Position numbers and translations under genes: made by a program. The notes under the pieces were generated by a model, which did not search any database, was not told the DNA's origin, and was given only the letters and a program-made list of their open reading frames with translations. From Strigamia acuminata (lineage: Eukaryota; Arthropoda; Chilopoda; Geophilomorpha; Linotaeniidae), in contig OX442314.1 of the NCBI GenBank assembly GCA_949358305.1, positions 45,950,581-46,014,580 of the forward strand: a stretch of DNA of 64,000 bases, given 5' to 3'. Below, in pieces: positions 1 to 64,000 of the stretch; the stretch's first letter is position 1, and each line of letters starts with the position of its first letter.

Positions 1-820
1 CCCGCAGATTTCGCGCACCACTATCGAAAAAGGCAACTTAGGGATCAACAAATCGGTCGAATTTTGATATCGACGTATTTCCTGCAGCACTTTTGTGCTG
101 CAAGGCGTAAGCCCTCCTCTCGCACGTGCCTGGCTCAATTGTTGCACACAACCCGAAGGTGGCCGTGTGGGATCTTTACGAAACTCGTCTTCTGCGCAGC
201 TTTACTGAGCAGTTTTCGGAGTGAGCCAAACGGTTTTGACCCATTCTGCTCTCTCTTGATTCTGCTTCCAAACTGTTCACATCCGTGTCAAACTTATGCC
301 CATTTGCTAAGTGTGACCTGTGATTTATTGGAAGAATTGAGACATCTTGCTGGTCTGTACCAACTGTATGGAATAGCGCCCTTTGCTTGGATCACTAAGT
401 GTGATTTGAGCCATCATATCTGAGTGAAGCTGACATTGAGCTTGCTCTGTCAGTTTGAAGTTCTTTGTGTCGAGTCTACTCCACAAAGAAGACTGTGTGT
501 TGACGGATTGTTACGTCGAGCTTGCTCCGTAATAATCAAACCGCTGTGTGCTAGACGTATTCTCGTGTCGAGCGTGCTCCACGGAAATTCAGGTGTAATT
601 AGAGGTTGATTTTGGCATCGAGTCTACTCTGCCAAAATCCACGCTCATGCGACGCCATCGACACCATCTTGGAGCCGACTGATAACCGTGAGTGTGAGTG
701 TGTGTTCGAGAAGAGAAGACTGGTCGACATTATTATTATTTCCCCGTATTTATTTTGTACTTTTGAAACGATTAAAATGATTGCATTATTCCTTTATTCG
801 TGTGTGTAAAATCATTCCCT
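1..820 (+). other. Leader or LTR-like region of copy A
   Basis: No convincing reading frame. The stretch is rich in short perfect hairpins, for example an 8-bp stem with a TTTT loop at 83-102 and the array at 427-639. It ends before an ATG at 821. Position suggests an LTR/leader of a gypsy element, but no matching second LTR was found, so this is inference. Confidence 0.45.
427..639 (+). repeat. Array of five covarying hairpins
   Basis: Five stem-loops at 427-456, 461-490, 506-537, 559-588 and 608-639 share one plan: an outer stem of unrelated sequence in each unit, a 2-nt bulge (TC or TT) on the 5' side, then a 4-bp inner stem GAGC/GCTC or GAGT/ACTC closed by TT, CT or GT. Outer stems include CTGACA/TGTCAG, TTCTTTGTG/CACAAAGAA and GATTTTGGCA/TGCCAAAATC. 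The fourth unit has mismatches. Stem sequences change between units while pairing is kept, and the inner stem also covaries (C-G to T-A). Function is unknown. Confidence 0.8.
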
Positions 821-1105
821 ATGACAACCATTTGGCCGCTGAGTAGAAGTCCTAAAAAGCATCTCAACGGTGATAACTTGTTAGATTTGACCAGTTTAGC
901 AAGTAAAAACCCGGATCGCCGCAAGTTTGCGAACAACTGTTTCAAGAGGCAGAGGTTATTCCCCTGCTTACTTGAATTTTTTTTTAGAAAATTGAGAATT
1001 CCCTGGGATCCGAGAATTCCAGATGGAATTTTAATTATCGATCCTGAAAATCCGCACATTTATCTGCAGAAACTCGAAGCAGTTATCGCTGAAACGAGGA
1101 AATGA
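821..1105 (+). pseudogene. Chimeric ORF ending in an integrase C-terminal fragment
   Basis: An open frame runs from ATG 821 to the stop at 1,103-1,105. Its first half (MTTIWPLSRSP...) is not recognised and could be a gag start. From about 986 it reads IPWDPRIPDG and IDPENPH, matching the segment after the integrase core in copy B (near 63,020-63,100) and in copy A itself (near 7,930-8,000). An integrase piece upstream of gag is out of order, so this is a deletion or recombination junction, perhaps between tandem elements. It is not expected to make a working protein. Confidence 0.6.
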
Positions 1106-1127
1106 CCCTATCAGAGGAAGTGCAAAA

Positions 1128-1427
1128 TTGAGGCAACCTAGATCACAATTTGCCATACCTAAAAAGACTTCACCAGAAGAAGCGGAGAGCGCTGACAATA
1201 ATGGTCAAGCTACAACCGCGACAGTTAAGGTGGAAGGAAGTGCGGGAGCAACAGCAACGGCTCCAGTGAGAATGACGCCCGAAAATTCACCCTGTCACAA
1301 TTGTGGCACACTAGGACATTGGGCAAGACAGTGCCAAAAACCAAACAAGCAGTCTTCACCAAAAGTGGATATACTTGTAGAGAAGTTGGTGAACGCCATC
1401 ACGAAAGCTGTCCAAAAAAACTTGTGA
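1128..1427 (+). pseudogene. gag C-terminus with CCHC zinc knuckle (copy A)
   Basis: This frame ends gag of copy A. A low-complexity acidic/alanine linker is followed by the CCHC box CHNCGTLGHWARQC (C-x2-C-x4-H-x4-C), which binds packaged RNA in retroelement nucleocapsids, then a basic tail ending ITKAVQKNL before UGA at 1,425-1,427. All four zinc ligands are present, unlike copy B, where a stop codon falls inside the box. The N-terminal part of gag is missing. The end overlaps pol by one base step: the slippery heptamer at 1,415-1,421 lies one codon before the stop. Confidence 0.85.
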
Positions 1428-1459
1428 GCACGGGTCAAGAAAATCAGGAACCCGTGCTC
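1415..1459 (+). promoter_or_regulatory. gag-pol -1 ribosomal frameshift signal (copy A)
   Basis: The heptamer A AAA AAC (1,415-1,421) lies in the gag frame as CAA AAA AAC, followed by TTG and the UGA stop. Four bases downstream a perfect 10-bp stem begins: GAGCACGGGT (1,426-1,435) pairs with ACCCGTGCTC (1,450-1,459) across a 14-nt loop. The pol frame resumes at -1 (1,424 onward). This is the standard layout of a -1 programmed frameshift site, and copy B has the matching site at 58,948-58,993. Confidence 0.85.
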
Positions 1460-2516
1460 CCAACTGAATCGGAAACATTGCAGGAAAGTGAAGGCGCAAC
1501 TGCAAGTGGGAAAGAAGTGGCACCTCACAAAATCTTGGAGACAGTTTATTTACCGATAGAAAATATAGTCCGATAGTCAATCGTATCCAACCTGGCCTCG
1601 CCCCATCGTAAAGAGGCGGTCGCCATGACGCTTGGTTTGTAAAGCAAAAAGAAGAAATGGTATGCGAAATTGAATGCGATCAAATAGTTGGAATTCGATT
1701 TCCGCCACCAGAGATAACACCATTTTCAAAAATTGAAAAGGCAAAAGAAGTTGACAAGAAATTTGTACGAAAATACGCCTTCTGAAGCCGCGTGAATGAT
1801 GGACGAGCCGGCAGAGCCATTTGAATGGGACGAGTTATTTTATGAACTCCCAAGGTTGCAACCGAAAGAGAGTCCGAAAATAAGAGTTTTCAACGCCTTA
1901 ATCCCAGACCACGAGATACTAGAAGGTATGACGACGATGGACATCCTCACAGAAAGTGAAAGCATAATGGCGACATTGGATTCTGGTGCAAACAGAAGCT
2001 GTGTGTCTCTGCCGTTGGTAAAAGCAATGGGAATTGAACATTTAATTTTCCAAAGTTGGACCAAATATGGCCATCAACACAGCAGACAAAAAAGTACAGC
2101 CAATCGGATCAGTGAGAATATTGTTTCGATGGATGCACGACATGATGTTGCACTATTTTCTTGCGTTGCCACACGAAATGCATTTTATGCTCATGGGAAA
2201 TGATGTGCTGAGGCGTATGAGAATCCAGCCGAATCCCCTCAGTGGAAAATAGAATTTTGTCACTACAATGGATGTGCCAACTCCATTTGTTCCTCAGTAC
2301 GTGCTGGATAAACTCGAAAAGAAATTAGAGCACCCGGAATCGTCATTTAAAACATTCGCAAAGCAAACATGCTACCATGCTTTCCAGGCGAGGTTAAAAG
2401 TGGGAAATGGCGTACACAATCTGGTGGAAGAGGCCAAACTTCAGGTAACTCAAGCTCTTCAATTACAAGCAGTGTTGAAAATATACGAGAAAATTCTCAT
2501 GAGAATTTACCACTAG
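1424..2516 (+). pseudogene. pol N-terminus and protease of copy A, broken
   Basis: The pol frame starts in the -1 frame after gag and runs to a stop at 1,574-1,576 just inside a MITE, then resumes near 1,655 (IVGIRFPPPE, as in copy B). The aspartic protease motif LDSGANRS is at about 1,978-2,001, with the typical D-S-G active-site triad. A frameshift near 2,055-2,067 separates it from the second half (INTADKKVQPIGS..., LMGND), and another near 2,252-2,268 leads into the linker before reverse transcriptase. The frame ends at 2,516, where a foldback insertion begins. Confidence 0.8.
1549..1647 (+). mobile_element. Short (about 99-bp) insertion in pol of copy A
   Basis: The pol reading frame is interrupted between about 1,549 and 1,647. 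This block is nearly identical, in reverse complement, to 2,783-2,881: both run from TTTACCGATA through GGCCTCGCCCCATCG and AAGAGGCGGTCGC to GCTTGGTTTGTAAAGC. The same short unit in two orientations, each time inside pol, points to a small non-autonomous transposon. Confidence 0.75.
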
Positions 2517-2998
2517 CTTGAGCTATAAATAACTACGAATGAGATTAGGCCTAACAAAACAACAATCGTTCTCCCGACCAATCCCGAGGCGCGTAACAAA
2601 CCGCTTTTGACGTCTGATTGGTTCTTACCGGGAAGAAATTCCTGGCGCCATACACTCTTTCCATTCTTCCCGCTAAATTTTTCTGGTGCTGGCGTCCCCC
2701 AGTGGGGCCTTTACGAACCAAGCGTCAAACGTCAAATGCGATTTGTTACGCGCATCGGGATTGGTCGGAAAAACGATTGTTGTTGCTTTACAAACCAAGC
2801 ATCATAGCGACCGCCTCTTTACGATGGGGCGAGGCCCGGTTGGATACGATTGACTATCGGACTATATTTTTTATCGGTAAATTCTCATATCAAATACACC
2901 TCGCTTAGGTCAGGACTCATCTTCTTGTCAGATAAGCAAGAAGATTCGTGCTGACCTAATTATCCCGACAATTACACGTCACCCTCGGTATATTACCT
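2510..2998. mobile_element. Foldback insertion in pol of copy A
   Basis: This block separates the protease linker (ends 2,516) from reverse transcriptase (resumes 2,999). It holds two long inverted arms, about 2,560-2,624 and 2,714-2,782, matching over roughly 65 bp with few differences (for example CCGACCAATCCCGA against its complement). A copy of the 99-bp unit lies directly outside the right arm (2,783-2,881). The rest is not recognised. It looks like a foldback/MITE-type element, possibly composite; exact ends and target duplication were not resolved. Confidence 0.7.
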
Positions 2999-3200
2999 AT
3001 GAAAACACCAGGGAAAACGCATGTTTTGCAACACACAATCGATTTGGACACTGACAAACCAATCAGAGTTCCATTTCGGAGCTGGAACCCGCAGAAACGC
3101 GAGATCTTACGCCAACTTAGTCAAGAACTATGTTGCAAATCAACAGATGAAGGTAGTTTGTCCCAAGTCAGGTTTTGGTTGAAAGGTACTAAATTGACAT
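2999..3200 (+). pseudogene. Reverse transcriptase N-terminal fragment (copy A)
   Basis: The frame KTPGKTHVLQHTIDLDTDKP...SWNPQKREIL matches the start of the copy B reverse transcriptase near 60,483-60,600. After QLSQEL the similarity stops, and the domain resumes only near 5,046, about 1.9 kb downstream, so another insertion splits it here. Confidence 0.8.
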
Positions 3201-3669
3201 AATCAACTGTCTGAATTCAAAAGAGAGAATTCCTGAAGGTTAAAACAAGGATTTATGGTCAGTAAATAAGGTTTATTCACTATTTGGCCATTTCTTCATC
3301 TTTTCTGCTTGATGCCTAAGTTAAGCATTAAGTATTATGCAGGTTCTAGCTACTTGTTTGGTTATCTGACACCAGAGTGCACTGTTCTCATTTCTTCATC
3401 TTGGGAGCCATTTTATGTTTCCCCTGTACTCTTCTTGCTTGGTTATGAGAATTGTGAAGGCTTTTGGAGTGTTTAGAAATCCAGGTATGTTTTAATAATA
3501 GGTTTAGAAGTTTTGATGTGTTTCTTAGCTAGGGATGCTCTATCTTAAATGAATTTTGCTAATTTTCAGCCATGTGCATAGGTCAACAAGAGCAGTTATT
3601 TTTGTTTGCAATTTTATAATTGCTATTGGAAAAATCGTGATTTTTTGCCACAATGTCTTTTGTAAACAG

Positions 3670-3917
3670 GAGGTTTTCCACAACAGTTGGATTTTCCCAG
3701 ACGGCACGTGGCATACGCCGACGATGAGAACGCGAATTACTGGTTTTCCAAAAACACGTTTCCTACGAAACCCTGGACTCCGTTGACGATGGCGTTGAGA
3801 GACATTGTCAACGAGCTGACCGGTCGACGCTTCAATTATCTGTTGATAAACAGATACAAAGACGACGACGACTTGTATTCGGTTTCTCGAGAGAAACTAA
3901 AATTGATACTAAAATGA
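3670..3917 (+). pseudogene. ALKBH2: ALKBH2-like dioxygenase exon fragment
   Basis: After a plausible 3' splice site (AG at 3,668-3,669, following TTTTGTAAAC) a frame reads FPRRHVAYADDENANYWFS, then TKPWTPLTMALRDIVNELTG and FNYLLINRYKD. The order PR-K/R...AYGD-like...KPW.P....I...TG..FN..LINRYKD is that of the AlkB-homologue 2/3 family, Fe(II)/2-oxoglutarate dioxygenases that demethylate 1mA and 3mC in DNA. The fragment stops before the iron-binding HxD, and the frame ends at 3,917 with unrelated residues. It lies inside a transposon, so it is best read as a captured or nested host exon. Family assignment is from recalled motifs, not a search. Confidence 0.7.
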
Positions 3918-4423
3918 GTGATTTACCGATGGTGGAGCACCAGATCATGTTTGCGATCGGGAGCATGTGCTTGTGACGTCACGAACGATGCTTTTTCACA
4001 AATTGCCATAGGATAACATGGGGATGTTAAGCCTATTTCCTTGGAGATAGGTATAAAAGGATTTTTTTTAAGATGGGGTACCAGTCTGTATATACCAGGT
4101 ACTGCTATATAAGATGTAGCTGGCAGGATTGTGTCATTTGATGTGGGGATCTGGTCGTGGTCGGGCGAGGCGAGGCAAGGAGCTGCAGCCATTTTGATTC
4201 CGTATTATTACGCACACAACCGCATCGAATTGATTATTTACAAACGAAGCAGGTGAGAGAGAATTTGAATTTGAAATGTGAAAAGTGTGAAAATGTTGTG
4301 TTCTTTTCGTTGTGTTCGTAGGAAATTGATGCGATTCGCTGCGATGCGAAGCGATGCAAAGCGATGCGTTGCGAACAAACCAAGATTGTGAACTAACACC
4401 GGCATTTATTTGATTTCAATTGA

Positions 4424-4821
4424 ATGTTTTGTGCAACATTACATAACATAATGCTGCAGATAATGCAATGCTGTCTTCTTATTGGTCAATTCTGTTCTAT
4501 TGTACTCTTCTTAATATTTAAGCCTTATGTTTATCCTGTTGCTGTTCCATATAGTGCAATTAATTAAGGTATTCCTAGTGACCAATGTACTGTAATTTAT
4601 TGCATGAAATTTCTGTTCAGTTTTATAATATCTCTTAGAGAATATTTGAGGTCATTTTTACAGAGACCTAGAGGGACTAGAAACGCCAATGTACTGTAGC
4701 CCTGATTAACCATTGTATTTTCATAGTTGTTAATTTAATTGTTTGGAAGCATTCTGTAATGTTTTGAGAGTGCTTCTGTATTGTAGTGCGAGTTCAAATA
4801 AGTAATTGAATGAGTAAACAC
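4424..4821 (+). repeat. LTR-like stretch (uncertain)
   Basis: An AT-rich block starting TGTTTTGTGC and ending AGTAAACACA, with a TATTTAAG-like TATA at about 4,514-4,522. It is followed by a short ATGGCTACC reading start at 4,858. Size and TG...CA ends suit a solo LTR, but no partner or target duplication was seen. Confidence 0.25.
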
Positions 4822-5045
4822 ATGGATTACTTTGCTCCCTTGTCTTCCATTTTCAACATGGCTACCACCAGTGAGTAGCTCCCTTCCAAACTCCTCTCCA
4901 GTGGCAGCCACTCCCCTGCTCCTGCCTCCATGGGATCACAAGGTATTCTACCACAGATTCTCCAATGACAGCTCTACTCTACATTATCAGATCAGCCAAG
5001 GATTCAAATACATCCTCCTCTCAAAACCAAACCTGCCAAGTTTGG

Positions 5046-6361
5046 AATTGAAAAAACTAAAAGACAAGGGTTTTGTGTCTCCTGCGGAAGGGGACTACGG
5101 AGCATGGATTGTGCTAGTTTCAAGGCCAGGTCGGATCCACAGTTCTTTATTGATTACAGACCAATCAATGAACACACCTTGTACAATCCGCCCCAAATGC
5201 CCACAATTACGAAGATTCTGAGGAAGCTCGGAGACTTTAACTGGGTGACAACAATAGACCTTACGAAAGGCTATTGGCAAATTGAATTTCGCCCAGAGGA
5301 CAGACCGAAGACGGCTTTTTGGAGCCCAATCGGGCGCTTAATGTTCAATGTTATGCCATTCGGGCTTGTAAACGCACCCACGACATTTCAGCGTTTGATT
5401 GAGAAGGTACTTGGCGATGCATATCGAAAATACGCATGGGCGTATTTGGAACGGTTTAGTTGTGATTTTTGCCCGCATGGATCAGTTATTGATACACTAA
5501 CTTCCCGTGACGGATGATTTCTGATCTTTGTCAAGTGAGTTAATTATCTTAATTTTATCCAATAAAATAAATCGATTAACTAAAACGAAATGTAAAGTTT
5601 ATTGGACGATATCGTCATTGTTTCAAACACCGATGAAGAGCACGTGCGCCATGTCGATTCAGTCCTGTCCGAATTGGAAAAGGCAAACTTACACGTGAAT
5701 CCCATTTTTGGGCTATAACTTAGGAGTAGATGGTGTAAGTGCAGACCCGAAACAAGTTGCTCCCATTGCAGAATTTTCAGCGCCAACCAACCTTACTGAG
5801 TTGCAGCGCTTTCTTGGCATGGTGAACTTTTTTCACAGATTATTGAAGGATTTGGCCACTTTGGCCCTTCGCCCAGTCTTGAAAAAGGGAACCGAGTTTG
5901 TGTGGACAGAGGAACACCAGCAAGCTTTTGATGAAATTAAAAAATTGGTTGTTGATTCCAAAACCATGATGTTGCCGGATTTAAATCGTCCATTCATCGT
6001 CCACAGTCACGCGAGCAGAAAAGGGCTAGGAGCAGCGCTAATGCAAAAGCGAGTGATCGACGGGCAGGAAGTCGAGGTTCCGTGTGTTTATATCAGTCGT
6101 AGCCTGCAAGCAGCAGAATTGAACTACAGCACCACAGACCTCGAGTGTCTCGCTGTGATTTGGGCATTACGAAAATTCAGGGAGTACCTGGAGTTCACTC
6201 ATTTCACTGTCCAGACAGACCATGAGGCCTTAAAATGGCTTATGCAGTTGGAGGAGCCGGCTGGCCGCCTTGTCCGCTGGCAAATGGAACTTATGTCGTA
6301 CAACTTTAACATCCACTCAACGTACTTGCAGATGCATTATCGCGCGCGCCAATTGATTTGA
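5046..6361 (+). pseudogene. Reverse transcriptase and RNase H of copy A
   Basis: From 5,046 the RT palm is readable (KDKGFVSPAEGDYGA, then IDYRPINEHTLYNPPQMPT, TTIDLTKGYWQI, MPFGLVNAPTTFQ). Motif A Asp (TIDL) is intact. At the catalytic YLDD box the frame is cut by an insertion (about 5,452-5,604); LDDIVIVS follows from 5,603. About 25 codons are deleted near 5,703 between VNP and LGYNLG. The thumb and RNase H then run to 6,361. The RNase H motif that reads HTDAS in copy B is HSHAS here, so the first catalytic Asp is replaced by His, and the domain ends in a frameshifted tail. The enzyme is dead. Confidence 0.85.
5452..5604. mobile_element. About 150-bp insertion at the YLDD box of copy A
   Basis: The catalytic motif is split between GCGTATTTGGA (ending about 5,451) and TTGGACGATATC (from about 5,602); a TTGGA repeat on both sides may be the target duplication. 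The insert contains an intron-like segment: GTGAGT donor at 5,535 and AG at 5,596-5,597, 63 bp long. Confidence 0.6.
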
Positions 6362-7079
6362 CAAGTGGCGAAGAGGAATCCGGAGAAGCTGATGGCAACA
6401 GGTCATATTGTCCGACGAGGCTCCAAACTTGGGAAATCAAGAATTGGAATCAGTTGCCCACGCCAAAAGACCACGGCGATCCAATGGTCACCTATTGGTG
6501 TAATTTCTATGTTGGTTCGTCGACGGAAAAGGAACAATTACGAGAAGAAAAGGAATAGCGCTATATGCCGACATCTGACGATGAAATGGCAAGCGCATTC
6601 ATCAGTAAGGTGACTGAGCAATTAAATTGCACACCACCTACTCGAGAAAAATTTGTGACTGAACAAAAGGCAGATCGTCAGTGTCAATTCATCCGGTATT
6701 ACCTCGAAACAAGGCAATTTCCACCATACGTGACAAGTTGCCTTCAAAAAAAAAATTTTCAAGTATTAGCGTCCAGACATATCCTCTAAGAAAATCTGCT
6801 CATGCGGTACCAACCGACCATTTCGGATGAGCTAGGCGAGGATAGTCAGGCATTGAAAGTCATGGTGCCGAAATCATTGAGATTTCGTGTGCTTTGGTTG
6901 ATGCATGGCCACCCATTGGCCAACCATTGCGGTATTGCAAGAACTTTGCACCGCATGAGGTGCATCTACATCTGGGATGAAATGAAGCGTGACACCGCTA
7001 AATTCATCAAGCATTGCACCAGTTGTCAAGCTTGCAAGCCACGACCGAAAACAAGAGTGGAACCGGCAAACCTTTTTGC
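6362..7079 (+). pseudogene. Linker and integrase HHCC domain of copy A
   Basis: Several short frames continue the pol order seen in copy B: an acidic linker (SGEEESGEADG...), a segment at 6,565-6,789 (AFISKVTEQLNCTPPTREKF), then 6,802 onward with ISDELGED and the integrase zinc-binding domain (HPLANHCGIARTLHRMRC... KHCTSCQACKPRPKT), all four zinc ligands visible. Stops near 6,556 and 6,787 break the frame. Similarity to copy B ends at about 7,079, where a further insertion begins. Confidence 0.8.
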
Positions 7080-7592
7080 GAATCGTCACCAAGACTCTTT
7101 TGTCCGAACGATTCAAATAGACCTCCCAAGTCGAATCGAGTGTTACAAAAGGCAAGTAATAAACAATAACAACTGTAAATTATCGTTTTAACATTGAATC
7201 GATTATGTAGTTTCAGCCATCCCGAATCGCACCCACGGCCACTCCGACGTCCGAATCATGTCTCGCATTTTACAACCGTGAGAAAATGTCTCAAGATCAA
7301 CTGATAAATTATAAGTAAGTAACTATAAAACCAACAATCGCTGTAAATATAATTATCCTAATTCTAAGGTCTTATTACAGATGAAACGGACAGCACAGGC
7401 GACCGAGCAGCCTAATGTTACGAAGCCGAAGCCCAATATACTCTTGAGGATTTAGAGGGTTTCTTTACACAGAGTCTATGCTTAAGCAATTGAGCAAACC
7501 AATCTATCTCTAAAAGACCATCAGCACCACGAACTGCCGCCCCTACACGAAGAACTTTCCCCAAAGAAATCAAATTTCTGTTAAAATTCGGG
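7080..7592. mobile_element. Insertion with intron-like segments in integrase of copy A
   Basis: The integrase is interrupted between the HHCC domain and the catalytic core. The insert has two intron-like pieces: 7,152-7,216 (GCAAGT donor, TTTCAG acceptor, 65 bp) and 7,315-7,380 (GTAAGT donor, TTACAG acceptor, 66 bp). The exon-like parts 7,080-7,151 and 7,217-7,314 join into an open frame of 56 codons, rich in Ser, Pro and Thr, which ends in a stop just after the second splice. The protein is not recognised. It could be a captured gene piece. Confidence 0.45.
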
Positions 7593-8721
7593 GCAGAAGG
7601 AAACAATTACATCTTGGTGATCTTGGACATTGCAACTCACTGGCCGAAGCTGTACCAATTGGCAAACCCCACTGCCCAAACAATGTCAGATTGTGTTTAT
7701 GACACATCTATGGATTGGGGGTTCCCTCTCAAAATAATATCTGACAATGAGCCCCAGTTCAAAGCTAGGATTTACAAGAAGTTTTACAAACGCTTCAAGA
7801 TCATTCCTAAATTCACGTCGCCGCACCACCCATAGAAATAGCGTTCAGCATTCGAACAGCCGAATCCAGGGGTCGAGGATACCCCCCTGCCTATCTCAAC
7901 TGTGGCAGATAATTTCGTTTTCCACAGGACCCGAGAATCTTCGATGAGATTCTTCAAATTGATCCCAAACAGCCCCACGTGTATGTTCAGAGATTGCAAA
8001 AAGTTATAAGTGACACATACCACCATATGATGGCACATATCGTGGACTTGAGAGGACGATTTGAGGACTTTAAAATTAACGATCTGGTTTGGAGAGAAAA
8101 TCACGTACTCTCCAAGGCCTCAGCAGGAATTTCTGCAAGTATCGCTGATGAGCAAACTGGCCCCTACGTAATTTTCCAAATGCATCAGGGCGGGGCCGCC
8201 AGACTTCGTCGTTTAAAGGATAATAGAATTTTTAATTCTATCCACAAATCATAACTGTCGCCGTATTTCCCCGAATTCAACCAGGAAATCTGGTTGAAAG
8301 ACCAGACGAAAAGCAATCCTGAAGCTGAGGTAATAAATAGTTTATTGGATGACATCCCAGGTGGTGTGGAAAATACAAAAGTAGAGCAAGAGGCAGAAAA
8401 CGTGCCATGTACGGAAGTCGCGATGAATGTGCAAAATTCAGATGATGTGCTAGAAACCCAAAAGCAGTCAGAAATGCAAAGTTGGAAAATTTGCAAAGTT
8501 CACAGAACGTTGAATCCAATCTCGACCCGGAAAACGTCGAAGAAACGCAAGAAATTGCGGATACGCAGAGTGTACGCAATTGGAATAATCGGCCATCTTC
8601 ATCGCAAGAAAAGGCGCAAAGTACAGATTACCAATTACCTCTAAAAATAGACACAGAACGTCGCTCGGAAGTCCGGAAATGGACGTCATTGCTTGGGACA
8701 ATTCCTTACCCTGGGGATTAA
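7593..8721 (+). pseudogene. Integrase core, C-terminus and tail of copy A
   Basis: The core resumes with NNYILVILDIATHWPKLY, TSMDWGFPLKIISDNEPQFKAR (second catalytic Asp kept; the usual DNG/DNGPQF context is DNE here) and FTSPHHP, then a stop at 7,833-7,835. The segment that carries the catalytic Glu in copy B (near 62,860) is deleted. Similarity resumes at 7,836 with IRTAESRGRGYPPAYLN and continues through the C-terminal domain (NDLVWRE, GPYVIFQMHQGG) to 8,254. A Glu/Gln/Ser-rich tail (8,255-8,721, at least one frameshift near 8,480) matches the tail of copy B. The enzyme is dead. Confidence 0.8.
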
Positions 8722-9110
8722 ATTTTGCTCCCACAGCCACTCAAGGCAAGTCTCCCTACTTTGAAACACATGGAAAAGCGCGAACAAGTTTAGTTTTGGT
8801 GGTTGTGCTTCCGCCATTGCTCTGGTTCACATTGTTTAAATTTTAACGGTGCTGCCGCTTTGAGTTTTAAATGGCGGCTGCACCACTGCTTGGCTGATGC
8901 AAACGAGAGCTTTCACTAGCTACCTTAATTTCCGACACTTTTGAGTGTTATTTTCGGTATCAGCGTACCTTTTTAAGTAGGTAACCAAATTTTGGGCCCA
9001 TTCTGAAGCAGGCCCAATTCTAAAGTATATCCCAGGATTAACACCAGCCAATGGGAAAAACAGCAGCGCCATTTTTTAGCCCAACAATTTCCATTGCATG
9101 AGTCGAGAGA
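8722..9110 (+). other. 3' region of copy A with consecutive hairpins
   Basis: Non-coding. Three hairpins follow one another: ACACT/AGTGT at 8,935-8,948, TACCT/AGGTA at 8,966-8,983 and TTGGGCC/GGCCCAA at 8,992-9,017. It lies where a 3' LTR is expected, but no matching 5' LTR is visible. Confidence 0.35.
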
Positions 9111-9113
9111 GTA

Positions 9114-9629
9114 TTATTGACAGCCGCCATCAAGAGTTCGATTTTTTGCAATCGAGGCCTGGATTTCATCTAGTTTCAGGGAAGTTGATGAATTCAGGGT
9201 GGCTGGGAATAGTGAGTCCGGGATTAGGGTGGCAGCGCCGGCGGCAGCACGAGCAACAGCCTCGGCATTGGAAATGACATCGCCTTCGTCAGACGAGACG
9301 TCGGAACGGTCGCTCAGATCGCTTTGTACGGTATTTAAATGCGTATACGTGTGTGAGGTTGTGGTGATCCAGTTGTTACCTTTTAGGGCATTAACGGCCA
9401 ATTTTGAGCGCTTTCTTGCCGATTTTTGTGGGGCGACCACGCGGTCTGTAATGGTACGGCTAAGTGGTTGCACACGATTTAGGATGCTAATCACTTTTTT
9501 TATGCAGGAATCAAACTTATTGATCGTCACTTTAGTCGTAGGATTGGCAGCAATCATCTGTTTGAAAATATCTACGAGAGCGTCGGTATTGTTGAGAAGT
9601 GTGATGGATATGCGACTGGTGGCGGCCAT
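9114..9629 (-). CDS. Hypothetical protein, 171 aa
   Basis: A complete frame from ATG (9,627-9,629, context TTTCAATGGCC) to a stop at 9,114. It begins MAATSRISITLLNNTDALVDIF, has a basic middle (PQKSARKRSK) and a Ser/Asp-rich patch (SDLSDRSDVSSDEGD) followed by an Ala-rich stretch. No family is recognised. The length and ordinary composition suggest real coding, but it sits among transposon relics and could be the first part of a mobile-element protein. No TATA box or splice sites were assigned. Confidence 0.4.
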   Translation of the reverse strand: MAATSRISITLLNNTDALVDIFKQMIAANPTTKVTINKFDSCIKKVISILNRVQPLSRTITDRVVAPQKSARKRSKLAVNALKGNNWITTTSHTYTHLNTVQSDLSDRSDVSSDEGDVISNAEAVARAAAGAATLIPDSLFPATLNSSTSLKLDEIQASIAKNRTLDGGCQ

Positions 9630-9949
9630 TGAAATAAAATCAAATATTTAAAAATAAATAAATAATTTACTAATTTTGCCCGAAATACATAATGAAACAC
9701 AAAAAATTCTCAATTGGAGGTTGTCATCAGCAAACCAAAACTTGCAATAATCTCTTGATAATCCCGCATCTTGTGTGGAGTGATCAAATTTCCTGTCCCA
9801 GTAAAAAAACAGCTTTAAGAAAATACCCAAATAGCACTTTGCAATTGCACCCTCGATTACCACGTTTCCACAACAAACTGTCGCACCTATTACCAACCAA
9901 CAATTGCTGGTGACTTTAAATGAGCAGGAATTGAGAGTTCAGACAGTGT

Positions 9950-10050
9950 GAAAAAACAGAAAGTGAAGGTTCTAACAATTGTAAAAAAACAAAAAGTGAA
10001 GATTCTGACAGCTGTGAAAGAGCCACAATTGAAACTTCTAACAGGTTGTG
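9950..10050. repeat. Three degenerate copies of a roughly 33-38 bp unit
   Basis: Units share the pattern AAAAACAGAAAGTGAAGG then TTCTAACA; the third copy is the most divergent. They lie directly before the repeat that starts at 10,045. Confidence 0.5.
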
Positions 10051-10400
10051 GTGACCCTGGTGGTCACCAAAGGGTTGAATTTATTTCTTCCCTTATCAGA
10101 AATGTGTCTGAGTTTATTTATTTTTATGTTTTATATTTTTTATGAATGTCTGGTTGAGGATATTAGACAACTTAGAGGAACATGTGGGTGGTTGCCAGGA
10201 CAACTAGCCCATGAGCTTTTTTCAAACAGGAAATGCTTCCTGTGAGAGGAGAGAAAAACCTCAGTCTGAACCTTGTATTTGTATGAAACACACCATGAAA
10301 AACCACTCTCTGAAACCAATTCTCACTGAAGTTGTTTTGTGGCAATTCTACAAATATTCAGGCTCCTCTCTCTTACTAATGATCCGAAACAAAATTTGAA
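10045..10400 (+). repeat. Dispersed repeat with CAGGAA palindrome, copy 1
   Basis: Starts TGTGGTGACCCTGG, close to 54,036 (TGTGGTGGCCTGTGG). It carries the near-palindrome CAGGAAATGCTTCCTG at 10,229-10,244 and then CCTCAGTCTGAACC, matching the order at 35,150-35,420 and 54,036-54,390. It may be an LTR or transposon end. A stretch just after it (about 10,400-10,445: GAGCGTTACGTAATTTATGG then ACGGCCCC) resembles a transposon terminus. Confidence 0.5.
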
Positions 10401-10445
10401 ACCCCCTCCCCCCCTTGGAGCGTTACGTAATTTATGGACGGCCCC

Positions 10446-11954
10446 TAATTTTTAATTTTTTGGCGAGCTCAAGCGCCGCCGCGAGCGCCGTCGATAATGC
10501 CGTTCCAGACGCCGTCGATGTAAATGCAAATCGTAGGGAGTTTACACGATACAATACAGAATGCAGGTTAAAGGTGACATTGTTAGAGGCACGAATAGTG
10601 AGGTTGAAAAAAGAAATTCGCAATTTAAAGGATCGTTTACTGTGAAATATCTTTCTTGTGTCACGGGATTTCTCGTTCTTGCTGTTGAAGAATATCAACA
10701 GTGGGATCTTTTGTCTTGCTAGCCACGAACGGCTACGTGAGATATTCGTCGCGATTGCTACGTCGCGATATTGTTTGTTCGAGTCAACGAAACCTTATGC
10801 CAACATACCAACAAGTGGATCCTGATACAATATGAAATATTATTTTGACCACTTATGCAGGGGTCTTCCGCATGGGGGAAGGAATGTAAACTAGACCCCC
10901 AGCGTTTCCTGCTCGGTGGTAAGCAAACAAGTGAAGAAATTTCCTGAGGAAACACAGAAAACGCAAATTAAAAAAGCTGCGTGGAATAATTTTCATTGAA
11001 AAAATAACGATATTATTATACTAAAACCATGATTTATATTTATTTGAATGTAGTTTTAGGTTTGGTCTCTGAATAGTGCTGCTTGGCCCGATTTTACCAT
11101 TCCAGAAACAACAAAATTTTAGTTGACGTTGTCACTCCACTCGTCATACGTTTCTACAGCATAGGTTATAGTGATAACCCATTCTGCCAATTTGGGCCAT
11201 GTTGCAATGGTATTGAATGGTAAACATGCCCAGAAAGTTGCAGGGGTTCGTTTTTGGCCAGGAAAACAAGCCTATCCGATCGGAAAAGAGCTCAAGAATC
11301 GAACCCCGCATTTGAATTAACCATATCTGCAACCATTGGCTGGCATTTCATGTTTAAATTTCATTTTGCTGTTTATTCAACTCCCAAATTATTCAATGCA
11401 TGCACATTCAATTATGTTTCAACTGCAAAATTCAATTGCAGTTTAGCTGTTGGTATGCATTTAATTAGGTAAAAGACAGACTCCAGAGTTTGGATCATAT
11501 TTTGAAGTGTTTTAGGAACCAATGACTCCAAGCTTCAACAGCATCATTTTTTCACCTGTATGGGATGCAACGTCTTTTAAACTTACTGTCAATACAGGGA
11601 GTAAGCACAAATGACACTTTAATAGTTCTTCTCGAGTATGGTTTCGTTTGTTTCTCATCAGTCATCCCAGTATTTTATGTTTCATTTCTTTTATTTAACG
11701 AAACAAACAATTTCCAGGGTCGTGGCATGCTTGTTGTGTATTGCACTCCCGTATTTATTAATATCGGTAAGTTTTTTATTCAGTAGTTTATTTTAATCGT
11801 GGACTATAAGTCCTAGTTTTTATGAAACATTTGTCGTGAATTTTCGTTCGTTTATCGTGGTTTTCCACAGGATTTTGGTTTTCCACAGGATTTTGCTGTT
11901 ATTATTTACGCATTATTATCAGTCTATTTTTATTTAGGCCTACATATTTTTTTC
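10446..11954. other. No gene recognised
   Basis: AT-rich sequence with only short chance frames. A small frame at 10,415-10,645 ends in a Lys/Arg-Leu-rich stretch but has no family features. AGGCCTACATAT occurs twice near 11,935 and 11,970, just at the start of the next gypsy fragment. Confidence 0.5.
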
Positions 11955-11969
11955 TTTGTCTACAGATTT

Positions 11970-12720
11970 AGGCCTACATATTCGGGGAGCAAAGTGGTTC
12001 TCGACCCTGGCTTTAAGGCAAGCCTACCTGCAGATTTCATTGTCATCGGGGTCAGCAGAAGTGGCAGCGTTGAACACGTCACGCGGCCTGATGGCTGTAA
12101 CAAGAACTTCCATTTGGGACGATGCCCTCGGCAGGGGCCTTTCAACGAATTATCGTCACCTTCTTAGCGGGGGTGACTCGAATACGGGTTTATCTGGACG
12201 ACATCCTCGTAGCCACGGTAACATTGGAGGAACACCTCCAGCTTTTAAAGACGATTATTAGTAAGTTATTAGAAGTGGGGCTTTGATTGGCAAGAGAGAA
12301 ATGTTGTTTGATGAAAAAGGTCTTGGATTTTCTCGGATTCCACATCAACAAACATGGGGTCATGCCAATCTGTTCGAAGATTGATGCTTTGACTAGGATA
12401 GCTCCCGCCAAGCAACATTAAAGAGTTGCGAACTTTCCTGGGGATCGTCAATTTCTACTCGGTTTTCGTGGAATACCTGGCTGAAATTGCAGCCCCACTC
12501 TACGAATTGCTTTGCGTAAAGGGAGACTGGATGTGGACGGAAAGGAGGCAGGATGCTTTTATTACTATTAAAAGGACACTGACCACTGCGCCGATTCTGC
12601 AGTTCTACAGCTTGGAGAGTGTGTTGGTTTTGGCCATAGATGAGTTACCGTTTGGGGTTGGTGCCGTTTCGGCTCACCTCAATGTCCAGGGCATGGGGTT
12701 TTTAAGAGCTTTTGTGTTGT
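11970..12720 (+). pseudogene. Reverse transcriptase fragment of a second gypsy family
   Basis: Readable pieces in shifting frames: GAKWFSTLALRQAYLQ (motif A, where the catalytic Asp before LRQ is Ala), LNTSRGLMAVTR, then VYLDDILVATVTLEEHLQLL (catalytic YLDD intact, 12,196-12,255), LDFLGFHINKHGVMP, FLGIVNFYSVFVEYL and the start of RNase H (PILQFYSLESVLVLAIDE..FGVGAV). This family differs from copies A and B. At least three frame changes occur, and the sequence is cut at about 12,720 by a further insertion. Confidence 0.8.
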
Positions 12721-14865
12721 TTAAAATTCTTCTTTCTATTTTTCTAAGGAATTCTGGACATACTGGACATTCACAGGTGTGTTTGAGTATAATTTAAGAG
12801 TATTTAAAAATTGTATTTATTAACAGTTCTGAGGAAAATGGGGCCCAGGGCTCTCATTGGTCCACTCCAGGATTATACCTTCTTTTTATGTTTTCTTATC
12901 TTTATTTTGGCCCTGTGAACACCTGCGGTCCTGGATTCTTTTAAGGTATGTCCAGTGGACAATCTGTCATATTGAGATGAGTAGCATTTCTCTTCACTTT
13001 TTTAATATCTCTAAAAGAAGTATCTATGGCATTTCTACAGTGATCTAGAAGATCTGTTATTTTTAGAAAAAACCCTTGTACAGAAAGGAGATTTCACTAC
13101 AAATCCAAACAGAGAGAGTTTTAATAAGGAAGCACATAAAGGCCTAAACCTATTTAATCACTGAAAACGTCTAATACTAGAGGTAAACACCGTAGAAATA
13201 CCGCTAAATGGGACAAGAGTCTCACGGGTAACTCTAAGACTCGACGACGGAAAGAATCTTTAATGAAAACATTAAAGGACATGAAGGAGACGAGATAAGA
13301 AGAGAAAATGCCAGGTGCATCTTTTTAATCAAACAGGGAGTGGCTATCAAGGTACAATATTCAAATATTAATTATTCCAACGAGAAATAGGATTACAAGA
13401 GGAGGAGAATAATTTCGACGCATCAAAGACGAATCAGTATTGAGCACACAAAATGGCAGATCAAGAGAAAAACCAGGGCGTTGCCAGAGTCGGGACATAA
13501 CTCGCGGCGGAGGAAAACAAGCTGATAACATCACAAGAGGTAAAAACAGCACGAATATATCGATCCAAAATTACAAACCACCTTTAATTCCAGACGAGAG
13601 CGCCGATACAACACCCGCGAACTCGACACAAGGCGGCAACGAGAACCGATCCCGTTAATCATCGCGAAGGAATGACGAGAACAAAGGTAAAGATTTGACC
13701 TAAACTAATGTGACCGCTTGGCCACCCTGGTGACCTGCGGCACTGCCACACACCGCCATACGGCCCCAAAGGTCATCCCCTCTGTGGGTGATTGACCCAG
13801 CCTGGGGGAGGAGGGAGTGGAGTGGTGTGGTGAGGAGAGGAGTCTGTGTGTTGCAGGTCAACGACTGAAAAGGTAGTGTGTTGAGTAGCTCCCGAGGAGG
13901 AGAAGGTATTCATCAGAGGGACAGGACGAGTCCCGGGTTGGATTCTGTACTCCTCACCATTCACCATGTTGATACTCAGTGCTATGGCGGATTCCATAGC
14001 GCAGCCTCCATGAGCGGATACGCGGGTCGTAGGTGAGTACGACACGAATGTTTAGTCGAACAGACCACGTCACCCATTGGGCTCACACCCAATGTGTGAC
14101 AAGTCGGTTGCCGGTGCGGCATGCCTTCGTGGCATCCCCGCAACGGGTAACGGGATTCCCCATACCCCTAGACAACGTTAATAAAGGCCAACCAACCAAT
14201 ATTAGGGGAGTTTGTTATTTACGTGAGTATGCGTCCCAAACTAGTGTCTTCAGTCCCCTGTTTGCACTAGCAAAGACCATACCAGTCACAGGACGGAAGC
14301 GGAAGAGACAGCACTGCGGGAAGGTGCAATGCACGTTCGTTTGTAACTGCTGCGTAGTTGCGACCTCTAGCAAGATGACCGGCGTGATGCGCAAGTTACT
14401 CTCGCCGTCCAGACGAAGCTGTCGCCGATCCACACGGACGACGGACCCGTGAGGCGACGACGCTTCGCGAAGCCCCCCGCATGGCTGTCGGGCAGCGACT
14501 TTGTGTGCAGCAGCCGTTGAGAAGCGTGCATTATAAACCAAACTAAATTGATATGAAACTCCAAACCGAATTGATTTAATATAAGCAAGGCCTCTATTTC
14601 CAAGTAGCTGATAAAGCGGACTAGAAACGGAGACGTCATCAATCAGACAACTCAACTAGGAATCGACGAGACCATGAAAAATACCTCGGTTAACACTGGA
14701 ATTAATTTCTAGACAAATATGAAATAAATTCAGCTTTCATTTCAGAGAAACTCCGCTGAAACTGAGGAGCAAAGACGATAAACACACACAAGATCAGAGA
14801 TTTCAGATAAGTTATCATCACAAGGAATTATATAATTAAAGAGGGGAAATTAAAAACCCAATTTA
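12721..14865. mobile_element. 2.1-kb insertion between RT and RNase H end
   Basis: Separates the two parts of the second gypsy element (11,970-12,720 and 14,868-15,269). It contains one copy of a 0.47-kb dispersed repeat (13,709-14,198). The remainder (12,721-13,708 and 14,199-14,865) has no recognised gene; frames at 13,440-13,658 (+) and 14,215-14,655 (-) show no family motifs. Confidence 0.6.
13709..14198 (+). repeat. 0.47-kb dispersed repeat, copy 1
   Basis: Runs from TGTGACCGCTTGGCCACCC to CCCCTAGACAACGTTAATAA followed by a CCAACCAACC tail. The second copy is at 22,922-23,380. Conserved blocks include GTGGTGTGGTGAGGAG, CTCCATGAGCGG and CCACGTCACCCAT. It could be a SINE-like retroposon; a weak B-box-like GGTTGGATTC occurs at about 13,938, but no convincing A box was seen. 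Confidence 0.65.
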
Positions 14866-14867
14866 AA

Positions 14868-15269
14868 TTGTTCCAGGAAGTAATTTCCCCTAGACTTTTG
14901 AGGTGGTCTTTGCTACTGTCGGCATATAACTACGATTTGAGGTTCAGAAAGGGCGAAGGGAACACCAACGCCGATACTTTGAGTCGGTTTCCACAGAGAC
15001 TTCCACTGGGTGAAACGGAAGAAAATTCGGTATTGCTAACTGAATTAGCCGAGGAGGATTTACTGCGAGCGGAGCAGATTGCCAAAGCAATGCAAGAAGA
15101 TGTTATATTAAAACAAGTGACCCACGCTATACGGATTGGAGATAAAGATTTATTATCGACATCACCTGTATTGAAAGTATTTGGGACAAAGTTTGATGAA
15201 TTATCTCTTTTGCGTGAACTTGGAAATAGTGAATTTCGTCAAGGACTGTGTCATGTGCGGGCAAAATAG
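14868..15269 (+). pseudogene. RNase H C-terminus and linker of second gypsy family
   Basis: The frame continues the element at 11,970-12,720: SPRLLRWSLLLSAYNYDLRFRKGEGNTNADTLSRF is the standard end of a gypsy RNase H (NxxADxLSR). A linker to integrase follows (SVLLTELAEEDLLRAEQIAKAMQED..). It stops at 15,269 within a cysteine-containing stretch that may be the beginning of the integrase zinc domain. Only a remnant. Confidence 0.8.
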
Positions 15270-15369
15270 GGCATTGCCGGGGCACGCATCTCCTATTTCT
15301 TGAGCACACTCGGACCAACCATAGACAAGAATCCACATCAACACTGCAGGCCCAATTTTAACCTAACCA

Positions 15370-17111
15370 GATGTCAACTCAACTTTAACAAGAAACAGAT
15401 TTAATTTTTCTCTAAACCTTTTTGAAAAGTGTTTAAAAGTTTAGTTTAACTCTTGTCATGTGTCTGTAGTTTGAAAGCACTTGTCGGTGCCTAATTAGCA
15501 GTTTGGCACAAAATAAACGTACTTGGTCATACAAGTAGGCATTTAAATAACAAGGAACTGTTTAAAAAACCGACCTTTTGAATTCGAAGTTAAATCTTTT
15601 TTTTGAACAAATGCTTTACGGTACGGTACCTTTCATTTTTGGCAGAATTTAGAATTTGTGTGATTAAATCTTTTCTTTGGACAAATGCTTTACCAAATCA
15701 TTTCTGGTAGAATTTACAATTTGTGTGATAATTGTACAAGTATGGTTTGTTTGTACAGCTATAGGTAAAGTTAAAATAAAAATCGGTTAAACTATTTAAC
15801 TTAATTTTCCCCTCCGAAAAAACCAAAGGATTTCACTAGCCCAAATACATCAGAAACATTTGAAAGAAAATTCCAGATAAAGGTCACATTAGCTTTCAAT
15901 ATAATGTTGTTTTAAAACAGAAAATGTAAATGCCGCAATCGTATGGGACTACAGACGTACAATACAACATTAAATGTAAATGCCGCAGTCGTTACCGAGC
16001 GCAAAAAACAAACATTTTGGGCTATTTTTTGTTCTGTGGATTCATACGTGCGGAAATATGAGCGATCATACAGACGAGGAGCTCGAAACCATGGCGGCCA
16101 GCGACGAAATGGAATGGGAACAAGATGAAATGGAATGGGAATGGGACCAAATGGAATGGGATTGGGACTAAATGAAATGGAATGGGATTGGGACTAAATG
16201 AAATGGAATGGGAATGGGACCAAATGGAATGGGATTGGAACTAAATGAAATGGGACCAAATGGAATGGGATTGGGACTAAATGAAATGGAACAAAATGGA
16301 GTGAGATGCGACTTAAAAAACGCGCCCCCTTCACTCATATTGGAATACCGTGAATATTGAAAAACAAAACCGAAATTAGAAATGGACCAGAGCTCTGTTT
16401 TGGTTCCACTGAGAGCAATTTAGCCATCAATTTCTCCAGGGGTGACCACGAGGAGGTACAGAGTTGGATTTTACACCCCCAATAAACCTCATCAAACATT
16501 ACGGTGTTCCATCCTTCAAATGTCTTCAAATTTCTTTAAAATGGACGAAAATCAAAGTGATTAAAAAACATGAATACTCATAGATGCACATCGAAATAAG
16601 TCACCAATTTTGTTGATCGAAACAAAAGGATGGTCGCTCGAGTCGAAATTTGATCCCAAATCACGAGTGCGAACAAAGAAAAATGGTATAAAGTTCACTT
16701 AAATCATTTTGTTCTTAGATCAATGGTCAAATATTGCACATCATGTCAAAATTAAGCTAAACAATTCATTAACCAACTAAATAATATCCGTAACCAAACC
16801 TTAAAATCAAATCCTAACCGAATTTTCCCGAGCGCGGACAACGAACAATTCCATTCACTAGCTGCGTAGAACTGACTACGGGGATCACAAACCTAAAAAC
16901 CAAATAAATTACTCGCGATAGAAAGAATCTTCAAGGACGTGGCTAGATAAACAGAACCATTCTCACACGAGAAACTTATCCTCGCTCATGATTGGCTACG
17001 CACGAAATGGCGACAATTTCAAACAATCTCACTCGATGAATTTGAAACAAAACTTTATTACTGATAATATAATTTGTTCATTCCAACAATAACAATTCAA
17101 TTTATGGACAT
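15370..17111 (+). repeat. Large dispersed repeat, copy 1
   Basis: Starts at AGATGTCAACTCAACTTTAA and ends near ATTTATGGACATT. Copies lie at 36,014-37,529 and 49,292-50,545 (5' truncated). Shared blocks include AATGTAAATGCCGCAATCG, CAGGGGTGACCACGAGGAGG and TAGCTGCGTAGAACTGACTA. This copy also has an expanded GGAATGGGATTGGGAC-type tandem (about 16,105-16,290). No coding capacity or terminal inverted repeats were found, so it is a non-autonomous element of unknown class. Confidence 0.75.
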
Positions 17112-17661
17112 TTCACATTACAAAATTACATGCTCGTTGTCTTCAATGTTGTTTGTTTTTAGTAAAAATAAAAAGATGACCATTTCATATTGAATAATAA
17201 ATAGTTAATTTTAGTTAATATAATTCAACCATGAGTGGAGTTAACCACTCACATTCCTACCAAACTGACTCATTCACTCGAATAATGTTGACCTACATTC
17301 AGACGGCATACGTCCAACCTGACCATGTGATGAGTCTAATCTAATCAATGGAACATGATCCACTTCTTGTCAGTTGACTACTTGTAGATAGTATAACGGT
17401 TGCTGGGGCAAGAGGTAGAAGCACTTTTACAACATCACTACAACCAACAGCATCGCCACCTCAACGATCAAGTCGACTTGAACCACGTGAAGTGACCGGC
17501 ACTGATACCATTTGTAAAACTCATGGAAAATAAGATATCTCAAACGCAAAGTGGATTCACCACTGTATTTGAATCGAAGGACTTACGATCAATCCAGTTT
17601 ATTCTGGGTGGAATTAAGTGCCATTAACACGCCGCCAGCCGGTTTTGTGTTGATTTAAATA
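17112..17661. other. No gene recognised
   Basis: AT-rich DNA between a dispersed repeat and a transposase relic. Nothing coding or structured was identified. Confidence 0.5.
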
Positions 17662-17847
17662 ATGGAAGAAAGATTTGGAGACAGAGATAAAGCTAGCCAC
17701 CCAGATTGCTTGAAACAAACAGTAATATTTCCTGCTAAAGCAATGGTGTGGAGCTGCTTTGACTACAAAGGTCCATCAGAATTGTTTAATTTGAAGGACT
17801 GTCGATCAATGAGCGAAAAAATCCTCTCTGTGACGAGACTAACATGA
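17662..17847 (+). pseudogene. Tc1/mariner transposase fragment
   Basis: The frame reads ...DCLKQTVIFPAKAMVWSCFDYKGPSELFNL, the segment around the second catalytic Asp region of Tc1-type DDE transposases, where a proline-lysine/serine-x-MVWGCxSxKG motif is typical. Upstream and downstream parts are missing and the frame ends at 17,847. A short relic. Confidence 0.6.
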
Positions 17848-18338
17848 ATTCTCAAAAATTGCAGTCTTCTAGAACTCCGAAGTAAAATCGACAAACTTGG
17901 ATAAAACATTGTGATAATTTTAAAATTATTCTTTGTACTGCAATTTTCAATTTGTTGTTTTAGTTGTTATTAGTTAACATTTCATTAGCTTTATTTTTGT
18001 CTGTGATCGCTTGGAAAGCAATAAGTCCTTGCTTCCAATTTTGTTTTATTACGGTATATCACCATTGTATAATCTAGTCCATTAATTAAATTTGTATGTT
18101 TTTTCAATAGGTGCATTCAATCTGCTAGTAGAAAGTCACTTAACTGCCTTTCAGAGGGCGGAAGTGACGATAATTTTGTCACATTTTGACAAAGTAAAGT
18201 CACCTAAGTGACTTTCAGGAAAGTAACTGGAAAGTTCCTTTTCCACCTTTTAGAAGTCATTTACATGTGCGTGCATTTAACAAAGCTACAGTGGCAGCAT
18301 TTTGTTTTCGATCTGACTGGCTAAAAAATAATAGTAAA
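17848..18338. other. No gene recognised
   Basis: AT-rich. Repeated AGTCACTTA/AAGTGACTTT words around 18,130-18,260 and again near 18,440-18,480 suggest a small inverted-repeat element, but its ends were not defined. Confidence 0.4.
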
Positions 18339-18432
18339 TTCACGTGTGGCACACGGTAAATTCACACGTGTGGCACATGGAAAATTCACACACGTGGCAC
18401 ACAGTAAATTCACGTGTGGCACACAGTAAGTA
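18339..18432. repeat. Tandem repeat with CACGTGTGGCACAC
   Basis: About four copies of a 21-30 bp unit (AATTCACACGTGTGGCACA and variants). Each carries a CACGTG or CACACGTG core. Confidence 0.75.
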
Positions 18433-20699
18433 AGTGAAATGAAAAGTGACTTTGAAGAAGGGAAGGAAAGTGAAAGCCACTTTTTCTACCACAGATTGAA
18501 CGCACCTATTGACAACATACTGCCTGGCTGCAGCAGCAGCATTTTCTTGACATCCCTCGTAACACAACACCACATCTGTCATGTATTGGGGATATTCCTC
18601 CATTCATGGTAGTGGAATTATTAGGATTCCCAGTAGGTCACCCATCCATTTACTGATTGGAACTATTGCTGCTTAACTAAACTGACCCGAAAGAAACTGG
18701 GTAACGAGCATCAGTCAAGCTGAAGATTGATTTCTCAATGAATTCCATCACTTATGGGTTTTGTTAAACAGCCATAATTGTTGGATAATTTAGACTAATT
18801 TGACTACTAAAAAGAAATATAATTTATATTTCTTTTTACTGTCAGCAGAAAATATGCACGTCACTAAGAAGTAAGAAATTACGTCAAGGCAGCAACAGAT
18901 GTAGAAGACTGCATTTTAAATTGTAATTATTAATACAGAGTATCTACACAATTTTATACCAAAACTGTTTGATGAATTTTTTTTAGACGCAATTGCAGTT
19001 CACTTCAAATCCAAACGAAGCGAATAGTGTTGAGAAAAACAAACTGGCGGCAAGGAAGAGCACAGAAGATCCATAAAGCTGGCACAAAAGAAAAAAATAG
19101 TATGTTCATTTTATGTTTAATTATTTTTATAGATACCTAGTCCATTGCCTTAACCACTGGACCACCACTACAAACTATTGTTGTCTTCATGAAGACAGTC
19201 ATGTTGGTGGACCATCATGTCGCCGTGGACCATCACAATCTGGCTCGGACTCCAGGTTCGTTAAAGGCACCTGCACCTGCACCTGCACCTGCATATGCGG
19301 GAGATCCTGGCAGGGCACGGCACCAGAAATAAAACGGGCCTTTGGTTTTGACGCCAGGAAATCTGCGGGCGCTTGTTTCCGATCGGGGAAAGTAGCCTTT
19401 CCGTTCCGGAACAATCTGAGGAATCCATTTCCATCAATAGAATTTCCGTAGCACGCACCGTTGGCGAGATATGGCCAAAAAACGGACCGGTCACGAGGAG
19501 CGGTGCGAGTTGTGGTCAATCGCCTTGACCCAGCAGCTCGCCTTGCAAAGCGACGCAATGAAATTAAGGTCACTTTTAAAGGCAGAGACTGAAGAAAACT
19601 GGCTGTTTTTCTGAAGAGAGAAAAGGACATCTTTTTGTGTTGAAGGTTGACAAAAGAAGTGATTTAATAATAAGCATACATCAAACAAGAAAACTTGCAA
19701 CAATAATGTTATAACATACAATGGTTGTTAAGGCTGTTCTCAATAGGCATGAGAACGGGACCAATTTTCTGGTCCCGACCCGTCCCGAATCCCGAAAATT
19801 TCAAATTTTCGGGTCCCGGCCAGTCCCATGTCCCTAAATTTTTATGTTTCTTTATGTTTCTTTATGTGTTTTTTATGGTTTTTTTTATTTTAAGTGTAGC
19901 TGCTAAGTGTCATGTTTGTCCCTTTTTGAGGTTTTTGACAGTCGCTTTCAGTCAAATGTCGGCGTCCGGAAGTCGATCCGCAGATCGGCGAAGTGGTCAA
20001 TGCCTGACGTTCTGAACTACTCTTTTGCTTTTATTTTGGGTGGGGAATCAGAATGTAACAACTAATCAACCTATTGCGACGTAAATGCAAATTCTTTTTG
20101 CAATCATCACTAAAGAAAAATTGTGTTCACTTTAGCTGACAGCTTATCCCTGAATGTACTTTACCTCCCTGTCCCTTCTCGTCTGACTCGCAACGCACGA
20201 GTTCCTTTCTTGGGATCTACTCCCTATCCCTCCTTATCTCTTGAGATGTCGTTCCCTTTTTTTGTTTGCAAATGTTGAAGTCGATTCTCGACTTTCAGTT
20301 CCTGTCGGGTTCTTGCTAACGCAGATTGCAATTGACGAGCCCTAGTGCTTATGAATTGAGTGGCGCCCCTTGCGTGTGGGGTTGTCAAGCAACCTAGCCC
20401 CTGACCCCTCTTCTCTCTATTGGCGTCGGTTCAGTCAAGCTGGTTCCGACTTGGGGTCGGCCAAGCGTTTCTTTTTGGTGGCCTCCTATCTGGAGCCTTG
20501 GGGCTTAGTTAGACGTTTCTTCTACTTCCCCTCTCTCTATACCACATGGTCTGTTTTGTGTGTTCGGTCTCTAGGACCTTTGGCGCCTGTGTGTGGTCGG
20601 CTCTTGACCAGAACCTTCCTACTCTAGCGAGATCTACTCGTTTCCTCTCTGGCCTTTCGGCTCTTCTAGTGCTCTTGACTTTAGTGGTCGGCTTTATGC
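18433..20699. other. Repeat-derived DNA without a recognised gene
   Basis: Holds a CACCTG run (four units at about 19,269-19,292), a block of GGTCCCG/CGGGTCCC words at 19,755-19,825 with an internal AAATTTCAAATTTT dyad, and GC-richer DNA near 20,350-20,680. Frames here are short and lack motifs. Confidence 0.45.
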
Positions 20700-20812
20700 A
20701 CACGTAATTAAATCGCGAATTGCGTATCCGCGAATCCGTAAATCGCAAATCTAATGTACCGCGAATCCGTAAATCGCGAATCTAATGTACCGCAAATTCT
20801 GTGGTGTCATTG
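20700..20812. repeat. Tandem repeat of CCGTAAATCGCGAATCTAAT type
   Basis: Two to three units of about 36 bp (CCGCGAATCCGTAAATCGC then GAATCTAATGTA). Confidence 0.7.
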
Positions 20813-20974
20813 GTGCTGTCGACTCGGAAAATAAACTCGTTAATTGTGTAATTTACACATCCCGTTTTTCGTCCATTGATTGCCATGTTAGAGTTGAAGT
20901 TCTACCAGAAATTACAATTAAATTTCAATAATGCAGGTTGAATTTTATCTGTGTACATGAGTTTAGTTTTTTCT

Positions 20975-21192
20975 CGTTTTAGTTTTTTCGCGATATATTG
21001 TGTTTGCGATTTCTGGAATCGCGATATATTTGTTCGCAATATATTTCTTCGCGTTTTAGTTTTTTCGCGTTTTAGTTTTTTCGCGATGTATTATATTCGC
21101 GATATATTCCATTTGAGTTTGTAATCGCGAAAATTTCATTTTTAGATTTCTAGATTTCTAGATATTTTTTCGCGACAGTAGCGCCACCCCAA
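20975..21192 (+). repeat. TTCGCGATATATT-rich dispersed repeat, copy 1
   Basis: Multiple TTCGCGATATATT and TTCGCGTTTTAG words, then TTGTAATCGCGAAAAT, ending TTTTTTCGCGACAGTAGCG followed by CCACCCC. The same order recurs at 48,395-48,556. Confidence 0.75.
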
Positions 21193-21873
21193 TTATCCCG
21201 TCCGTGTAACCTCTCCTACTCGTACAACCCTCGACAGCTTATGATTGTGAATTGTTAGTTCTGTCCAAACCCTGACTGCCTTAGCAGGGTCCGCGCTAGC
21301 CTTTGGTGGGATTGGAGACGTCGTTCCCTCCTCCCTCCAGGCTCCTTCTCTGTTTATATCTTAGCAAAGCCAGCATGCAAGCATGCGGCTGTGGCCCTCT
21401 CGCTTTCTACTCCCTGCTCTTTATGGCCGTTCACCTTGAACGCACGTCGCGCCTCTTCTCTCCTTCCTGTCACGTGGGCTTCTTGCCCTTGAATCTCGCT
21501 AGTCTCCTTCGGAGCTCTGCAGTTCTTTTTCTGCCTCTGCTACGCGCAACTAAGCAATGTTGGCGTCCTCTCGGTTGCCGTGACTTAGGCTAGCCTTCTC
21601 CCTTGTGTTGCAAGCCCAGACACAGAAGGGGTTTCGAGCTAGTGCATACTGATTTCTCTTGCTTTCTCCTCCTCAAGCCTTGAGTGATACTAGGTGACAA
21701 AGTGTAGGAATAAGTTCCAATATCCAAGTTCAGTTTCATCATTTGATATTCAATGATGTCATTTCCTTTATGACATTGAAAAATGGTGGCACATCCTTTG
21801 AGTAGCATGTAAGTAGTAACTATAAACAGATGTGACTGGAATGTTATATTTAATCAATTTATCTTATATTTCA
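21193..21873. other. No gene recognised
   Basis: A GC-richer part to about 21,600 (frame at 21,303-21,593 without motifs) and an AT-rich part. A palindromic patch ATGATGTCATTTCC/GGAAATGACATCAT context lies near 21,750. Confidence 0.4.
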
Positions 21874-22011
21874 GATCCAAATATGGCAGTTATAAATGTC
21901 ATAAATGACATTAATTGCTTGAAAACAAAATGTCTGCAGCAGGAACCATTACTGAAGAAAACAACAATAACAAATATTGAGGCAGCAGTGATGAAGAAAA
22001 TACTCAAATAA
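21874..22011 (+). other. Possible terminal exon
   Basis: After TTATATTTCAG (splice acceptor-like, ending about 21,873) the frame containing MAVINVINDINCLKTKC stays open to a TAA at about 22,009-22,011, 45 codons. It is lysine-rich at the end and not recognised. It could be chance in AT-rich DNA. Confidence 0.2.
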
Positions 22012-22454
22012 ACCTCTTGAAAGTTTTCCAGCAATGCAATATAAATTTAATGTCTTTTATAATTCATTCTACCTTTTTTAATGTATAATTCATGCATTGC
22101 TATTGTTTTGAGTTCTCGATGTACATTATTGATAGAATTTTTTTGTGTTATCGTTTGTCATTGGTTGACTGCAGTTTTATTCGGCACATTCATGTATTTC
22201 TCACTTTATCTCAATGGAATTTTCTTCCAACCCACTGGAGGAGTAGAATTTATTTATCTGGCGGAATTTTGTAAATAAATAATTTTATTTCATGAAAGAT
22301 CTGTTTATTTTTTATTTTAATAAAGAAATCAAATAAAATAATTAGAACTATATAAAAACAAAAACCAAAAATTAATAAGATATGCAAACAGCTAAAAAAT
22401 TTCAAATGCTTAAAATTTTCACAACCACCTCTATTCATATTTCAATTTAAACAT
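22012..22454. other. No gene recognised
   Basis: Very AT-rich, with only low-complexity frames. Confidence 0.5.
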
Positions 22455-22918
22455 CTTTTTTAAATTTTAGGCTACAAACCAACAAATTTCAGATTATTTT
22501 AATGGTAGTGTAAGAACAATCCAAAGGATTCAGAAACAATCAAATGAAACCAACGCAGTGACCAGGTAAAAGGGCAGTGGAAGACCAATTGTTACATCCA
22601 ATGTTGACAATGAAAGAATTTTTGCTCATTGTTTGCACGATCCATTTCATCCTTCTAACCAGATACATCAACTTCTGGAACTAAAAGTGTCAGCCAGGAC
22701 CATTAGGCGGCATCTTACCAGTATAGGACTTGGTAGACTTATAGCAGCTGTTAAAGAACGCATTACACAGCAACATACTGTAGAGACATAAGATTGGAAT
22801 TTGCAAATAATCAAGAAAATTGGACAGTGTTGCAACAGCACTCTATTCTATTTGCTGATGAATCATCAATCAAAGTCGGAGAAAATGGACAAATTTTGTT
22901 TCGGCATTGAGTAGGGGA
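22455..22918 (+). pseudogene. Tc1/mariner-like transposase relic, copy 1
   Basis: Pieces of a helix-turn-helix plus DDE transposase in shifting frames: SVRTIQRIQKQSNETNAVTR, GSGRPIVTSNVDNERIFAH, ARTIRRHLTSIGLG, and then a frame with LFADESSIKVGENGQILFR, whose Asp is the first catalytic residue. Internal stops near 22,567 and 22,789 and a frame change break it. It ends where the 0.47-kb repeat copy 2 begins (22,922). A second, shorter copy lies at 35,495-35,690. Confidence 0.75.
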
Positions 22919-22921
22919 TAG

Positions 22922-23380
22922 TGTGACCGTCTGGCCACCCACAGTGACCTACGTAACTCCACACACTGCTCACTGGCCCTAAGATCATTCCCCTTTGCGG
23001 GGTAGACTGACCCAGTTGGGGAGGAAAGAGCTGAGTGGTGTGGTGAGGAGAGAGAGTCGAGACACCACAGAGAGAAGACGTATGCTGGGAAGGTCCTGAA
23101 CGGCTAGGACGGTCATGCCTATGTGGACTCCACTTTCCTCCCATTCACCACTGTGACGCTCAGTAGTATGGCGATGTGCCTGCTGGAGTCTCCATGAGCG
23201 GCTAAATGGGCTGTAGGTTATTCACTACAGCAGAATGATTTGAGTTACCAACCACGTCACCCATGGGGCTCTTGCCCTGTGTGTGACGGGTCGGTTGCTG
23301 GTGTAGCGTGCCTTCCAGATATCGCCGACACGGGTGTTAGGAACTCCAACCCCTAGACAATAGATTAAAGACCAAGAACC
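22922..23380 (+). repeat. 0.47-kb dispersed repeat, copy 2
   Basis: Matches 13,709-14,198 from TGTGACCG to CCCCTAGACAA and a short A/C-rich tail. It is inserted in or next to the transposase relic. Confidence 0.65.
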
Positions 23381-23486
23381 CAAAGAGACGACATTTTTAA
23401 TTCTGGGCGTCTACGCTTCCAATTACGAGGATGAAGCGTTGTTATTGCCAAAGGATTTGTCGGATTTGTAAATCACGTTTCCGGCG

Positions 23487-24189
23487 TTGTCAATGGATTC
23501 TCGCCGAGTGAGGCCGGTGATGCCGCCCCTGCGTGCCATTCTTCCAGCGATTGAGGTACCAGCTGAGTTGCCACCTCCCCGACCACAGACACGACGCTGT
23601 GGTATGCAAAGATCAGTGGAACAACCGAATTTGATGTTTCAAACGCCAGGGACGAACCCGGATCAAAAGCAACTGAAAGGAGCAGTGCAGCGCGTTCAAC
23701 GACGCAAAGTAAGAAATAGGAACCAGCCAGCAGTCTCGAGGATCAGATCCATCTCAGAATTTCTATCGGCGGTGAAAGGCTTCCGTGAAATGTTTCCATT
23801 CAGCACATTGGAGTGGCAACAAACCCACGCAATCGAAATCGGACCACATATTTGCACGCTGAGCAGGAGATATGGCGCAAATATTTTTATAGCGTATCCA
23901 GGATGGAGGACTGCTGGCCAGAGCATCAGGCGTGCATATTGTTCCGCCTAGACCAAGCCAAATAGATCGCCTAGAGTAGGGTTTCGTTTTTCCCGCCCTT
24001 TTCCAATTCCCGGTTCCCGGTACCAAAATTGCCGATATTCCAGGGAAATCGGTAACCCCGGTTTCCCGGTACTGAAACCCCTACCTAGAGGACCTCGTCG
24101 CGGCCGTATGCACAGTGCTGGATCCGCGTACCGAGTCGGCCATGGAAATCTGCGCATCCTACAGAGCGGCAACAATCGTGGAAAGTTGA
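23487..24189 (+). pseudogene. Unknown protein-coding region, broken by a MITE
   Basis: A frame opens at 23,487 (ATG at 23,493) and runs 154 codons to 23,951. It starts proline-rich (MPPLRAILPAIEVPAELPPP), has a basic stretch (VQRVQRRKVRNRN), then an ordered-looking part (FREMFPFSTLEWQQTHAIEIGPHICTLSRRYG). Shifting one frame near 23,930, the coding sense continues to a 107-bp insertion (23,977-24,083) and beyond it to TGA at 24,187-24,189 (VCTVLDPRTESAMEICASYRAA). A short frame just upstream (ending LLLPKDLSDL at about 23,471) may belong to the same unit. No family is recognised. The GC content is higher than in the flanks, so transfer or viral origin is possible but unproven. Confidence 0.45.
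23977..24083. mobile_element. 107-bp hAT-like MITE
   Basis: Terminal inverted repeats TAGGGTTTC and GAAACCCCTA, flanked by a CCTAGAG duplication (23,970-23,976 and 24,084-24,090). The 7-8 bp duplication suits the hAT superfamily. Insert plus duplication is 114 bp, a multiple of three, and it lies inside the unknown reading frame. The interior is rich in CCCGGT/ACCGGG words. Confidence 0.75.
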
Positions 24190-24894
24190 TGCGTTTGTTA
24201 TTTCCAGAGGAAGAGAGCGATTAATGACCCGATAGGACAGTGTGACCCGAACGTGACTTTGGTGAACTCTCTATTGACTTTTTATACGTTTTTGTTTAAC
24301 TCAATCAGAACTTGGGTTAGATACGTGTTTTGTTTATTATTTGTGTTCTAATGCTTCGAATGTAGAGTGCTACGCATTGCCTTTACCGACCTGTGATATT
24401 ATTTGTTTTTTATTTGTTTTTTATGTATTTTCGGAAAAAACACTGGAAAATAATTTTCTAGTGTTTTTTGCCATTTCATCTCTTTTCAACTCGGTACGGT
24501 CACTCTCGTTACCTGGATAATGCCTTTCGTCCACCGATAATCATTCATCGGTCTTAAATTCCCATTTTGGGTAATGTGAATCGTTGTGCCGATTGCATTG
24601 TACGAACATTTTCTAACTTTAAATTTTTATACAGTGTAACAAATGCACATTTATCCACCGACAATCATTCATCGGTCTGAATGCCTATTTGTGATTATGA
24701 TAATTGTGATCGCGCAAATTGTGTTTTGTGATAATTAGGTTAGTTTTGATTTTGTGCGTTCAACGGGAGTGTCTTATTTATGCTTTTAACGTTAACACCT
24801 CTAATGTTGTGGCATAGTCTAATGTCCGTTAACTTATTTCATTTCATTGTTTCATTGATATATTTCATGATTATAATTTAATTTGATTTAGTTG
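24190..24894. other. Non-coding with two hairpin-bearing direct repeats
   Basis: CCACCGATAATCATTCATCGG (about 24,534) recurs as CCACCGACAATCATTCATCGG (about 24,656), about 122 bp apart; each can fold through ACCGA/TCGGT. A further strong hairpin at 24,435-24,469 pairs AAAAAACACT with AGTGTTTTTT. Confidence 0.5.
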
Positions 24895-25462
24895 TGTGAG
24901 AGTGGACGGGCACGGTTCGGGCACTGGAATGCCCAAACAGCGCCGGACGCACGACACGTGAGGATGGAAGACACACAAGAGACTGAGCTTAATGGTTTAT
25001 GGCCTTTATTCAGTGTCTAGGGGGTCAGTCCCGATGTCTCTCCCATTGCTACGCTGCATTGCTGCAGCATACCTGTGACCACACGCGGCATACTTGGTTA
25101 GGGTTAACCATGTGTGCGGCGTGGTCACGCCGATGTTCAGTGAGTCCACGGTGATTACTCACGGTACTGGGATTGGCATGCCGGCCAAGTCCCTAAGTAA
25201 CACCATGGTGAACAAGAGTGTGGAGCGGTCTGATGTTGGTCAGGACCGTTCCTGTGGAACTCTGGCCACAAACAGGATGTTGGGCCTTTTATACCGGACT
25301 CTTGCACCATGGGTACGAGAGTACCTCTTCCCATTGGTTGTGGGGGTTGGTGACCGGATATGACGTCATCCTGGTCACCATCCCTCAACCGTCAACGCCA
25401 CCTGGCGGGTGGGGTTGGATTGGGCCATGCGGGAGTGTTGCAGTGGCCGATGATCGGTCACA
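24895..25462 (-). repeat. 3' LTR of the LARD-like element
   Basis: 568 bp, matching the 5' LTR except for the missing 9-bp unit. The TATAAAAGG box is at 25,285-25,293 on the minus strand. Confidence 0.92.
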
Positions 25463-25475
25463 TTTCCCCCCCCTT
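25463..25475 (-). promoter_or_regulatory. Polypurine tract of the LARD-like element
   Basis: Minus strand AAGGGGGGGGAAA directly before the 3' LTR, the expected priming site for plus-strand DNA. Confidence 0.85.
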
Positions 25476-25810
25476 CGAAAAAGGCTCGAAGTGCATTTTT
25501 CGAAAATGCCAGGGCAACACTTCCCATCATGGGATCCATGCTTCACTTAAACTTACATCCGTAGCAAATAGGAGAAACAACCGAAACCTTACCCCTAGTT
25601 GGCAATTAAATGAAAAGTGAATACAAAAATTGAAAATTAATTAAAGATTTTGACATGATGATTTGATTTGGTAATATAACATTATTTTGCTATTGATTTT
25701 AAGTATAGCAGTAGATTTCTCTTTTAAACTATTAATAATAAAAATAAAGGTCTTCTTTTTTCTTGTGAAGCTGAAGAGCCTCGTCCGACATTGATCCCTC
25801 GTTCTTCAGT

Positions 25811-27373
25811 TTAGCCTCCACGCTTTTTTACTGTCTTCTTCTTTGGCTTCTTCTCCTTTGGCTTCTTCTCCTTTATTGGCGTTTCGTCAGCTTCGGAGGA
25901 TGAAGATGATGATAGGTGTCTTGACTGTTTGAATGCTTGCGTGCAGCCATCAGTAATACCTTGTGACGTCCTCTGTATGGTTAACGGGGAAACTTGTGGC
26001 TCGTTAAGTGCCACGATCTCCGCCAAAACTATGTTGTTCTCGACAACAGGTTGGATGGGTGCCGGCAGTTGCGGAGCTGGTTCGTCCAGCAACTGTTCCA
26101 AATCTGAAGTTTGGTCAGTGTCGTGGGTGGCTTCTCCCTCAACACCGTCAACTTCTTCCATCTCCCAGGCGTCGAGAAGAAGCTGTTCAAGTTCTTCTGA
26201 TTCGCTCATGTGTTCGTCAGTGGCGTCTGTCGTGGATTTTGGGATCCTCAACCTCGCCATCTTGTCGGCCATAACGTCGACGCGGATCTGGTTTTTGTCC
26301 ACCAAAGGTGGCAACACCTGCTCCGCATCGCTCTGCTTCGATGTTCCGGGCTGGGGTTCGGTGTGAGCCCCTGCCGCAGTCGTCGTTGCTTTGCGAAGTT
26401 GTCGCCTTTTCTCTCTTACCTTTCTCGCCTTCTTGGCGTTTCGCCTTCTCTGGTCTTTAAGTCGGTGGGCTTCGGTGCGTTGCTGCTCCAAGGTCCAGTC
26501 CGGCTTAGATTGGGCTACTTCGGCCAGACAGGCAGTCAGCATTGCGGATTGTGTTGATCCGCGAATTTGTGGGTTCACAGCCAACACTCTCTGCCTTTTG
26601 GGAGCCGGTTGCTGGTCGTCATCCAGCTCCTCACTTGTGATTTCTGCCCAGGTTTTTGGCTTTGGGTTGCTTGAGGCAACCCTGCCCTCGACTGGCTTCG
26701 AATTCGACGTCGATGGTGTTGGTTGGGGAAGTCCAACCGCACCTTCTGTCGTTCTCGCGGATTTGGGTGTTGGTTGGGGAAGTCCAACCGCACCTGAGTC
26801 CGTCCGGGTTGCCGTCCGTTCTGGTTGATTGTGTTCAACCGTACGGGGGTGGCGATCAAATGTTGGGCGTTTTGGTCGTCGCAATTGTTGCGTTGTCCAG
26901 CCCGCTTCTTTGTGGTCTACGCGCTGTCCGGTTGGTTTTGTTTTGTCAAACCTTGGTGTTACGGACGTCCGCGTTGTTGAAACGATTTTACTTCCGCGGG
27001 GCACTCTGTGTTTGCGGTACCAGTGTGTTAACGGTTCTAAACCATTCACCACGCCTTTACTGCGACAGTTGCCGCACGACATTTGCATATCGTCTGGCAG
27101 AAAAATCACTTTTTTCCCTTTGCAAACCGGGCATTCGATCCATTTATCAAGTGGATCGTGCGTCGGCTTGTCGGGGTTGTTCTCTTTACCGTCCTTTCCG
27201 CCATTCGTATTCTTCATCGTGGCCATTGAGTCTTTCTTAGCAAATAGTTTTTTAATGCAAAACCGTAGCTTGTTGATTCGAGGCTCGATCAAGGAATAAT
27301 GGTTCTGGTAGTCCAGATTGGCCATTATATACCGGGGGATCGAAGGGTGATTGGTGAAAGTACTGACAGCCAA
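25811..27373 (-). CDS. 520-codon zinc-ribbon-like protein of the LARD-like element
   Basis: Unbroken frame of 520 codons. Around residues 85-107 it has a four-cysteine zinc-ribbon-like motif, CPVCKG followed by SCGNC. A long Pro/Thr-rich, disordered-looking middle contains the direct repeat GAVGLPQPTP twice. A basic segment (QRRRNAKKARKVREKRRQLRK), an acidic Glu/Asp/Leu region (SESEELEQLLLDAWEMEEVD) and a Lys-rich end (KEKKPKEKKPKKKTVKKRGG) follow. The family is not recognised; it could be a gag-like or accessory nucleic-acid-binding protein. Three starts are possible: 27,373, the ATG at 27,325, which overlaps a TATA-like box, and the ATG at 27,226 (codon 50), the first one downstream of that box. 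The intact frame in a young element suggests selection. Confidence 0.75.
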   Translation of the reverse strand: MAVSTFTNHPSIPRYIMANLDYQNHYSLIEPRINKLRFCIKKLFAKKDSMATMKNTNGGKDGKENNPDKPTHDPLDKWIECPVCKGKKVIFLPDDMQMSCGNCRSKGVVNGLEPLTHWYRKHRVPRGSKIVSTTRTSVTPRFDKTKPTGQRVDHKEAGWTTQQLRRPKRPTFDRHPRTVEHNQPERTATRTDSGAVGLPQPTPKSARTTEGAVGLPQPTPSTSNSKPVEGRVASSNPKPKTWAEITSEELDDDQQPAPKRQRVLAVNPQIRGSTQSAMLTACLAEVAQSKPDWTLEQQRTEAHRLKDQRRRNAKKARKVREKRRQLRKATTTAAGAHTEPQPGTSKQSDAEQVLPPLVDKNQIRVDVMADKMARLRIPKSTTDATDEHMSESEELEQLLLDAWEMEEVDGVEGEATHDTDQTSDLEQLLDEPAPQLPAPIQPVVENNIVLAEIVALNEPQVSPLTIQRTSQGITDGCTQAFKQSRHLSSSSSSEADETPIKEKKPKEKKPKKKTVKKRGG

Positions 27374-27374
27374 T
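27324..27374 (-). promoter_or_regulatory. Candidate internal promoter of the 520-codon ORF
   Basis: Minus-strand GTATATAAT (27,332-27,324) with CCAAT at 27,354-27,350 and a reverse CCAAT at 27,370-27,374. The spacing suits a CCAAT/TATA promoter whose transcripts would begin about 25-30 bases downstream and use the ATG at 27,226. Inferred only. Confidence 0.45.
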
Positions 27375-29389
27375 CAGAAGAGCCTCAAGATCTCGTTCTA
27401 ATCTCGTTCCAAGGCGAACGCGATCAAAACGTGATCTGAAGTGATCGAAAAATCAGAAAAAACCTGGTGGATCTTTCTTGAAGTTCTCGAAGATCTGCAA
27501 ATTATTCGATTTTTTGGTTTTTGTAAACAAAACTTGTCTTCTGGTTGTTATTCTCTTGGTAATTGGTTCTTGTGAACCATTTCCATGAAAATATCCAGTT
27601 TATTTCGCAGTTCACCGTGGAATTTCCGAAAAATTCTTGGTTCTTTGCAAAATTCTTCTGTTGTTGTTTGGCAACAATGGTCGCCATTTTATTAATTTCT
27701 TCGACATTTGTGCTCAAATCAGTCATTTTGTTGTAAATAAAGATTTATTAATTTATTTCCTTGGTTTGTGGGTTCTTGTGAACTCAAAACTCAAAATTAG
27801 TTGCAAAAAATGTCGGAATTTGCGCCATTCGGTTTCCGTAGAAACCAATTGTGCGATCGTTCTTCGGGTTCTTAATTCCATTCCTCGAGAGAACTTGAAT
27901 CGTCTTGCTCTGTCCATTGTTGGATTTCTTGGTGCCAACTGTGTGGTTTTCATAGAAATCACTTTGGTTGTTGCTGCGAACAAAGTTGTTTTTTTGGTTC
28001 GAAGCTTGCACCAAATTCCAGGTTGGATCTTCTGTACTTCCAATGTTTCTGTTTTTCTCGATTTTTACCGTTTGACTGTCGATTTCTCGTCATCAAACTT
28101 GGTAAACTGAGATAATTAATCATTAGGTATGTTTTTATTCTTTGTAGTTTGTGCAAATACAAACTTTTTTAAATTTTTATCTCATTTTTTCTTTGCTTAG
28201 TAATGAGGACTGCAACCGTATCCGGCCAATTTATTCATGTTTAGATGATTTGATGGCATATCGGGTACAGGTGCCATGCTCCCATTATCAGCTGACAAGA
28301 AAAGGGTTTTGTTTAAACTGGGTTTTTGTTTATTTTGCTGGTTAAATTCTGTTGCGTCTTTTCATCCGCACAGACCAACTGGCAAACAAACAAAAACTTG
28401 GTTAGTTATTTTCAGTTTCATGAGTTTTATTACTTTTTTTTGGAAAAAATAAAAACTTCATTTTTTGTACTAAAGTAAAAACATTTTTTATTTTTAGGGT
28501 TTATTAGAATTCAATAAAAGACGTCATAAACTTAAAAAATCTGTGTTTTCTACTTTATTTTGTTAGAAAGTTCCAATTTGATGAAAAATTCTTTTTATTT
28601 TTGACAATTTCCAATGTTTGTAGCGTTTTCCACACGGCCCGGGTGCCATAAAACAGTCTCATAATCAAAAAGTTACATTAAAGGCAAATTTTTCCGGTCT
28701 GAAAATGATTTGCGATGCATTTCATTTTGTTTTTCAACCGTAAAACTACCAATCGTGACATTCTGCAGTGATTTGTTTATTTGCAGGCGATTTAATGCGT
28801 TCGGTGGGTGTCCAAGTGCATTGTAGGCCATCAAAACAATTCGTAATGCAAAATTTTAGTACTGTTAACTTAACACTTTTATTATAAACGATCACTAGTT
28901 TTTGCGGCGAAATTCTTTCAAATCTTTGTAAAAACATGTCCATTCAGTTTTGAGTGTCTCATTCTCTTGTTTTCAACAGGTATTCACAATTTCCGTGTTT
29001 TATTTGCTACAAAACACAAAGATTCATGTCAAAAATGAGATTCAAATCGAGTTTCAGATTGCCGTCGACAATTGGGCTTCTCTGTACTGCGTGCGCTGTC
29101 TGTTTTCTTGCGCACTCTCGATCACGCGATCAGACCACAATTGTTCGGTGTCGGGCCTATTTTATCGTAAAAACCACGAACTTTTTAATTTCAACCATAA
29201 TTTATTTAAAACAGTGATTATTTCTTCAAATCTAGGTTTTTATCTACTTGGTTCTCAAAGTTTTAATGATCAAGACATCTGGTTTTTCATTTTCCGAGGA
29301 ATTCAAAAAATTTTCCAAGGTTTTCTGGTTTCAAAACCCAAAAAAGGTATGATTTCCTCCAATTTCGCCCTAAATTTTCTTTATTTTTT
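27375..29389. other. AT-rich interior of the LARD-like element
   Basis: Plus strand T-rich, with recurring TTGGTTCTTGTGAACC-like words near 27,540-27,790. No convincing protein; the short minus-strand frames here are Asn/Lys-rich low complexity. Confidence 0.5.
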
Positions 29390-30900
29390 GGCCAACAAGT
29401 CGTTGTTTCGGCAAAAATTCGTACGAGGTGCTTGACCATGGTCCGAGATTCGCCAAACCACTTGTGTTTTTGATCAAAAATGGACAAAATTAGGTTTCGT
29501 GGGATTTTTAGAATGTTCCTTGATGGTTAGCCAAGTCATTCTAATCCCGAAAACAATTTGTTTTTTATCAAATTTCTGCAATTTAGTTGTTTTTCCGGCG
29601 ATTTCGTAATACGTGGTGCTTGACCATGCGGTCAGATGGCCGTAAACAAGTCCTGTTAGGAAAAAAAAGGTTAGTTTTATTCGAAATTATTTCCGAATAT
29701 TCAATTCTAAGAAGAGTATTTCCTTTTTTATTGTGAATAAAATAAAAACTTCCTTATATTTTCAAAATAAAGTTCAAACATTTTATTTTCTAGTTTTACA
29801 GATTATTAATAAATAACGAATCTAAAACCTAAAAACGTGTGTTTTTGTTACTTTTATTAAAAAAAAAATGGTTCTTTTTTTGCTTCGAAATATGTTTTTT
29901 GGTGGCCAAAATTCGATTATTGTAGTTTTTAGACTACGCGGTCCGAGTGGCCATTTTAAACAATTTCTTGGTCAAAAATGTTTCGTAACTCAATTTTTCG
30001 GATTTCTAAATGGTTTTTGTGGCATTCGCCACTTCATTTCAATCTAAAAACCGTGTTTTGTGATCTTCTTTTCCAGAAAAACGGTCGTTTCTTGCGGTAA
30101 ATTTGTTTACGAGCGGCGGTGATCCACGCGGTCGAAATTCGGCCGAAACGTTCATTTCTTTCCAAAAAATCAATCTATGGGTTTTTCCATAATTTGTGGG
30201 TAGCAACCACAATATTCATTTCATTATTTCACATTTCCCACGAGAAACGATCTTTTTCTGCGGCAATTTCTCTCGTACGAGGCGATAAATCTCGTGCTCG
30301 AAAAATCTGGCAAAAATGTCCGTTTCCTGGTGTAAAAAACATAAAAAAAAATGCTTGTATTATAATTCTCGGGACGATCCGTGGTGTTTAATCACGTTAT
30401 CCTTATCAATTACCTGTATTTTGAGAGAAAATTGATTGTTTTCACGGCAATTTCTTTGATTCGCACGGCAATAAACCAAGCGGTAAAAAATCGGTGAAAA
30501 CGTCAATTTCCAGTCTGAAACACGTTTAATATTATTAAATTCTTTAGTCAGGAAGGTTTTGTGGTGCCTTTTACCACTTTATCCCAACTCAAACTTACTT
30601 TTAGGCACGATCGTTGTTTTCGCGGCGATTATTTTGGCTTGCGTGCCGTCAACCACGCGTTCAAAAATCGGCGAAAACCTCAGTTTTCATTGACAAAAAA
30701 TGTGTCAGATCGTTTTATGGGGATTTGGGTTGATTTGTGATGTTAAATCACATCAATCCTTTCCTCAATCGTGCTTTTTCTTACTTTTCTGCAATAAAAA
30801 CGATCGTTTCTTGATTTTAAATTTCGGCCATTTTCGCGGAAAACCACGTGGTCGAAATCTGTCAAGAATTGTCATCTTTGGTGCAAAAAGGTTTTTTGAA
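29390..30900. repeat. Degenerate tandem array of units of about 165-192 bp
   Basis: Each unit has an anchor like CGATCGTTTCTTGCGGCAATT (29,398; 29,587; about 29,870; 30,080; 30,246; 30,432; 30,610; 30,798), then GTGNT or CCACGCGGTCGAAAATCGG about 40-50 bases on (29,436; 29,627; 29,935; 30,127; 30,292; 30,477; 30,655; 30,847). Steps are mostly 165-192 bp, with one wider gap. Units are strongly diverged. The array may extend on both sides (a similar anchor at about 28,889, and 30,945). Confidence 0.6.
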
Positions 30901-33362
30901 CTCATTTTACCGGTGATTCCATTCGTTTTTTAATTTTAAACAAGCCGAATCGTTGAAAAAGTGTTCGTTTCCTTCGTTTGTCTCGCCGGGAAGTCGACTG
31001 TTACGTATCGGCGGTGCTTTTGCGCGTGTCGCTTGTTGCGACCGTGCGGCTTCGCCGAAGCAAAAATCGTCATTGTTCCGGGCAAGAAAATGGATTTTTG
31101 TTCGATTTTTCAGGTTTTGGAATGATTTGTGGTGATTCTCCACTCATTGCGAACCTAATTCATCGATTTAACGTTGTTTTTCGCCAAAAAAGGTTGATTT
31201 TTGTAGCAAAATTTGGGAAAATTTCGGGGAAAACTCAATTTTCTGGTAAACTATCCTTCGTCGAAAGATTTCTTATGATTGTAACAACTTATTTTTAAAT
31301 AAAAACATGTCGTTTCGTTATAAAACGTTTGGTTTGTGTTCGATTTCTCAAACACTTTGGATTTTTTTTTTGCTTTTTGGTCAAAAATATCCATTTTTTG
31401 GTTGAATTTATTTCCTGTAAACACTAAACTTTTCAACTGGGCCATCGTAACTTCCGGGAATAAACATACTTCCCTATTACAAAGCTTTATCTATTTTGAA
31501 TTTGTGTTTGTCGGTATTGTTCAATTTTCATTATTTTCGATTTCGTAGTGACTGATCATTACCGGAGACGGGTCATACACTATTTGCTAAGTCCCGTTGC
31601 TGTTTTAACAACTCTTCCACAAATTTTTTAATAAAGTCCCTGACCAGGTAGTCCATCTACTCGAATGTTAATTGAGTGGAATAATTTGGATAAAACCCTG
31701 TTTCGTAGTCATTTTTTCGCGTCTACGTGCTTGCGCACATGTCGAAATTTGACAAAAAACCTTGGTTTTTTATTCCTGTTTGCACAACAAATGGTTTTTT
31801 AAAATTTGTTTTCGTTTCCCAGTCTTCCTTTTGAGAAGATAAAAAACTAGAACAGTTCAAAAATTGAAATACAAAACGTTTTTTCACCTGTTTTTTTGTG
31901 TGAATCTTTTGAAATGTTTGCACATCTCTCAGACTCCACCAAGATAAGTGAATATCTTGGTGAGGGGTTTTTTTTTGGCAATTTAGCAAAAGAACGAATG
32001 AAGAGTAGAGTTCTCCCGCAAAACTGCCTGAGTTCGACACACAGCTGGCTGCTAACCAGGCTTGACACTTGGCCAGATAAAGTCAAACAGCAAACGTCGT
32101 TACTGCCCGCTCCAGAGCCTCCACTTTTCTCACCTTAGGAAGTGCCCTGCTGCATGTTTTCACCCGGGATGGAAGGAAAAGAATTCGAAGAAGAGAAAGA
32201 ATTAAAAGAAAGTTGCCAAGAGAGGTCTTTTTGGAGATGTAGGTATTTCTCGGGCAATGCCAATTCCATTCATCTTGGGGACGAGAATCGATGGAAGTTG
32301 AGTAGGCACGTGAAAAAATGAAAAGAAAATTCAAAAGGTACAGTCATGGATTCACCCAATGTACAATGAGTTAGCCATTCTGTCAACACACGTGTAAATA
32401 GTGTGCCTTTGAGCACGTCACCGGCGATTTACCATCTCACGGGCCGCTCTCCTATTCTCCAAACCCCAGTGGTTGTAGTCGCAGATAAAAACCTAATTTA
32501 GTTCCTGCAGGCAAGAAAAAATTCACAGTTTTCATCTTTAACATCCACTGGTGCAGGGAAACAAGGGAAAGTTCGCAGTCATTACCTAATACTGTACTCG
32601 TGCTTGGCGTGCATACTAGTGTTTACCACGGTGGCTAACCGATCCCTTTGCACCGAGCTTTTTACATTTGACCTCCCTGGGCGCCGTCCCAGATCATTGA
32701 TACATCTGTCCACTCGACGATGCAAACACCAGCGCTTCACCAATACTTTCGGTCTGATAAATCGTACGTCCTACGCCCGACCCATGAAAGCGACTAAAAA
32801 ACAATGTTTAGAATTTGTACGTGGCTTTTAATTACCTGCGCGAACGCATGTCACTTTTTGGTATTGAGCGACTTGTTGATCAGTTTCAAGAAGCCCTGTC
32901 CGGTTTCAGCGACAACATACAAAAACAGTCCTTCATATAGGTGCTTTTCACCCAAAATGCAAAATAATAAGGTTGGTAAGCATTCCGGAAATGTTTTCTT
33001 AATTAAGTCAACAATCCAGGCAACCTACCCAAAAATGAAATGATACGCAATGATATCGCAACAATGCTCAACTTGAAGTCGTACAGCGGCACTAGGTCGC
33101 TTGCCTCCAATAACCTCCGGACTCGACTACGCCACAAGCCTCACCCGCACAACAACACCCAGTTAGCACGCGCAAATATCAAGGTTTGGTCAACAGGGTC
33201 CGTATATTGGATGGTTATATCAAACTACTGGCCTCAGCAGTCCACAACCAGGTCCAATACCCATATTCACAACCAGGTCTCGAGATTCGAACTTAAATTT
33301 CACAAACAACAAACAAAAATTCTCCTAAAAAACATTCGTTTTGTTGTAAAAAAAAAATTTTA
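30901..33362. other. 5' interior of the LARD-like element, non-coding
   Basis: Between primer-binding site and array. No long frame on the minus strand; a GC-richer patch around 32,640-32,800 and 33,090-33,290 has no recognised content. Confidence 0.5.
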
Positions 33363-33380
33363 TCCCAGGACGGGCCACCA
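33363..33380 (-). promoter_or_regulatory. Primer-binding site of the LARD-like element
   Basis: Two bases inside the 5' LTR the minus strand reads TGGTGGCCCGTCCTGGGA; the TGG start is the complement of a tRNA CCA end. The tRNA was not identified. Confidence 0.75.
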
Positions 33381-33382
33381 AT

Positions 33383-33959
33383 TGTGAGAGTGGACGGGCA
33401 CGGTTCGGGCACTGGAATGCCCAAACAGCGCCGGACGCACGACACGTGAGGATGGAAGACACACAAGAGACTGAGCTTAATGGTTTATGGCCTTTATTCA
33501 GTGTCTAGGGGGTCAGTCCCGATGTCTCTCCCATTGCTACGCTGCATTGCTGCAGCATACCTGTGACCACACGCGGCATACTTGGTTAGGGTTAACCATG
33601 TGTGCGGCGTGGTCACGCCGATGTTCAGTGAGTTCAGTGAGTCCACGGTGATTACTCACGGTACTGGGATTGGCATGCCGGCCAAGTCCCTAAGTAACAC
33701 CATGGTGAACAAGAGTGTGGAGCGGTCTGATGTTGGTCAGGACCGTTCCTGTGGAACTCTGGCCACAAACAGGATGTTGGGCCTTTTATACCGGACTCTT
33801 GCACCATGGGTACGAGAGTACCTCTTCCCATTGGTTGTGGGGGTTGGTGACCGGATATGACGTCATCCTGGTCACCATCCCTCAACCGTCAACGCCACCT
33901 GGCGGGTGGGGTTGGATTGGGCCATGCGGGAGTGTTGCAGTGGCCGATGATCGGTCACA
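33383..33959 (-). repeat. 5' LTR of the LARD-like element
   Basis: 577 bp, TGTGA...TCACA. On the minus strand it has a TATAAAAGG box (33,782-33,790). It carries a second GTTCAGTGA unit absent from the other LTR. Confidence 0.92.
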
Positions 33960-33963
33960 GTTG

Positions 33964-35149
33964 TATAGTTTCATTTTCTCTTGGAGAAAGAGTTAATAAA
34001 ACTCTGGCTCTGGGGGCGTATCACGGTCCAAGTTTAACGCGTAATAATTTACGCCTTTTACCCTGTGTTTTCCAGCAATGCGAGTAGCATTTCAATTGCT
34101 TGTGTAGCAAACAGTCTTGGCGCATGAAAAGAGCCAGAATAGCTTGAACTCACTCAACTGGGCCATCAACTGCTTGTACCTCCCGGGAAGGAGAGCCTCA
34201 CTGGCTCTCTAATCACACTGCATACTTGTACCCATGTACAACAGTGCGCCTAGCAACAAGTGCGCTTAGCAACATTTAACAATGGCGCAATACAAATTTA
34301 AATATAACAACAGTAGTGCCAACAAGGCTACCGTACATAAACCAAAGATGCTAAACTTGAGATAGGTAAAAAAAACTTAAGGTGACATACTACAAAGCAA
34401 ACAGAAAAGTTAATAACCTAAAGAATAAGTTTAACAAGTAATCTGAAATATAAGCTAACTGTAAACACACTTGAAAAGAGCAATGCTGAGCTCAAACAGC
34501 AACCGCCAATCAGGGCGCAGCAATGCCTAAAACTCCATTTCTTAAAGCAAGTAACAACAGAAGTAAAAAAGCTTAGAATAATAACCATTAACAATGGTAA
34601 GATACACAAATCAATAACTAATAATATTCCCTGTGCTAGGTTCCAGCAAGAAACCCCAAAACGAGGACAACGGGACAGCAGTGCAGCACCAAAAACCCAC
34701 AATGGCATTGACTTATATGCAGGTCGCACACGGCCACGAGAGGCGTTACAAGGCGCACGCTCATGCCTGACGCTCCTATACGCTCGTATTCGCGCCTCAA
34801 CGTCCACCCAGCGACCAACAACACCTACAGACAACTCAGAACATCAGCACAAGTCCCCAGTTCAAATCAAATTAGCATGTAAAACCTTCTTAAAACTAAT
34901 AATTCGCTTAAATACACAGTTTCCCGAATCCAGTACACTAGTGCTATAGCGGCTATGCCGAAAATACACAGACACGCCCAGCTCCTTCACAAGTAGACTG
35001 GAACCGGAACTACTCACAGAAACAGACTTAAACTACTCAAGTCATTTTCACGCTGTATTTTAATAAAAGAAATATGTTTCATTTTTTACCAATGTGTTAT
35101 TTTTTGTAATTACAAAAAATAAGAGATTATGAGAAAAATTGGTTTTTTT
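33964..35149. other. No gene recognised
   Basis: Begins after the LARD target site. Short repeats such as GTGCGCCTAGCAACAAGTGCG near 34,240 and a minus-strand frame at 34,418-34,834 without family motifs. Confidence 0.45.
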
Positions 35150-35420
35150 ATGAACGTTGCCAGGGCAACGAGACCGGGATAGATGAGGGTGGCAGGAAGC
35201 ATTTCCTGCCACCAAAGAGAAAAAACGCTAGTTTTCCTCAGTCTAAAAATTACATTGAAACTGAAAAGTCACACAAAAATTACTCCTAGAAACATGATTT
35301 CACTTGTTGTAATTTCTGACATTAGTTCAATATTTTGGATTCCTTCTAGCAACACACTGCACAAGTGTTGTGAGAGTTCATCTTGCCATTGAATTACCAG
35401 TGGTGAGATTCCTTTTTTGT
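35150..35420 (+). repeat. Dispersed repeat with GGCAGGAA palindrome, copy 2
   Basis: Contains GGCAGGAAGCATTTCCTGCC (35,190-35,215 region), then CCTCAGTCTAA, AAAAATTACTCCTA, GGATTCCTTCT and GTTCATCTTGCC in the same order as 54,036-54,390. It lies directly upstream of a Tc1/mariner relic and may be the transposon's end region. Confidence 0.6.
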
Positions 35421-35494
35421 TGTGGGGAACATTCCTCAACGAGATATTTCCTTGCTACGAATAGCCGGTGTACGAGCTTGTCGTACCAGAGAAG

Positions 35495-35690
35495 AAGTTG
35501 CACTCATTCAACCAGTGTGAGAACAATCCAAAGGATTCGGAAACAATGGAATGAAACCAACGCAGTGACCAGGCAAGAGGGCAGTGGAAGACCAATTGTT
35601 ACATCCAATGTTGACAATGAAAGAATTTTTACTCATTGTTTGAACCATCCATTTGCGTACCCATGGGGGCTGTGGTGATTGGTGCATCTG
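35495..35690 (+). pseudogene. Tc1/mariner-like transposase relic, copy 2
   Basis: Frame with SVRTIQRIRKQWNETNAVTR and GSGRPIVTSNVDNERIFTH, nearly the same as the relic at 22,455. It is better preserved here (no internal stop) but cut off after about 60 codons by unrelated sequence at 35,660. It represents the helix-turn-helix DNA-binding part only. Confidence 0.75.
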
Positions 35691-36013
35691 GCACCTGATT
35701 GCCCTCGCCCCATATTTGCAGAGGTGATTTATGTGACGTATCACAAAAGCACCAGTGGGGAGCACCAAACAATAAATAACTTAACCATTACGCTCTACAA
35801 CTGTGGTCACAGCCCACTTAGATGCTGAGGCCAAAAAGATTCATTACCACACTCGAGTATGGAGAGTGAGTTCCGGCAGAAAGCTCAAGGAGCCCCCAAG
35901 CTGTAGACCGGCCGATGCGTGCGGATTTGCCCATCTGCTATCTGTGTTTTGAAGGTCGTGGCATGCTCAAGCCCCGATTTGCCCTCCACGATGTTGGACG
36001 CTGGACAGTCAAG
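35691..36013. other. No gene recognised
   Basis: Unassigned sequence between two repeats. Confidence 0.4.
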
Positions 36014-37529
36014 CAGATGTCAACTCAACTTTAACAAGAAACAGATTTAATTTTCCTCTAAACCTTTTTGAAAAGTGTGTTTATAAAAGTTTAGTTTAAC
36101 TCTTGTCATGTGTCTGAAGTTTGAAAGCACTCGTCGGTGCCTAATTAGCAGTTTGGCACAAAATAAACGTACTAGGTCATCCAAGTAGGCATTTAAATAA
36201 CAAAGAACTGTTTAAGAAACCGAATTTCTTGAATTCGAAGTTAAATCTTTTCTTTGGACAAATGCTTTACCAAATCATTTCTGGTAGAATTTCGAATTTG
36301 TGTGATAATTATATGGTTTGTTTGCACAGTTACAAGAAAGATTCGAGATGAAAATAAAGATCCAAAAAAAAACAGCATCAAACACCAAGGATTTCGATGG
36401 CCCAAATACATCAGAAACATTTGAAAGAAAACACCAGATAAAGGTCACATTAGCTTTCAATGTGGTTTTACAACAACAGAAAATGTAAATGCCACAATCA
36501 TATGGGAATGCGGGCTTACAATACAACAGAAAATGTAAATGCCGCAATCATATGGCACTACGGGCTTACAATACAACAGAAAATGTAAATGCCGCAATCA
36601 TATGGCACTACGGGCTTACAATACAACAGAAAATGTAAATGCCGCAATTGTTTTCGAGCGAAAAAACGAACGACATTTCGAGCTATGACCGATGAGCGAA
36701 ATAATGGCGCACAACGACGAAATGGAATGGAATGGGACGAAATGTAATGGGATGCGGACTTAAACAATGCGCCGCCTTCACTCATATTCGGATATTTGAA
36801 TAAGGAATGGACCAGAGCTCTATTTTGGTTCAACTGAGAGCAATCAAGTCATCAGTTTCTCCAGGGGTGACCACGAGGAGGTACAGAGTTGGATTTTACA
36901 CCCCCAATCAACCATCGTATCGACAAACATTTCGGTTTTCCGTCCGTCGAATGTCTTCAAATTTCTTCAAAACGGACGATAATCTGCAAAAACACGATAA
37001 AAGTGATTAAAAAACGTGAATACTCATAGATGCACGTCGAAATAAGTCATAAAATTTCTTGGTCGAAACAAAGGGATGGTCGCTCGAGTTGAAATTTGAT
37101 CCCAAATCACGAGTGCGAACAAAGAAAAACGGTAAAGTTCAATTAAATCATTTTGTTCTTAAATCAATGGTCAAATATTACACAAAATGTTAAAATTAAG
37201 CTAAACAATTCATTAACCAACTAAATAATATCCGTAACCAAACCTTAAAATCAAATCCTAACCGAATTCCATCCACTAGCTGCGTAGAACTGACTACGGG
37301 GATCACAAACCTAAAAACAAAATAAATTACTCGCGATAGAAAGAATCCTTAAGGCCATGGCTAGATAAACAGAACCATTCTCACAGGAGAAACTTATCCT
37401 CGCTCATGATTGGCTACGCATGAAATGGCGGCAATTTAAAAACATCTCACTCCATGTATTTCAAACAAATCTTTATTACTGCGGTAATATAATTTATTCA
37501 CAACAATAACAATTCGATTTATGGACATT
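36014..37529 (+). repeat. Large dispersed repeat, copy 2
   Basis: The cleanest copy, from AGATGTCAACTCAACTTTAA to ATTTATGGACATT. It holds four units of about 53 bp (ACAGAAAATGTAAATGCCGCA, then ATCATATGGCACTACGGGCT) at about 36,475-36,645. Confidence 0.78.
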
Positions 37530-38715
37530 AATGTGTGAAACACGTTTAGCTGTTGCCATGGTGACTCATGCCTTTTGAGAATTGCTGTTTTGCTCATTTT
37601 CTATATTATTTCTGACTTACTGTGTATATTTCTCCATTTTTTATGTAATGTTTCATCTAGTTGTGCATACTCTTAAGGTTTCTATGTTGTTTTATGCTTT
37701 TCCAGAATTCTCATGTTAAACCTAGTATAAGCCTTTTCTATGAACTACTATTAATAATAATAATAATAATAATATTGTTTATTGGAACTACTACCAGAGT
37801 AATCCTGTCCCTCCCAACAGCCTAAGCCTACAGGGGGAGAGACAGGACATAATTAATACAAAAAACAAAACTGCCCACAAACTTGATAAGCATAACGACA
37901 AAAAATAAAAGTTTTTACAACTAATAATGAGATGATGCTATGATTAAGTGATGTTATTGTTTAAGGTTTCTTTGGTGATGGATTTTGTATTGTTTAGCTA
38001 GTAAAGCACTGGTTTTCAATGAGACTAGCCCTGTCTGCTTTTTCTCCCCAACTTTGTCATGGACCTTATGTTCTAAGACTCTTTAGGAGTCAGTTCAGTT
38101 ATCTTCCTCCTTCCTCGCCCTCCGAGGTCGCGCCTGGGCAACTACGTGACGGGTTAGCCCAGAGCTCGCGTTGGTGAAACCAGCCTCACCCCAACCCACT
38201 TCTTCTTCTTGACCGGGACAGGGCGACCGTCCGCCACACCCCACACACAAACATTCAAGTCAAGTTAAACAAGTAAATCAAAAAAACTACGTTTTTGAAA
38301 AAGGCGTTTATGCCAGATGTGGTTTTTGATAGTGATTTAAAATCTGCAATTTCGGTTTGGTGTTAGTATATCTGATCCACGACACACACATAACGTTAGT
38401 TAAATTCTAAGTGACTTTATTCAAAATACAACAGGTTTACCGTATATTATCGATTACTACGCGGGCCTCTAATAGCCCGCGGACCTCGAATTGCGCACAG
38501 GGCAAAATATTTTTTTGCCAATAACGCGCGGGCCTCGAATTGCGCGCGGGTACGAAATTTTGGCACAAAATGTGCCAAAAAAGGATGACAAATGACACGT
38601 TTTGCATACGTTTCAGCAAAAAATTACCGAAACGTATGGAAAACGTCTCAATTGTCACACTTTTAGGTGTTTTTCGCCAGTTGGCTGATGCTGGGTTTTA
38701 ATAGTCCGTGGAAAA
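37530..38715. other. Repeat-derived, no gene recognised
   Basis: Includes an (AAT)n run at about 37,749-37,774 followed by a hairpin TCCTGTCCCTCCC with GGGGGAGAGACAGGA (37,803-37,850), which may be a LINE-type 3' end, and GCGCGGGCCTCGAATTGCGC words near 38,460-38,550. Confidence 0.4.
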
Positions 38716-39184
38716 ATGCAGAATTTATGTGCAAAAATGCAGAATTTGTGTGCAAAAATGCAGATTGTGTGGAAAATGCAGAATTTATGTGTAAAAATGC
38801 AGAATTTCTGTTCAAAAACGCCAAATTTTAATTTAAGAAAGCCATTTTTAGTTTTAAAAATACTCAATTTATATGCCCAAAATGAATTTTTATCTGCAAA
38901 ATTGCAATTTCTTAGAAAATAAGTCATTTTTATGTGCAAAAATGCAATTTTTATGTGCAAAAATGCAATTTTTATGTGCAAAAATGCAATTTTTATGTGC
39001 AAAAATGCAATTTTTATGTGCAAAAATGCAATTTTTATGTGCAAAAATGCAATTTTTATGTGCAAAAATGCAATTTTTATGTGCAAAAATGCAATTTTTA
39101 TGTGCAAAAATGCAATTTTTATGTGCAAAAATGCAATTTTTATGTGCAAAAATGCAATTTTTATGTGCAAAAATGCAATTTTAG
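38716..39184. repeat. 21-bp minisatellite
   Basis: About twelve near-perfect copies of TTTTTATGTGCAAAAATGCAA at 38,927-39,181, preceded by a degenerate variant (ATGCAGAATTTATGTGCAAAA) from 38,716. The 21-bp period leaves several frames open on both strands, which gives spurious proteins. An isolated further piece lies at about 39,715-39,750. Confidence 0.95.
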
Positions 39185-39392
39185 ACTTCTAAACTCTTAT
39201 GTTTAGAAAGTCTCATGAAACGGTCATGTCTGTCCGTCCGTCGACAACGATTTCGCAAAAACTACCACAGCTAGAGCCAAACGGACAACGGCATTAAATC
39301 GAGCTCACCGATATTAGTATCCTAAGGTATTTTCAGATTTCTCGGACCTCCGGTTGAATTAATAAACCGGTTTTAGTGCATTTTTAGCCGTG

Positions 39393-39455
39393 TATTCCAT
39401 GAAAATTACGGAAATGACGTCATCGTGACGTCATTTCCGTAATTTTCATGGAATA
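39393..39455. repeat. Perfect 63-bp palindrome with two TGACGTCA sites
   Basis: Two 30-base arms with no mismatch around a central TCG. Each arm contains TGACGTCA, the CREB/ATF recognition sequence. It can form a cruciform or an RNA hairpin. Confidence 0.95.
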
Positions 39456-40399
39456 GACTTGGGACAGATGGAAAACGGGAAACGGGAAATTATAACGACG
39501 GAAATGCAAAGCTAATGAAACGTTCCTTGTACGGGATTGGTTTACATCCCGGCGCCGGCGTATTTGGCGGGGTTCTGGGCGAAGAAGCTTTTGAATGATT
39601 TAATTGCGAAATTGGTTGTTTTGTATCATTAATTTATTATTATTTTTTTTTAAATTAGGAGCAGGGTTTAGAAGTCTCATATGTAATGCTTCCCTGCATT
39701 ACAAATGTTTACTTGTTTATGTGCAAAAATGCAATTTTTATTTGCAAAATTGGAATTTTTAGAATAATAATGGTCCCTTATAGATGAGAGGCTATTTAGT
39801 ATTTTGTTGCAAAATAAATACTAAACTTAAAAAAAACCTTCACAAAGAATATTTTTCAATTTTCTCTAAAACTGATTGAATTTGAGAAGTTTGTGTAGTT
39901 TGTGTATTTACTGTTAAATACACATTATAATAACTCACTCCTGCTAAAAAAATTCCTAAAATTTCACTCCTTTCCTCATGAGACAGGTGTCTAGGCATTT
40001 TGATTTGGACAAAATAAATTTTACAATTTTATTATGCAAATGAATTAGCGTAATACAATAAATATAACAGCTGAAACAATCACCCACCCTAGATAATAGA
40101 TTTATCCAATCACCCTTGTGGCGAAAATTGAAATTAATCATTTCAATTTCAGCAGCAAGCAGAACGCGACAATTTTTATGGCCACAATTGTACATGGAAC
40201 TACGTAATACATCTTGTCGTCCTATTGATTTTGATATGTTAAGTATGGTGAATGATGAAATATCTGTTGATACATTGTGGAAATGGTCAAGAAGTGGCCA
40301 AGCAGTTATTGCTAAGCCACAAATGGTAGTGTATGACAATGGAATTTGCATACTTTATTTAATTGTTATTGGTGTTAAAGTAGAAAATTTATAAAAACA
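39456..40399. other. No gene recognised
   Basis: AT-rich; a frame at 40,116-40,394 has no family motif. Confidence 0.45.
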
Positions 40400-40645
40400 C
40401 TCCGATCGTAGATTGTCGCCCAACGCCCCCCGACGCCGTCAGCTGTCGATCATCGCCCGACGTCGGTCGGGCGTTGGGCGTCGACTCTCGGTCGTAGGGC
40501 ATAGGGCCCCGGTCGCCAGGACCAGAAATGATTAATTCATAAACGTAGGGCCCCACGCCCTACGCCTTACGCCGGACGACGGCGTCGGGTGACAATCGAC
40601 GGCGCAGGGCTTTGGGACCTACGGTTATGACTTTGGACCTTCTGG
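40400..40645. repeat. GC-rich foldback block
   Basis: GATTGTCGCCC...CCGACGCCGTC (about 40,412-40,441) pairs with GACGGCGTCGGGTGACAATC (about 40,577-40,598); inside, TAGGGC...GGGCCCC and GTAGGGCCCC...GCCCTACG form further dyads. It is much more GC-rich than its surroundings. Confidence 0.6.
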
Positions 40646-40648
40646 TCT

Positions 40649-40720
40649 GATGGCCCTCCTGGGCCACGTGGCAATTTGTTCAAAAATAGAAAAATTTACA
40701 CGTGGCCCAGGAGGGCCATC
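40649..40720. repeat. Perfect 22-bp inverted repeat
   Basis: Arms 40,649-40,670 and 40,699-40,720 (GATGGCCCTCC...CACGTG) match without mismatch around a 28-base AT-rich loop. GGAGGGCC words continue to 40,766. Confidence 0.9.
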
Positions 40721-40772
40721 GAACCAGGAGGGCCAGGAGGGCCCTCCTGGTCCGATGGCCCTCCTATGATAT

Positions 40773-41202
40773 ACCGTATTACCTCACATTAAGCCGCATG
40801 CCAGTATAATTCGAGTTATGCCGGCATGCCGATAAACCTCGTTTTTAACGGCATGCCGGTCTAAGTGAGAACAAATTTTTCTAAATGAGAATTTGGTTAA
40901 AACAAGCATAAAATCCTTTTTAGATGTCCAAAATGTAAGAAATTACTTAGTATTTCTATAAATTTACCCAGATTTTAATACAAATCTACAGAAAATTAGG
41001 AAAACTTCGATTTTAAGCCCAAAAACCAACATAATTATTCATTCGGGCCCTTTAAAATAAAAAAACAAAAAACCCACTTTTTCATTTATACCGGCATGTT
41101 TCGGTTTACACCGGCATGCCGGTATAAAATTTTTGTACGCAATTTTAAATACCTGGTAAACCCATGCCCAACGGCATGCCGCTTTATGTGAGGTAATACG
41201 GT
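40773..41202. mobile_element. 430-bp MITE with GGCATGCC motifs
   Basis: Ends ACCGTATTACCTCACATTAA and its near-perfect complement. Several CGGCATGCCG palindromes lie near each end. It is inserted in a TATGATAT-type microsatellite, one unit of which remains on the left. Confidence 0.75.
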
Positions 41203-41304
41203 AGTATGATATAGTATGATATAATATGATATAGTATGATATAGTATGATATAGTATGATATAGTATGATATAGTGTGATATAGTATGATATAGTATGAT
41301 ATAA
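41203..41304. repeat. Microsatellite (ATATAGTATG)n
   Basis: About ten units of a 10-bp motif with occasional substitutions. Confidence 0.95.
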
Positions 41305-41822
41305 ACAAAATCACAATTTTTCAGCAAAAAAAAAAATAGATAGAAAAAAAATTTTCCTATTCAAGAAAGAGCTTGTCCATAAATCCGTGTAGCCTTATAC
41401 TTCGAAGGGTTAAAAAAAATTCGGTAAAGAGAACGTGAACTATTAGTTCAAGTTAATGAATTTAAACTTAGTTCACTTTGGGAAAAATTAGAGTGAGCAA
41501 ACTGCGTTCACTTGGTCATGAACATGAACTTATAAGTTTTCCCAATTTAGTGGACGAGATACAATACACTGTGATTTTAGATCTGGCTCCAAAAATAACT
41601 GTTTTCTAAACCTTTCCTGTTACTACGTATTATACACTTTAATACTTTTTCTTATTAGAATTTAATGTTATTTAATATTTATGTGCAATTAATTCACACC
41701 AAAATGGGATTCAAAAATCCAAAAATATATTAAATAAATAAATAATAAATAAATAAATAAATAAACAGATAAATAAATAAAAACAATGCAAATATACAGT
41801 TAGGTTAATACGGACTAAATAT
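41305..41822. other. 3' flank of the SLC16 gene
   Basis: AT-rich; an AAAT/AAATA microsatellite at about 41,729-41,783 lies just downstream of the gene's stop codon. On the minus strand, runs of AATAAA-like words are frequent, so the polyadenylation site cannot be singled out. Confidence 0.4.
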
Positions 41823-44800
41823 TCATTCAACTGCTTCTTTTCTACGCGGTTTCTTGTTTCTTTGTGACGTGCGAACCTCTTCACTATTCAGCGAGCCTTT
41901 TTTGTTCCACCGATAACACATTTTCCAAAGAGGCAAACCAAACATCATGGCACCCGAAACAAATATCCATAAACCAGCCATATAAAAAGACAGGTCATAC
42001 GTGCCAGTTAGATCATAGAGCCAACCTTAACGAGCAAAAATACAAATCAAATCCCACAAACAATATAGAAATTATCGTAAACCCTCTGATAGAACGCAAT
42101 CTTTATTAAATAGCACATTACACTCGCCTATTAACGAGGGACAATAATAGCCCATCTTATACAAGAGGATTTTCAGTTATACCTTGTTCGCACCAGAAAG
42201 CTTGGGCTAGCCTAAAATTTAAATCTACTTCTGAAAAATTTAGTCTGCAAAATGATTAAGCCAGGGGTCGGCAACCTGCGGCTCTTTCGATGTCAGAGAA
42301 CAGTGAGAATAGGTGAAGTAGACAGTACACGGACAGCTGACAGCCATGTTAGTGCCTCTTTCATTGTAACTTTTGGCTCTTCCGCCTCAAAAGGTTGCCG
42401 ACTCCTGGATTAAGCTAATGTCTTCGGACCAAGAATCATCTTAACCCCACTGTTTTGGCATGTTTTCTTATTTCGATAAGGAATGGCCAACATAGCGCTT
42501 AAACCGCAGCAATTAGCGAGTTGCGTGGTGGTACCGCCTCGCGAGCCTAATTGTTAGGACGACTTAAGCCTCTGTGTGAGCAGTCGGAGAAGTGAAATAA
42601 AAATAAGCCTCTGTGGTGAGCATTGACGGAAAAGACGAAACCCTAGACATCAGCCACGAATATAAGTTTCGGTACGAGCATTTCACACATGCGCCAGCGA
42701 GCCCAAGGACGAAACGATGGGAAGGACGTCACAGGACGCCGCCCAGCCGCAAAGACCAGACACCATGCGCCGTCATATACAGGGTGTATCAGAATTCATG
42801 TTACACAGAAATAAGGGGTATAGAGGGGGACCAGGAGATCACATTTCCACTAATCCAAAATTCCAAAAAAAAATTCCTACTTTGTTACAACCCCAAAAAC
42901 AATGGAAGATTTCAAATATCGTGTTACGCATATCGCCCACATTTTCCAGGTTAAAGCGCAATTCTAAAATAAAAAAATACAAACCTATCATTTTAATGTT
43001 AAAGAATCACAAAAAAAACCCAAAAATCCGAGAAAACTAAAATAAATCATTTGTGTAAAAGATTAATTTTCTTAGATTATTTACCAAGCTGTGCATTTGA
43101 ACATGTAGAGCATTTCTTGTAATAAACTTCTGCTGTTGGCTACCGATTGGGTCTTTATATTTGAGAATTACGCTTTAACCTGACAAATGTGGGCGATATG
43201 CGTGACGCGCGATATTAGAAATCTTCCATTGTTTTTGGGTTGTAACAAAATGGAAATTTTTTTTTGGAATTTTTGATTAGTGAAAACGTGATCTCCTGGT
43301 TCCTCTCTATACCCCCTATTTCTGTGTAACATGAATTCTGATACACCCTGTATAAATATAAAGAAACATCTTAACTATTATAATTGTGTTAGTCAGTTAA
43401 ATAAACACTATTTAATTTTACGTACTTGTATACAATTATCAACTTGGGTACTTGTTAGCAATAACAAGGATAAAAGGTAAGTGAGTCTTATTGCGAGCTC
43501 TACAGCCACGCGAAATAAGAGAAGAGGAAAGGAAAAGCGCGACCACACAACTGGATTAGAATTAAACATTTTTAAACTTGATAATTTTGGGCTAGATGCG
43601 TTTGCACTAAGAACTAGAAAATTAAATATTAGGCTAGCCCAAACTTAATGCTGCGAACAGGGTATTGTAATACGATATTAACCCGCTTCGGAGGACATCC
43701 CCTAAAATCACGAGTTCGGTAGGCTGCCGGTTAATTCCAATTATCTGGCAGTGCTGTATAAAACGAGCCTCAATTTTCCAGTAGGAATTCAACTTTTATG
43801 GTGCACCAGAAGGAGGACCGGTCAATCAAATCTCCAGATTTAGTCAAACTCGCTTTTTAGGGCATGCCTTCCAAAGTGTGGTAATACGTTAATAAACTAA
43901 TCAACAAACCAGCAAGAGGAGGTCCAATAAGATTTGCCACTCCTTGGACCATCAACAACAATCCATAGGCATTAGTAAATTTTTCCAGGGTAATTAAGTC
44001 CACAATAATGATGGAAGTCAATGAGTAATTAGCACTGATTGCAAAGCCGAAGGTGCCAGCAACAGCACACAGACTGTAGAAATCGTTTACGACAGGAAGA
44101 ATAATCAAGACGGCACCACAAACGGCAGTGAAGATTGCATAAAGCAAAATTGTGTCCACCCACGGGCTGTCCCCGAAATAGCCAAGAATCACCTCGCCGA
44201 TTGTGTTAAGGATTCCAATGACTGAGATGAGATAGTACGCATTCTTCTTATCGATTCCTCTGTTTATGGCATTATCTGCTATGTAGATGTATGGAACGTC
44301 GTACCAGATGTAGAGCAACAAATTGGAAATGCAGAACAAAAGGAATTTCATATTCTTGAAGTACGAAACATCGATCATGTCTAAGAAAATTTCTTTCAAA
44401 TCTTGTGTGAAGCTGTTGAGCTACAATTGAAAAATGTTTGACACTTCCTACGTGCAATTTGCAACTGCATTATTCCCAATCAACTACAGGACTTCCCATC
44501 TAGCACAATTGTTAGACTGTAATGAAATTCTGCCTTGTGGTGGTGGCGCCATCCGGTCGACTGCACAAAATGAAGTTATTTTGCAGGCAAATGGCGGACA
44601 TCGCACATCGGACATCCCGCATTTACTTTTTAGATTTATATACTTATAATTATATGGCAGATGGAAAGTCCTGTAGTTAATCGTCCTAGATTATACTGGC
44701 TTAGCACTGGGCTGGATTTAAACATTGATAAATCCACCCATACACCGTCTGAAATAAGAGGTGTTATACAGTCGAACCTCGTTACAACGTACCAAGACAT

Positions 44801-46485
44801 AACGAATTTCTTGTTATAACGAATAGTTAAAAATGGCTTGATTGGTTGGTTGGCTATAGGGCACCACGTTAAAAAAAAGTTTGATATAACGAACTTTCGT
44901 TATAATGAACTGACTTCTCGGGTCCCTTGCTATTCGTTATAACGAGGCTCGACTGTACACACCAATACAAACGTATGCTATTTACGCCTAATCATTACAC
45001 ATCATTGGTGTCATTTAATCCCAAAACGGCGTCGAAATAGGGACAAGCATTTTGCACCTTTAAAAGTGTAATCTTACAACCTTTTAACACCTTTATTTTT
45101 GTTTACGTCTTTAATATTTTTTGTGGTTTGTGTACGCGGTAGCGTCTGCAGCCTTTACGTAAATCCCGCCAACAACTTACGGCAGCTCCTTCCACTTGCG
45201 AAATGGTGATCATACTATTGCGATAGATATCTGGACAACTAGATGCCCGAAGATGGTATCGATGGATATTGAGCATAGCACCGCGGTGAGTGATGCTGTG
45301 CCGATGAATCCGTAAGTTCTGAAAATAAGCCGCGGAAAGTCTTCGAGTGGGCAACGTGTGGTGTTTAGCCCAAGATGCCGTCAAACGACGTTTCGCTCCT
45401 TCGCTTTTCTCCGGAACGGCAACCGCGGACAAAGCCGCCAAATTTTCATCGGCCAGTCTCGACTGGCTATTGAGAAGATACGAATAGTGCTCGACGACAA
45501 ATTCATACGTGGCTCGATCATTGCTAAGCATCTCGAGCAAATCCGGCGGCAGCGAGTCACTATTCTTGAGAAAAGTCGGAAGCTGTATCAACGAATTACA
45601 CAGCCGCTCCGACGCTATCTCCTCCAACCGCACATCCTGCAGTAACAAAACCTTCTGCTGTTGCTCCTCCAACGGCGAAACCGTCGACTTTTCGGACAAA
45701 GACTCGCTAGACACTTTGTCGCCGCGGCACTTCTTCTTTGTCCACTCGAGATCCCTCATCAAAGCGCCGCAAACGACCATATTGAGGAAAAAGCCAGCCA
45801 GGATCAAAGTGGCTCCGCGCCACTCAAATTCCCCGATCAAATACTGAGTGAGCGGCGCGAAGATGAACGTCCCGATCCCCGAGCCACTCACCGCCAACCC
45901 GGTGGCGAACGAACGTCTCCGTTCGAAGTAATACGCCACGATCACAATGGCGGCCACGTAGCACAACGCCAAACCGAAACCAGACATGATGCCGAAAGTC
46001 AGGAAGAGTAATTCAATCGACGGGGAAAGCGAGCTGAGAATGAATCCCAACGCCGCCAACAGGGCTCCGGCAATCGTCACCTTACGGCAGCCGAACCGAT
46101 CCGCGAGTGCACTGGCCAACGGCCCCGTGAGTAAAGGGATGCCCATGAACAACGAGCCGATCCAGGCGGTCTTCCCTTTGCTTTCCTTGAAGAAGTTGAG
46201 GAATTCCACGTATATCACGCCGAAAGAGTGAGTTATACCGTCGGCAATTAAGTTGATCATGAATGCGGCAAAAACTACCACCCAGCCCCATCCACCGTCC
46301 GGAGAATTCGACTCGAACTCGAGGGTCGTGTGTCTGGGCGATTGTGCTTCGTTGTGACGTGGAACACTCGCTTCTGAATCTGATTGGCTGCTGCAGTCGG
46401 GGGTAGGGAGTTTTAGGCATACGTTGCACTGGTTGGAGTTTCTTTTTAGGCCGACCGTGAGTGGGGCGGCGTCATTCGAAGGCAT
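41823..46485 (-). CDS. SLC16-family monocarboxylate transporter, 3 coding exons
   Basis: Exons on the minus strand: 46,485-45,181, 44,420-43,910 and 42,025-41,823 (1305 + 511 + 203 nt, 672 codons with stop 671 or 672 aa). Splice sites: GTAAGT donor after 45,181, TTGTAG acceptor before 44,420 (phase 0); GTTTGT donor after 43,910, TTAAG acceptor before 42,025 (phase 1). Exon 1 has the family signature PDGGWGW at residues 62-68, six membrane segments and the TM5 motif YYFERRRSFATGLAVSGSG, then a long cytosolic loop with SCPDIYRNSM. Exon 2 carries TM7 onward (FLLFCISNLLLY...). Exon 3 reads YDLTGTYDLSFYMAG and a basic tail. Such proteins move lactate-like acids or related solutes with protons across the plasma membrane; this substrate is not determined. 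Exon 3 is recognisable only by splicing. Confidence 0.93.
42262..42407. mobile_element. hAT MITE in intron 2 of the SLC16 gene
   Basis: 146 bp, CAGGGGTCGGCAACC to GGTTGCCGACTCCTG, with a perfect 8-bp duplication GATTAAGC on both sides (42,254-42,261 and 42,408-42,415). Confidence 0.93.
42778..43352. mobile_element. Long-TIR MITE in intron 2 of the SLC16 gene
   Basis: About 575 bp with terminal inverted repeats of roughly 180 bp: TACAGGGTGTATCAGAATTC at the left and its complement at the right, extending past CCAGGAGATCAC to GGCGATATGCG. Flanked by TA, as in Tc1/mariner elements. Confidence 0.85.
44769..44955. mobile_element. Pogo-like MITE in intron 1 of the SLC16 gene
   Basis: 187 bp, CAGTCGAACCTCGTTACAAC at the left and GTTATAACGAGGCTCGACTG at the right, TA duplication at 44,767-44,768 and 44,956-44,957. 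A related fragment (AACGAACTTTCGTTAT) lies near 47,015. Confidence 0.9.
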
Positions 46486-46801
46486 GGTAGGAAAAATGGT
46501 AGGTCCACCATCAATAAATGGATTGAGAGTGAGATGTCAAGTCCGGCCATGCAGCTTACTGTGGGATTAATCCTAAACGGGTAAAAATTCGGATTTGTGA
46601 TAGAGATTTGTGGTTGGTTGTTTGGTTTAAGTACTCACATCGTATTTCTATCGAGAGTGGATGCGTGCAATTCATAAATAGTGGATTAAAAGACGTGGTA
46701 ATGTTGATAGGAAATGATCATCCGCCATTTTTGACCAACAGAACATCATTTTTAAATGTTTTTGCCACATGATGGCGCTGAACAACGTGGGGCGGAACCA
46801 G
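46486..46801 (-). promoter_or_regulatory. 5' flank of the SLC16 gene
   Basis: Upstream sequence of the first coding exon. No TATA box is clear; a 5' untranslated exon could lie here. It abuts a 41-bp tandem repeat. Confidence 0.3.
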
Positions 46802-47010
46802 AAAATGATGAAATTGGTTAAAAGATGGCGAAATTTCATTAAAAAATGATGAAATTGGTTAAAAGATGGCGAAATTTCATTAAAAAATGATGAAATTGGT
46901 TAAAAGATGGCGAAATTTCATTAAAAAATGATGAAATTGGTTAAAAGATGGCGAAATTTCATTAAAAAATGATGAAATTGGCTAAAAGATGTCAAAATTT
47001 CATTGCAAAT
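46802..47010. repeat. 41-bp tandem repeat, about five units
   Basis: Units AAAATGATGAAATTGGTT then AAAAGATGGCGAAATTTCAT; the last unit is diverged. It lies between the SLC16 gene and the sugar transporter relic. Confidence 0.95.
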
Positions 47011-47114
47011 TATCTCGCTGTAACGAACTTTCGTTATTACAAAATTTCAATATGAAGAACCAATTCAATTATTTTGTGACCAACAGAAATAATCTTTATG
47101 TATACTGTAACAAA

Positions 47115-48418
47115 TCATTTTACATTATTCAACAACTTTAATCGTATAAAAATACTCTGAATCTCCTCTTGCAACTTCCCTTTAGTCTCCGGTACAAAAA
47201 AGAACACCAAAAAGATACCGACAAACGACACAGCACCATAAAGCCAGAAAACACCATAGATTCCTATAGACGACTGCAAATCTTCAAACGTCTTCGCAAT
47301 CACAAAAGCCAACATCCAACTCGTCGCCGTGGCAATACTCGAAGCCAAACTTCTCACTTTCGCCGGGAACAGCTCGCTCATCGAAAGCCACGGGATCGGA
47401 CCAATCCCCAAATTAAACACTATAAAGGTGGGTTCACACTTGTGTTCACACTAGGGGCGACGCAACGCAACGCAAGGAAAAAGTAATCAAACGCAACGCA
47501 GAGTCTGTTCACACTGTAGGGCACGTGTGAACAGAGCTGCAACAATTGATGCTGCGTCTGGCCAATCGGATGGTTTCAATGAAACCTGGAATTGGATCTA
47601 GTTCTAGAACTAGTTCCAGAATCCGAAAATGGCGGCCTGTTTGCAAGAATTAACCACGCTAGCAGCCAAATTTGTTTGCCAGATTATTGGTCTGGCACGA
47701 ACTAACTCGATTAAATTCGATTAAATTCACCGCTAGCCATGCTGATTTGAACCGCCGCCATTTTTAAAAACAATTTCCATGTGGTAAAGTCTCACCAACC
47801 AAACGTGAATCGACGAGAGTTGAAGTCGATCGTGATTGGTTGGCCGCAAGACCTTTCCTTGCGTTGCGTCGCTTACTTCAACTCGGAGTTGAAGCAGGAA
47901 TTGGCGTCAAGGTCAAGAATTTTTGGACGCAAGCAGTTTGCGTTGCGTCAGTTTTCTTGCGTTGCGTCTAGTGTGAACACAAGTGTGAACCCACCTTAAC
48001 AAACACAATCAGACACACCACGGGCAACCAACTCATTTTAGCAGCAAGGTCCGGTTTTGTGGTCGCTGTAATAGAAAAACGTGCCCAAAACGAACAAACT
48101 AACGGACATAACAACGTTACAAATGAGCAAAAGCACGCGCCGACTGGGCCTGTCCATAAATACCGCAGCAACGATCGACGCGACCACCATGACAAACGCC
48201 ACGATGATCCCTTGATGGTTCGAACTCAACGAGCTTCTAGCCGACGATACAATCGTCACCATGTTGAACTCGAACGGATTGATGCTGCAGAACTGCTGCA
48301 GGAACATTTCCATCTCGATGATGAGTAACGGCTTGAATATAACGGGATTCCGCAATTCCTTAAGCGATAACTTCACCTCGTTATCTTTCTCGCGCTGCAG
48401 TTTCGCGATTTCTTTTTT
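47115..48418 (-). pseudogene. Tret1-like sugar/trehalose transporter, disrupted
   Basis: Reading on the minus strand from about 48,418: a charged stretch before TM7 (EIAKLQREKDNEVKLSLKEL), then LKEL.NPVIFKPLLI, FLQQFCSINPFEFNMVTI, ATVFMDR-type loop (here AAVFMDRPSRRVLLL), then MSWLPVVCLIVFV and, after a 571-bp MITE, FNLGIGPIPWLSMSELFPAKVRS, with the family's end motif VPETKGK and stop at 47,115. These are the second-half motifs of MFS sugar porters of the Tret1/GLUT group. One frameshift lies at about 48,040-48,072 and the MITE cuts the coding exon. The N-terminal half is absent; the left edge runs into a repeat. Not functional as it stands. Confidence 0.87.
47426..47996. mobile_element. PIF/Harbinger-like MITE in the transporter exon
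   Basis: 571 bp, AGGTGGGTTCACACTTGTGT at the left and its complement at the right, then GACGCAACGCAA subterminal words. TAA duplicates flank it (47,423-47,425 and 47,997-47,999), the 3-bp TWA target typical of PIF/Harbinger. The two coding halves resume directly at its borders. Confidence 0.9.
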
Positions 48419-48556
48419 TCGCGTTTTCCTATTTTCGCGATATATTTTTTCGCGATATATTTTTCGCGATTACTTTTCCTCAATTTTGTAATCGCGAAAA
48501 TCGCGTTTGCTTATTTTCGCAATATATTTTTTCGCGACAGTAGCGCCACCCCCTTT
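48395..48556 (+). repeat. TTCGCGATATATT-rich dispersed repeat, copy 2
   Basis: Same order of words as 20,975-21,192, ending TTTTTTCGCGACAGTAGCG then CCACCCCC. It truncates the 5' side of the transporter relic; the exact border is blurred because the coding DNA itself contains TTTCGCGATT. Confidence 0.75.
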
Positions 48557-48811
48557 TTAACGGGCGTCGGTGATTTTTTGCATCAAGCACGGGCTTAACG
48601 TCCAACAATCTGAAGTTTCTTGTCTTATTTATGTGAGTATGAGTCCTACCCCATGATAACCAGTTCCCAGGTTAATAAGTCTAAATTTTAGTTGCATTTT
48701 TTTGTTTTTGAATTTTATGTGATATTTTATTGAATTTGAGTGTGATTGTGTTTTAATTTGTATTTATTGAATTTTTTGTATTGTTGAGTGTTGATTGTTT
48801 ATTTTTTTCAG
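48557..48811. other. No gene recognised
   Basis: AT-rich, T-rich toward the right, possibly intronic to the CxxC exons. Confidence 0.4.
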
Positions 48812-49092
48812 AAGGAGCAAAAAAAGGTTAGTACATTATAATTTATTACATTTCTTTAAAATTTCAGGTGTGTAAATTGCAACCATGTTGTGCCAGGACT
48901 GGAACATTTAGCTGTTCGCCTTCAACCACATAATGTTGTTATGGAAGGGAAATGTCCAATGTGCCCAAACCATATCAATTTTGTAAGTTTTAATTGATGA
49001 AATATTTTTTAATTTTAATGTATTTTAATTTTAATTTTGATTTTAATTTTTAGTCAGACCGTGGACTCTCACAGGGAGCAGAAAGGATTTAA
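48812..49092 (+). CDS. 3' end of a gene: CxxC...CxxC exon and terminal exon
   Basis: Exon 48,868-48,982 (AG acceptor, GTAAGT donor) reads in one frame CVNCNHVVPGLEHLAV..., with a second pair CPMC, so two CxxC motifs 26 residues apart that could bind zinc. A 71-bp intron leads to exon 49,054-49,092 (SDRGLSQGAERI, stop). The splice phase agrees on both sides. A possible 15-bp microexon (48,812-48,826) with AG/GT borders precedes, after a very short 41-bp intron. No upstream exons were found, so it may be a transposon-captured tail or part of an unrecognised mobile-element gene. Confidence 0.45.
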
Positions 49093-49291
49093 GTTCTCTG
49101 CGTGTTTTGTTTTCTACCATAAAGTTGTACATGATAATATTAAAATCATAGTTTGATTTATCAGTTTGAAATGGGAGTTGTTATAAAAATTACGTTTCTG
49201 GACCCCGAGGATACCTTCGTTAAGTTGGCTCCCCAAGTACTACTACATTTCAAAAGTTTAGAAAGTGAGTGAAAAATTCACTCACTTTGTG

Positions 49292-50545
49292 AGATGAAAA
49301 TAAAAATCAGTAAAACTACCTAATTTAATTTTTCTCTCCAAAAAAAAACCAGCATCAAACACCAAGGATTTCGCTGGCCCAAATACATCAGAAACATTTG
49401 AATTGAAAGAAAACACCAGATAAGGTCACATTAGCTTTCAATGTGGTTTTACATTTACAGAAAATATAAATGCCACAATCGTATGGGACTACTGGCTTAC
49501 AATACAACAAAAAATGTAAATGCCGCAAATCATTTGAGACTACGGGCTTACAATACAACAGAAAATGTAAATGCCGCAATTGTTTTCGAGCGTTTTTCGC
49601 TCACAAAAACAAACAAACAAACAAACAAACAAACAAACGACATTTCGAGCTATATTTTGTTCTGTGGAAGCGCGATTCATACGTGCGGTAGGATGAACGA
49701 TCATATACACGAGAAGCTCGAAATCATGGCACACAATAACGAAATGGAATGAGATGCGGACTTTTAACAACGCAGGAATATCGTGAATAATAAAAACAGA
49801 AAACCCAAATTAGGATTGGACCAGAGCTCTATTTTGGTTCAACTGAGAGCAATCGAGTCATCAGTTTCTCCAGGGGTGACCACGAGGAGGTACAGAGTTG
49901 GATTTTACACCCCCAATAAACTATCGTATCGACAAACATTTCGGTTTTCAGTCCGTCGGAAGTCTTTAAATTTCTTCAAAACGGAAGATAATCTGCAAAA
50001 ACATAATCAAAGTGATTAAAAAACATGAATACTCATAGATGCACATCGAATTAAGTCATCAAATTTGTTGATCGCTCGAGTTGAAATTTGATCACAAATC
50101 ACAAGCGCGAACAAAGAAAAAAGGTAAAGTTCACTAAATCATTTTGTTCTTAAATCAATTGTCAAATATATTACACAAAATGTCAAAATTAAGCTAAAAA
50201 ATTCATTAACCAACTAAATAATATCCGTAACCAAACCTTAAAATCAAATCCTAACCGAATTTTCCCGAGCGCGGACAATGAACAATTCCATCCACTAGCT
50301 GCGTAGAACTGACTACGGGGATCACAAACCTAAAAACAAAATAAATTACTCGCGATAGAAAGAATCTTTAAGGCCGTGGCTAGATAAACAGAACCATTCT
50401 CACACGAGAAACTTATCCTCGCTCATGATTGGCTATGCACGAAATGGCGGCAATTTCAAAAAATCTCACTCCATGTATTTCAAACAAATCTTTAATACTG
50501 GTAATATAATTTATCCATAACAATAACAATTCGATTTATGGACAT
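49292..50545 (+). repeat. Large dispersed repeat, copy 3
   Basis: Lacks the first 0.3 kb of the family and starts at GAGATGAAAATAAA. It has two to three of the 53-bp units, an (ACAA)n run at about 49,606-49,636, and ends at ATTTATGGACATT like the other copies. Confidence 0.75.
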
Positions 50546-50733
50546 TATTGTGTGAATCACATTCCCCGAAATTTGTGATCATCTGGCCGCCGCCAGTCGG
50601 CACTGGCTGTTGCAGTTTTAACAGAGACTCTGGTTTGACCGCCAATGTTGCCGTTGACCACCACTGGGGACGGACGTCGCGTGGACGTGAAATTACGCGA
50701 TAAAACGCGAGATCAACGTATCAGCGTATTTAG

Positions 50734-50777
50734 CCAATCCCTTGTGTTGTATTTAAGCCTTTGAATGTTTTAATAAA
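50734..50777 (+). promoter_or_regulatory. CCAAT/TATA/AATAAA module (LTR-like)
   Basis: CCAAT at 50,734, TATTTAA at 50,750 and AATAAA at 50,772, within a block that begins TGTGAATCACA at 50,548. The order is that of an LTR or of a small promoter ahead of the ORF at 51,003. Confidence 0.35.
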
Positions 50778-51002
50778 ATCACTTTATCATTTTGAACTGT
50801 TTGTGTAGGACACATTAAGCAGAGGATCCTGCAGCCAATCAGGACATAGGATTCGGCAAGTAGCCTTGTGTCAGTCTGTGGCTTGACCGCCACGACCAAC
50901 AGAATACCAAACGACCAACAAGACACCAAATAAGCCTAACCAACAACGTGGCTGCTGTGCTGACACAACTTTGAAACCTCAAAACATCAACAGATACAAC
51001 AA

Positions 51003-52316
51003 ATGGAAACCTGCATGCTGGAAAATCTGTCTAGATGGGCGAATTCTCTCGGTATTACAGTAACGTCCGAAATGACCGCGGAAAATCTGCGTAAAATGGT
51101 CATTTCTCGGCAAAAACAACTGCTAGAACAAATGGAATGCGAATCGGCGGAAAGGCTGAAAAATATACACCAAACGAAATGCGAATCGGCGGAAAAACAG
51201 AAAAATACAATACAAACGAAATGCGAATCGGCGGAAAAACAGAACAATACAGAACAAACGAAATGCGAATCGGCGGTAAGACTGAAAAATATAGACCAAA
51301 TCAAATGCGAATCGGCGGCAAAACGGAAACGAGAAGAATGCGAATCGGAGGAAAGACAGAAAAATACAGAACAAACGAAATGCGAATCGGCGGAAAGACT
51401 GAAAAATACAAAACAAACGAAATGCGAATCGGCGGAAAGACTGAAAAATACAAAACAAACGAAATGCGAATCGGCGGAAAGACTGAAAAATACAAAACAA
51501 ACGAAATGCGAATCGGCGGAAAGACAGAAAAATACAGAACAAACGAAATGCGAATCGGCGGAAAGACTGGAAAATACAGAACAAACGAAATGCGAATCGG
51601 CGGAAAGACAGAGAAATACAGAACATATGAAATACGAATCGGCGGAAAGACTGAAAAATATGGACCAAATGAAATGCGAATCGGCGGCAAAACGGAAACG
51701 AGAAGAATGCGAATCGGCGGAAAGCCCGAAAAGGCTAAAACGAATAAAAGAGGAATGCGAAACACAAAACGAACCAATTACCACGTGCAGCGGACGGAGA
51801 GACGATCCACTCTATCCGTACGAAATGTTGTTTGTTTTCTACACGGACCAAGCGAGTGCCCACAAACAACTGGTCAATTTAGACGACTTCCAGCGCCGCC
51901 AGATGAGAACTACTAGCGACCGATTGAAACTTTTCGCCAACAAATTCACTAGCAATTCATTCGACGAGGATTTTGAGCAACGAGTCCATCTTTTCTACCA
52001 AATAGCCGTGCCGGTTATATCGCCAGTGACATTTTCCACGCGAACTCGCGCCTTTGCAGCCTGGGCGGTTGTTTTAAAAACGGCCGTTCAAATACCGGAA
52101 GCGTTGCAGACGGAATGGGTCGAAACATTTCCGGACGTCGTAGAACTGCGTAAGGAATTGGAGATGGATGCGGATGAGGAGGAAGAGAAGCCCGCCGAGA
52201 AGTATCGTCGAGTGCGCAGAGAGTTATCGGATGATCGGAGAAGTTGTGATGCAGACATCAAGAGGGTCACTGTTTCTGACAAACACACTCAGATAGATAT
52301 CCGTATTCGCCAATAG
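51003..52316 (+). CDS. 437-aa protein with about fourteen 14-residue repeats
   Basis: ATG at 51,003 (context CAACAAATGG) to TAG at 52,314. The N-terminus (LSRWANSLGITVTSEMTAENLRK) looks like a small helical, perhaps SAP-like, domain. Residues about 45-245 are repeats of KCESAERLKNTEQT, period 42 nt; two units are shortened to 11 residues (CESAAKRKRE). Each starts with a Cys-Glu-Ser core and is highly charged, likely helical. The C-terminal 180 residues (YPYEMLFVFYTDQASAHKQL..., FYQIAVPVISPVTFSTRTRAFAAWAVVL) look globular but are not recognised. It may be the gag-like protein of an unidentified element or a host gene. Shadow frames on both strands arise because the period is a multiple of three. 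Confidence 0.65.
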   Translation: METCMLENLSRWANSLGITVTSEMTAENLRKMVISRQKQLLEQMECESAERLKNIHQTKCESAEKQKNTIQTKCESAEKQNNTEQTKCESAVRLKNIDQIKCESAAKRKREECESEERQKNTEQTKCESAERLKNTKQTKCESAERLKNTKQTKCESAERLKNTKQTKCESAERQKNTEQTKCESAERLENTEQTKCESAERQRNTEHMKYESAERLKNMDQMKCESAAKRKREECESAESPKRLKRIKEECETQNEPITTCSGRRDDPLYPYEMLFVFYTDQASAHKQLVNLDDFQRRQMRTTSDRLKLFANKFTSNSFDEDFEQRVHLFYQIAVPVISPVTFSTRTRAFAAWAVVLKTAVQIPEALQTEWVETFPDVVELRKELEMDADEEEEKPAEKYRRVRRELSDDRRSCDADIKRVTVSDKHTQIDIRIRQ

Positions 52317-52350
52317 ATTCGAGCACAAAATTACCCTTATTTGGGGTATG

Positions 52351-52555
52351 ATGTGGGAAAATCATGCTTAGTTTTGTGGCATTGCTAAGCAATGATAGTC
52401 GAAACTGTCGTATTCCTGTAATATGCCACTAGGTGGCGACACTGTAGAGTCATGTGGCGTCAGATAGATATACTCACAAGTCAGCAGGTTGGCCAGAATA
52501 AAGTACTCTATTATACTTCACTGGTGTCTCATGTTATTGATCCTAAATCACTACA
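52351..52555 (+). repeat. LTR of a third gypsy family
   Basis: 205 bp, TGTGGGAAAATC to TCACTACA, with AATAAAG near the end, followed by a primer-binding site and gag. No 3' LTR is present in the window. Confidence 0.7.
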
Positions 52556-52557
52556 TA

Positions 52558-52570
52558 TGGCGACGAGGAT
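52558..52570 (+). promoter_or_regulatory. Primer-binding site
   Basis: TGGCGACGAGGAT two bases after the LTR, a form common in gypsy-type elements of animals. Confidence 0.75.
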
Positions 52571-52674
52571 ATTTGTGAGCCTGAACTTTAGTGAGTGCAA
52601 ACTAATTGTGAGCAGAGGACTAAAGCTTGCTAAGTGCAGTTTGTACGGTTCATCAGAGGGGACATTTTGACAAC

Positions 52675-53001
52675 ATGGCAGCGAAATTAAACTTGCCAAC
52701 CGTCGCGGCATGTACAGGTGCGTTCGGATACTATTTGTTAGCCGCGGACGTGAAAACGGAAATCCAGATAAAGGTCATGCTTCTCCATTCGGCCGGTCCC
52801 GAAGTACAAAGAATTTTTGCGACATTTACAAAAGAGGAAAAGGAAGATTATGTGTCGGCGACTGCAGCGCTGAGCACGTATTTCAGCCCGAAGAAAAACC
52901 TCAGGTATGAGCGCCATGTATTTCATCAAATTTCACAAGAGGCTATGGAAGCCATGGATGCGTATGTGATACGTTTAAAAGCAGCAGACTGTGAATTATG
53001 A
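52675..53001 (+). pseudogene. gag fragment of a third gypsy family
   Basis: ATG at 52,675. The frame has YYLLAADVKTEIQIKVMLLHSAGPEVQRIF, then STYFSPKKNLRYERHVF, the typical capsid order of gypsy gag proteins (a short helix, LLHxxGxEA, then a CxPxxNxxYERYxF-like box). It stops after 109 codons and no pol follows, so only the 5' end of the element remains. GC-poor unrelated DNA follows from 53,002. Confidence 0.75.
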
Positions 53002-54035
53002 TCGCAGACCGGGTGTGTTGATAAAATTACACAAATAAGATCGTTTTTTTCAAATTAAAAGTCAACCGTTAGTCCGATCAAAACATTATTAGCACCATCA
53101 TTTTCAGCGACAAAATCTAGACAGGAAACTATATTTAAACATTCCAATTGGTCCTTTTTTCAAATTATTGGGTTTTTCCATGGTCGAATTCAAATTTTTA
53201 CTAAATTTCCAATTCGATCGCCCGCATCGGTACTTTTTCACGACCGAATAGTAATAAAAAAAATATAAAGGCATGTGCAGAATTGTCTCCTCTTTAAAAT
53301 GCACTTGGATTCAGAATTTTTGGACCTCATTATGACATAGAAAACATAAAAAAACGCATTGCTACGAACATTTTCAAATTTTCTCCTGAATTTTCCATTC
53401 AATCGTAATGCTACTTTTATTCGACCGAATTAAAACACAAAATATATCGGGCTGTGCAGATTTTGATTTCCAATCAAATGGGCTTGGTTCCAGAATTTTT
53501 GGACCTCATTTCGATGTAATAAACATCAAAAAACGTACCACGACGAACATTATGACATCCATTGTAGCAAACGGGATCCGCCAGGGGGCGCTCCGGCTTG
53601 TCAAAATTTTGGCTTAATTCACCAATTTCTATTAACTGCGATCATAATGTTAATTCTAACACACTGCAAGTTTTCAAAAACCTCGAATCGTCTCGTAACA
53701 ATAAAGTGTCGCCTGTTATTGTTAATCGTTCACGTTCAAAATCGATTTCAAGTTAGTCTCAACTTGAAAGAATGTAAAAGTTCACCCAAGGAAAGAACAA
53801 CACGTCCATTCGATCTGGTTACAAAGTTTACACTGGTTCTTTATTCGTTTTTAGAATATAGATTAAAAGATTAAAATAAAACAAAGGAAAATTCCAAATA
53901 TTCATGACACCTTAAAATATGATAATTTTGTCATCCGCGTCATATTCAAATGTGGGTCATCACACCAAATTCATGAACAATCAAAGGTCAAATACTAAAC
54001 AGAAACAATTATGCATTAAACATTATCAAACACTC
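53002..54035. other. AT-rich DNA with a diverged direct duplication
   Basis: Two blocks of about 150 bp at 53,227-53,373 and 53,408-53,556, period about 181 bp, share CGACCGAAT, GTGCAGA, TTGG.TTCAGAATTTTTGGACC-like words and AAAAAACG..ACGAACATT. Otherwise nothing recognised. Confidence 0.6.
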
Positions 54036-54390
54036 TGTGGTGGCCTGTGGTCACCAGGGTAGGTGAAAGCACAGAATTGATCTGAATTTATTGACAATTT
54101 ATTATTTTATTATTTTCGCAAATTAAAAGACAATAAGTTCTTGTCTACAGTGGGAGTTGCTATGGTAACCAAGCAGCAGCTTGGGGGGTGGCAGGAAATG
54201 CTTCCTGCCAACCAGGAAGATAAAGTAAAATATCTTCAGTCTAATATGAAACCTTGAACAGAAACCACTGAAAAATTACTCCTAAGTTACACTGAAATAT
54301 TTGGGATTAATTCGTGCTTTTGCCGAGGATTGGACTCCTTCTTGTGATACAACATTATTGTGTCACGGGAAATTCATCTTGCCGTCAAGA
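54036..54390 (+). repeat. Dispersed repeat with GGCAGGAA palindrome, copy 3
   Basis: TGTGGTGGCCTGTGGTCACC start, palindrome GGCAGGAAATGCTTCCTGCC at about 54,190-54,209, then TCTTCAGTCTAAT, AAAAATTACTCCTAA, GGACTCCTTCT and ATTCATCTTGCC. Same order as 35,150-35,420 and partly 10,045-10,400. It borders, or forms the start of, the LTR of gypsy copy B. Confidence 0.6.
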
Positions 54391-54399
54391 CATTGACGG

Positions 54400-55245
54400 A
54401 GAGATTTGTGCAACAGTCGAGCCATTCAAACTACGTCGCAGACGCCATTTGAACCACTCGACGATCCGAGCCAAGCCATTCCAACTACGTCGCCGACGCC
54501 ATTGGAACTACTTGGTAGAATAGAGCGAGCCATTCCAACTACGACAGAGTCGCCATTAGAACCACTCGTGAGGAGAGGGCCATTCGGACTACGAGATTAT
54601 CGCCATCCGAACTACCCGGAGAAGAAGTTAAGTTAATTCGAACTACGGCTCCGCCGCCATTTGGATTAACACGGTGAAGAAGCAACGCTGCTCGAACTAC
54701 GACTCGGTCGCCATTCGAGCAAGCGTGTAGAAGAAACCGAAATTGATCGGTCAGAGATAGAAGAAACTGCGATTGAGCAGCTACAACGAGAGTCATCAGT
54801 TGCTGCTGCGGAGAATCGGGAAAATCGTAAGTGACGAAGAGAACGTTATTCGGACGAAGCAGTACGAAAACGTCGCGTCGACGGGACGAACGGAGCCGGA
54901 GACGCCATTTTTATCTTTCCTTTCAAATTTTATCACTAATATTATTTAAGTTTAACTTAGTCATTATGTATAATTTTAGAGTTTAATCACTGTAAATCGT
55001 TTTTATCAGAGATAACTTTATTCAAGCTAAGAATAAATGAGAGTGTGTGTTTTTAAAGAATAAGTTTGTTTATTATCTTTGATTTGTTCAACTTAGTGTT
55101 GAATAAATCAATTGTTGAGTTAGAAGTGGTAAGTTTAGTCAGTATTTATTAAAATATAAGACCCGACGGGGCATTTAGTGATTTTCACGGCCATAATTCA
55201 AATAATTTGGGCTATTTTATTAACGAATAGGTCGGGATTACTACA
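54400..55245 (+). repeat. Probable 5' LTR of copy B (start unresolved)
   Basis: Ends TTACTACA at 55,245, two bases before the primer-binding site. TATTTAAG at about 54,944 may be the TATA box, which would place the hairpin array in U3. The left edge may be 54,036 (TGTGGTGG) or nearer 54,400; no second LTR is available to decide. Confidence 0.5.
54417..54726 (+). repeat. Array of six covarying hairpins with CTA/CCA internal loops
   Basis: Units at 54,417-54,461, 54,471-54,515, 54,525-54,569, 54,575-54,619, 54,632-54,670 and 54,685-54,726, step about 54 bp. Each has an inner 4-bp stem CGNC/GNCG with a 3-nt cap, an invariant internal loop CTA (5') / CCA (3'), and a middle stem of 6-7 bp that differs between units yet pairs: TTCAAA/TTTGAA, TTCCAA/TTGGAA, TTCGGA/TCCGAA, GCTCGAA/TTCGAGC. 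Units 1-4 add a second 3x3 loop (CCA with CCA or CTA) and an outer stem such as TCGAG/CTCGA or CCAAG/CTTGG. Unit 3 has one mismatch; unit 4 pairs weakly at both ends. Two smaller hairpins with an ATTGA loop follow (54,736-54,780). Confidence 0.9.
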
Positions 55246-55247
55246 CT

Positions 55248-55260
55248 TGGGGGCCTGGCC
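55248..55260 (+). promoter_or_regulatory. Primer-binding site of copy B
   Basis: TGGGGGCCTGGCC directly after the LTR end; resembles the complement of a tRNA-Pro 3' end, but the tRNA was not verified. Confidence 0.6.
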
Positions 55261-55365
55261 TTAGTATTTGAACCTAAACAACTAGTCATTTAGTTGAGGG
55301 ACATAACTTTGGGTTCTTGTTTTGATAGTTAGGCCTGTTTCTTTCTACTCTTTCTTTTGCTAACC

Positions 55366-55890
55366 ATGCCTTGGCCACGAGACCAACAGCGAGGACAGGA
55401 CGGCACGCGACGAGTTAGGACGAGAGGCGGACGCGATCACAGGCGAGCGAGATCGTTGTCGCCTTCCGACCATGAAGAAGGCACCACGCGCCAATTTAGC
55501 CAAGACTTTTGGCTCAAGCCTGACAGTCCTGATTCGCAAAAATCTACGCCGGTGCACAACGCCCCGTCTAGTATAAAATCAACGCCGCGCTCGAAGATGG
55601 ATATTTCGTTGCTACCTCGTGATAAACTTATAGCCGTCGCTACACGACAACGTCGTCTATTACGCGGTTACCAGGCAGCAGCAGCCCAGAAAGCGGCTGA
55701 CAGCGCACAATCGTCGGGCGAGAATTCTCCGACTCGACGAAAATTGAAGGAAGTAAGACAACAGATGCAAGACATTCTGCAAGAAGCTGAAGACAGCCTA
55801 GAACGGCAACGCATTCGGTACCAGCAAGGCGGTCCAATTTCCGACGATGAAGTCGACGCAATCGCCGCGGCATCGGCGGACCGTAGTTAG
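55366..55890 (+). CDS. gag N-terminal part of copy B
   Basis: ATG at 55,366 (context ACCATGCC). The product opens with an Arg/Gly-rich segment (RRVRTRGGRDHRRARS), then Ser/Pro-rich linkers and a predicted helical region (RRKLKEVRQQMQDILQEAEDSLERQRIRYQQ). It stops at TAG 55,888-55,890, one base before the next gag frame starts; the following frame has no ATG, so a one-base indel has probably split a single gag. No family domain beyond gag context. Confidence 0.6.
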   Translation: MPWPRDQQRGQDGTRRVRTRGGRDHRRARSLSPSDHEEGTTRQFSQDFWLKPDSPDSQKSTPVHNAPSSIKSTPRSKMDISLLPRDKLIAVATRQRRLLRGYQAAAAQKAADSAQSSGENSPTRRKLKEVRQQMQDILQEAEDSLERQRIRYQQGGPISDDEVDAIAAASADRS

Positions 55891-58852
55891 TGAAGCGTCT
55901 GCGATTGGAGGAACTTCAAGCCCAGCAAGCTAAACACGAGTACGAACTCCTCAAACAAACTTTGGATGAGGAACGACAACTTGAGAAACAGCAAATTGCG
56001 GAGGCAGAGGCGCATCTCCAATCGGAACGACAAGCTGAAAAGGATCATCTCGAAGCTACGAGAGTCCGCTTAGAAGCAGAACGACTGGCGTTAGCGTCGA
56101 AATTGACCGAAGTGGAAGCGAATGCAAACCAAGAGACCGAGTACCTTCGCCAAGAAGCGTTACGTGCGCAGGAAGAAGCTCATAGAGCAAAAAGGGCACT
56201 AGAAGACGCACAGTATTTGGCGCGAGTCCAATACCCGATTGCGCAGCCTGACGCAGCGAATCGGGACCCGCCAGAAGTAGTATTGGTTTCAGAGTCTGGA
56301 TCGAACCCTCTGAAAAGGGGGAGAGAAGGTGGGGATGAGCGTGGCGACAGAAAACGATCGTCACCTCCCTTACAGAACAGAAAATTATTTGACGTAATCG
56401 ATCAACGCAATCAACAGCATGGAGCTGCCAATCAATTTGATGAACCAAAAAGTAGTACTCTTGGCCCAATGGACATTCCAAAATGGAGTAATTTGCCTAG
56501 AACAATAGGACCTGACGGCAGATCACGCCCGACAGAACCATTACATCCAAAGGAAACATTCCAACATGAATGTGTCACTATTCCTGCGTCAAAAAGACAG
56601 GATAGACGACCAATGTATGATGAAGTATGGCCAACGAAGTATGATGAGAAGCTGAAAAAAGTTGTTGATTTCCAAGAACGTTGGATAAATGAAATCGAAG
56701 ATTGGAAAAGTAAAAGAAATCGTGATTCTCTTAGCAATAAAGATGCTAATAACAGCGACAGAGCTGGAAAAGAGAAAAATGAAAGTCACACATCGGGTCG
56801 TGATCAAGAAGTGCCGAGTTATGAATTTCCAAGAGATAATTCACGTTCCGCAAGGGATTACACCCACTCAGGAAACCCTGCACAGCAAGCTGAATATGAA
56901 CCATCAGGTCAGAAAAGCATGGGTGGAGGAAGCGCTAGTTACGAGAATACTAGCCAAGGAAATGACAGTCAAGGGCGCGGCCAAAGTCGCCCCGACGGAG
57001 AGCGCCAGCAAAGTAACGAAAACCGTTACGAATATCGCCCAGGCGACGGAGAACGTTGCGACAGTGATCAACGTCAACACGACGAAAATCGTCGCAACGA
57101 AGAACGACGTCGCAGAGACGAACAACGACAACGAGACGAAGCTCGTCGTAGAGACGATGAACGTCGACAAGACGAAAATCGTCGAAATGAGGAGCAGCGT
57201 CGAAGAGACGAGTATCGTCAAAATGAAGAGCAGCGCCGACGCGACGAATTTTACCGCAAAGAAGAGCGACGCCGGAGAAATGATGATGCTCGCCAGCAAA
57301 ACGCTCACCGAGGTGACGAACGTTACCAGAGAGACGATCCCCGTCAAAAAGAGGAATATCGTCATGGTAACAACCCACGTCGCGAAGAGGAATATCGTCG
57401 TAACGACGAACAACGTCGTAGAGACGAAAACCGTCATGACGATTACTCACGATGGAGTGAAGATTACACTGGTCGACAAGAACGGAAGTACTCACAATCT
57501 GAACATTTCCGCCAAAATGACGCAAGTTACGCGGGTCAAACCGGAAATAGACAGGGCAGACCTGATAATTCTCAATACAGAGAGCCGCCGCTTTCTGCTG
57601 GTACGTATGGTCCAACAGACAACACTGTTAAGTTGCAGGAGTACATTGAACAGCAGATAGATAAGCGCTTGGCAAAGATTCCATCCAGATCACAAGAGAT
57701 GGAAGAGGTACTGCAAAAACAGATCCGGAAGTATTGCATGGCAAATTGGACACATGTCTTTGTTAACGCATCCCAAATAAAATGGGACCGCATAACACCA
57801 GATACATTTGATGGTAGTTGGTCAGTAGGAACACGATTCCTGGATGAAGTGATGCAGATAGTGAGATGTCATGAAGCGGACCCTTATGACACTCTTAAGA
57901 GAATAATTCCAAAGATGTTGACAGGGGAGCCGCAAACTGGTTCTATGAACACGCGTTCACACACTGGGATGCGTTTGTTCACGAATATATGAAAGAATGT
58001 GGCGAGTCACAGGCAACTTTGGTGGATCGCTGGGACAACTTGCAACAGATGTTGGGTGAGGACCTCCGGTCATACCTACGCAGGACTGAAGAACTGATAA
58101 GTCACCTTCCAAACAAAGTCTGCAACTTTGCCGCTGATCGCCAATTTCGCCTAGGTTTGACGGAATTTTCAGAGAAGGTGCTGACAATGGTGAATGCGCC
58201 GATGGCCAGCTCGTTTGATAGGTTAGCGCAATTTATGCGCGACCACCAAATGTATATCGAAGATAGATATATAAAGTATTTGCCGCCTGATGAGCAAAGA
58301 GCTCGAGACGAATTGCAACAGAAACGTTCCGAACATGCAAGAACCAACCCTAAAATGATGCAGCCACAGCCACACCTCTCGTCACAACGCAAAGAGAGTA
58401 GTTACAATCGTAACCGAGAGCCGGGTCAGACACCTTACCCACCGCCAAAAATTCCAATGCGTCCTTCGGCAAAGCTAGTGTCGGAAGTAGACGACATGGG
58501 AGAATTTACTGGCAATCAAATGTTGTCAATGGACCTCACCGACCAACACATTGAGTCGATAGTGGAGGCAGTCGGCACCATGTACGCACGTAACAACCCA
58601 ACAGTTGCAAAGTACAAACCGCCAATGCAACCAAAGGCGACTAGTCAAACGACGCCTAAGTCTGAAGCGACAGAAAGTTCTGCGCAAGAGTTGAAAACGT
58701 GTTCGATTGATTTAACGAAAAAGACTCCGCTTGAGGAGATAGCGCAAGCCGGTCAAGCTTCGACTTCCACTGTAAAATTGGAAGGTAACGTGGAAGCGTC
58801 CACCCAACCCAGGTTGACCCCGGAGACAGCCCCTTGTCACAATTGCGGGTAA
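55890..58852 (+). pseudogene. gag of copy B: coiled coil, R/E/D repeats, capsid, broken zinc knuckle
   Basis: The first frame (55,890-57,992) has a long coiled coil (ELQAQQAKHEYELLKQTLDEE...), a spacer, then an unusual low-complexity region of RRRDEQRQRDEARRRDDE-type repeats (about 57,060-57,450) and the start of the capsid (ITPDTFDGSW). A one-base shift near 57,938 moves the capsid into the frame 57,989-58,852 (LVDRWDNLQQMLGEDLRSYL, RQFRLGL). The CCHC box begins CHNCG, but TAA at 58,850-58,852 follows; the remaining ligands (LGHW, C) lie after the stop, and the true gag end is UGA 58,958-58,960. Gag packages the RNA and forms the particle; this copy cannot make all of it. Confidence 0.85.
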
Positions 58853-58947
58853 TTGGGTCATTGGTCCAGGAGCTGCCCCCAGCCCAAAAAACAAGCGTCA
58901 AAGCCAAATTATCAAAAATTGATTGACGCCATAACCGAAGCCGTTCA

Positions 58948-58993
58948 AAAAAACATGTGAGCGCGGGTTCAGAAGATTCACTGAAACCCGCGC
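58948..58993 (+). promoter_or_regulatory. gag-pol -1 ribosomal frameshift signal (copy B)
   Basis: A AAA AAC at 58,948-58,954 in the gag frame (CAA AAA AAC ATG TGA). After a 6-nt spacer, GCGCGGGTTCAG (58,961-58,972) pairs with CTGAAACCCGCGC (58,981-58,993), 12 bp with one bulged A and an 8-nt loop. pol continues in the -1 frame from 58,957. Compared with copy A, one stem pair changes from A-T to G-C on both strands, keeping the helix. Confidence 0.9.
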
Positions 58994-60954
58994 CAACAAA
59001 TGACTCGGAAATTGCGCGAGAAGAAGAACTGGAAAAAACGATAGCTCCGGAACTTACTACAACAGTCCCAGAACCTACTCCAACTCCAGAACCAACAACG
59101 ACTTCAGAAACAAAAACTGCTCCTCCGATAAGGAAAGGATCAGTAATTTACGAAATTAGTAAGGGACAGATTATTGGTATGAGATTCCCACCTGTAGAAA
59201 TGGCAGCCTTAGCTAAGATAGAAGAAATCGTAGGAATCCCAACAACTGCGGAATCTACGGAAGCTGTCGAAGCTGCGGAATCTACGGAAGCTGTCGAAGC
59301 TGCGGAATCTACGGAAGCTGTCGAAGCTGCGGAATCTACGGAAGCTGTCGAAGCTGCGGAATCTACGGAAGCGATCAAAGCCATAGAATCTACGGAGGCT
59401 GCGGGAGCAGTAAACATTGCGGAAGCAGCAAATGTTGACGAAGTTGCATCAACGTCGAAAGCTTGTGATCTGAAACCCCAAGCACTGTCACTTGACGACA
59501 TGGAGCTAACGCCTCCAGAGGCAATAGGGACCATGCAAGGAGAAGTTGACAAGACTTGTGACGTTAAAAAGGATGCAAACGGGGCAACCCCATTCCCGAC
59601 GACCGATTTGTCTAAAATTCCCAAAATAGAGGAAGTTACGCAAATAGATGCGGCATATTTCACGGCAGAAATAGATCAAGCCCTAAAGAATGTAGGACTT
59701 GACGATGAAAATGAAGCCACTCTTTTTTGGGCAAACGTGAGAAACACGTATGAGAATGAGCCGTCAGAGGCCGCGTGGATGGTAGACACACCGGTAGAAC
59801 CCGTAGAATGGGATCCATTCCTCAAGGAATTACCAATAATCGAGCCAGAAGAAAAACCAAGGATTAGAGTTTTTAGAGCTCTTATTCCAGATCAAGATAT
59901 GTTAAGTGGAACGACCACTATGGAAATTTCCACGGAAAGTGGGACAATAATGGGTACACTTGATTCCGGCGCAAACCGAAGTTGTATCGCCTTGCCTTTG
60001 GTCCAAGATATGGAAATGGAAGATCAGATTTCCAGAGTGGGGCCAAACATGGCCATTAATACGGCCGACAAGAAGGTACAGCCGATAGGGTCGCTGCGGT
60101 TGACCTTCCGTTGGAGCCACGGGATAATGATCCATAACTTCCTCGTCTTGCCACATGAGATGAGATTCATGCTAATGGGCAATGACATAATGAAGCGGAT
60201 GAGAGTCCAACCTAACCCACTAAATGGAAAATGGAATTTTGTGCAGACACTTGAAGTTCCTGCACCCTATATCCATCAGGATGTACTAGACAGACTAGAA
60301 AAGAAATTGGAGGAGCCCGAGTCCTCGTGGAACACCTTTGCAAAGCAATCGAGCTTCTGTGCTTTTGAGGCACGACTCAAAGTGGGTAATGGTGTCCATG
60401 ATATGGTCGAAGAGGCCAAGCTCCAATTGACGGAAGCCGTGCAACTCGAGCATGTTCTCAAAAAATACGAGCACATCTTAACAAAGACGCCTGGGAGGAC
60501 ACACGTGTTGCACCACACAATAGATCTCGACACGGATAAGCCAATAAGGGTCCCTTACAAAAGCTGGAACCCTCAAAAAAGAGAAATCCTCTCAAAGCTA
60601 TGTCAGGAAATGCTAGATAAAGGCTACGTGTCCAAAGCGGAAGGAGATTACGGAGCTCGCATTGTGCTAGTCATGAAGCCAGGGTCAGAACCGAGGCTTT
60701 GCATAGACTATAGGCCAATTAACGAGCATACACTATATGATCCTCCGCAGATGCCTACGATCGACGAGATCCTACGCGAACTAGGCGAGTTTAAGTGGGT
60801 CACGACAATTGACCTCACTAAGGGATATTGGCAGATCGAGTTGCGGCCCGAAGACCGACCAAAAACGACCTTCTGGAGCCCGCTCGGTCGGCTGATGTTC
60901 AATGTAATGCCTTTCGGATTGGTGAACACGCTCCAACAACCTTCCAAAGGCTAA
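58957..60954 (+). pseudogene. pol of copy B, part 1: linker, protease, reverse transcriptase start
   Basis: 665 codons in the -1 frame. An acidic Thr/Pro/Glu linker contains four to five tandem 27-bp units (EAVEAAEST) at about 59,243-59,380. The aspartic protease motif LDSGANRS lies at about residue 335, and INTADKKV and LMGNDIMKRM follow. RT begins near residue 510 (HTIDLDTDKPIRVP), with LCIDYRPINEHT, motif A TTIDLTKGYWQI and MPFGLVN. A two-base duplication (ACAC, 60,926-60,929) throws the frame off just before the catalytic box, and the frame ends at 60,954. Confidence 0.87.
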
Positions 60955-62380
60955 TCGAGAAAGTTCTTGGGGACGCCCATAGGAGATATGCCTGGGCGTA
61001 CCTTGACGATATAGTTATCGTCTCGGCCACCTATGAAGAACATCTCCGGCACGTGGAGTCAGTTTTAGATAAACTTGACAAGGCAAACCTCCACATAAAC
61101 CCAGAAAAGTCCAAATTCTGCCGGAAAGAGCTGAAATTCCTTGGCTACACGCTGGGAATAAATGGACTTAGTGTCGACCCAAAGAAAGTAGCGGCCATTA
61201 CTCAGTTTCCAGCCCCAAAAAACCTGAAAGGTTTACAGCGCTTTATGGGTATGGTAAACTTCTTTCATCGCCTATTGAAGGATTTGTCTGCTGTTTCTGA
61301 GCCGTTACGTCCGCTCTTAAAGAAGGGCGTAGATTTCGTGTGGATTGAAGACCATCAAGCGGCTTTTGAGAAAGTGAAAAGGTTATTGGCTGACGCTGTC
61401 ACATTGAAGTTGCCCAACCTGAACAAACCATTCATAGTTCACACCGATGCCAGTTATCAGGGGTTAGGAGCTGCCCTGATGCAGCAACACGAGATTGATG
61501 GTCAAACCGTTGAGGTTCCATGCATGTACATTAGTCGTAGCTTACAACAAGCCGAGCTAAATTATAGTGCGACGGATTTAGAATGTCTCGCCGTGATCTG
61601 CGCCCTGCGCAAGTTTAGGCCGTACTTGGAATGTACCAAGTTTACGGTACAAACCGATCATCAGGCGCTGAAGTGGCTCATGGGGCTCGACGAGCCAACG
61701 GGACGCTTGGCCCGTTGGCAGATGGAACTCATGGGATATGACTTCAAGATCCATTACATTAAGGGCCCACTGAACGTATTGGCTGATGCGTTATCCAGAG
61801 ACCCAGTCCAAATGATCTGTGATGAGGAAGATACCGGGGAAGCTGACGGATTTATGTCATATTGCCCGACCAACCACCAAAAATGGACGTTCAATAACTG
61901 GAACCAACTGCCAGTGCTGGAAAGGCGACCAAACGAAGACGATAAGTTTGTGTCATATTGGTGCAATGCGTATAACTTGACGACGAATGAGTCGGAAGAG
62001 ACGCAAGAATGTCAAGGCGAAGAGCCATGGCCATATGAGCCAGTGACAGATAATGAAATGATCAAGACATTCATTGGCAAAGTTACGTCTCAGTTGGACT
62101 GTAAACCGCCAACGCGCCAGGAATTTGTAGATCACCAACAGAAGGATAAACACTGTCATGGTTTGAAAACTTATTTGGAAACCGAACAATTTCCACCATG
62201 GGTGACTACTCGACTACAGAGACGGAATTATAAGAAATTAGCATCATGTCACCTTATCGAAGACGACCTACTGTTGAAATACAGTCCAACCATTTCAGAC
62301 GAGTTTTCGGATGACAATCGCGCACTGAAAGTGGTGGTCCCGAAAACATTGCGATTTGAGTACTGTGGCTCAGTCATGGC
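60930..62380 (+). pseudogene. pol of copy B, part 2: reverse transcriptase and RNase H
   Basis: In the shifted frame the RT continues with TTFQRLIEKVLGDA and the intact catalytic box AYLDDIVIVS, then the thumb (LGYTLGINGLSVDPKKV, RFMGMVNFFHRLL). RNase H has its first acidic motif HTDAS, the DLECLAV segment with the second acidic residues, and the end motif NVLADALSRDP. All catalytic residues seen are normal, unlike copy A. A Glu/Asp-rich linker and a segment with ISDEFSDD lead to integrase. One base is missing near 62,355-62,375, compared with copy A. Confidence 0.87.
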
Positions 62381-62386
62381 CACCCA

Positions 62387-63355
62387 TTGGCCAGCCACTG
62401 CGGCATCAGTCGGACACTATACCGGATGCGATGTATCTACTCATGGGAGGACATGAAACCAGACGTAACAAGGTTTATCAAGCACTGCACAAGGTGCCAA
62501 GCGTGCAAGCCCCGTCCAAAGACCCAAGTAGAAGCTGCCGAAATCGGACCATACGCTCCCTTTGAGTGCCTAAGCGTCGATTTGGTTGGACCACTGCCGA
62601 GAACGGTAGAGAGTAATAATTATATCCTGGTGGTGTTGGATATCGCCACGAGGTGGCCCAAACTATATCCGTTAGAGGACCCTACTGCTCAAACGATAGC
62701 CGATTGCATTTACGACACCTCGATGGACTGGGGTTTTCCGGTTAAGATCATATCGGACAATGGCCCACAGTTCAAGGCGCGGTTGTATCAAGAGTTTTGC
62801 AAAAAGTTCAAGATCTTTCCCAAGTTCACCTCTCCGTATCATCCGCAAGCCAATCCGGTCGAGAGGTTGAACCGGGATATCAAATATTCGATCGCCCTAT
62901 ACACTGCAATCCACTCGAGATGGGACGAATATCTCCGGGAGATAGCATTTAGTGTACGCACAACCGACACTAGAGGACGGGGATATTCGCCGGCGTACCT
63001 TAACACGGGAAGAGAGTTCCAGATCCCATGGGACCCAAGAGTCCTCGATGGTATAATGAAGATTGACCCTCAGAAGCCGCATGAATACGTGCAAAGGCTA
63101 GAGAAAGTGATACGAGACACTTATCAGCATATGATGGCCCATATTGTTGACTTACGCGAACGGGTGCGAAACCACAAAGAAGACGCAAAGTTCGCAGACT
63201 TCAGAGTGAATGATTTAGTATGGCGAGAGCCACGTTTTGTCGCAAGCAGCGAAGGGAATTTCCGCCAAACTTGCAGACAAAAGAACAGGTCCTTACGTTA
63301 TAACACAGATCCACCAAGGTGGAGCCGCAAAACTGCGAAGACTACGGGACAATAA
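62387..63355 (+). pseudogene. pol of copy B, part 3: integrase
   Basis: The zinc-binding domain begins in the previous frame and continues here (ASHCGISRTLYRMRC, KHCTRCQACKP). The catalytic core shows the D,D35E triad: SVDLVGPLP, IISDNGPQFKA and NPVERLNRDIK. The C-terminal domain follows (PWDPRVLDGIMKIDPQKPHEYV, FRVNDLVWRE). A one-base loss near 63,232-63,243 shifts the frame, and the last part of this frame (from about 63,235) is out of register. The enzyme inserts element DNA into chromosomes; the frame changes on both sides disable this copy. Confidence 0.87.
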
Positions 63356-64000
63356 GGTGTTTAAATCAATTCACATATCTGAACTGTCACCATATTTCCC
63401 TGAACTTAATCAGGAAATATGGATAAAAGGCCAAACTCAAAGCGACCCAAACGCTGAAGTGGTAAATACACTACTCGATGATGAACCAATGGAAAAGGGG
63501 GGAAATTTGCCAATTTCCCAAGAACAACCGTCATCTGAGGAGTTACCACAACGGCAGAGAACGCCACATGACGTGGAAAATGCACGAGAAACCCCACGCG
63601 ACGTCGACGAAATTCAAACTCAGTCAACAACGCAAGAAACGTCGCCAGACATTGAAAACACGCCTGACACGTGGCAAACTCAAGTGCAAGACTTGGAAAA
63701 TTACGACATCGATTTTCAGCGCAATCTGCAAACTTCACCAGAAAATGAAGCAGCAGAATTGCATGAAGAAAATTCGATTGCAAAAGAAATGGAAGCGACT
63801 CCATTATTTTTCCCGGATGAATTTGTTTTGGAAACTGAAGAACAAATAAAATCATTTTCCAAAAAGGGGGGAAGAGTGGTGGAGAAGCCGAAAATCAAAA
63901 AGAAATATTCAAATGCAGTTGATAGACACCAACAAACATCAAAACAAACTTCGTTCGAGAAGAAAAATGCATCAAAATATGTATTACGAGACAGAACGAA
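63243..64000 (+). CDS. pol C-terminal tail of copy B, open to window end
   Basis: From 63,243 the correct frame reads GISAKLADKRTGPYVI, TQIHQGGAAKLRRL and SELSPYFPELNQEIW, matching the integrase end of copy A, then a long Glu/Gln/Thr-rich tail (DVENARETPRDVDE..., FFPDEFVLETEEQ) that stays open through base 64,000. The tail has no enzyme motif. There is no initiating ATG; it is the continuation of pol after the frameshift. Confidence 0.75.

What the first reader, a model, noticed from the sequence alone, without database searches (positions are those of the whole stretch)
54417..54726. Six regularly spaced hairpins built on an invariant CTA/CCA internal loop
Every unit repeats outer stem - CCA - middle stem - CTA - CGNC-cap-GNCG - CCA - stem - C(C/T)A - stem, at a 54-bp step, while the stems themselves change in a compensating way (TTCAAA/TTTGAA, TTCGGA/TCCGAA, GCTCGAA/TTCGAGC; inner CGTC/GACG, CGAC/GTCG, CGGC/GCCG). 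Loops are constant and stems vary, the opposite of simple repeat decay. This looks like a structured RNA or DNA module, perhaps for gag binding, packaging or expression control. I know of no described element of this form.
Basis: partly seen in the sequence, partly recalled or inferred. Interest (0 to 1): 0.92.

Follow-up and report, generated by a model that had tools for sequence, protein, structure and literature searches.

The report
Covarying RNA hairpin array in retrotransposon LTR
A jumping gene in a centipede-like genome carries in its terminal repeats a row of small hairpins whose stems change in matched pairs while their inner loops stay the same, the mark of a working RNA structure whose exact job is still unknown.

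Summary
Six 43-nt hairpins (54418-54726, + strand) follow one plan: outer stem, 3x3 loop, 6-bp stem, 3x3 loop CTA/CCA, inner stem, cap. They lie in the 1,210-bp LTR (54036-55245) of a Ty3/gypsy-type element, between a conserved initiator-like TCAGTC and a conserved GTAAGT and AATAAA, so probably in R and the 5' leader. Related LTRs in this genome carry 2-6 such hairpins with other stems. Stem B pairs fully in 16 of 19 distinct arm pairs, and none of 20,000 arm permutations reaches the observed pairing. The five best of 780 column pairs are stem pairs, though only one passes a rough tree-based null at E<0.05. Stem B deviations are 16 G.U against 3 A.C on the + strand, and AUGs are depleted there, so I read it as sense RNA. 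Against this, the minus strand folds more stably. Best reading: a multivalent protein-docking array that marks or handles the element's RNA, with two-fold-related internal loops like the MPMV CTE but without its AAGACA motif. The partner protein and the step served are unknown. Rfam has no match. New variant of a known kind.

The parts
54036..55245 (+). LTR (TGTG...TACA), 1210 bp, containing the array
   Evidence: L001 vs L002 and vs L003: alignment runs over exactly these bases, 99.6% identity; ends read
54156..54170 (+). GTTGCTATGGTAACC, RFX X-box-like palindrome in predicted U3 (name recalled)
   Evidence: sequence; GTTRCYANGGYAACC in 11 of 14 LTRs
54236..54241 (+). TCAGTC, arthropod initiator-like (consensus recalled); predicted TSS A=54238, so U3=54036-54237
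   Evidence: [TC]CAGTCT in 14 of 14 LTRs at the same aligned place; no transcript data
54339..54371 (+). leader hairpin upstream of the array
   Evidence: a hairpin is predicted here in the 14 LTR segments folded; stem sequences differ between families
54382..54399 (+). leader hairpin CCGTCAA/TTGACGG just upstream of the array
   Evidence: folds; other families show hairpins of other sequence in this stretch (e.g. L013, L015, L017)
54418..54460 (+). hairpin unit 1
   Evidence: R1 60.2 bits; folds as the template
54472..54514 (+). hairpin unit 2
   Evidence: R1 61.7 bits; folds as the template
54526..54568 (+). hairpin unit 3 (one C.A mismatch in stem B)
   Evidence: R1 58.9 bits; MFE opens part of stem B
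54576..54618 (+). hairpin unit 4 (3-bp inner stem, 5-nt cap)
   Evidence: R1 58.0 bits
54630..54672 (+). hairpin unit 5 (outer loop replaced by pairs TAA/TTA)
   Evidence: R1 56.5 bits
54684..54726 (+). hairpin unit 6 (outer loop mostly paired)
   Evidence: R1 50.7 bits
54827..54832 (+). GTAAGT, candidate 5' splice site just downstream of the array
   Evidence: in 14 of 14 LTRs, at one aligned place in the 13; the two bases before it are not AG; no transcript data
55032..55037 (+). AATAAA poly(A) signal; predicted end of R shortly after
   Evidence: GAATAAAT invariant in the 13 LTRs aligned
55366..55890 (+). first gag-region open frame (ATG 55366); further open frames 55890-57992 and 57989-58852
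   Evidence: no Pfam match in the three frames at E<=0.001, so 'gag' rests on position
58957..63355 (+). pol: RT, RNase H, integrase in three overlapping open frames, left as they are
   Evidence: Pfam RVT_1, RT_RNaseH, rve, Integrase_H2C2

Best explanation
The array is a sense-strand structured RNA in the R region (5' leader, and again in the 3' UTR) of a Ty3/gypsy-type LTR retrotransposon. A complete hairpin presents two 3x3 internal loops (CYA opposite CCA), related by a half turn about a 6-bp stem. A protein, or a protein dimer, reads the loops; the stems only hold them in place and so drift by paired changes. Repetition gives multivalent binding. Most likely the partner is made by the element (Gag first, the product of the 829-aa RS-rich 3' ORF second) and the array marks the RNA for packaging and/or export. 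Shown here: location, architecture, covariation, and confinement of the tested patterns to this LTR lineage apart from unrelated matches. Inferred: transcription start, RNA rather than DNA action, protein binding, which protein, which step.
For: Units picked on the inner-loop motif and the first two stem-C pairs: stem B, not used for picking, is 99.5% paired in the 32 gapless distinct units, and the covariation score of the structure is 0.495 vs shuffle mean 0.207 (0/500) and slid versions <=0.148. Of 19 distinct stem-B arm pairs 16 pair fully; arms from different pairs do so in 136 of 342 cases; 0 of 20,000 permutations reach the observed pairing. The top 5 of 780 column pairs in 45 distinct units are stem pairs. 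Strand: 16 G.U vs 3 A.C in those 19 arm pairs (read; one-sided sign test 0.002, events not independent); a scan allowing both alike gives 23:2 in stem B of 42 units. AUGs between initiator and AATAAA: 1-4 in each of 14 LTRs; at most 2 of 200 shuffles as low in any of them; the minus strand has 14-22, above its shuffle means of 10.3-13.1 except where nearly equal to none, in part because each arm holds CAT. Outer loop CYA/CYA at a 6-bp distance in 25 of 47 distinct units, while inner stems run 3-9 bp and arrays hold 2-6 units. Genome patterns: 59 of 62 and 7 of 17 matches lie in these LTRs. Candidate donor GTAAGT in 14 of 14 and a 3' ORF with dN/dS 0.12 between two families make handling of unspliced RNA a plausible need.
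Against: The minus strand folds better (-140.1 vs -97.9 kcal/mol; z -6.5 vs -3.2), because CCA/CYA loops become U.G, G.R, G.U there. In the + strand MFE and centroid of the whole array units 3 and 4 do not form as drawn. The tree-based null leaves only one pair at E<0.05. Two simpler covariation measures do not exceed the shuffles (pairs changed on both sides 91/500, further pair types 105/500). The G.U excess is weak in stem C (10:6) and reversed in stem A (4:11; its register is unreliable). Stem A is paired in 71.9% of cells only, and 10 of 47 distinct units have the outer loop closed or nearly so, as in units 5 and 6. There is no evidence of protein binding. The array lies upstream of the candidate donor, so it would be on spliced RNAs too and cannot by itself pick out the genome.
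Confidence: 0.5

Rival explanations
1. CTE-like nuclear export element: a host export receptor or adaptor binds the two-fold-related internal loops so that unspliced RNA, which keeps the GTAAGT donor, leaves the nucleus.
For: Two-fold loop arrangement as described for the CTE in PMC4330393 (passages); GTAAGT just downstream in 14 of 14 LTRs; 3' ORF with intron-like borders alike in two families.
Against: The CTE loop motif AAGACA is not in the unit loops and occurs elsewhere in only 6 of 14 LTRs. The CTE is one long stem-loop of 150-175 nt with two internal loops (PMC7551171 passages), not a row of short ones.
Confidence: 0.22
2. Translation or RNA-stability control: hairpins in the leader and 3' UTR bind host proteins that set translation or decay.
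For: AUG depletion through the leader suggests that ribosomes scan it; position in both UTRs follows if it is in R.
Against: No direct evidence; constant internal loops ask for a specific reader that remains unnamed.
Confidence: 0.15
3. dsDNA binding-site array (for example an insulator or enhancer, as the Su(Hw) sites in Drosophila gypsy, recalled): the 12 arms are sites and pairing is incidental.
For: The arms share much sequence (alignment), and arms of different units pair fully in 136 of 342 cases; the LTR has other conserved DNA motifs.
Against: Arms are complementary (16 of 19) rather than identical as direct repeats (1 of 19, itself self-complementary), and own pairing exceeds all permutations; G.U excess on one strand in stem B.
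Confidence: 0.05
4. Antisense RNA hairpins: the minus-strand transcript, more stable, is the functional form (for example a small-RNA source).
For: Minus-strand MFE -140.1, z -6.5; the constant loops are wobble pairs around G.R there.
Against: Stem B changes would then be 16 A.C mismatches against 3 wobbles; AUGs are not depleted on that strand. Antisense promoters were not looked for.
Confidence: 0.06
5. Mutational origin without function: palindrome-templated correction of a tandem repeat keeps the arms complementary.
For: Neighbouring units are alike enough to be scored as a tandem repeat; templated correction can copy one arm to the other (recalled).
Against: It would not favour G.U over A.C in stem B, nor keep the unpaired inner loops constant between families that differ by dS about 0.43 in the 3' ORF.
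Confidence: 0.04

Closest known systems
[quoted passage not shown]
   Same: Retroelement RNA; internal loops in two-fold symmetry read by protein (PMC4330393 passages)
   Different: One long stem-loop of 150-175 nt (PMC7551171 passages) with AAGACA loops; here 2-6 short hairpins with 3x3 CYA/CCA loops in an arthropod LTR, no AAGACA in the loops
HIV-1 Rev response element and other Rev-type elements (recalled; PMC4488727 listing only)
   Same: Structured RNA with several binding sites for an element-encoded arginine-rich protein; here a 3' ORF with an RS/R-rich stretch exists
   Different: RRE is one structure in env; no binding is shown here and the loops differ
Leader packaging/dimerisation structures of retroelements (Ty1 5' domain, PMC5454406; MMTV, PMC8096270; starts of abstracts in listings)
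   Same: Structured leader of a genomic RNA near the primer binding site
   Different: As far as those abstracts show, not a tandem array of one repeated two-loop hairpin; packaging untested here
Drosophila gypsy Su(Hw) insulator (recalled)
   Same: About a dozen short repeats in the 5' part of a Ty3/gypsy element
   Different: DNA sites; here the arms are complementary and covary

Membership tests
Ty3/gypsy LTR retrotransposon (host element) | TG...CA LTRs flanking the element | tested here: met
   The LTR recurs from C1:46018298 and C1:46030669, 99.6% identical to the window copy at C1:46004616
Ty3/gypsy LTR retrotransposon (host element) | pol order RT - RNase H - integrase | tested here: met
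   Pfam order in frames 58957-63355; some RT relatives are named as transposon 17.6 or 297
Ty3/gypsy LTR retrotransposon (host element) | tRNA primer binding site after the 5' LTR | tested here: inconclusive
   CTTGGGGGCCTGGCC follows the LTR; three short matches to this region occur at other repeats; no tRNA was matched to it
MPMV/SRV CTE | internal loops in two-fold symmetry | tested here: met
   outer CCA/CYA and inner CTA/CCA about a 6-bp stem in units 1-4; not in units 5-6
MPMV/SRV CTE | AAGACA in the internal loop | tested here: not met
   unit loops are CYA/CCA types; AAGACA is in 6 of 14 LTRs, outside the units in the window copy
MPMV/SRV CTE | NXF1-NXT1-dependent export | not testable with these tools
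   needs cell assays
Any Rfam 15 family | match to a covariance model | tested here: not met
   0 matches at E<=1 in window 53900-55500
Su(Hw)-type DNA site array | repeats alike as direct DNA sites | tested here: not met
   1 of 19 stem-B arm pairs identical as direct repeats; 16 of 19 complementary. Binding itself was not testable
Retroelement packaging signal | binding by Gag and need for encapsidation | not testable with these tools
   no binding data

The most novel reading that the evidence does not exclude
A Rev/RRE-like system in an invertebrate Ty3/gypsy element: a tandem, expandable array of two-loop docking hairpins bound cooperatively by a protein that the element itself makes from a spliced RNA (the orphan 829-aa RS-rich ORF), with array size and stems free to change while the loop code is kept.
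Probability: 0.13. Interest if true: 0.85.

Novelty: new variant of a known kind. Interest (0 to 1): 0.62.

Why it matters
Structured cis-acting RNAs of animal Ty3/gypsy elements are, to my knowledge, much less studied than those of retroviruses. Here dozens of natural variants of one hairpin show what is kept (inner loops, often a 6-bp spacing) and what is not (stems, caps, unit number), so the partner protein and the step it serves can be sought by direct experiment.

Tried and rejected
Rejected: coding repeat (the longest start-to-stop frame touching the array is 85 aa, on the minus strand; the longest on + is 76 aa; neither spans it); chance palindromes; direct-repeat DNA sites; known Rfam RNA; CTE membership; three other repeats matched only near the primer binding site (L030-L032, no model hit); extra pattern matches L033-L035 and L044 (no model hit); a nine-copy repeat (L038-L043, L045-L047) that matches a pattern by reverse-transcriptase coding DNA (RVT_1, tested on L038 only) with 15-bit partial model hits. 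LTR fragments L026, L027 and L029 match only LTR parts downstream of the array and give no model hit.

Limits: my tree-based covariation test used a tree built from the same short units, so its null is rough. The loose template scan found 4 of the 6 units in the array (it merges neighbours; shuffles gave 0 in 463 and 1 in 37 of 500) and also fitted 154 places on + and 162 on - in the window, the array's own included, so it is not specific; one search replaces it. Rows dropped: one loop-motif match in L017 (position 1354) that is not a unit was left out (outer loops); it is in the 48, where it adds 2 of the 25 G.U against 3 A.C. Two units of L010 overlap and both are in the 32. In one search, 61 of 103 distinct hits were set aside as not array-type; most are the same units shifted by one base. 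LTR-level counts use 14 LTRs; near-identical copies (L002, L003, L007, L014, L016, L020-L025), the duplicate L012 and the fragments L026, L027, L029 were left out there. L017 was left out of the 3' alignment but checked for GTAAGT. Several LTRs listed were not fetched. Other eukaryote genomes could not be searched.

Full report
Setting. The window is a 64-kb piece of a 237.5-Mb, 157-contig genome. For a host MFS gene in the window the two best protein hits are from Strigamia maritima (75% and 64% identity), so the host is probably a centipede related to it; this rests on one gene. The array sits in an LTR of 1,210 bp, 54036-55245, which recurs 13.7 and 26.1 kb downstream at 99.6% identity. The frames that follow hold RT, RNase H and integrase in Ty3/gypsy order.

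The observation. Six units of 43 nt follow A4-L3-B6-L3-C4-cap-C4-L3-B6-L3-A4 on the + strand. The inner loop CTA/CCA is in all six; the outer CCA/CYA loop is in four and is closed or nearly so in units 5 and 6. Steps are 54, 54, 50, 54, 54. A covariance model made from 32 distinct units, these included, finds just these six in the window. Folded alone, units 1 and 2 take the template exactly, 4-6 with small changes, and unit 3 opens part of its mismatched stem. Shuffles do not give this.

Related copies. The stretch 54300-54900 gives 37 match rows in the genome, 69-100% identical. Distant copies carry the same hairpins with other stems: model hits per LTR searched run from 2 (L012) to 6 (window). 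In L010 neighbouring units fold into one larger hairpin, and in L010, L011, L013, L015, L018 and L019 the last unit has a 9-bp inner stem. Genome-wide patterns built on the inner loop found 62 and 17 places, against 2 and 1 for the reversed control patterns. 59 and 7 of them lie in LTR copies listed; 9 lie in one repeat that codes for RT (tested on one copy); 4 are single other places without a model hit.

Covariation. Units were collected on the inner-loop motif with the first two stem-C pairs (48 distinct, one of them not a unit). In the 32 gapless ones stem B is paired in 99.5% of cells, stem C in 95.3% and stem A in 71.9%; the covariation score is 0.495 against 0.207 in shuffles (0/500) and at most 0.148 in slid versions. 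Two simpler measures of that call, pairs changed on both sides (91/500) and further pair types (105/500), do not exceed the shuffles. Among 19 distinct stem-B arm pairs 16 pair fully; arms from different pairs do so in 136 of 342 cases, since all arms are alike, but no permutation of 20,000 reaches the observed pairing. In a rough tree-aware test the five best of 780 column pairs are stem pairs, but only one has E<0.05. Without any loop constraint, 3x3 hits in 14 LTRs number 72 against 4.3 in shuffles, and 32 of 51 distinct ones have CTA/CCA or CCA/CCA.

Which strand. Energy favours the minus strand (-140.1 against -97.9 kcal/mol), because the constant loops turn into U.G, G.R, G.U there. Evolution favours the plus strand: stem B holds 16 G.U and 3 A.C over 19 distinct arm pairs, and 23 and 2 in 42 units of a scan that allowed both alike. 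Stem C gives 10 and 6, stem A 4 and 11, the last with unreliable register. AUGs are rare on the plus strand between the initiator and AATAAA: 1-4 in each of 14 LTRs, with at most 2 of 200 shuffles as low; the minus strand has 14-22, above its shuffle mean in each of the 14, in part because the arms hold CAT. I therefore take the sense RNA as the form under selection, with some doubt left.

Place in the transcript. [TC]CAGTCT stands at one aligned place in 14 of 14 LTRs, GTAAGT just after the array in 14 of 14, and GAATAAAT in all 13 of the 3' alignment. If the first marks the start site (arthropod initiator, recalled), the array begins 180 nt into R and would be at both ends of the full-length RNA and on spliced RNAs that use GTAAGT. 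Between pol and the 3' LTR lies an 829-aa frame without Pfam match or homolog among the candidates scored, intact as 834 aa in a second family with 89.5% identity and dN/dS 0.12; intron-like borders before it are alike in the two families. A spliced RNA, and so a need to handle unspliced RNA, is plausible but not shown.

How it most likely works. The inner loops, and where an outer loop exists its 6-bp distance, are kept while stems, caps and unit number drift. That is what a protein reading the loops would leave. The two loops of a complete unit are equivalent under a half turn, as in the CTE, each symmetrical unit of which takes one Tap-p15 (PMC4330393, passages). CTE membership fails on AAGACA. 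I think that a protein of the element, Gag first, most likely reads the array to mark the genomic RNA; export by a host factor is the main rival. Neither is tested.

Novelty. Rfam has no match. Seven answered paper searches listed nothing that I recognised as such an element; I saw listings, and passages of three papers (PMC7551171, PMC4330389, PMC4330393), so this is a limited check. I rate it a new variant of a known kind, the structured cis-acting leader RNA of a retroelement.

Noticed in passing
54156-54170: RFX X-box-like palindrome GTTGCTATGGTAACC (pattern in 11 of 14 LTRs), and near it an ETS-like inverted repeat CAGGAAATGCTTCCTG (a loose pattern in 13 of 14); names recalled.
   Followed up: partly
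L036:1836-4325 (C1:46015735-46018224, outside the window): Orphan 829-aa ORF between pol and the 3' LTR with an RS/R-rich stretch; no Pfam match, no homolog among candidates scored, intact in a second family, dN/dS 0.12.
   Followed up: partly
L036:918-1832: Intron-like stretch (GAGGAG|GTATTT ... ATATTTAG) between a short R-rich reading frame and the 829-aa ORF, borders alike in L037.
   Followed up: partly
54339-54399: Two further leader hairpins upstream of the array; hairpins are predicted in this stretch in the other LTRs too although the sequences differ between families.
   Followed up: partly
57070-57435: The gag-region frame encodes many RRxDEx-type repeats (18-bp and 36-bp DNA period), possibly a charged helix or RNA-binding stretch.
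   Followed up: no
C1:46004616-46031878: Three LTRs in a row about 13.7 and 12.4 kb apart, so a tandem or recombined element pair starts in this window.
   Followed up: no
51125-51698: 42-bp tandem repeat, about 14 copies, within open frame 51003-52316 upstream of the LTR.
   Followed up: no
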